In this document: positions 1-22,790 of the stretch, piece by piece
Position numbering within the stretch: the first letter of the stretch is position 1
Layout of the letters: the number at the start of each line of letters is the position of its first letter
Source: a virus
DNA length: 22,790 bases
Reading direction: 5' to 3' (one strand)
Virus record (IMG/VR): IMGVR_UViG_3300042556_001734
Location: 1 to 22,790 of that record
Made by a program: the position numbers and the translations under genes
Notes under the pieces: generated by a model
Databases searched by the model: none
What the model saw: the letters and a program-made list of their open reading frames with translations, nothing else
Told to the model about the DNA's origin: nothing

Positions 1-951
1 CCGGTGGACCTGTCCAACCTTCCCACGCGCGGCGGCGACTACTCGATCCCCGAGCTTGCTGCGCGCGTCTCGGGGCTGACCGGCTCCATCGTGGGCGAGT
101 GGCAGAAGCACGCGCGCGGAATGAGCACGGTCGTGTTCGCGGTTAACGTCGAGCACTCACGCGCCATCGTCGCCGCGTTCCAAGAGATCGGCGTCCGAGC
201 CGCGCACGTTGACTACCGCATGGGCCGCGAGCAGCGCCGCCAGACGCTCCAAGACCTGCGGCATGGCGTGCTCGACATGGTCTCCCAAGTGTCGCTGCTA
301 AGCGAGGGCTGGGACTTGCCGACGCTCCAGTGCGCCGTCCTCGCTCGACCGACACAGAGCCTCGCTCTCTTCCGCCAGATGGTAGGTCGCGTCATGCGCC
401 CGCCCGGTCCGGTCCTTGTCCTCGACCACGCGGGCAACCACCACGCGCACGGGCTGGTCACTGAGCCGGTCGAGTGGAGCCTCGACGGGGCGGTCAGAAA
501 CAAGCGCACCGCGCCCAGTGTGGCGACGTGCAAGAACTGCTTCGCCTGCTTCGCGCCCGGCCCCTTGGAGTGCCCGGTCTGCGGCCATCCGATGCGGCAA
601 GAGTCCGACGCCGACGCGCCCGCAGTCCACAACCCCGGCGAGCTGGTCGAGCTGAGCATGAGCCCGCCCAAGGCCACGATGGACGAGAAGGAGTCCACCT
701 ACGCGCGCATGGTCCAAGCCTGCTCCGACGAGGGCGAGGCGCTTGGTACGGCGCGAGGTCGGTTCAAGCGCCGCTTCGGTGTCTGGCCGCGCTTCTCCGA
801 GATCGAGCGCACGCTCTACAAGTGCAGCGGCCACGTCTGGGAGACCGTGACCACGCACGCATTCGACTACGTCCGCTGCGCGCGGTGCTACCAGCGCGGG
901 CAAGAGCGGGATTTGGTGGCGCAGCGGGCAAAGTCCCCGATCGTCCGATGA
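1..951 (+). CDS. Superfamily 2 DNA helicase, C-terminal part, with zinc-finger tail (5' end outside window)
   Basis: The reading frame is already open at base 1, so the gene begins upstream and the N-terminal ATPase half (Walker A and B) is missing. Counting from codon 4-6, a helicase C-terminal RecA-like domain is seen: a motif IV-like strand 'TVVFA' at 42-46, motif V 'SLLSEGWDLP' near 97-106 and motif VI 'QMVGRVMRP' at 125-133 with its two arginines. After it come two Cys pairs, C176/C179 and C190/C193, forming a zinc ribbon, and a second Cys/His group (C274, H277, C292, C295) near the end. This is the usual design of phage DEAD/DEAH-type helicases that unwind DNA during replication or recombination. 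The stop overlaps the ATG of the nuclease gene by four bases, so the two are probably translationally coupled. The family call is secure; the exact process is inferred. Confidence 0.9.
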   Translation, partial: PVDLSNLPTRGGDYSIPELAARVSGLTGSIVGEWQKHARGMSTVVFAVNVEHSRAIVAAFQEIGVRAAHVDYRMGREQRRQTLQDLRHGVLDMVSQVSLLSEGWDLPTLQCAVLARPTQSLALFRQMVGRVMRPPGPVLVLDHAGNHHAHGLVTEPVEWSLDGAVRNKRTAPSVATCKNCFACFAPGPLECPVCGHPMRQESDADAPAVHNPGELVELSMSPPKATMDEKESTYARMVQACSDEGEALGTARGRFKRRFGVWPRFSEIERTLYKCSGHVWETVTTHAFDYVRCARCYQRGQERDLVAQRAKSPIVR

Positions 952-1256
952 CCGAATCCGACCTCGTCTCCGCAATCCTGATCTGCCTCGGCACGCGCCC
1001 CGGCGTCAAGGTGTGGCGCGCGAACGTGCTCGTGGCGCGAGATCGCACGGGCCGAGTCGTGCGCGCTGGCATCCCAGGGCAGGCCGACATCTCCGGCATC
1101 CTCGCACCCAACGGGCGACGGCTCGAAATCGAGTGCAAGACCGCGACCGGGCGGCAGACTGAAGATCAGAAGCGCTGGCAACGGATGATCGAGGCCCACG
1201 GTGGGCTGTACGTGCTGGCGCGGAGTGTGGCGGATGTGGAGATGGCGCTGAAATGA
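948..1256 (+). CDS. VRR-NUC domain nuclease (102 aa)
   Basis: This is a small stand-alone VRR-NUC (PD-(D/E)XK superfamily) protein. The core is visible: 'GQAD' with D47, the strand 'RRLEIECK' carrying E60, E62 and K64, then Q74 in the helix 'TEDQKRWQRM', and a final 'GGLYVLARS' strand. About 100 residues is the normal length for phage versions, which sit next to replication helicases and primases and are thought to act as structure-specific nucleases. The start is the ATG that overlaps the helicase stop (ATGA). A longer upstream reading of this frame exists but is antisense-like, Arg-rich sequence inside the helicase gene. The stop again overlaps the next start by ATGA, making it the middle member of a three-gene coupled unit. 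The family is clear; the substrate is unknown. Confidence 0.88.
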   Translation: MTESDLVSAILICLGTRPGVKVWRANVLVARDRTGRVVRAGIPGQADISGILAPNGRRLEIECKTATGRQTEDQKRWQRMIEAHGGLYVLARSVADVEMALK

Positions 1257-3544
1257 CCGACTACCCCGACGACCCCATCTCCCTCCTGTTCCAACTCGGC
1301 CTCGGCCCGTGGGTCACGCCGCTCCGTGGCAAGATCCCCACCCTCGACGCATGGAGCACGCGCGAGCCGGTGGACGAGGCGACCGTGCGCGGCTGGGTCG
1401 CGTCCGGTCTAAATCTTGGACTGCGCACCGGGGCGCGCTCGCAAGTCATCGTCATCGACGACGACCGGGGGCGGCATGGTCTCGACGAGTTCGACGCGCC
1501 GCCGACCGGCCTCATCGCACGCTCACCCACGGGCTCGACCCACTACTACTACCGCTGCCCCGCCGTCCCTCCCCGCAACTCAGCCTCGCACCTTGCGCCC
1601 AAGGTGGACGTGCGCGGCGAGGGTGGGCAAGTGGTCGTCCCGCCGAGCATCCACCCCACGGAGCGCGAGGAATACCGCTGGGCCGCGCTGGGCGAGCCGG
1701 GTCCGTTCCCCGCCGACCTGTTCCGCGTCGTGACCGTGGACATGACGCCGCCGCCCGCCTCAACCGGGCAAGGCTACGCCGAGACCGCGCTCAGGCGCGA
1801 GGTCGAGCGGGTCGAGAAAGCAGCCGAGGGGACGCGCAACGACACGCTCAACAAGGCGGCCTTCAGCCTCGGCCAGCTCGTCGCGGGCGGCGCTCTAACC
1901 CAAGACACCGTCCAAGCCCAACTGACGCAAGCCGCGCTGTCCTGCGGCCTCTCAGAGCGCGAGGCTGTAGCCACCATCGCCAACGGCCTCCGTGGCGGAT
2001 CAGCAAAGCCCCGAGGCGTGCCCGAGCGCCATCCGGCTGTGACCACCTCAGCCCCCGAGCGAGCCCGCAAGAAGCGCGAGATCCTTGTGCCGGGCAGCCA
2101 CACGCTGGAGGGCGGCGAGTACGTCGAGCAGGGCAACGACCGCTTCTCGTCCCAGGTGCTCGAACACCTTCCGCCCGACGCCATCTACCGCCGCGCTGGG
2201 ACCATCGGCGAGATCCAAGACGGCCAGTTCTCCGAGGTCAAGCCGCACCGGATGCGCTCGATCATCGACGCCGGTGTGAAGCTGGTAAGTTGCAAGGCAG
2301 ATGACACCAAGGACGGCACCAATTACGAGACCGCGTTCCGTGTCTGCTCGCGTGACGCCGCTGACCTGGTGCTCGGCTACGCCGCCGTGCGCGGGTCGAT
2401 CCGAGACCTGAAGCACATCGCCTCGCACCCGGTCTACGTCGGCTCCGACTTCCACCTAGCCAAGCCCGGCTGGAACGAGGCCAGCGGCGTCTACCTCACG
2501 AGCACGCTCGACGTGGCCCCGCTGGAGCTGGACTACGCCAAGGCGGTGCTGGAGGACTTGGTCTGCGACTTCCCGTTCCAAGACAAGGCCGACCGGGAGA
2601 ACTACTTCGGCCTTTTGCTAACGCCTTTGCTACGTCCCGCGATCAACGAGCCCGTACCAATGCACCTCATCGGCTCGCCGATCGAGCGCAGTGGTAAGAC
2701 CAAGCTCGCCGAGATCGTCCTCGGCTGCATCATCGCCGGTCGGCGCACGCCCGCCATGCAGCTAGGGGACCGGGAAGAGGAGCGCGAGAAGCGCATCATG
2801 GCCGTGCTCATGCGGGGCCAGACCATCCTGCATCTCGACAACCTCTCGGACTTCCTCGACTCAGCCTCGCTGGCATCCCTGCTCACCTCCAGCGAGTACC
2901 AAGGCCGCATCCTCGGGGCCTCAGCCGCGCCCACGCTCACCAACGGGCTCACCGTGGTTGGGACGGGTAACAACGTCCACGCGACGGGGGAGATCAGCAA
3001 GCGCATCGTCCCGGTGCGTCTCCTGCCCAATACGGACGCGCCTGAGAGCCGTACGGACTTCCGGCACCCCGACTTGCTCTCTTACTGCCTCGACGCAAGG
3101 GAGCGCGTCCTAGGCGCTCTGGTGGGGCTCGTAGAGAACTGGCGGGCAGCCGGTCGTCCCCTGCACCGTGGCGGCTTCGGCGGCTTCGAGCGCTGGACAG
3201 CCGTGGTCGGTGGCATCCTCGGCGCGGCGGGCTACACGAACTGGCTCACGTCGATGGCCGAGTGGCGCTCCAGCGCGGACGACTCGACGCAGGAGCACGC
3301 GGCGCTAGTACGCTCCTGGCACGAGCGCTACGCCTGTGAGGCGGTGTCGGGCGGGGACCTTTTTGAGCTTGCCATGGCTCTGGAGCTTTACGGCTGGCTC
3401 GGCGAGAAGCGCTCCGACCGAGGCCAGCGCACGTCCTTCGGGCGCCGCGTCCTCTCGGCCATCGCCGGGCGCATCATCTGCGGCTACCGGGTCGAGTCTG
3501 AAGGCGTAGGCGGGGCGCGGCGCATGAGGTTGACGCATCCGTGA
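1253..3544 (+). CDS. Bifunctional primase-polymerase fused to P-loop helicase/ATPase (763 aa)
   Basis: Residues 1-160 form a primase-polymerase (prim-pol) domain: 'VIVIDDD' with metal ligands D69/D71, 'SPTGSTHYY' with H97, and 'VDVRGEGGQVVVPPS' with D119. Residues about 190-250 ('GTRNDTLNKAAFSLGQL' onward) form the short helical region that follows prim-pol in many phage and plasmid proteins. The second half is an ATPase: a Walker A-like loop 'GSPIERSGKTKL' near 474-485, a Walker B-like 'ILHLDN' near 524, a sensor strand 'VVGTGNN' near 567 and an arginine-bearing 'KRIVPVRL' near 582. The protein probably primes and helps unwind phage DNA. The start overlaps the nuclease stop (ATGA), and the stop overlaps the next GTG start (GTGA). 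No separate DNA polymerase is seen in the window. The prim-pol call is strong; the exact ATPase subfamily is uncertain. Confidence 0.9.
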   Translation: MTDYPDDPISLLFQLGLGPWVTPLRGKIPTLDAWSTREPVDEATVRGWVASGLNLGLRTGARSQVIVIDDDRGRHGLDEFDAPPTGLIARSPTGSTHYYYRCPAVPPRNSASHLAPKVDVRGEGGQVVVPPSIHPTEREEYRWAALGEPGPFPADLFRVVTVDMTPPPASTGQGYAETALRREVERVEKAAEGTRNDTLNKAAFSLGQLVAGGALTQDTVQAQLTQAALSCGLSEREAVATIANGLRGGSAKPRGVPERHPAVTTSAPERARKKREILVPGSHTLEGGEYVEQGNDRFSSQVLEHLPPDAIYRRAGTIGEIQDGQFSEVKPHRMRSIIDAGVKLVSCKADDTKDGTNYETAFRVCSRDAADLVLGYAAVRGSIRDLKHIASHPVYVGSDFHLAKPGWNEASGVYLTSTLDVAPLELDYAKAVLEDLVCDFPFQDKADRENYFGLLLTPLLRPAINEPVPMHLIGSPIERSGKTKLAEIVLGCIIAGRRTPAMQLGDREEEREKRIMAVLMRGQTILHLDNLSDFLDSASLASLLTSSEYQGRILGASAAPTLTNGLTVVGTGNNVHATGEISKRIVPVRLLPNTDAPESRTDFRHPDLLSYCLDARERVLGALVGLVENWRAAGRPLHRGGFGGFERWTAVVGGILGAAGYTNWLTSMAEWRSSADDSTQEHAALVRSWHERYACEAVSGGDLFELAMALELYGWLGEKRSDRGQRTSFGRRVLSAIAGRIICGYRVESEGVGGARRMRLTHP

Positions 3545-3768
3545 GCGCGGTGCGGTGTCCGCTTTGCCCCCGGTCCATGCCGCTCGCGGACTACCGCCAG
3601 CACTGGGACCGCTTCCACGCCGTCAACCTCGTCACCGGCGAGCGGCCCCAGTACCAGCCTCCCAAGACTGCGGCCCGTGCGCCCGCTCCCGGTACGGACT
3701 GGATCGGGTACGGAGCAAGTTTTCGCACGTCCTCTGCTCCGCTGTTCCGAAGAACCGATCCAGCTTGA
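3541..3768 (+). CDS. Small C2H2-like zinc-finger protein (75 aa)
   Basis: The protein starts with GTG, overlapping the prim-pol stop (GTGA), in a style shared by the replication genes. Residues 5-27 read 'CPLCPRSMPLADYRQHWDRFH', that is C-x2-C-x12-H-x4-H, a single C2H2-type finger near the N-terminus. The remaining 45 residues are Pro/Arg-rich with no visible domain. Single-finger proteins of this size are common downstream of phage primases, but their role is not known; DNA or RNA binding is an inference. The 3' half overlaps, in antisense, the last 137 bases of the helix-turn-helix gene on the other strand, and the tail beyond the finger could be non-essential. No strong ribosome-binding site precedes the GTG, so translation probably depends on the upstream gene. 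Confidence 0.65.
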   Translation: MSAVRCPLCPRSMPLADYRQHWDRFHAVNLVTGERPQYQPPKTAARAPAPGTDWIGYGASFRTSSAPLFRRTDPA

Positions 3769-3913
3769 TGGCGCTCCCCAAGCCCGTGCCGTAACCGGCG
3801 CAGATGCGGTCCATGACCGCGATGGACACGCCAGCGCGGCGACCGGCCTCGATGCGGGACAGTGAGAGGCGCGACAGCTCGGCCTTGACGTGAACAGCTA
3901 GCGGGTCGTGCAT
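3632..3913 (-). CDS. Helix-turn-helix DNA-binding protein, probable regulator (93 aa)
   Basis: Residues 1-57 fit a Cro/CI-like helix-turn-helix: a first helix 'AVHVKAELSRL', then 'SLSRIEAGRRAG' and 'SIAVMDRICAGYG' as the two helices of the motif, and 'GSAIKLDRFF' as a closing helix. The 36-residue tail is basic and featureless, and it is the part that overlaps the convergent zinc-finger gene. It is the last gene of the minus-strand cluster. The ATG is the first possible start after an in-frame stop, and no good Shine-Dalgarno sequence precedes it, which suggests weak expression. Known relatives act as repressors or Cro-like switches; here a role in controlling early or late phage genes is inferred only. 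A database comparison could alter this call because the motif is short. Confidence 0.68.
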   Translation of the reverse strand: MHDPLAVHVKAELSRLSLSRIEAGRRAGVSIAVMDRICAGYGTGLGSAIKLDRFFGTAEQRTCENLLRTRSSPYRERAHGPQSWEAGTGAARR

Positions 3914-4018
3914 GTGTGGGTTGCCAGCAGCGCGCGTTACGTCCCTGCGCTGGCGACAGGGTTGAGACGATCCACCACGGGCGGCACACGCGCCTCACCG
4001 ACAGACTCGTGGTGCTCC
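3914..4018 (-). other. Gap in the minus-strand cluster, possible frameshifted extension
   Basis: This 105-base stretch has no gene in a normal reading. It is the only sizeable gap in the distal half of the cluster (bases 3632-5650), whose other genes overlap or abut. On the minus strand one frame is open from the end of the membrane-peptide gene to a TAA at 3937-3939. It could be a +1-frameshifted tail of that peptide, or it may simply be untranslated leader for the helix-turn-helix gene. Confidence 0.4.
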
Positions 4019-4099
4019 TCATGAGAGCAGATAGATGAACAGCAGGAAGAGGGCAGACACGATGAGCGTGTCGCGGTCCTCGCGGTCGAGTTTGGGCAT
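4019..4099 (-). CDS. Single-span membrane micropeptide (26 aa)
   Basis: A short gene is supported by its signals. A strong ribosome-binding site (GGGAGG) lies eight bases before the ATG, and the ATG overlaps the stop of the upstream gene as TGATG. The product begins with a charged segment 'MPKLDREDRD' and continues with 'TLIVSALFLLFIYLLS', one hydrophobic helix that runs to the C-terminus. A charged N-terminus followed by a terminal span suggests a small inner-membrane peptide. The family is not recognised. Phage membrane micropeptides can act in lysis timing, superinfection exclusion or modulation of host membrane proteins, but nothing here chooses among these. The frame after the stop is discussed under findings, because a +1 shift would add a hydrophilic tail of about 27 residues. 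Confidence 0.62.
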   Translation of the reverse strand: MPKLDREDRDTLIVSALFLLFIYLLS

Positions 4100-4344
4100 C
4101 AGCGCGCCTCCCGTAGCTTGCGGCGCGCGTCACGTCGAACAGCTTCGCGTAGGTCGCGCCACACCCAGCGCTCGAACAGAATGTCCGTGCCGCCGGTCAA
4201 GCTCACGGACGCGCACGGGCTGTAACGCGGGTACTTCCCGTTCGGCTTGGTCGCCCACCAGATGCGCCCATCGGCCACCCGGAACGCAAGCAGGCTAGCG
4301 GCGTACTCGGCGCGGTCGTAGGGCGCGCGGCGTGTGGTAGTCAC
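4099..4344 (-). CDS. Hypothetical basic protein (81 aa)
   Basis: I do not recognise this protein. It starts at GTG, which overlaps the upstream stop (GTGA) and is preceded by GGGAGGCGAG as a ribosome-binding site; a TTG 15 bases upstream is a less likely start. The middle is aromatic ('GRIWWATKPNGKYPRYSP') and the C-terminus ('RDLREAVRRDARRKLREAR') is strongly basic and probably helical, which would suit nucleic-acid binding. It ends in TGATG with the membrane micropeptide, so the two are likely made together. No transmembrane segment or signal peptide is visible. Confidence 0.72.
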   Translation of the reverse strand: MTTTRRAPYDRAEYAASLLAFRVADGRIWWATKPNGKYPRYSPCASVSLTGGTDILFERWVWRDLREAVRRDARRKLREAR

Positions 4345-4550
4345 TGCCTCGCCTCCCAAGCTTCGCGCAGCCTCGCGGCGTCGCTGTTGCAGCTTGCAAG
4401 CTCGACAGCCGTGCGGCGCACCATCCGATGCGCACCAGCGCCTCCGATGAGCGCGACCGCTAGTACCGCGCGACCGTGCTCGACCTCGGCCTCAAGCGCC
4501 TTCGCCTCGGCGGCGATGACGGCGCACCTTAGAGCCTCTAGAGCGCTCAT
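4341..4550 (-). CDS. Hypothetical Ala-rich helical protein (69 aa)
   Basis: I do not recognise this protein. It is almost entirely helix-forming (Ala, Glu, Leu, Arg-rich), with a short apolar patch 'AVLAVALIGGAGA' that is marginal for a membrane span. The start is the ATG overlapping the upstream stop (ATGA); a GTG two codons earlier is in frame but less fitting. Its start region is nearly identical over 16 bases to the start region of the 71-residue gene at 5297. The stop overlaps the next gene as GTGA. Position alone says it belongs to the early small-gene cluster. Confidence 0.68.
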   Translation of the reverse strand: MSALEALRCAVIAAEAKALEAEVEHGRAVLAVALIGGAGAHRMVRRTAVELASCNSDAARLREAWEARQ

Positions 4551-4840
4551 TTGCACACGATCCTTTCGACCTCGCGCATGTCAGTGAACTCGTCCGCGAG
4601 CAGCGCCGCTCGCTCCAGCACGCGCGCTAGTATCCCGGCGCGGTGCATGTCCAGAAAGCTAGCCACGTGGCGCGATGGGTAGTCGTTGTCCCCAGGCGTC
4701 GCGTAGAGGCCCCAGTATCCCTCCAGCTCGCGCTCGACGTAGTACGCGGGCGCTGTGGTGTCGCCGTGGTGCAGGCACAGCCCAGGGCGAGCCAGTGAGG
4801 CGGCGTGGCAGCCGCAGCCTGTGTCGTGGGCGTCTTTCAT
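4547..4840 (-). CDS. Hypothetical Cys/His-containing protein (97 aa)
   Basis: I do not recognise this protein. It begins at ATG, overlapping the upstream stop (ATGA), and has a strong ribosome-binding site, GGGGAGGTGA, four bases before the start. The N-terminus has a compact set of possible metal ligands: C9, C11, H12, C22, H24 and H25. The middle contains 'YYVERELEGYWGLYATPGDNDYPS' in part aromatic sequence, followed by a helical region ('ARVLERAALLADEFTDM') that may mediate dimerisation. No membrane span is visible. A longer reading of the same frame upstream is Arg-rich, lies on the neighbouring gene and lacks a site, so it was not used. Confidence 0.74.
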   Translation of the reverse strand: MKDAHDTGCGCHAASLARPGLCLHHGDTTAPAYYVERELEGYWGLYATPGDNDYPSRHVASFLDMHRAGILARVLERAALLADEFTDMREVERIVCK

Positions 4841-4855
4841 GGCTTCACCTCCCCG
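4837..4855 (-). promoter_or_regulatory. Repeated cistron junction, copy 1 (ribosome-binding site plus overlapping stop/start)
   Basis: On the minus strand the sequence CGGGGAGGTGAAGCC is followed by ATGA. It encodes the last residues of one gene and gives a near-perfect Shine-Dalgarno sequence for the next. The same 15 bases occur at 5086-5100. Confidence 0.75.
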
Positions 4856-5085
4856 CCACCGTGGGCGAGCGCGAAGTGAACCCAGCACAGGTCGCCGTGT
4901 TCGCGTTGAAGCGGGCACGGCTTCCCATCGGCGCACGTCATGGCGCAGCGGTTGGTGGGCGCTGGTACGTTGTGGGCAAGGCAGTTTCCGCACTGGAGTC
5001 CGCCACGAATTGAGAAGATGTCCCACGCACTGCACGGACGCGCGAGCCCCTTCGTGGCGTGCTTGATCGAAGCTACGGCGCTCAC
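4837..5085 (-). CDS. Cys-rich putative zinc-binding protein (82 aa)
   Basis: This small protein has seven cysteines: C18, C32, C35, C47, C51, C57 and C67, with H70 close by. C32-x2-C35 and the later Cys set ('CAMTCADGKPCP', 'CWVH') make one or two zinc sites likely. I cannot place it in a named family. The start is GTG, overlapping the upstream stop (GTGA) and preceded by GGGGAGGTGAAGCC, the same 14-base string found before the next gene. The last residues 'GEVKP' are encoded by that repeated ribosome-binding string, so C-terminal sequence and translation signal are one element. Its neighbours are also small accessory-type genes, and the function is unknown. Confidence 0.72.
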   Translation of the reverse strand: MSAVASIKHATKGLARPCSAWDIFSIRGGLQCGNCLAHNVPAPTNRCAMTCADGKPCPLQREHGDLCWVHFALAHGGGEVKP

Positions 5086-5100
5086 GGCTTCACCTCCCCG
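5082..5100 (-). promoter_or_regulatory. Repeated cistron junction, copy 2 (ribosome-binding site plus overlapping stop/start)
   Basis: The same 15 bases as at 4841-4855 (minus strand CGGGGAGGTGAAGCC) lie here, followed by GTGA instead of ATGA. They again encode a C-terminal 'GEVKP' and position a strong ribosome-binding site for the next gene. Confidence 0.75.
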
Positions 5101-5297
5101 GCCCCGCGATCGAGCGCGGTCAGCTCGAACTCGCGCAAGCACGCACGCAACAGCCCCGCGCTGTGCTCGTCCTCGTCGTCCCGCTCAAGGTCGCGCACGA
5201 GCACCCTAGAGCCGTCGCTCCAGTACGCGCGCCCGTGCTCGTCGCGGAACAGGTCGGGCGAGCCGTTGCCGGTGGGGAGTTGAGTTAGAGCGCTCAC
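5082..5297 (-). CDS. Hypothetical acidic protein (71 aa)
   Basis: I do not recognise this protein. It starts at a GTG that overlaps the upstream stop (GTGA). The N-terminal part 'PDLFRDEHGRAYWSDGSRVLV' looks like a short beta hairpin, followed by an acidic run 'RDLERDDEDEHSAG' and a helix that ends in 'GEVKP'. The acidic charge is of a kind seen in small phage proteins that mimic DNA or bind host enzymes, but that is speculation. It lies between the zinc-ribbon protein and the Cys-rich protein. Confidence 0.7.
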   Translation of the reverse strand: MSALTQLPTGNGSPDLFRDEHGRAYWSDGSRVLVRDLERDDEDEHSAGLLRACLREFELTALDRGAGEVKP

Positions 5298-5650
5298 TTG
5301 CTCACCGCCTCTCCGGCGCGCTCGACTTGGAACGGCATGCCGCGCGGATCGCCCGCGAACTCCACGGTCAAGCCCGCCTCTGAGCACACGGCGCGCACTA
5401 GGTCTTGCGTGCGGCAGTCGGGGCACACGCCGCCCTTGAGCAGCGTGGAAGGCGCATAGCCCAGCTTGCAGTCCGAGCACTCGCGCGTCTTGCGCTCGCC
5501 GTTGTCGCAGGGCCAGTCGCCGTTGCACAGCGCGACGTTGAGCGTATCGAGGCGCGAGGCGTAGCGGGCGAGCTTGAGCGCGTGGTGGTCGCTGACGCCT
5601 AGGCGGGCGAGGCGCATCAAAAGGTCTTCGCGGGTCTTGCGGTCTAACAT
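5294..5650 (-). CDS. Zinc-ribbon phage protein of unknown function (118 aa)
   Basis: The N-terminal third is helical ('MRLARLGVSDHHALKLARY'). The middle has a string of possible zinc ligands: C42, C48 ('CNGDWPCDNGE'), C58/C61 ('CSDC') and C76/C79 ('CPDC'), with C89 further on. A 'CNGDWPCDNG' segment followed by two CxxC pairs is a pattern I associate with uncharacterised proteins of lytic phages, but I cannot name a family. The ATG is preceded by GGAG at a spacing of eight bases within a GAGACGACAC leader shared with other unlinked starts of this cluster. The stop overlaps the next GTG start. Binding of nucleic acid or of a host polymerase is possible but not shown. Confidence 0.75.
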   Translation of the reverse strand: MLDRKTREDLLMRLARLGVSDHHALKLARYASRLDTLNVALCNGDWPCDNGERKTRECSDCKLGYAPSTLLKGGVCPDCRTQDLVRAVCSEAGLTVEFAGDPRGMPFQVERAGEAVSK

Positions 5651-5751
5651 GTGTCGTCTCCAATCGTGTCGTCTCGTGTCCCCCAGCGCACGCGCGCTAG
5701 TAGGGGCGGCTTCCCGCTACGCGCACAGGGGCGCGTTTCGACCCTTGCCAC
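5644..5751 (-). CDS. Possible very small gene (35 aa), uncertain
   Basis: A GTG start with GAAGAG upstream opens a 35-codon frame whose TAG overlaps the start of the zinc-ribbon gene by seven bases. The product contains 'SGKPPLLARVRWGTRDD' and has two cysteines. It would fill most of the gap between two larger genes, as expected in a cluster that leaves little space. Against it, third codon positions look less GC-rich than in neighbouring genes, and the frame is short enough to be chance. I do not recognise the product. Confidence 0.28.
   Translation of the reverse strand: MARVETRPCARSGKPPLLARVRWGTRDDTIGDDTC
5651..5675 (-). repeat. Direct 10-base repeat in leader of zinc-ribbon gene
   Basis: GTGTCGTCTC (plus strand) occurs at 5651-5660 and 5666-5675, 15 bases apart. 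On the minus strand this gives two GAGACGACAC units, the first of which lies directly before the ATG at 5650. A related GAGACGA string precedes the starts at 6125 and 7262. Confidence 0.7.
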
Positions 5752-5777
5752 GGGGTCTCTTCAATGGCGGGGGTGGG

Positions 5778-6125
5778 CTAGGTGTCTAGGCGCGCGTCAA
5801 GCTCCGCGCGCTGCTCCATCTTGCGCGCGTGCTCCGATGGCGTGAGCACCGCGTAGTTCGTGGCCACAAGCTCCACGCCACGCTTAGCCGACTTGCGACG
5901 CACGTGCGCGGTCCCGAAGTCTTCCCAGCACGTCAGTTCGCCCGCAACACCGGGTAGCACTTGTCCGCGCGTCAAGCGGACCGTGACCGATCCGAGCGCG
6001 CCGCTTTCCAGCCACGCGCGATAGCCGTTCAAGTCAAGCGAGGGCGAGCCCATCGCTCGCGCCCCCTGTCGCACCGCAGCAGCGTACCTGCGCGCCTCAC
6101 GTGTATCGACCGCGTACCGTTCCAT
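5778..6125 (-). CDS. Hypothetical protein (115 aa)
   Basis: I do not recognise this protein. The N-terminal half is helical and basic ('DTREARRYAAAVRQGARAM'). The centre, 'GALGSVTVRLTRGQVLPGVAGELTCW', looks like beta strands, and the C-terminus ends in a charged helix ('SEHARKMEQRAELDARLDT') that could form a coiled coil. The ATG at 6125 was chosen because it has a GAGAGACGAGACT leader resembling those before 5650 and 7262. An in-frame ATG at 6140 would add five residues and cannot be excluded. There are no membrane spans. The gene stands free of its neighbours, with gaps of about 26-127 bases downstream and 137 upstream. Confidence 0.7.
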   Translation of the reverse strand: MERYAVDTREARRYAAAVRQGARAMGSPSLDLNGYRAWLESGALGSVTVRLTRGQVLPGVAGELTCWEDFGTAHVRRKSAKRGVELVATNYAVLTPSEHARKMEQRAELDARLDT

Positions 6126-6262
6126 AGTCTCGTCTCTCATTCCACGCGGTCAGCGCCGCGCTCGCTTGCCCCGTACCCCGGAGCGTGCGCCATCGGACAG
6201 GCGCGGGCTAGCGCGACGTGCGCTAGTGCCGCCAGCTTGTGCGCGCTGGCGTTGCGCGTGGG
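6126..6262 (-). other. Gap between minus-strand genes
   Basis: No convincing gene lies here. On the minus strand the frame that follows the TGA of the CxxCxGxG protein stays open for 41 codons and ends at TGA over the alternative start at 6140, but it has no standard start codon near its beginning. The leader of the next gene (GAGAGACGAGACT) occupies the last bases. Confidence 0.5.
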
Positions 6263-6511
6263 TCAGAAGATCTTGCAGGTAACGTGCTCCACCTCGTATT
6301 CGCCCCGCCCGCCACATCTAGGGCAGTCCGTGTCCACAATGCGAACCGGAGCTCGCGCGCCGTCCTGTTTGACCCACGCTTCAACGATTTCGAACGTGAG
6401 GGAACCGGGTCCGATTTTGTGCAAGCGCCACGAACCGTCGAACCAAAGCTCCTCGATTGCTTCGACGATCTTGCGGCCCTTGCAAAACGAGCACTGTTGC
6501 ATGGTAATCAC
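6263..6511 (-). CDS. DnaJ-type CxxCxGxG zinc-finger protein (82 aa)
   Basis: Two Cys pairs resemble the DnaJ central zinc-finger repeat: 'CSFCKGRK' at C7/C10 and 'CPRCGGRGE' at C63/C66. About 50 residues of mixed strand and helix lie between them. The two pairs probably share one zinc ion. No J-domain is present, so this is not a DnaJ chaperone; phages and bacteria carry many small proteins with this finger, which can bind unfolded protein or nucleic acid. The start is a GTG that overlaps the upstream stop (GTGA), with GGGGAGGTGG seven bases upstream; an ATG three codons later is the alternative. The function is unknown. Confidence 0.76.
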   Translation of the reverse strand: MITMQQCSFCKGRKIVEAIEELWFDGSWRLHKIGPGSLTFEIVEAWVKQDGARAPVRIVDTDCPRCGGRGEYEVEHVTCKIF

Positions 6512-6864
6512 TGCGCCACCTCCCCACGCGCGCGGGCGAGGGCGGAGCGGGCCGCTTCCATGCGCGGAAACATTCCATGCCCGCGCCGTAGTAAGCGGAT
6601 GTAGTCGAGCACGCCCTCGTCGGACTGCTCGGATAGGTCGCGGACCGACTGCTCTAGATCCGCCAGCGCCGCGTACAAGTCGGGCGCGGCGGCGATCAGG
6701 CGGGCGTTGGCTTCTTGCTCGTGCTTGTACCCGTAGACCGCTGCGATGAGCGCATCGGTCCGCCCGCGCGGCCAATCGGGGTGCGCAATCTTGAGGCACC
6801 CGGCCGGAGCGCCAATGTCCGGGCGCACGCCCCACGGCCCGCGCGTGAATTGCGGCCCGCTCAT
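6508..6864 (-). CDS. Conserved-type phage protein with EANARLIAAAPDLY motif (118 aa)
   Basis: The N-terminus 'SGPQFTRGPWGVRPDIG' and the segment 'HEQEANARLIAAAPDLYAAL' (about residues 48-67) match a pattern found in a very common but uncharacterised set of phage proteins. In these a 'TPGPW'-like start precedes 'ANARLIAAAPELL'. The C-terminal half is helical and charged. These proteins are often found near early genes, and their role is not established. The ATG overlaps the upstream stop (ATGA), and the stop overlaps the next GTG. A longer reading upstream is Arg/Gly-rich and lies on the neighbouring gene, so it was rejected. Confidence 0.8.
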   Translation of the reverse strand: MSGPQFTRGPWGVRPDIGAPAGCLKIAHPDWPRGRTDALIAAVYGYKHEQEANARLIAAAPDLYAALADLEQSVRDLSEQSDEGVLDYIRLLRRGHGMFPRMEAARSALARARGEVAQ

Positions 6865-7262
6865 AAGCGCACCGCCTCTCCGCCCAACTCGGCAAGCGCC
6901 TCCGAGAAAAGCTCCGCACGAACCACGCGCCGATAGCGCAGCGCGCCCTTCTCGTCGCGCTTGTCCTCGTGGATCGAATGGAGCGAGCCAATGCACGCGC
7001 CGTCCGCGTCGTAGGCGTAGCAGGACATAAGGCGCGCGTTCGATCGGTCCTCGTCCGTGTAGCAGTCCTCATCGAGCCACGATGCGTCCGCGTCGTAGTC
7101 CTGCTCCCACTGCACGAACCAGCCGAATGCCGTTCCCTCGCGCTCCGCTCGCGCCAGAGCACGCGCGCACCGTTCGCGCCCTTGCGCCGGAGTCTCGCCA
7201 GCGCCGTAGCTGGACCCCGCGTGCGTGCGGAAGAATCGAACCGCGTCCGAATGCTTGCTCAT
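6861..7262 (-). CDS. Hypothetical acidic protein, first gene of minus-strand cluster (133 aa)
   Basis: I do not recognise this protein. It is the promoter-proximal gene of the minus-strand cluster. The N-terminus is helical and basic ('KHSDAVRFFRTHAGSSYG'). The centre is acidic and aromatic ('WFVQWEQDYDADASWLDEDC') and is followed by 'CYAYDADGACIGSLHSI', probably beta structure. The end 'RVVRAELFSEALAELGGEAV' is helical. GGAGACTGAGACG lies directly before the ATG. A candidate sigma70-like promoter sits about 70 bases upstream. As the first-transcribed gene it may act earliest in infection, but its function is unknown. Confidence 0.75.
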   Translation of the reverse strand: MSKHSDAVRFFRTHAGSSYGAGETPAQGRERCARALARAEREGTAFGWFVQWEQDYDADASWLDEDCYTDEDRSNARLMSCYAYDADGACIGSLHSIHEDKRDEKGALRYRRVVRAELFSEALAELGGEAVRL

Positions 7263-7333
7263 CGTCTCAGTCTCCGTTGCGCCCCCAGTCGAGGGCTGGT
7301 CAGTGTGCTCGGCCCCATGCCTTGCACGTCCCC

Positions 7334-7363
7334 ATTCTATCGACCCGATTGCCTAGGTTTCCA
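7334..7363 (-). promoter_or_regulatory. Candidate sigma70-like promoter for minus-strand cluster
   Basis: On the minus strand TGGAAA (7363-7358) is followed after 18 bases by TAGAAT (7339-7334), matching the -35 consensus at 4 of 6 and the -10 consensus at 5 of 6 positions. A start near 7327 would give a leader of about 65 bases before the ATG at 7262. The spacing is one base longer than ideal. In a host with different sigma factors it may mean little. Confidence 0.32.
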
Positions 7364-7374
7364 CACCTTCCACA

Positions 7375-7400
7375 CTTTCATAAGTTTCTGTTATGTAAAG
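7375..7400. repeat. Bulged inverted repeat in control region
   Basis: CTTTCATAA (7375-7383) pairs with TTATGTAAAG (7391-7400), leaving one unpaired T in the second arm and a 7-base loop. It touches the first AAAGTAGCG motif (7397-7405) and lies just upstream of the candidate minus-strand promoter, so it could be an operator or a cruciform. Confidence 0.5.
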
Positions 7401-7405
7401 TAGCG
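7397..7405 (-). repeat. 9-base motif CGCTACTTT, copy 1 (complement orientation)
   Basis: AAAGTAGCG on the plus strand is the exact complement of the CGCTACTTT units at 7444, 7453 and 7574. Confidence 0.7.
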
Positions 7406-7443
7406 GCCCTAACCCCATATCCCGCGCGCACTTACGCCAGTTT

Positions 7444-7461
7444 CGCTACTTTCGCTACTTT
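7444..7461 (+). repeat. 9-base motif CGCTACTTT, copies 2 and 3 in tandem
   Basis: Two exact units stand head to tail without a spacer. The tandem arrangement and the matches elsewhere in the region suggest a protein-binding array. Confidence 0.75.
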
Positions 7462-7497
7462 CTCCGGGCGCTACGCTATACGGGCGCTCCCCCTCTC

Positions 7498-7513
7498 CAC
7501 ACCTATACGTGTG
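7498..7513. repeat. CACAC/GTGTG dyad around CTATAC
   Basis: Bases 7498-7502 (CACAC) and 7509-7513 (GTGTG) form a short inverted repeat around CTATAC. The heptamer TATACGT occurs at 7504-7510 and again at 7539-7545. Confidence 0.4.
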
Positions 7514-7573
7514 TAGTAATGTTCATAACCTTCATGTGTATACGTAAATGCCTATGGCGCAAGGGCTTACGCT

Positions 7574-7619
7574 CGCTACTTTACCGTCCCAAAACATACT
7601 AACCTTGGGGAAAGTAGCG
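7574..7619. repeat. 9-base motif copies 4 and 5 as an inverted pair
   Basis: CGCTACTTT at 7574-7582 faces AAAGTAGCG at 7611-7619, both exact, with 28 bases between them. The spacing would let two bound proteins meet by looping, or the pair could be an origin or operator element. Confidence 0.7.
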
Positions 7620-7791
7620 AACCTCCATGCGCCCGTGAAAGAGAAGCGCATAGGTGAAAGACAGTGTCCCTTAGCGTCATGGACACGGGCCGGGCAGACA
7701 CGGACGCGCTGGCAACCTATCCACCTGGGACGCAGAGCGAATGGGGTGCAGGGGGCTTGACGGATGCGGGCGCAAGGGCGAGGGTGAAGGC

Positions 7792-8439
7792 GTGGACGCA
7801 CCCGAAACCACGCGAGTTGAGATTGTCCAGAATCTGGACGCGGGCCGAAGCGAGCAACGAGCCGAGCAGAGAATCGGGCCGCACCCCAACTCGCTCGCCA
7901 ACCTGAAGCGCTTCCCCCCTGGCCAGTCAGGCAATCCAGCCGGCCGCCCCAAAGGCTCCAGCCCGCGCCAAGCTGCGATGCGCCTACTCGCGGAGCACGC
8001 GGGCTCGGACGGCGAGGGCGCGATGGCTACGCGCTTGGGACGCGGCTACGTCGAAGCGGTGCGCACCTTAACCGAGCGCATGGCTGACCCGAACGCGTCC
8101 CCATCGGCGCTGGCGAGCTACGGGAAGGCGCTCGAATCACTGACCCGCGCCCTGGCCGAGCTTGACCCCGCGCCGAAGGTGACCGAGCGGCGCGAGACTA
8201 GCCAGCGCGTCGTCCTGTCCCTCTCTGGCAAGCTCCCCGATGCGCCCGCGCAGCTTCCGATAATACCTGTTGTGTTGCACTCGACAGAGCAGATGGGAAG
8301 ATGCGAGGAAGATGCCGCCCCGCGCACAGTCGAGGCAGAGCGAGCGGGCGGGGGGACGTCGGAGACCGGCTCCGGGTCCCATCCTGACGCACCGCTTCCG
8401 TTGCGGAGTACCCCGCCCCCGTCCCCGCCCACACCATAG
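7792..8439 (+). CDS. DUF5681-type protein, probable terminase small subunit (215 aa)
   Basis: Residues 41-55, 'FPPGQSGNPAGRPKG', match the highly recognisable DUF5681 motif, found near the N-terminus of phage proteins encoded close to terminase genes. The following helices ('RQAAMRLLAEHAG', 'YVEAVRTLTERMADP', 'ALASYGKALESLTRALAEL') suit a DNA-binding, oligomer-forming small subunit that recognises the packaging site. The last 60 residues are Pro/Gly/Ser-rich and probably disordered. The GTG start at 7792 has GAGGGTGAAGGC before it; an ATG at 7741 is in frame but adds a low-complexity Gly/Arg segment without a good site. The large subunit lies 5.2 kb downstream, which is unusually far. The motif is certain; the terminase role is inferred. 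Confidence 0.72.
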   Translation: MDAPETTRVEIVQNLDAGRSEQRAEQRIGPHPNSLANLKRFPPGQSGNPAGRPKGSSPRQAAMRLLAEHAGSDGEGAMATRLGRGYVEAVRTLTERMADPNASPSALASYGKALESLTRALAELDPAPKVTERRETSQRVVLSLSGKLPDAPAQLPIIPVVLHSTEQMGRCEEDAAPRTVEAERAGGGTSETGSGSHPDAPLPLRSTPPPSPPTP

Positions 8440-8462
8440 GGGGGGGCCTCGACGCGAGCGCG

Positions 8463-8473
8463 ATGGGTCCCAT
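8463..8473. repeat. Palindrome ATGGGTCCCAT, copy 1
   Basis: This is a perfect 5-base inverted repeat around a central T. A related partial site, GGGTCCCAT, occurs at 8374-8382 inside the upstream gene. Confidence 0.7.
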
Positions 8474-8512
8474 GCGTGACGGCCCCGGCATGGGGTGGCA
8501 CATAATCCCAGC

Positions 8513-8527
8513 AGATGGGTCCCATCT
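8513..8527. repeat. Palindrome AGATGGGTCCCATCT, copy 2
   Basis: The same 11-base core as at 8463 is extended to a 15-base palindrome. The two centres (8468 and 8520) are 52 bases apart, close to five helical turns. Confidence 0.72.
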
Positions 8528-8561
8528 TGCACCGGCCTGCGTGCTTGCGTAGAAACTAGCC

Positions 8562-8930
8562 ATGCCGTTCACCGTGACGACGATCAACTGGCTGGACGAG
8601 GACGACAGCGCGCCGGTGTTGCAGGGTTCGGATTTCATCGACGTGGTGACGTTCTCGGGTTGGGCTGGGTCGTGGTCTGGTTTTTTGGTGCGCGGTCAGT
8701 TGCGGGAGGACTTTGGGACGGCGTTGCTGGCTGAGATCAAATGCACGATCTTGGACGTGGACGCGCGGACGGTTCGGTTCTTTATCCCGGCTGCGGTGAC
8801 GGCTGAGATTGACGTTGACTGTGGGCGTTGGGATGCGGAGCTGTACCGTTTTGACGAGTCTGGTGCGGAGACATCGGTGATGCGATTTGTGCAGGGCCGT
8901 TGGGAGCTTTCGAGGGAAGTGACGCGATGA
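8562..8930 (+). CDS. Small virion or tail-associated protein, BppU N-domain-like pattern (122 aa)
   Basis: The protein is mostly beta structure: 'SGFLVRGQLREDFG' with 'ILDVDARTVRFFIPAAVTAEID', then 'RWDAELYRFDESG' and 'RFVQGRWELSREVTR'. An ending of the form 'WD-x-E-L ... V-x-G-x(5)S-x-EVTR' recurs in small phage tail or baseplate proteins of the type that also form the N-terminal domain of BppU-like receptor-binding subunits; this is a pattern match, not a search result. Codon choice differs by eye from its neighbours, with many TTG, GGT, TTT and GCT codons where they prefer C-ending ones, so it may have a different history. Its stop overlaps the next start (ATGA). The distant counterpart at 13221 flanks the other side of the same module. 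Confidence 0.55.
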   Translation: MPFTVTTINWLDEDDSAPVLQGSDFIDVVTFSGWAGSWSGFLVRGQLREDFGTALLAEIKCTILDVDARTVRFFIPAAVTAEIDVDCGRWDAELYRFDESGAETSVMRFVQGRWELSREVTR

Positions 8931-10909
8931 ATGCTTTCTACGGTGGCGCGAGTCGAGGCGAGCAGGACGCGCTTTTGGCGTCGGCTGACCGGGTGAACAT
9001 GAGCGTCCCGGACGTGAACGACCCCCGCCCGGTGGTGCTGGCGTCGGGCACGGCGAACGTGGTGTTCTTCCAGGGCAACACGCGGCTCGCGCCGTTCAAC
9101 GGGACTGCCGAGACGGTCACGCGCGGGAGCACGACTTACGCGGGCAGCGGTGGGCCGGTGGGCCTGCGGCTGGGCAACACGAACGCCGACGACATTGGGC
9201 CTGCGTACCAGGGGTTCATTACGGCGTACAACCTCAGCGGCTCGCACACGGGAAATCGGCAGATGCGCGTCTCGCTGCGCGGCTCTGGAGGCAGCGGCAC
9301 GGCTGCGCAGATCAACGCCACTCGTCAAAGCATCGTGCTCGCCGAGGACGTGGAGTACCGAGTCATTGTGTGGCCGCACACGCAGGCAATTGCGTCGGGC
9401 GGGAAGGCGTTGCCTGCGCCTGAGGACTTGGCTGGGTGCTTCATCTATCGCGTGAACGCGACGGACGCTGCGCACGCGACGATCAACTACTACGGCGGTC
9501 GCAACGCGGCTGGCACGGCAAACGACGTGGCCAACGAGTCGCCGTTCATTCCGCTCGACCTCGTCTCGTCGCCGACGCTCGCGGGGTACTCGACGTTCGT
9601 TGAGACTCCGGCCGCTGGCGACCTCGTGTTCATCGTGGACTACGAGCTTCAGGACCTTGACGGTGATGGCACGCCCGAGACGGACGTGTACATGCTGGAG
9701 GACCAGCGCGGCGACGCGCACGAGTTAACCTACACGGGCACGCGCGGGGCGGCTGGGTCACGGGGGATTTGGTATCCGTACGTGAGCCTCCAGAGCGCGG
9801 GCGGGCTGTGTAACGCGACGCAGTTGGTGTCGATCGACGCGCCGTTCCCGAGTGCTCGCGGCAACACGGAGCAGAACTGGTACTTGACGCCATCGGTCAC
9901 GATTCCGCCGGGGACGTGGACCAACGGGCAGACGGTGACGTTCCGCACGACGGGTAACGTGTCGTGGGGTAGTGCGACGCTCGGGATCGAGTTGCTCATG
10001 TTCTTCTCAAACGCGGAGAAGAATGGCTGGGATCCGTGGGCGCACGAGTCGGCGGGCTGGAACGGCTCGGTCGCGCACTGGTTTGAGAAGGGTCCGTACC
10101 AAGCGTTCACGGGCGGCGTGTGGGACGAGGCGAGCAAGACTCTCACGGTCGCGGGCAGTGGCATCGGCGACTTGGGCGCGGCGTGCCTGTGGGTGACGGG
10201 CGGCACGGGCGCTGACATTGAGCCTGTGCTGATCGACAACGACCCCAGCACGGGTAGCAGCGGCGACGACCTGATCGTGCTCACGTCGATCGGTGCGAGC
10301 GCGGACACGGAGACCGACATCACGGGATTCGTGGGCGGGATCGCCTCCACCGTGGGGTCTGAGACGTGGGTGAGCGGCAAGCTCAACAACAACGGCGCGG
10401 TCGGTCCCGTGCTTATCCTGCAATCGGATGCGGTTGCAAGCGCGGGCGCGGTGAACTTCTCGATCGAGGTGCGCATCACGCACATCTCGCAGCCTCTCAG
10501 CGACGGCGCGACGGGCACACATGCGTTCAACGTCGAGGCCGAGTTCCGCATCGGCGGCGGCGGTGCGACGCACACTGGCACGGCTGGCTCGGCGTCCGTG
10601 TCGCGCACGTTCCGCTCGTGCTCACACAGCGTTGCGCGCGACATCGTGAACCTGTTCACGGAGCACTTGGGCATCACGGTGCTGATGCGCTCGGTTGAGG
10701 GCACGTCGGGCACGGGCGACATCAACATCCCCGGCGTCCACGGCTGGTATCCGCGCTCGCCCTACAACCCGAAGAACGGGATGGGCTGGCCGCTGCGCTT
10801 CAACTCGTCCAACGTGTACCAGACGGTGGCGACGGCGAGCACGGAGAATGCCGTGCTGCTTCGCCCGCGCGAGTGGGAGTTCATCTACAACGGGTCGCAG
10901 AGCAAGTAA
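8927..10909 (+). CDS. Putative virion adsorption or fibre protein (660 aa)
   Basis: I do not recognise a named family. The protein is rich in Gly, Thr, Ser, Asn and short beta strands, has no membrane span or signal peptide, and is long, as expected of a fibre or tail appendage. A calcium-binding-type loop is visible at D243-D253 ('DLDGDGTPETD', ligands D243, D245, D247 and E251 or D253). Segments such as 'GTWTNGQTVTFRTTGNVSWGSATLGIELLMFFSNAEKNGW' in part suggest jelly-roll sheets. The ATG at 8927 has GAGGGAAG upstream and overlaps the previous stop (ATGA). The stop overlaps the hydrolase start as TAATG, so the two proteins are likely made together and may work on the same surface structure. 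The role is inferred from position and composition. Confidence 0.55.
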   Translation: MNAFYGGASRGEQDALLASADRVNMSVPDVNDPRPVVLASGTANVVFFQGNTRLAPFNGTAETVTRGSTTYAGSGGPVGLRLGNTNADDIGPAYQGFITAYNLSGSHTGNRQMRVSLRGSGGSGTAAQINATRQSIVLAEDVEYRVIVWPHTQAIASGGKALPAPEDLAGCFIYRVNATDAAHATINYYGGRNAAGTANDVANESPFIPLDLVSSPTLAGYSTFVETPAAGDLVFIVDYELQDLDGDGTPETDVYMLEDQRGDAHELTYTGTRGAAGSRGIWYPYVSLQSAGGLCNATQLVSIDAPFPSARGNTEQNWYLTPSVTIPPGTWTNGQTVTFRTTGNVSWGSATLGIELLMFFSNAEKNGWDPWAHESAGWNGSVAHWFEKGPYQAFTGGVWDEASKTLTVAGSGIGDLGAACLWVTGGTGADIEPVLIDNDPSTGSSGDDLIVLTSIGASADTETDITGFVGGIASTVGSETWVSGKLNNNGAVGPVLILQSDAVASAGAVNFSIEVRITHISQPLSDGATGTHAFNVEAEFRIGGGGATHTGTAGSASVSRTFRSCSHSVARDIVNLFTEHLGITVLMRSVEGTSGTGDINIPGVHGWYPRSPYNPKNGMGWPLRFNSSNVYQTVATASTENAVLLRPREWEFIYNGSQSK

Positions 10910-12123
10910 TGGTCTACACCGGCCTCAACACGAACTTCACCTTCACGCGCGCAACGAGCGACGCGCCCGGCGCAATCACGGCGACCGGTCCGAACCGGCG
11001 CGTGTTCTGGTCTGGCGGCATGGCTGGCCAGTGCTCGATCGCGTGCTGGCGTCCGAGCGCGAGCTTCACAAACGCGGGATGGGTGCTGCACGTGCGCGGC
11101 GGGTTGGGCTACAACCCCGGCGAGCGCGGCGCGTACGACGCGAGCGCGTTCAATGCGTTCTTGGAACACTTCATCTCGCGCGGGTACGTCGTGTTCTCGA
11201 TCGACTACCCCGGCAACGCGAGCAACCTCTCGGGCACCGCGCCCATGAACGACCTGCGCCCACTGGCCATGTGGCCGGATGCGGTGTTCTGGGTAGGTCG
11301 CTGCATCCAAGAGATCAAGGACAACGCGGACTCGACGACCACGCTGGGCGCGACGTTGCTCGGCGCGGGCAACTCGATCGACCCTCGGTTTGGCGTGTAC
11401 CTGGGCAACTCGTGGGGCGGCACGATTGGTCTCATGCTTGCGTGTATGCCTGACTCGCTCATGGCTCGCTTTGCCTCGCCGTACATCGGGCGCGCAGGCA
11501 ACGTTCCGCGCAGCTCGCACCGCATGAAGGTGGTGGCGACGAACGAGGCGCAAATCGACCTCACGCAGTTCGACATTGAGCCGAGCACGCCATCGCAGAA
11601 GCCCGACTACCTGCTCGGCGAGATCTACATGAGCGACCGCGCGCAGTGGTTGCATCGCACAGACTCGCGCGACAAGTGGAGCACGACGCCGATCTCCGAG
11701 AAGAAGATGAGCCCGTGGTGGATGCTCAAGCGCAACTACCCCGAGACGGCCGACGTGCTGTTCATGGGGCGCTGGCCCACGGGGCTCGTGACGGGCGGAA
11801 CGCCTGCCGCGCCAATCCCCGAGGAGGCGAACATCACGCCCGATGACTTTGTGCCGGGGCGCTTGCCGACCGCGCAGATGCGCACGGATGGCAAGGCGTG
11901 GCGCGATCCACACAACCCGTTCCAAGCGCGTGCGTGGCGTGATGCGCTGCTCTCGTACGGGTCAAGTTCGAGCTCACTGATCCGCAAGAGCGAAGTGCGC
12001 TGGGGCGTCAACTCAAGCTCTGGAGCGTTTGCCAACGCTGGAGGCGCTCGCCCTGGGAACGCGGCCTGGGCCGAGCAGGTTTTCAACGCCGCAGTGACGC
12101 ACGCGGGCTACCCGGAGGCATGA
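10909..12123 (+). CDS. Alpha/beta hydrolase, putative virion esterase (404 aa)
   Basis: The fold is supported by 'FISRGYVVFSIDYPG', the usual strand and oxyanion-hole region of alpha/beta hydrolases, followed by the nucleophile elbow 'GNSWGG' with S168 in a G-x-S-x-G setting. H335 in 'RDPHNPFQARAW' is a good candidate for the catalytic histidine; the acid is not certain. Such enzymes cleave ester bonds, and phages use them to deacetylate capsule or lipopolysaccharide, or, as LysB, to cleave mycolate esters. The LysB elbow is usually written GYSQG, which differs from this one. Its place among putative fibre genes suggests a tail-mounted enzyme rather than a lysis enzyme. No signal peptide is seen. 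The start is the ATG in TAATG with the upstream gene. Confidence 0.75.
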   Translation: MVYTGLNTNFTFTRATSDAPGAITATGPNRRVFWSGGMAGQCSIACWRPSASFTNAGWVLHVRGGLGYNPGERGAYDASAFNAFLEHFISRGYVVFSIDYPGNASNLSGTAPMNDLRPLAMWPDAVFWVGRCIQEIKDNADSTTTLGATLLGAGNSIDPRFGVYLGNSWGGTIGLMLACMPDSLMARFASPYIGRAGNVPRSSHRMKVVATNEAQIDLTQFDIEPSTPSQKPDYLLGEIYMSDRAQWLHRTDSRDKWSTTPISEKKMSPWWMLKRNYPETADVLFMGRWPTGLVTGGTPAAPIPEEANITPDDFVPGRLPTAQMRTDGKAWRDPHNPFQARAWRDALLSYGSSSSSLIRKSEVRWGVNSSSGAFANAGGARPGNAAWAEQVFNAAVTHAGYPEA

Positions 12124-12124
12124 G

Positions 12125-12850
12125 ATGAGCGGACTTGGCAACGTTGGGGCGGACTACTTCGACATCCTGCTCAACAACAACGTCGGCTCGGGCGTGACGA
12201 TTGCGCAGGCGTTGCAGATCACGACGCCGCAGCCGCCCTCGTCGGTGCCGCCGCTCTACATCTCGTTGCACACGGGTGACCCGGGGAACTCGGGCAGTCT
12301 TGAGACGAGCGTGGCGGGCTACCAGCGCGCGTCGTACCAGCGGACGCTATTTACGGTGGGAGGTTCCAACTTCTTCCCGTGGACGAAGACGCAGGGAAGC
12401 TCGCTGGCTCCTACGACGTGGACCAACTACAGCTCGATCTCGTTTGCGACGGTGAGCGGCAGCGACACGATTACGCACTGGGGCATCTGGACTGCGCTGA
12501 CCGGTGGAGGCTTCATCCTCGGCGGTCCGCTGCGCGCGTCGGGTGCGTCGGTGAAGCTGGCGTATGCGACGGCTGTGGGCACGATCCACTCGGTCGGGCA
12601 CGGTCTGACGGCTGGCAACACGATCCGCATCTGGAACGCCTACGACAACTTCAACGGCGGCACAGCTCCGCTGACGACGCCGGGCGTGACGCGCGTGGTG
12701 GATACGGGTCCGAACACGGACGACTTCGACATCACTGTGAACCTGGACGCTGTCGGCCCGGTCGGCTACGTCCTCTCCGGCTCGCTGAGCTTGGTGTCGG
12801 GTAGCGTGCCCTCGATCGCCGCTGGCGGGATTGTGATCTCGGTCACATGA
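12125..12850 (+). CDS. Phage tail-type structural protein with FCCH-like insert (241 aa)
   Basis: Residues 44-72 ('LYISLHTGDPGNSGSLE' and 'GYQRASYQR') and 107-140 ('FATVSG', 'THWGIWTALTGGGFILGGPL') follow a pattern common in phage tail or fibre-associated proteins, usually given as x-L-H-T-A-D-P-G followed by G-Y-x-R and T-H-x-G-I-W. Between the last two strands lies an insert at about 145-212, 'TIHSVGHGLTAGNTIRIW' followed by 'DDFDITVNL', resembling the FCCH-like beta domain of ubiquitin-activating E1 that recurs in phage virion proteins. The body then resumes with 'GSLSLVSG'. It starts one base after the hydrolase stop. A virion role is likely; a ubiquitin role is not implied. Confidence 0.68.
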   Translation: MSGLGNVGADYFDILLNNNVGSGVTIAQALQITTPQPPSSVPPLYISLHTGDPGNSGSLETSVAGYQRASYQRTLFTVGGSNFFPWTKTQGSSLAPTTWTNYSSISFATVSGSDTITHWGIWTALTGGGFILGGPLRASGASVKLAYATAVGTIHSVGHGLTAGNTIRIWNAYDNFNGGTAPLTTPGVTRVVDTGPNTDDFDITVNLDAVGPVGYVLSGSLSLVSGSVPSIAAGGIVISVT

Positions 12851-13221
12851 GCATCGTTCGCTTCAGCGGCGCGTCGTCGATCGGGACTGTGGCTGCGGCC
12901 GAGGTCTTGGATCTGACGGCGTTGTGGCTGGGCGCGGCTGTCGTTGGAACGGTGGGTGCTGCATACGTGCAGGACTTCGGCGTCACGTTCTTGGGCGCGT
13001 CGGTGATCGGCGTCGTGGGCACGTCGGAGCTGACGGACGGCCAGATCATCAACACGGTGCTGCTTCAGGGCGTGTCGGTCGTGGGCGTGGTGGCGTCGGG
13101 TGACGCGCTGCTGGGCTTCGCGTTCCCGCCGGTGGTGACGCCTGCGGCTGAGTCGGACGTGCCGGGGTCGGCAATGAGTGAGATGGGCCAGGCGGGGAGC
13201 ATGGCGGGAGAGGTGACCTGA
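12847..13221 (+). CDS. Short repeat protein with four G-[AV]-[SA]-x-[IV]-G units (124 aa)
   Basis: Four related units are visible: 'SGASSIGTV' (7-15), 'LGAAVVGTV' (28-36), 'LGASVIGVV' (49-57) and 'LQGVSVVGVV' (73-82), spaced 21, 21 and about 25 residues apart. Each unit is a strand pair followed by a variable linker, so a beta-stack or solenoid-like rod is plausible, perhaps part of a fibre. The high Val/Ile/Gly content might look membrane-like, but acidic and polar linkers argue against a true span. The last 30 residues are Ser/Gly/Met-rich. The gene overlaps its neighbours by ATGA upstream and TGATG downstream. I do not know a named family. Confidence 0.6.
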   Translation: MSIVRFSGASSIGTVAAAEVLDLTALWLGAAVVGTVGAAYVQDFGVTFLGASVIGVVGTSELTDGQIINTVLLQGVSVVGVVASGDALLGFAFPPVVTPAAESDVPGSAMSEMGQAGSMAGEVT

Positions 13222-13607
13222 TGCCGCAGCCGGTGGTGCGCAAGGCTGACGTGTGGCAAGGCGCGGACGTGACGTTCCGTGAGCGCCTGGTCACGGGCAA
13301 CGGCGGGACGGCGCTGGTCCAGGCTGATGTGAACTCGTGGTCGCTGCGGGTGTTCCGCGCTGGCGACGAGAAGAACGCGAAGCGGATCGTCACTGACGCA
13401 GCGGCGACGAGCTACTTCTTCGACACGCTCCAGCTCACGGACTGGACGCGCGACACGGTGGGCTACAACTTCCAGTACCGGCTGCCTTACTCGTCGTTCA
13501 AGGCGAGCGCGGCTACGTACGTGTTCGAGTTCGCCATCAAGACGGGCTCGTACGGGACGATCTTCTCGGTGTGGGAGATTCGCTATCTGCCGGTGGCGAG
13601 CGTGTGA
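13221..13607 (+). CDS. Small tail or baseplate-associated protein, BppU N-domain-like (128 aa)
   Basis: This is an all-beta protein: 'ADVWQGADVTFRERLV' then 'SWSLRVFRAGDEKNAKRI', 'YNFQYRLPYSSF' and 'ATYVFEFAIKTGSYGTIFSV', ending 'WEIRYLPVASV'. The order of a polar strand, a 'W-x-L-x-V' strand and a final 'Y-x-x-E-x-x-x-K-T-x-x-G' strand resembles the N-terminal domain of BppU-like baseplate proteins and other small phage adaptor proteins. It closes the putative adsorption module and sits directly before the terminase large subunit, with a TGATG overlap at both of its ends. The assignment is by pattern only. Confidence 0.55.
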   Translation: MPQPVVRKADVWQGADVTFRERLVTGNGGTALVQADVNSWSLRVFRAGDEKNAKRIVTDAAATSYFFDTLQLTDWTRDTVGYNFQYRLPYSSFKASAATYVFEFAIKTGSYGTIFSVWEIRYLPVASV

Positions 13608-15142
13608 TGGACTTCGCTGACGACATTCTCGTCGAGCTGCGCGGCGCTCCACGCGACCTGCTGCGCTCGATCCTGGACTACACCGGCAAGGTGAAGAACC
13701 GGGAAGTGATCGTCGTCGGCCCCGGTGGCACGGGCAAGTCGCGTGGTATCTGCTACGTGCTCGCGTACCTGTGCGAGACGCATCCCGGCCTGCGCGTGCT
13801 GCTGACGCGCTCGACGCGTGAGAGCATGACCAGCTCGACGCTCGTTGAGTGGGAGGCTTGCTTCCCGCCTGAGCATCCGGTGCTGGACGGGCCGCAGCGT
13901 GAGGGGCGCAGCATTTACCACTTCCCCAACGGGTCCGAGGTGGCGGTGATCGGCCTCGACAAGCCGGGCAAGCTGTTCTCGACCAAGTGGGACATCATCT
14001 ACGCGGAGGAGTTGACCGGAGGCGGTGCTGACTCGGGCGTGGAGAAGAACACCTGGGAGCTGTTCTTCCGTGGTCTGCGCGGCGAGGTGATGGTCAACAA
14101 CCAGCGCTTGCTCATTGGGTCGTGCAACCCGAGCTACCCGTCGCACTGGGTCAAGCAGCGCATCGACGCGGGCTCGTGCGAGGCGTACCTGTCGGTCCAC
14201 AAGGACAACCCGGCCTACCACGACGGCGTGGACTGGACGGACAACGGGCGCGCGTACCTCGACGGCCTGGGTCGCATGAGCGGCCACAACAAGCGGCGTC
14301 TGCTGCATGGCGAGTGGTGCGCGGCGACGGGGCGCGTGTACGACGCCTGGGACGACGACGTGCATGTGGTGGACGCGACGGTCTGGACGCAGCGCGGTCA
14401 AGCGACGGTGGTAGTGCCGGACGGCATGATCCCGATGGACTGGTGCTTTGCCTCGTTCGACTGGGGCTGGACCGACCCGGCTGTGCTTCAAGTGTGGGGC
14501 GTGGACAAGGACCGCAGGCTTTGGATGCTCGCGGAGGTGTTCAAGACTCGCGCGGGTGAGGGGACTGCGCAGTCGGGCTTGGACTGGTTTGCCGAGCGCG
14601 TGTCGGAGTTCCACAAGGAATTCGACTTGCGCGCGTTGGTGTACGACCCGTCGCGCGCGGAGACGGGCGAGAAGTTCAACCGACGCATCTCGTTCGAGCT
14701 CGGGTACGACGTGCCTTCGTTCGCCATCAAGGCGATGAACAAGCACGGGACGGCGCAGGACTTTGGCGGCATCGACATGGTGCGCTCGCTGCTGTCGCGG
14801 CGCGTGCAAGGTCGTCCGCAGATGAACTTCGTCAAGAACACGCTACGCTTTGGGCGCGACGAGTTCTTGCGCACCAAGGGCAAGCCGACCTGCACGGTCG
14901 AGGAGTTTCCCGCGTATGTCTACGAAGAACCGAAAGAGGGGCGCTCGAACCGCGACAAGCCAGCGGACGGACAGTCCGACCACGGGCTTGACGCCGCTCG
15001 CTACGCAGCCGCCTATTTCTGGACCCGAGACATGGCCGAACCTTCCAAGAACGTGCGATGCCCGCGCGGTACGGTCGGCCACAATCCCTCGTGGCCTGGC
15101 GGCAAGACTTTCGAGGAGTGGTTCGAGGGGCAGGATTCATGA
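13607..15142 (+). CDS. terL: Terminase large subunit (511 aa)
   Basis: This is the packaging motor. Walker A 'GPGGTGKS' is at 38-45 and Walker B 'WDIIYAEE' at 128-135 with the catalytic E134/E135 pair. The C-terminal nuclease has the expected acidic residues: D285 in 'SFDWGWTDP', D347 in 'LVYDPS' and D458/D462 in 'DHGLDAARYA'. The length is normal for the family. It translocates DNA into the prohead through the portal, which is encoded next, and cuts genome ends. The start is the ATG in TGATG with the previous gene; twelve further codons upstream are open but lie inside that gene. The stop overlaps the portal start (ATGA). A terminase small subunit is not adjacent; the best candidate is at 7792. 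Confidence 0.97.
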   Translation: MDFADDILVELRGAPRDLLRSILDYTGKVKNREVIVVGPGGTGKSRGICYVLAYLCETHPGLRVLLTRSTRESMTSSTLVEWEACFPPEHPVLDGPQREGRSIYHFPNGSEVAVIGLDKPGKLFSTKWDIIYAEELTGGGADSGVEKNTWELFFRGLRGEVMVNNQRLLIGSCNPSYPSHWVKQRIDAGSCEAYLSVHKDNPAYHDGVDWTDNGRAYLDGLGRMSGHNKRRLLHGEWCAATGRVYDAWDDDVHVVDATVWTQRGQATVVVPDGMIPMDWCFASFDWGWTDPAVLQVWGVDKDRRLWMLAEVFKTRAGEGTAQSGLDWFAERVSEFHKEFDLRALVYDPSRAETGEKFNRRISFELGYDVPSFAIKAMNKHGTAQDFGGIDMVRSLLSRRVQGRPQMNFVKNTLRFGRDEFLRTKGKPTCTVEEFPAYVYEEPKEGRSNRDKPADGQSDHGLDAARYAAAYFWTRDMAEPSKNVRCPRGTVGHNPSWPGGKTFEEWFEGQDS

Positions 15143-17025
15143 TTGACACGTCCCCCGAGAAGCTGATGGAGCGCGTGCGTGCTTGCGAGCGCGTGCGTGA
15201 CCAAGTGCTGTCCAAGTTTGACGAGCACGTGCGCGCGTACCATTCGGGCGCGTACGAGGGCCGCACGGACGGCATGGCTGAGAACCACGTGTTCGAGTAC
15301 GTGGCGCAGCGCATTGGGCAGGTGGCGTTCCAGAACCCTGTCGTGCGCATCACGACCAACGCTGGCGAGCAGGCCAAGATCCAGTCGCGCGGTGTGCAGC
15401 ACGCATTGAATCGCTGGTGCCGCGACACGTCGTTCCACCGGCTGGCCGAGAAGCTGGCGGTGGACTCGTTCTTCGCGTTCGGCGCGACGATTACCAAACC
15501 TGAGCCGGTGCCTGGCTGGGAAGAGGCTGAGGACCCGATCTACTGGCCGACCGTGGCGCGCTTGGACCAGCGCTGCTTCGGCTTCGACTCGGAGGCGCGC
15601 TCGTTCGAGGAGGCGCGCTACGTGTTCCACAAGGTCGCCGAGGAGAAGAAGGCGCTGCTGGAGCGAGCCGAGGCCGACGCCAAGCTGCCCAAGGACGAGC
15701 GCGAGGGCTGGGACGTGGAGGTCATCAAATCGATGACCGAGACGCAAGACTACGGCATCGACGAGACGCGGCGCGACAACGTCACGCTCAAGGTGTGCTA
15801 CTACGAGGTGTGGGTGCCGGGCATCCACATCGACGAGGACAAGAAGCCCGAGGACGGCTATCACGGCGCGCTGTTCACGATCGCGTGCGACAGCTCGGGC
15901 AAGGGTATGTCGCCGCGCAAGCCGCGTGACTTCTGGGGTCCGCGCTGGGGTCCGTACACGCTCTACGGCATCTACACGGTTCCCAACCGCCCGTGGCCGC
16001 TGGCTCCGGTGCAAGCTGCTTGGCGTCAGATCGACGACAGCAACCGACACTCCGAGGTCATCGATCGCTCGGCTGCGAACTACAAGCGCATGATCATCGT
16101 GGACGAGTCGGACCGCCGCTTTGCCAAGAAGGTCAAGGACGGCAAGCACGACTACGTCTACACCAAGTCGAACCCCACGCGCGACACGGTGCAGCAGCTT
16201 GAGATCGGCGGCGTCACGGAAGAGATGCTGCTGGTCAAGCAGATCATGAAGGAGCGTGCCGACCGGATGCTCGGCATGAGCGACGCCGAGAAGGGCATGA
16301 TTACCGGCTCTGCGACGGCGACGGAGAACGCCATCGCGTCCGCGTCGTCTAACGTGCGGACCTCGTGGCAGACGAAGAAGTTCTGGGACGCTTGCGAGCG
16401 GAACCTTCAGACCGTGGCGTGGTATCTCACGACCGAGGACACGGTCATGCAGCTTGGCGACGACGCCAAGGAAGACTTCGGCCCCGACACGCTGTACGTC
16501 GGCAAGATCACCAAGGAGGCGTGGCCTCGTCAGCGTCGCGTGCTTCAACGCATGATGCCCGGCGCAGACCTGCCCACGACGCCGCCTGAGGACTGGCTTG
16601 CAGACAACGGCAAGGGCGTGGACGACTACGAGGTGTCGATCGAGGTCGGCTCGATGGCGCGCAAGGACGAGATGGCTGAGGCCGCTGAGGCTGACTCGTT
16701 TCTGACCACGATTCTGTCGGTCGGCCAAGCGATGGTCGCCATGCCGCACGTCAAGTGGAGCGAGTTGATGGAGGAGTACGGGCACCGTCGCGGTTATCCA
16801 GAGCTTCCGTCGTACTTCGACTTCCAGATGCTCGCTGGTGTGCAGCAGCTCAGCCTCCAGTCAATGGCTGGCGGTGAGCAAGGTGGTGGAGGCGAGGCCA
16901 AGGAGGCAGTCCACAACGCGCCCCGCATGGAGCGGACGCAGGCCAAGGCGATGCCGGACAGCCGCTCTAAGCAAGCGTCCTTGCCGGGTCAAGTCTCGGG
17001 TGCTAGAACCAAGGCGGGCAAATGA
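15139..17025 (+). CDS. Portal protein (628 aa)
   Basis: Placement directly after the terminase large subunit and before the scaffold and capsid genes, together with length and sequence character, identifies the portal: a ring at the head vertex through which DNA passes and to which the tail attaches. It is largely helical and charged. Typical segments are 'ENHVFEYVAQRIGQVAFQNP' near the N-terminus and 'QAAWRQIDDSNRHSEVIDRSA' in the wing/stem region. A helical part around 'KQIMKERADRMLGMS' and 'SATATENAIASASSNVRTSW' fits the clip region. The C-terminal 60 residues are Gln/Gly/Lys-rich and probably disordered or exposed. The ATG overlaps the terminase stop. The subfamily is not settled; podovirus-type portals are about this long. 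Confidence 0.85.
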   Translation: MIDTSPEKLMERVRACERVRDQVLSKFDEHVRAYHSGAYEGRTDGMAENHVFEYVAQRIGQVAFQNPVVRITTNAGEQAKIQSRGVQHALNRWCRDTSFHRLAEKLAVDSFFAFGATITKPEPVPGWEEAEDPIYWPTVARLDQRCFGFDSEARSFEEARYVFHKVAEEKKALLERAEADAKLPKDEREGWDVEVIKSMTETQDYGIDETRRDNVTLKVCYYEVWVPGIHIDEDKKPEDGYHGALFTIACDSSGKGMSPRKPRDFWGPRWGPYTLYGIYTVPNRPWPLAPVQAAWRQIDDSNRHSEVIDRSAANYKRMIIVDESDRRFAKKVKDGKHDYVYTKSNPTRDTVQQLEIGGVTEEMLLVKQIMKERADRMLGMSDAEKGMITGSATATENAIASASSNVRTSWQTKKFWDACERNLQTVAWYLTTEDTVMQLGDDAKEDFGPDTLYVGKITKEAWPRQRRVLQRMMPGADLPTTPPEDWLADNGKGVDDYEVSIEVGSMARKDEMAEAAEADSFLTTILSVGQAMVAMPHVKWSELMEEYGHRRGYPELPSYFDFQMLAGVQQLSLQSMAGGEQGGGGEAKEAVHNAPRMERTQAKAMPDSRSKQASLPGQVSGARTKAGK

Positions 17026-17333
17026 TTTACGAGTACCGCAACGCGACTGGCAAGACGATTGAGCGGCACGCGCTGATGGCTGACGCGCCGCCTGTTGGGC
17101 ATGAAATTGTCGTAGACGGCGAGGTGTATCGCCGCATCCCGTCAGTGCCGGGTGTCGCAACCGGGTCGCCTCTGCGCGGCACGGTCAGCTACACGATGGA
17201 CCCGCGCGACGCCAAAAAGCTGGGCGCGCGTGTGAACAAGGACGGGTACGTCTGCTTCGAGGGCCGCCGCGAGCAGGACGAGTTTGTTTCCAAGACCCAA
17301 GACACGGAGAACCCTGTCGTCAATGTCCGCTGA
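17022..17333 (+). CDS. FmdB-like small protein without zinc ligands (103 aa)
   Basis: The N-terminus 'MIYEYRNATGKTIERHALMADAPP' has the shape of FmdB-type zinc-ribbon proteins (usually M-x-x-Y-E-Y-x-C-x-x-C-G ... MSDAP-P), which are often encoded near portal and scaffold genes. The cysteines expected in those proteins are absent; the only Cys is near residue 86. It may therefore be a diverged form that no longer binds zinc. The second half is polar with 'GTVSYTMDPRDAKKLGARVN'. The ATG overlaps the portal stop (ATGA), and its last 11 bases overlap the scaffold start. The function is unknown; a minor role in head assembly is possible. Confidence 0.6.
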   Translation: MIYEYRNATGKTIERHALMADAPPVGHEIVVDGEVYRRIPSVPGVATGSPLRGTVSYTMDPRDAKKLGARVNKDGYVCFEGRREQDEFVSKTQDTENPVVNVR

Positions 17334-18255
17334 AGTCGCCACGCCGCAACTCGATCAGATGCTCGCCGCGCTCGTACCCGCTGCTGAGCCCGCACCCGCC
17401 GTCGAAGAAGCTCCCGTCGAGACTCCCGCTGAGGAGGCTCCGGTCGAAGCTCCGGCTCAAGAAGAAGAGAAGAAAACCGAGACGCCTACGTTGTCGTCGG
17501 AAGAGAAGAACGCCTTTGAACGGGCGCGTACCGCTCTCCGACGCGACGGCGTCCCGGTGAACGTCATCGACAGTCTGGACCGCGACAAGCTGCTCCGTTG
17601 GGGCAGCGGTCGTGCCAAGGCCCAGTCTGACGCTGACGATGCGTACCGGCAGCTTGGAGAATTGCGCAAAGAGAGAGAGACCTGGGCAGCGAAAGCTACC
17701 GAGCCCACCAAGGAGTCAGCGGACTCAGAGCCCGCCGAACAACCCTTGGACCTCGACAGCCTGGGTAAGACCCTCTCCGACGAGCTTGGAAGCCAAGAAG
17801 TGGCCGGTCGTGTGACGAGTGTCCTGAAGTCTCTAGAAAGCCGCGCCGCCGCAAAGGCTTCCGCATTGGAGTCTCGACTGAAAGAACAGGTCGAGATCAA
17901 CCAGCGGTTGTCCGCGTCGGTCCTGCGAATCGAGATGGATGGCGCGCGTCAGCGGCTTGGGGAGCGTTTCCCTGAGCTGCGGGACGAGAAGGACTTTGCC
18001 AAGGTCACCGAGAAGATGATGAAGCTGGCTCCGTCCGGCGCTTACGACAACGTGAGCGACCTGATGTACGAGGCTTCCGTCCTCACTTTTGGGGCTGCGG
18101 CGGTCGATGCGTCCAAAGACCAATCCAAGTCTCGTGATCGCAGAAACGGCTTGCCGACCAAGCCGCAGGGATCTACGCCGCGCGCCTCCAAGGGCAAAGA
18201 GGAGCGGGCGATGGACTTCCTTGCGGAGCTTGAGAAGAAGCACGGGCTTGCGTAG
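17323..18255 (+). CDS. Capsid scaffold protein (310 aa)
   Basis: The position between portal and major capsid protein and the composition both fit a scaffold, which guides prohead assembly and is then lost. The N-terminal 60 residues are acidic and Pro-rich with degenerate repeats 'APVETPAEE' and 'APVEAPAQE'. The centre is highly charged and helical with coiled-coil character ('ALESRLKEQVEINQRLSASVLRIEMD' in part). The C-terminus is basic ('KDQSKSRDRRNGLPTKPQ' ... 'LAELEKKHGLA'), as is usual for the capsid-binding end. The ATG at 17323 lies 11 bases inside the previous gene; the upstream GGAG is rather far. Cys is absent. Confidence 0.8.
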   Translation: MSAEVATPQLDQMLAALVPAAEPAPAVEEAPVETPAEEAPVEAPAQEEEKKTETPTLSSEEKNAFERARTALRRDGVPVNVIDSLDRDKLLRWGSGRAKAQSDADDAYRQLGELRKERETWAAKATEPTKESADSEPAEQPLDLDSLGKTLSDELGSQEVAGRVTSVLKSLESRAAAKASALESRLKEQVEINQRLSASVLRIEMDGARQRLGERFPELRDEKDFAKVTEKMMKLAPSGAYDNVSDLMYEASVLTFGAAAVDASKDQSKSRDRRNGLPTKPQGSTPRASKGKEERAMDFLAELEKKHGLA

Positions 18256-18264
18256 CGACCGCAG

Positions 18265-18282
18265 CGCGGACGGTGATCCGCG
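18265..18282 (+). other. Perfect 6-bp stem-loop upstream of major capsid gene
   Basis: CGCGGA (18265-18270) and TCCGCG (18277-18282) are exact complements with a 6-base loop. No T-run follows, so it is not a standard rho-independent terminator. It sits before the ribosome-binding AAGGAA of the capsid gene and could stabilise or process the mRNA. Confidence 0.45.
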
Positions 18283-18297
18283 ACAAGGAATCGAAAC

Positions 18298-19497
18298 ATG
18301 GGCTCTGTCATTTCCGTGTTCGATGACTTCATGGAAAGCACGGAAAGTGCTTACCTGACCTCGCCCAACGAGGTCATCAACGAAGTCGTCCGAAACACCT
18401 ACGCCTTGGGCTACATGCTCAAGAGCGGCGACCAAGCGATCACTCTCCAGAGCGGAAAGTCGATCAAGTGGCTCTCGCAGATGGTCGATGCGCAGACCGC
18501 GCACTTCTATCTGCCGGACGACAACGAGACTCCGTCGCAGCCGCAGACGATGACCGACTTCGAGGTCGGTTGGCGTTTCTTCCGCGACAACATGGCGTGG
18601 AACAACGAGACGATCACGCTGAACGCGTCGGGTATGGACCCGAACGGTCGGCGCACTCAGATCGTTGGTCTCAAGCGCCAGCTCGAACAGGCGATGTGGA
18701 CCTCCAAGTTCAACAAGATGGAGGACGCGCTGTTCTCGACGCCGAACCAAGCCGACATGGAGACGGCTGGCACGGCGAAGGTTCCGTACTCCCTCGGGGT
18801 GTGGAACAACGAGCTGACCAACACGATCCCCTACACGGGGCTCGGCTCCACGACTGCTTGGGGCACCGTCGCTGGCAAGAATCCCGCGTCGTTCTCTCGC
18901 TTCCGCAACCAGCGCGCGACCTACAACGGTGCGTCTACTGGCGCGGTGGTCGGCTCGACGGCTCCGCACTTGTTCACGGCGTTCCGGCGCATGTTGAACC
19001 AGACGGGCTTCGATCGTCTGCCGGAGAAGCCGGAGTACAGTCAAAAGAAGTCGATGCCGACGCGCATTCTGACCTCGCTGTCCTACGGCACGGTCCAGTA
19101 CGAGTTCGCTCTCCAGAGCAACAACGACTGGCTCCGTTACGCGGGCGGCCAAGACCCCGCGTACCCGAACCCGACGTTCCAAGGCATCCCGATCGAGGGC
19201 ATCGCTGCTCTCGACACGGCGGTGATGTACCCGACCGGTTCCGGTGGCATTTACGCCGCCGAAAACGACACGGCGGGCACGACCAACGCTGGTCCGCGCT
19301 ACCACTTCTTGAACTTCGAGTACCTGAAGCCGGTCTTCCACACTGAGATGTATCTGTACCGCCACCCGGTCATGACGCATCCCAACCAGCCTTCCACGCA
19401 CGTCATGTACGTGGACACCTACTACAACATCGTCTGCACGAGCCGCCAACGCCAAGGCATCGTGTACCCGGCGACCGCCGACTCGGTCTTCATCTGA
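18298..19497 (+). CDS. Major capsid protein (399 aa)
   Basis: This is the shell protein. Evidence is its place directly after the scaffold, a typical length of 399 residues and its character: an N-terminal helical arm ('DFMESTESAYLTSPNEVINEVVRNTYAL'), a body of mixed alpha/beta regions with aromatics ('FEVGWRFFRDNMAWNNETI'), and a C-terminal core 'FEYLKPVFHTEMYLYRHPVM' followed by 'DTYYNIVCTSRQRQGIV'. An HK97-like fold is expected for any tailed-phage capsid. It has its own ribosome-binding site, AAGGAA, after a 42-base gap containing a stem-loop, consistent with high expression. I cannot name the nearest phage group. Codon use is strongly C-ending, as expected of an abundant product. Confidence 0.85.
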   Translation: MGSVISVFDDFMESTESAYLTSPNEVINEVVRNTYALGYMLKSGDQAITLQSGKSIKWLSQMVDAQTAHFYLPDDNETPSQPQTMTDFEVGWRFFRDNMAWNNETITLNASGMDPNGRRTQIVGLKRQLEQAMWTSKFNKMEDALFSTPNQADMETAGTAKVPYSLGVWNNELTNTIPYTGLGSTTAWGTVAGKNPASFSRFRNQRATYNGASTGAVVGSTAPHLFTAFRRMLNQTGFDRLPEKPEYSQKKSMPTRILTSLSYGTVQYEFALQSNNDWLRYAGGQDPAYPNPTFQGIPIEGIAALDTAVMYPTGSGGIYAAENDTAGTTNAGPRYHFLNFEYLKPVFHTEMYLYRHPVMTHPNQPSTHVMYVDTYYNIVCTSRQRQGIVYPATADSVFI

Positions 19498-19514
19498 TCC
19501 AAGGAGTCTGAACC

Positions 19515-20060
19515 ATGATCACTTCTCCCATCGGCGGGCCGGGCATCGGCTACTTCCCGCCGAACATCGACGTTGTGGTGTACAACCGCAGCACTGCTAC
19601 GGCTCCTGGGGTCGCGTTCGCCATCGGCGACGTTGTGCAGCTCGACCTCACGGATGTTGGCCAAACCGCTGGCGCTTCGACCACCGGGGCCACGACTGTC
19701 AACACGCCCTACGGCGCGGAAGGTGCGACGGCGTTCTCGAACGCTGTCGAGCCGACCGCCGCTGGCATCAAGGCTGGCATCTTGGGTGTGTGCTTGGAGC
19801 CGATCGCGGTTGGCTCCAAGGGGCGCATTCGTTTGCAGGGGATCGTTGACAGCGTGTTCGTCATCGCGGCATCCGGCAGCGTCGCTCCTGGCGCTCCGTT
19901 GGTGGCGACGACTGCAAAGAACCTCGATCTCGTGCTCGCTGTGAACGAGCGCATCATCGGGATCGCGCTGTCTTCGACTGCGACCCCGACGACCCGTACC
20001 CTGGGCGGCGCGGTGCTGTTCAACGGCATCACCGGCTTCGGCATGGAAGGCGGCAGCTAA
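19515..20060 (+). CDS. Head decoration or head-surface protein (181 aa)
   Basis: Directly downstream of the capsid gene, after AAGGAGT at a good spacing, lies a beta-rich, Ala/Gly/Thr/Val-rich protein. The pattern 'GVAFAIGDVVQLDLTD', then 'GILGVCLEPIAVGSKGRIRLQGIVDSVFV' and 'GAPLVATTAKNLDLVLAVNERIIGIALS' resembles decoration or stabilising proteins of the DUF2190-like or lambda D-like kind, in which repeated 'G-x-V-x-x-G-x-x-G-x-V' beta units form the fold. Such proteins bind the capsid after expansion. One cysteine is present and there is no membrane span. The assignment depends on position and pattern. Confidence 0.65.
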   Translation: MITSPIGGPGIGYFPPNIDVVVYNRSTATAPGVAFAIGDVVQLDLTDVGQTAGASTTGATTVNTPYGAEGATAFSNAVEPTAAGIKAGILGVCLEPIAVGSKGRIRLQGIVDSVFVIAASGSVAPGAPLVATTAKNLDLVLAVNERIIGIALSSTATPTTRTLGGAVLFNGITGFGMEGGS

Positions 20061-20062
20061 TC

Positions 20063-20773
20063 ATGACGCTCACCGTTCAACGCATCGGGCAGTTCTTGCG
20101 CCGCCGCTTGGACGGTGAGCCGTCGATGGACACGCTGTCGCTCTGCAATCTCGCGGGGCGACAGCTTTTCACCATGCACACGTGGGAGTGGGCCGTCGCG
20201 CCCAAGACCACGATCACGATCAACTCCGGCAAGAGCGAGGTCGAATTGCCGAAGGACTTTGGCCGCATGGTCAAGGTCGAGACCTCTGGGTCGCTGCTCA
20301 ACGCGCTGGTGCTGACGACGCCGTCGCATCTGCTTGAGTTGGAGACCTCGATCATCAGCATGAACAACGTCGGCTACTGGGCCGCCGTGGTGTGGAAGAA
20401 GCCGACCGATGGATGCCCGATGCGGCCCGTGCTGCGCGTGTACCCGCAGATCGGCACGTCGGACTCGCTCAACCTGTACTACTACTCGGCGTGGGTTGAG
20501 ATCACGGACGAGAACGAGACCATCAGCGTCCCGCCGTTCATTGAGCCCTTGCTGCTGGAACTGTGCTTCGCGTTCGCGCAGGGCTACGACGAGCACGACA
20601 TCGCGGACCTTAACGACCGCTTGGCTCGCGTGCAGCAGTCGCCGGTGTTCCAGACGGCGGTGATGCAGGACGCCTCGGTGCAGGACGAGCTTGGAGAGAT
20701 CCGAGGCGGGGTTACGGACAGCAATCGGATGTGGCAATCGGCTACGATCATCGGCGGCCCGTATCAGGTCTAG
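20063..20773 (+). CDS. Head-tail adaptor/connector protein (236 aa)
   Basis: The gene follows the decoration protein and precedes a tail protein, the normal place for the ring protein that seals the portal and attaches the tail. The sequence has a helical start ('VQRIGQFLRRRLDGEPSMDTLSLCNLAGRQLFTMHTWEW' in part) and a beta-rich middle ('TTITINSGKSEVELPKDFGRMVKVETSG'). The helical end 'PPFIEPLLLELCFAFAQGYDEHDIADLNDRLARVQQS' closely resembles adaptor proteins of podovirus-type phages, in which an 'AR-A-x-G' helix precedes a short loop and another helix. It begins two bases after the previous stop, with AAGGCGG upstream. The name is inferred from position and pattern. Confidence 0.65.
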   Translation: MTLTVQRIGQFLRRRLDGEPSMDTLSLCNLAGRQLFTMHTWEWAVAPKTTITINSGKSEVELPKDFGRMVKVETSGSLLNALVLTTPSHLLELETSIISMNNVGYWAAVVWKKPTDGCPMRPVLRVYPQIGTSDSLNLYYYSAWVEITDENETISVPPFIEPLLLELCFAFAQGYDEHDIADLNDRLARVQQSPVFQTAVMQDASVQDELGEIRGGVTDSNRMWQSATIIGGPYQV

Positions 20774-20776
20774 CCC

Positions 20777-22790
20777 ATGCCCGACGTACCGCTCCCCTAC
20801 CCGATCGGCGGCCTGAGCGACAACTTCGCGCACGACGCTCAGCCGCCTCGGACGACCCGCGACGCGCAGAACGAGCGCTCGGTCGATCCCAAGAGCAACC
20901 GCATCCGTGGCGGGCAGCGAGCGGGCTTCTCGCGCTTCTCGGAGACCGCGCTTGCGGCTGGAGCGGTGCGGTCTGCGGTGCAGGTCACGTTCGACGCGCG
21001 CCAGACCGACTACACCAACGCGACGACGAGCGCGGTAGGGGACCTGTCGGAGTGGACGGCTGCGCTCAACAGCGGCGAGGGCGTGCCGGCCATCGTCCAC
21101 GACTCTCAGGGCAACAAGTACGCGATCGACGGCAAGGCCACGATCGTCAAACTCAATCGCGACGGCGTGCGCGTGTACACGTTCACGCTCCCGGTCCGCG
21201 ACGAGGCGCAAAAGGTGCGCGCGTTGGCGATCGACGTGGGCGACAACCTGTACGTCGGCGTCAGCGAAGGCGGCGACCAGAGCAAGGCGTGGCTGCGCCG
21301 GTACGCTCCCGACACGGACAAGAACCTCGTGCTCCAGTGGGAGATCGTCACGGGTGAGTTCGTCGAGCAACTGGTCCTGCGCGACGACAAGCTGTACGCG
21401 GCGGTGAACGACACGTCGCGCAAGCGGTCGTCGTGGATTCAGTACGAGAACCTGTCGCTTGGCTCGGGTGCGACGGTGGCGTTCCGGCGCGACGGCATCC
21501 CGTACCCGTTGAACGACCTCGACGTGAACTTTCGCGGCGAGGTGCTGACGGCGAGCGGTCCGCGCAGTCCGTTGGCGAACCCGCTCGACAAGCGCTACTA
21601 CGACCCGACGCTCCCCGACCACACGGCGGTATTCGATGCGCAGCGATGGGACCCGACGCAGCTACCTGAGTGGGACCGACGCAAATGGGCTTGGTTCGTA
21701 GCCGAGGATCTGGAGTCGGAGGACGGCAGCGACGTAGAGGTGTGGCCGGACACAAGGGGTCGCGGTCTGTGCGTGTTCGAGCGCGATGTTTCGACGCCTT
21801 CGGGTGCGACTGCGTTCGTTGCGCCCAAGTACCGCTCACGCGGCCTGGGTGGAAAGCCTGCGGTGCAGTTCTCGGGGAGCTACAACCGCATGGTGAGCCC
21901 GCCGAGCGTGAACGACAGCGCGGGCGTGAACGACATCCAGCCGACCCTGTTCCCCAACCGTCGCGGTCACCTGATCGTGATGGTGGTCCAGTTCGGCGCT
22001 GACGCGACGCAGCGCGGCCAGCTCTGGTCGCAGGCGAACGGCGCGTGGTCGAGCGGCATCAACGCGGCGTACATCAACTGCCGGTCGGACACTGGGCTCA
22101 CGGGGGCGGCGGGCGCTATCTCGATCCGCCACGACGAGCGGTCGAGCGTGGCAGGAGAGACGACCGACCCGATCTCGACCGGCACGTCTCCCAACTACGT
22201 CAGCGGCTTCGTCGCATCGGCTCCGCAAGCAGCGATCGTGACGCTGCTGGTTGACGCCAACACCTGCTCGGACGGCTTCAACGCCTCGTACTTTCGCGTC
22301 AACGGCGCGACGGTGTCGAAGTGGCTGGACAAGGGTCAGTTCACGGCGACGGGCAACCGGACGATCCTCGGCTCGCTCACGAACGGCACCTTCGGGCCTT
22401 CGGTGTCGATCTCGGAGTTCATCGTCCTGCGCCAGTACACGGACCCCGAGGACGGTCTGGAAAAGGTTGCAACCGTCCCCGACGTGAACAGCACGATCGA
22501 CTACGGGACCGCCGACAGCACGAACGTGGGCGACCACGACGACACGGTGAGCGATACCGAGGTCGAGCGCATCGAAGGCTTCCTCGCGTGGAAGTACGGC
22601 ATCTCGCACCTGCTCGACGATGGCGGGCGGTCTGGCACCACGCTCCCCTCGGGCTCTGAGATCCTGTGGACGGGCAGCGCCTTCACTCAGCCGCGCGCGT
22701 TGAACCTCCCCGACCCGACCGCCGACTCGGCTGCGGACGCGTCGCTGGCGGTCCCTGTGGCGCTCCAGACGGGCGGCGCTGACGTTGACA
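20777..22790 (+). CDS. Large tail protein with propeller-like part and LamG-type lectin domain (3' end outside window)
   Basis: The frame is open from ATG 20777 to the window edge (671 residues visible). The N-terminus 'QPPRTTRDAQNERSVDPKSNRIRGGQR' is a pattern I associate with long tail or tail-tube-associated proteins of short-tailed phages (P-x-T ... A-x-N-x-R ... DP ... RGGQRPG). Residues about 110-180 have 'D-x-x-GN-x-Y' units ('DSQGNKYAIDGKATIVKLNRDG', 'GDNLYVGVSEGG') like blades of a beta-propeller. From about 303 to 615 a LamG/concanavalin-like domain is seen: 'VWPDTRGRG', 'KPAVQFSGSYNRMVSP', 'LIVMVVQFG', ending in the recognisable 'VERIEGFLAWKYGISHLL'. The lectin-like fold suggests sugar binding or receptor contact. 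The gene is partial at its 3' end. Confidence 0.7.
   Translation, partial: MPDVPLPYPIGGLSDNFAHDAQPPRTTRDAQNERSVDPKSNRIRGGQRAGFSRFSETALAAGAVRSAVQVTFDARQTDYTNATTSAVGDLSEWTAALNSGEGVPAIVHDSQGNKYAIDGKATIVKLNRDGVRVYTFTLPVRDEAQKVRALAIDVGDNLYVGVSEGGDQSKAWLRRYAPDTDKNLVLQWEIVTGEFVEQLVLRDDKLYAAVNDTSRKRSSWIQYENLSLGSGATVAFRRDGIPYPLNDLDVNFRGEVLTASGPRSPLANPLDKRYYDPTLPDHTAVFDAQRWDPTQLPEWDRRKWAWFVAEDLESEDGSDVEVWPDTRGRGLCVFERDVSTPSGATAFVAPKYRSRGLGGKPAVQFSGSYNRMVSPPSVNDSAGVNDIQPTLFPNRRGHLIVMVVQFGADATQRGQLWSQANGAWSSGINAAYINCRSDTGLTGAAGAISIRHDERSSVAGETTDPISTGTSPNYVSGFVASAPQAAIVTLLVDANTCSDGFNASYFRVNGATVSKWLDKGQFTATGNRTILGSLTNGTFGPSVSISEFIVLRQYTDPEDGLEKVATVPDVNSTIDYGTADSTNVGDHDDTVSDTEVERIEGFLAWKYGISHLLDDGGRSGTTLPSGSEILWTGSAFTQPRALNLPDPTADSAADASLAVPVALQTGGADVD

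Follow-up and report, generated by a model that had tools for sequence, protein, structure and literature searches.

An array of 9-bp repeats lies in the gap between the divergent operons of an uncultured phage, and we estimate a probability of roughly 0.68 that these repeats are the iterons of a phage replication origin bound by the phage's own prim-pol/AAA+ helicase. The window (the whole stretch of DNA that was analysed, a full IMG/VR record of 22,790 bases) is a 22.8 kb phage fragment. We favour an origin because distant relatives of the enzyme, in plasmids and viruses, have arrays of like build beside their genes, and also because one such array, that of the plasmid pWTY27, has been bound experimentally. 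The window is laid out as follows.

Left end of the window: pieces of a helicase and of a VRR-NUC-like protein
1253-3544, plus strand: prim-pol/AAA+ helicase of 763 aa, the proposed initiator (PF09250, phrog_10537, homology to pWTY27 RepA)
3632-3913, minus strand: small HTH protein of 93 aa, the rival binder (HTH_31, E 1e-4, under the curated cut-off)
About 4341-7262: small leftward genes in one block, separating prim-pol from the array
7317-7656, no strand: conserved non-coding island of about 330 bp, from the identity profile and alignment, which holds the array (proposed origin)
7741-8439: DUF5681 protein gene, right-hand neighbour of the gap
13571: large terminase, among the virion genes
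Virion genes: candidate portal and capsid, the capsid lacking a family match and named by its place only

IMG/VR searches with the capsid, DUF5681 and prim-pol proteins each retrieved close relatives only, and a search with the product of the leftward neighbour gene found no relatives. The comparison set comprised six genomes, namely the window, two closed relatives of about 46 kb and three partial records. The closed relatives, G003 and G004, are records of 46,187 and 46,126 bases with identical 127-base ends, and are therefore read as circular maps of 46,060 and 45,999 bases. Both (L030-L032 and L033-L035) are classed as linear; the overlap is of k-mer length and the ends fall at different map positions. 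Gene content of the leftward block (4341-7262) varies among the close relatives, resembling an insertion hot spot.

The initial annotation had described five copies of CGCTACTTT in the gap as far beyond chance, and this was borne out in both number and place. The exact copies start at 7397 (-), 7444 (+), 7453 (+), 7574 (+) and 7611 (-), against 0.08 copies expected from dinucleotide shuffles, and none of 100 shuffles gave five. There is no sixth copy, either exact or with one mismatch, in the 22,790-base window. In an unbiased scan of the window, both closed relatives and two partial relatives, the array ranked top among all clustered 8-mers and 9-mers; its score at k=8 in the window was 13.8, compared with at most 6.0 in Markov-resampled controls. 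In the closed relatives it is still the top cluster, with a small lead over the next one because fewer of the copies there are exact.

The 9-mer is non-palindromic, and a repeat search found direct 9-bp steps together with widely spaced inverted copies. Substitutions within the copies are limited to positions 2-4, plus position 7 in one site, which gives the consensus CNNYACYTT. It can be seen from the list below that this consensus describes seven sites between 7361 and 7619, including two degenerate tandem copies, with 9-bp tandem steps at 7361/7370 and 7444/7453 and with both orientations present.

7361-7369, plus strand: putative degenerate iteron S0, CCACACCTT, found by repeat search, in tandem with S1 and fitting CNNYACYTT
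7370-7378, plus strand: putative degenerate iteron S1, CCACACTTT, one 9-bp step from S0
7397-7405, minus strand: putative iteron S2, exact CGCTACTTT, 9/9 columns invariant in six genomes
7444-7452, plus strand: putative iteron S3, exact CGCTACTTT, 9/9 columns invariant
7453-7461, plus strand: putative iteron S4, exact CGCTACTTT, in tandem with S3; CAACACTTT in two relatives
7574-7582, plus strand: putative iteron S5, exact CGCTACTTT; CGACACTTT or CGCCACTTT in relatives
7611-7619, minus strand: putative iteron S6, exact CGCTACTTT; CGCTACCTT in four relatives

S0 lies within TTCCACACCTT (7359-7369), which is invariant across the six genomes, and in one relative (L027, at 9651) an exact CGCTACTTT stands in place of S1, displaced by one base. 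By eye, S0 and S1 possibly resemble DnaA boxes, with two to three mismatches. Further 'decayed copies' that had been proposed at 7469-7478 are altered in G006 and G009 and so are not kept in all relatives.

The six-genome alignment shows an island of mostly 75-100% identity to the window across approximately 7317-7656; the leftward neighbour gene differs in the relatives, and identity falls to 30-65% past the far end of the island. Invariant columns make up 39 of 45 in the motif copies and 192 of 280 in the rest of the island. In the two closed and three partial relatives the exact motif occurs in this gap only, and the one extra exact copy, in the partial record G009, is likewise inside it. 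An even spread through complete genomes, or loss of the motif from relatives that keep the flanking genes, would have spoken against the initial annotation; the motif is instead confined to the gap in the closed relatives, and is kept where the right-hand gene is shared. The simpler consensus CNNYACTTT gives five to seven matches per record, most of them in the gap.

The AT-richer setting noted at the outset was also confirmed, since the array region has a GC content of 51% compared with 66% in its surroundings. Dips of 34-38% GC adjoin the sites at 7350-7399 and 7500-7549. Two further features of the island are given here.

7334-7363, minus strand: sigma-70-like leftward promoter, TGGAAA-18-TAGAAT (one found, 0.3 expected)
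7501-7549, no strand: AT-rich core of 34% GC, partly invariant (invariant ACCTATACGTGTGTAGTAATGTTCATAACCTT, 7501-7532), a candidate unwinding region

The promoter includes the invariant TATCGACCCGAT at 7338-7349. Rfam and tRNA scans found nothing. Matches to the invariant core in genome contigs and in one extra viral contig were set aside as chance.

The proposed initiator carries a Prim-Pol domain in its N-terminal half (PF09250, E 1.2e-23), and its C-terminal ATPase half matches phrog_10537 (E 1.1e-47). The ATPase half has no Pfam family, except for one weak AAA match in a homologue. By tblastn it has distant homologues in plasmids and phages, and it aligns with RepA of pWTY27 at 27.6% identity over residues 310-693 (E 9e-39). 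The prim-pol protein has no solved-structure match; the helicase profile gave weak and unconvincing matches only when compared with solved structures, and a structure model of the helicase half has a mean pLDDT of 31.7, too low for use. On one reading of the alignment, inspected by eye, the helicase C-terminus may form a winged-helix.

Replication of the Streptomyces plasmid pWTY27 depends on repA, repB and a neighbouring non-coding region of 300 bp; this region contains five 8-bp repeats, five 7-bp repeats on the opposite strand and AT-rich stretches, and purified RepA binds the iteron region in vitro, protecting about 105 bp (PMC3583192). The two systems share a homologous helicase half and short repeats in both orientations, spread over a non-coding region of about 300 bp that includes AT-rich stretches (PMC3583192). 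They differ in that the pWTY27 repeat has another sequence and its array lies directly 3' of repA, and in that prim-pol and helicase are separate genes in pWTY27, a plasmid, whereas they are fused here, in a 46-kb phage. In phage P4, the alpha protein is a primase and helicase in one and recognises the short iterons of a phage-type origin.

We applied the unbiased scan for clustered 8-mers to 23 loci that encode distant homologues of the helicase, and ten of them have an array 11-121 bp beyond the 3' end of that gene. In pWTY27 the best cluster was its known iteron. In the first set, another five loci have their best cluster starting 12-95 bp past the helicase stop: those of pCM32, of three Streptomyces plasmids and of the Methanosarcinales virus vir525. 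A second set of 11 loci was fetched and scanned without prior inspection; five have a cluster, of which four (Nonomuraea, AZO_p2, pGP6 and pA32H2) start 11-121 bp after the stop. The nominal probability of this placement is 3e-7 in the second set and 6e-17 when the two sets are pooled; these values are indications only, because the limit of 150 bp was set once the data had been seen. The remaining 13 of the 23 loci, large phages among them, have no array beside the gene, and the 3' position is therefore usual among cluster-bearing homologues rather than a strict requirement. Three further viral contigs encode proteins with 44-53% identity to the AZO_p2 helicase, and in these the gene is followed directly by short arrays in inverted groups. 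The array loci are labelled L052, L053, L055, L056, L062, L063, L064, L067, L069, L070 and L075-L077.

Units in the homologue loci are of 8-9 bp, occur in both orientations and in most cases follow one another in tandem steps of 8-11 bp; the array regions are mostly lower in GC than their surroundings. Unit size, steps, orientations and (mostly) lower GC thus make the arrays of pCM32, the Streptomyces plasmids, the AZO_p2 prophage region, pGP6 and vir525 like that of the window, whereas they adjoin the gene and have other repeat sequences. The resemblance is therefore one of layout, as the homologues do not share a repeat sequence. To our knowledge, arrays beside these helicase genes have not been described apart from pWTY27, and we know of no experiment on those of pCM32, the Streptomyces plasmids, AZO_p2, pGP6 or vir525.

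The window shares several features of the pWTY27-like layout: its short, asymmetric, non-coding repeats are clustered, it encodes the homologous helicase and the repeat DNA is AT-richer. It departs from it in position, as 3.8 kb separate the array from the prim-pol stop; no cluster directly follows the prim-pol gene in the window, and small leftward genes intervene. Further points for an origin are the single dense locus, the retention of the island while the leftward gene changes, the fit of the substitutions to CNNYACYTT and the AT dips. In the closed relatives, the minimum of the cumulative GC skew falls approximately 0.8 kb rightward of the array. This skew had been suggested as a check, and while the minimum is indeed nearby, skew at third codon positions gives no confirmation; across most gene blocks its value is close to zero or its sign is wrong, and GC skew therefore lends an origin no independent support. 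Among the functions first offered for the repeats (iterons, operators, or sites for a phage-specific transcription factor), iterons are best supported, through the homologue arrays and pWTY27 (PMC3583192).

We infer the binding protein, its binding domain, the site of unwinding and the start of replication at this place. The prim-pol/AAA+ helicase (1253-3544) would bind the 9-bp units at the seven sites (7361-7619), probably via its C-terminal part, and would assemble on the array, unwind the neighbouring AT-rich DNA and initiate replication. As the leftward and rightward operons diverge from the gap, the bound initiator may also influence their promoters.

If the 9-mers were operators, a transcription regulator, whether the small HTH protein or some other phage factor, would control the divergent promoters through them. 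The divergent operons flanking the gap, the sigma-70-like promoter adjoining S0/S1, the conserved HTH-like protein encoded nearby and the leader GTCTCCGTTG, which persists despite a different first leftward gene in the relatives, are all consistent with such control. An HTH protein of this kind is expected to use palindromic sites. The 9-mer lacks the two-fold symmetry expected of XRE-type repressor operators, and its 9-bp tandem steps and variable spacing are unusual for XRE-type dimers; being non-palindromic and in direct tandem steps, it makes the small HTH protein a less likely binder. In addition, neither the other divergent region nor the remaining operons of the closed relatives carry a copy, and the layout fits the origins of the encoded helicase family. 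We therefore consider it unlikely that the repeats are operators of a separate regulator, while an origin initiator could regulate transcription too.

The repeats also lie just upstream of the DUF5681 gene (7741-8439), a plausible small-terminase gene by its place only, with the large terminase at 13571, and might on that account be a terminase-binding packaging site of pac or cos type. This is improbable. The DUF5681 protein has diverged to 66-80% among the relatives while the motif has not, and the cut points of the two closed records differ, both lying outside the gap. Moreover, a second conserved island, at the 3' end of the DUF5681 gene (8374-8530), has palindromic repeats of the ATGGGTCCCAT type and is the better candidate, which makes a packaging role for the array less likely. 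A chance or neutral slippage repeat without function is the least credible explanation by far, as slippage could produce one tandem pair but the copies are dispersed, in both orientations, kept in relatives and far above chance.

Read as an origin, the array gives a group of uncultured phages a testable candidate; it also connects a recognisable origin layout with an uncharacterised family of helicases, whose members occur in plasmids and viruses of bacteria and archaea. If this is true, origins could be read from sequence beside these helicase genes, and many natural pairs of initiator and repeat could be compared towards a recognition code. More tentatively, and at somewhat below even odds, an AAA+ initiator family, often fused to prim-pol, may start replication from rapidly diverging arrays of units of about 9 bp, the phage origin having become separated from its gene and doubling as a divergent promoter switch. 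With the same reserve, the family would extend over plasmids of Streptomyces, prophages of proteobacteria, plasmids and viruses of archaea, and the present phage. It would, on this possible but unproven joint reading, be hardly covered by Pfam or NCBIfam, and the switch would act between the leftward genes and the virion operon.

The second conserved non-coding island (8374-8530), a candidate packaging site, contains three copies of GGGTCCCAT, two of them as the palindrome ATGGGTCCCAT, and a near-invariant stretch of about 55 bp beginning TGACGCACCGCTTCCGTTGCGGAGTACCCCGCCCCCG; the GC-skew minimum of the closed relatives falls within it. Exact 19-mer matches in viral contigs were rejected as irrelevant, because they lie in unrelated contigs, where they are repeats that appear to be coding and a 9-bp microsatellite. 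An unrelated 65-kb viral contig has a pure 9-bp tandem array of CGCTACTTT at both ends of its record (L007, 1-125; L008, 9260-9383), which possibly reflects an assembly break within a coding repeat.

Follow-up and report, generated by a model that had tools for sequence, protein, structure and literature searches.

A predicted alpha/beta hydrolase coupled to a putative phage fibre is exchanged with it between unrelated backbones

Introduction

Esterase activity on O-antigen modifications has been described for the tailspikes of the podophages G7C, Moo19 and B2, where, in the accessible part of the source, the activity resides in the tailspike protein or complex (PMC11654681). The accessible text of a second source describes a tail-linked SGNH hydrolase domain in Gp44 of phage phi11 and refers to the prediction of lipases associated with the virions of Cellulophaga and Pseudomonas phages (Pires et al. 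2016, via PMC5380687). As far as the accessible portions of both papers go, the alpha/beta hydrolase is among the depolymerase folds screened in PMC11326577, and an esterase role of LysB is cited in PMC5513430.

Here we analysed a 22,790-nucleotide stretch of viral DNA (positions 1 to 22,790 of IMG/VR record IMGVR_UViG_3300042556_001734; hereafter the window), in which an earlier note had pointed out a possible alpha/beta hydrolase encoded next to a putative fibre. Unlike the esterase activity of G7C, Moo19 and B2, for which the accessible part of PMC11654681 names no fold, the predicted enzyme is an independent polypeptide; its fold is that of the alpha/beta hydrolases. It also differs from the SGNH domain of Gp44, which is of another fold class, is fused to a peptidase and comes from a phage of Gram-positive bacteria (accessible text of PMC5380687). 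By their description, the Cellulophaga and Pseudomonas lipases are likewise predicted virion-linked ester hydrolases, but the hydrolase of the window has a gene of its own, which is coupled to the fibre gene and exchanged with it (same source, accessible text). What is new at this locus is the pairing of enzyme and fibre and their exchange, not the class of enzyme.

Gene organization and selection

The features of the locus are listed in Table 1. The ATG of the hydrolase gene overlaps the TAA (10907-10909) of the preceding 660-residue ORF to form TAATG, and an overlapping stop and start precedes the hydrolase in all four alleles that we compared, namely those of the window and of contigs L003, L006 and L015. 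The reading frame is open throughout, so the complete, TAATG-coupled gene proposed previously was indeed found. Between the window and L003 alleles, dN/dS was 0.19 at a dS of 0.40, which argues that the ORF is not a chance one; judged from this comparison, the hydrolase is under purifying selection. The corresponding dN/dS of the fibre gene was 0.18. Against the L015 allele, dN/dS was about 1, an uninformative value as sites are saturated. The hydrolase carries no hydrophobic export segment, the highest mean hydropathy over 19 residues being 1.07, and a promoter and terminator scan of positions 8400-12300 gave no hits.

Table 1. Coordinates of the features at the hydrolase locus, in positions of the window
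Feature	Position	Strand	Basis or remark
Conserved leader to first ATG, cassette 5' junction	8517..8567	+	Window/L015 match, diverging beyond the 8562-gene start codon
Palindrome ATGGGTCCCAT, exact copies at 8463-8473 and 8515-8525 within the pre-cassette leader	8463..8525	+
122-aa protein, first cassette gene (8562 gene)	8562..8930	+	phrog_1084 (unknown function), E 2.5e-8
660-aa putative fibre, second cassette gene	8927..10909	+	Size, position, exchange
Predicted alpha/beta hydrolase gene, third in cassette	10909..12123	+	404 aa, complete, uninterrupted
G64-G65, oxyanion-type motif	11098..11103	+	Allele alignment, Aes profile comparison
S168, predicted nucleophile in GNSWGG	11410..11412	+	Invariant in 4/4 alleles; aligns with the Aes GDSAG serine
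D333-P334-H335, candidate acid and/or histidine	11905..11913	+	Invariant in 4 alleles
Cassette 3' junction, hydrolase stop (12121-12123) to gp80-like ATG (12125)	12124..12125	+	L003/L006/L015 comparisons
gp80-like virion protein, backbone, outside the cassette	12125..12850	+	PF23140, E 4.5e-14; 8jou_a, E 1.3e-6

Fold assignment

The four aligned hydrolase alleles were used as a query profile and compared by hhalign with a profile of nine cellular acetyl-esterase-like sequences, comprising Escherichia coli Aes and eight plasmid-borne homologues picked among 40 matches listed of 626 records. The comparison aligned window residues 36-180 at a probability of 96.4% (E 1e-9) and set S168 opposite the nucleophile serine of Aes, while 20 column shuffles gave at most 0.4%. 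On this difference from the shuffles, we assign the N-terminal half of the protein to the alpha/beta hydrolases. It shares with the HSL/Aes-type and BD-FAE esterases a GG oxyanion-type motif, a DY after the next strand and the G-x-S-x-G elbow, all in the same order.

In Pfam, the window protein gave weak matches to BD-FAE (E 0.013, 15.4 bits) and to Abhydrolase_1 (E 0.048, residues 163-189 around S168). The BD-FAE scores of the other alleles were 13.2 bits for L003, 21.1 bits for L006 (E 2.4e-4) and 25.7 bits for L015 (E 9.7e-6), the last being the best of the four, none of which reaches the curated cut-off of this family (PF20434, 26.8 bits). The L015 allele also matched phrog_3341, annotated as 'esterase' (E 1.4e-4), and the window protein did not. 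Neither an SGNH/GDSL family nor a LysB family was reported for the window protein at E<=1 or for the other alleles at E<=10, and three of the alleles had no match in NCBIfam. The earlier assignment to classical alpha/beta hydrolases, as opposed to SGNH enzymes, is thus borne out by the profile comparison and by the unmatched GDSL/SGNH families.

The resemblance to HSL/Aes-type and BD-FAE esterases does not extend to residues 181-404, which have no detectable similarity to them. When residues 181-404, 276-404 and 300-404 were compared with the C-terminal region of the Aes sequences, each gave a probability of 0.0%, with no gain over 30 shuffles per cut, and our searches found no match for this C-terminal half.

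Structure prediction was of little help. A single-sequence model was useless (pLDDT 31.8) and a four-row AlphaFold model was poor (pLDDT 38.2, pTM 0.49), so the ordered Ser-His-acid triad, for which the earlier note had suggested structure prediction as a check, was not confirmed. The latter low-confidence model places a strand at 162-167, S168 and a helix at 169-179, an elbow-like order. Foldseek with the hydrolase model gave a best E of 0.66 against the PDB and of 0.46 against viral models, where the top rows were unrelated proteins. VIA-align of the poor model found esterases and lipases as the nearest structures at Z of at most 4.9, which is in the uninformative range. Judged by title, all 50 matches listed were alpha/beta-hydrolase-fold entries. 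Weak as these model comparisons are, they agree with a hydrolase fold.

Searches for homologues were negative in the plasmid collection, and pattern searches of species genomes returned 47 and 61 stretches, none of which was confirmed. Searching the PDB by sequence gave two chance rows each for the window protein and for its 7-row profile, and nothing for the L015 allele; the four-allele profile gave two weak rows, both annotated 'esterase' (E 0.24 and 0.53). A 'new receptor-processing enzyme', as first suggested, is too strong a description, as virion lipases have already been predicted (accessible text of PMC5380687), yet no homologue of the hydrolase was found in 50,697 phage records. Nor was there a phage match for the putative fibre, the portal or the 8562 gene.

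Candidate active site

The nucleophile elbow reads GNSWGG, and GDSWGC in L015, with the serine invariant in all four alleles; this residue, already singled out in the earlier note, would serve as the nucleophile. The oxyanion-type motif is more variable. An H-G-G ahead of the nucleophile is a signature of the HSL/Aes family, and among our alleles HGG occurs in that of L015 only (HGG-LG), the histidine being replaced by R or K in the other three (RGG-LG in the window and L003, KGG-LG in L006). Invariant across all four are, among others, S168, D217, D243, E279, D313, D333, H204 and H335.

Because residues 181-404 scored 0.0% against the Aes set and no better than shuffles, we name neither the catalytic acid nor the catalytic histidine. 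After the elbow, H204 and H335 are the only histidines conserved in the four alleles, and no histidine past residue 335 is common to them. The stretch D333-P-H335-x-P-F-Q lies ahead of a helix and, as judged by eye, looks like the usual acid loop. H335 is a good candidate for the base on sequence grounds: its invariance, within D-P-H, upholds the choice made in the earlier note, while the triad into which it was placed is unconfirmed, the C-terminal half matching nothing. The last core strand of the low-confidence model lies at 363-365 with no conserved histidine downstream, a hint that the catalytic histidine may be displaced. We consider it doubtful, though worth stating, that the protein is a receptor esterase matched to its fibre but separate from it, in which the catalytic histidine has moved and the active site is rearranged, and which is encoded by the last gene of a three-gene host-recognition cassette exchanged between unrelated phages.

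The same features could be explained if the protein were a hydrolase of reduced catalytic capacity acting as a fibre assembly factor, an adaptor or a glycan-binding module, with the fold kept and catalysis lost or secondary. Such a dedicated partner would fit the overlapping stop and start and the strict matching of fibre alleles described below; it would also fit the replaced oxyanion-motif histidine, the lack of a conserved histidine after 335 and a C-terminal half, due to hold the acid and the histidine, that matches no known hydrolase. However, S168, G166, G170, D333 and H335 are invariant down to 38% identity, a pattern more in line with a retained active site than with a scaffold, and we regard loss of catalysis as a minority explanation that still deserves serious weight.

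Neighbouring genes and phage type

The ATG of the putative fibre gene overlaps the stop of the 8562 gene (ATGA). From its size, its position and its exchange, we infer that the 660-residue neighbour is a fibre; of the earlier proposal, the size and the coupling stand, and a significant match in Pfam or PHROG was not found. The product of the 8562 gene matched phrog_1084 in all three alleles tested and had a weak match, below cut-off, to an LtfC-like beta-sandwich (E 0.1); it may be a fibre anchor or a collar protein. The first gene beyond the cassette encodes a homologue of virion proteins, belonging to the podophage GP4 fiber I family (PF23140) and similar to 8jou_a, a solved virion-associated phage protein. 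This gp80-like homologue recalls podophage GP4, but here its gene is part of the backbone and not of the cassette.

The window also encodes a large terminase, an SU10-type portal (below cut-off) and an SU10-type adaptor (E 2.9e-9), from which we take it to come from a tailed phage, and probably from a podophage. No terminase of an isolated phage is more than 33% identical to that of the window, the best match being Thermobifida phage P1312. A relative of 46,187 bases has an exact 127-base end repeat (L037 1-127 and the end of L039) and therefore probably represents a complete genome of about 46.06 kb. It carries a phosphoadenosine phosphosulfate reductase-like gene (L037 12877-13647, minus strand; phrog_424, E 5.6e-34). 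It also carries a cluster of small genes (L037 8652-9709) that look holin/spanin-like by eye, one with a lipobox, which hints at a Gram-negative host.

These lysis-type genes bear on whether the hydrolase could be a LysB-like esterase, opening the envelope of the host when infection ends. Two points would suit such a role: LysB enzymes have the alpha/beta hydrolase fold, and no endolysin was recognized among the ten scanned proteins of the 46-kb relative. However, that relative has separate holin/spanin-like genes, judged by eye and including one with a lipobox, as would be apt for a host bounded by an outer membrane, and nothing would call for a lysis enzyme to swap with a fibre as a unit; we therefore regard this role as very unlikely.

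The exchange cassette

A terminase query identified eight contigs with the backbone of the window, L020 and L021 starting inside the terminase gene. The hydrolase is present in all six that reach the cassette position (L009 with the 3' end only). A second backbone, with terminase and portal 25% identical to those of the window, is represented by four contigs; L028 stops short of the cassette position, and the other three (L003, L004 and L005) all carry the hydrolase. Across the nine related contigs reaching the position, the hydrolase is always present and lies directly after the fibre, with an overlapping stop and start where the junction is covered. The phage has other apparent passengers, as the phosphoadenosine phosphosulfate reductase match illustrates, and the hydrolase could be imagined as one more metabolic gene unlinked to host recognition. 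Such constancy of presence and place speaks against this, and we consider a passenger the least probable of the alternatives.

On terminases at least 99% identical, we found three hydrolase alleles, two of which are 63% and 38% identical to that of the window, each paired with its own fibre allele (51% and 22% identical to the window's, respectively). L006 and L007 are 99.0-99.2% identical to the window in the terminase and 99.7-100% in the capsid, whereas BLAST identities fall to 44-48% for the 8562 gene, 46-47% for the fibre and 60% for the hydrolase (50%, 51% and 63% in codon alignments of L006). L015 has a terminase 99.8% identical to the window's, with 37% for the 8562 gene, 22% for the fibre and 38% for the hydrolase. 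Conversely, the fibre and hydrolase of L003 are 89% identical to those of the window despite the 25% identity of the terminases, and the 8562 gene of the second backbone is 66% identical (L005 lacking coverage). Divergent alleles on a conserved backbone and a like allele on an unrelated one are the pattern of a receptor-binding exchange module of phages.

The boundaries of this module can be read from the junctions. The match between L015 and the window halts at the 8562-gene ATG and restarts at the gp80-like ATG; that with L003 ends at about 12123, around the hydrolase stop; and that with L006 restarts at about 12085, inside the last hydrolase codons. Since identity breaks at the 8562-gene ATG and at the 3' end, the sequence comparison defines the unit exchanged as three genes, the 8562 gene, the fibre and, at its end, the hydrolase. 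The gp80-like gene is independent of the cassette allele, L006 and L007 sharing a cassette and differing by 9% there. Its alleles split into two groups that differ by about 9% and do not track the cassette alleles, which suggests ongoing recombination right beside the cassette.

The palindrome ATGGGTCCCAT has four strand-matches in the window against 0.1 expected. A degenerate copy lies near 8374, all copies being confined to the pre-cassette leader (8373-8525), and the corresponding leader of the 46-kb relative contains all three exact copies present there. The palindrome is possibly an operator, a promoter or a recombination site; RNA folding of the leader gave no signal (z -0.53). A second variable site lies past the capsid, where the window has a 181-aa protein (19574-20064) and L015 (13195-14504) has a 163-aa protein and a 252-aa ORF, glycosyltransferase-like by eye; gaps of comparable size occur there in L020 and L021.

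Exchange with the fibre supports the receptor-related role that had been proposed, and because it is seen on two unrelated backbones, it suggests that the hydrolase acts on the target of the fibre. A fibre chaperone, or an enzyme working in the infected cell, should also show co-exchange with the fibre. Such an enzyme would strip or alter the receptor, for superinfection block or release of progeny; it would need to match the fibre and would likewise travel with it. However, the hydrolase has no export segment, and its gene sits inside the structural operon, between the fibre gene and that of a virion-protein homologue, so we judge an infected-cell enzyme to be unlikely.

Discussion

Taken together, the earlier observation was confirmed and its interpretation supported in part. 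An esterase-type fold, the lack of an export segment and the position in a structural operon lead us to favour, with rather more confidence than doubt, a fibre-linked esterase that acts on a surface glycan of the host and whose gene forms one exchange cassette with those of the fibre and of the 122-residue protein. According to this model, an alpha/beta-hydrolase-fold ester hydrolase would be translationally coupled to a receptor-binding fibre, would most likely be located on or beside that fibre in the virion, and would take off an ester-linked group, such as an O-acetyl, from the polysaccharide that its own fibre binds.

In the accessible parts of the papers cited above, tail esterases are parts of spikes; here, the predicted enzyme is separate and always travels with the fibre. 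Fibre-matched enzymes of four alleles on two unrelated backbones provide natural pairs for separating the specificity of the enzyme from that of the fibre, and in uncultivated phages whose fibre matches nothing, the substrate of the enzyme would name the receptor.
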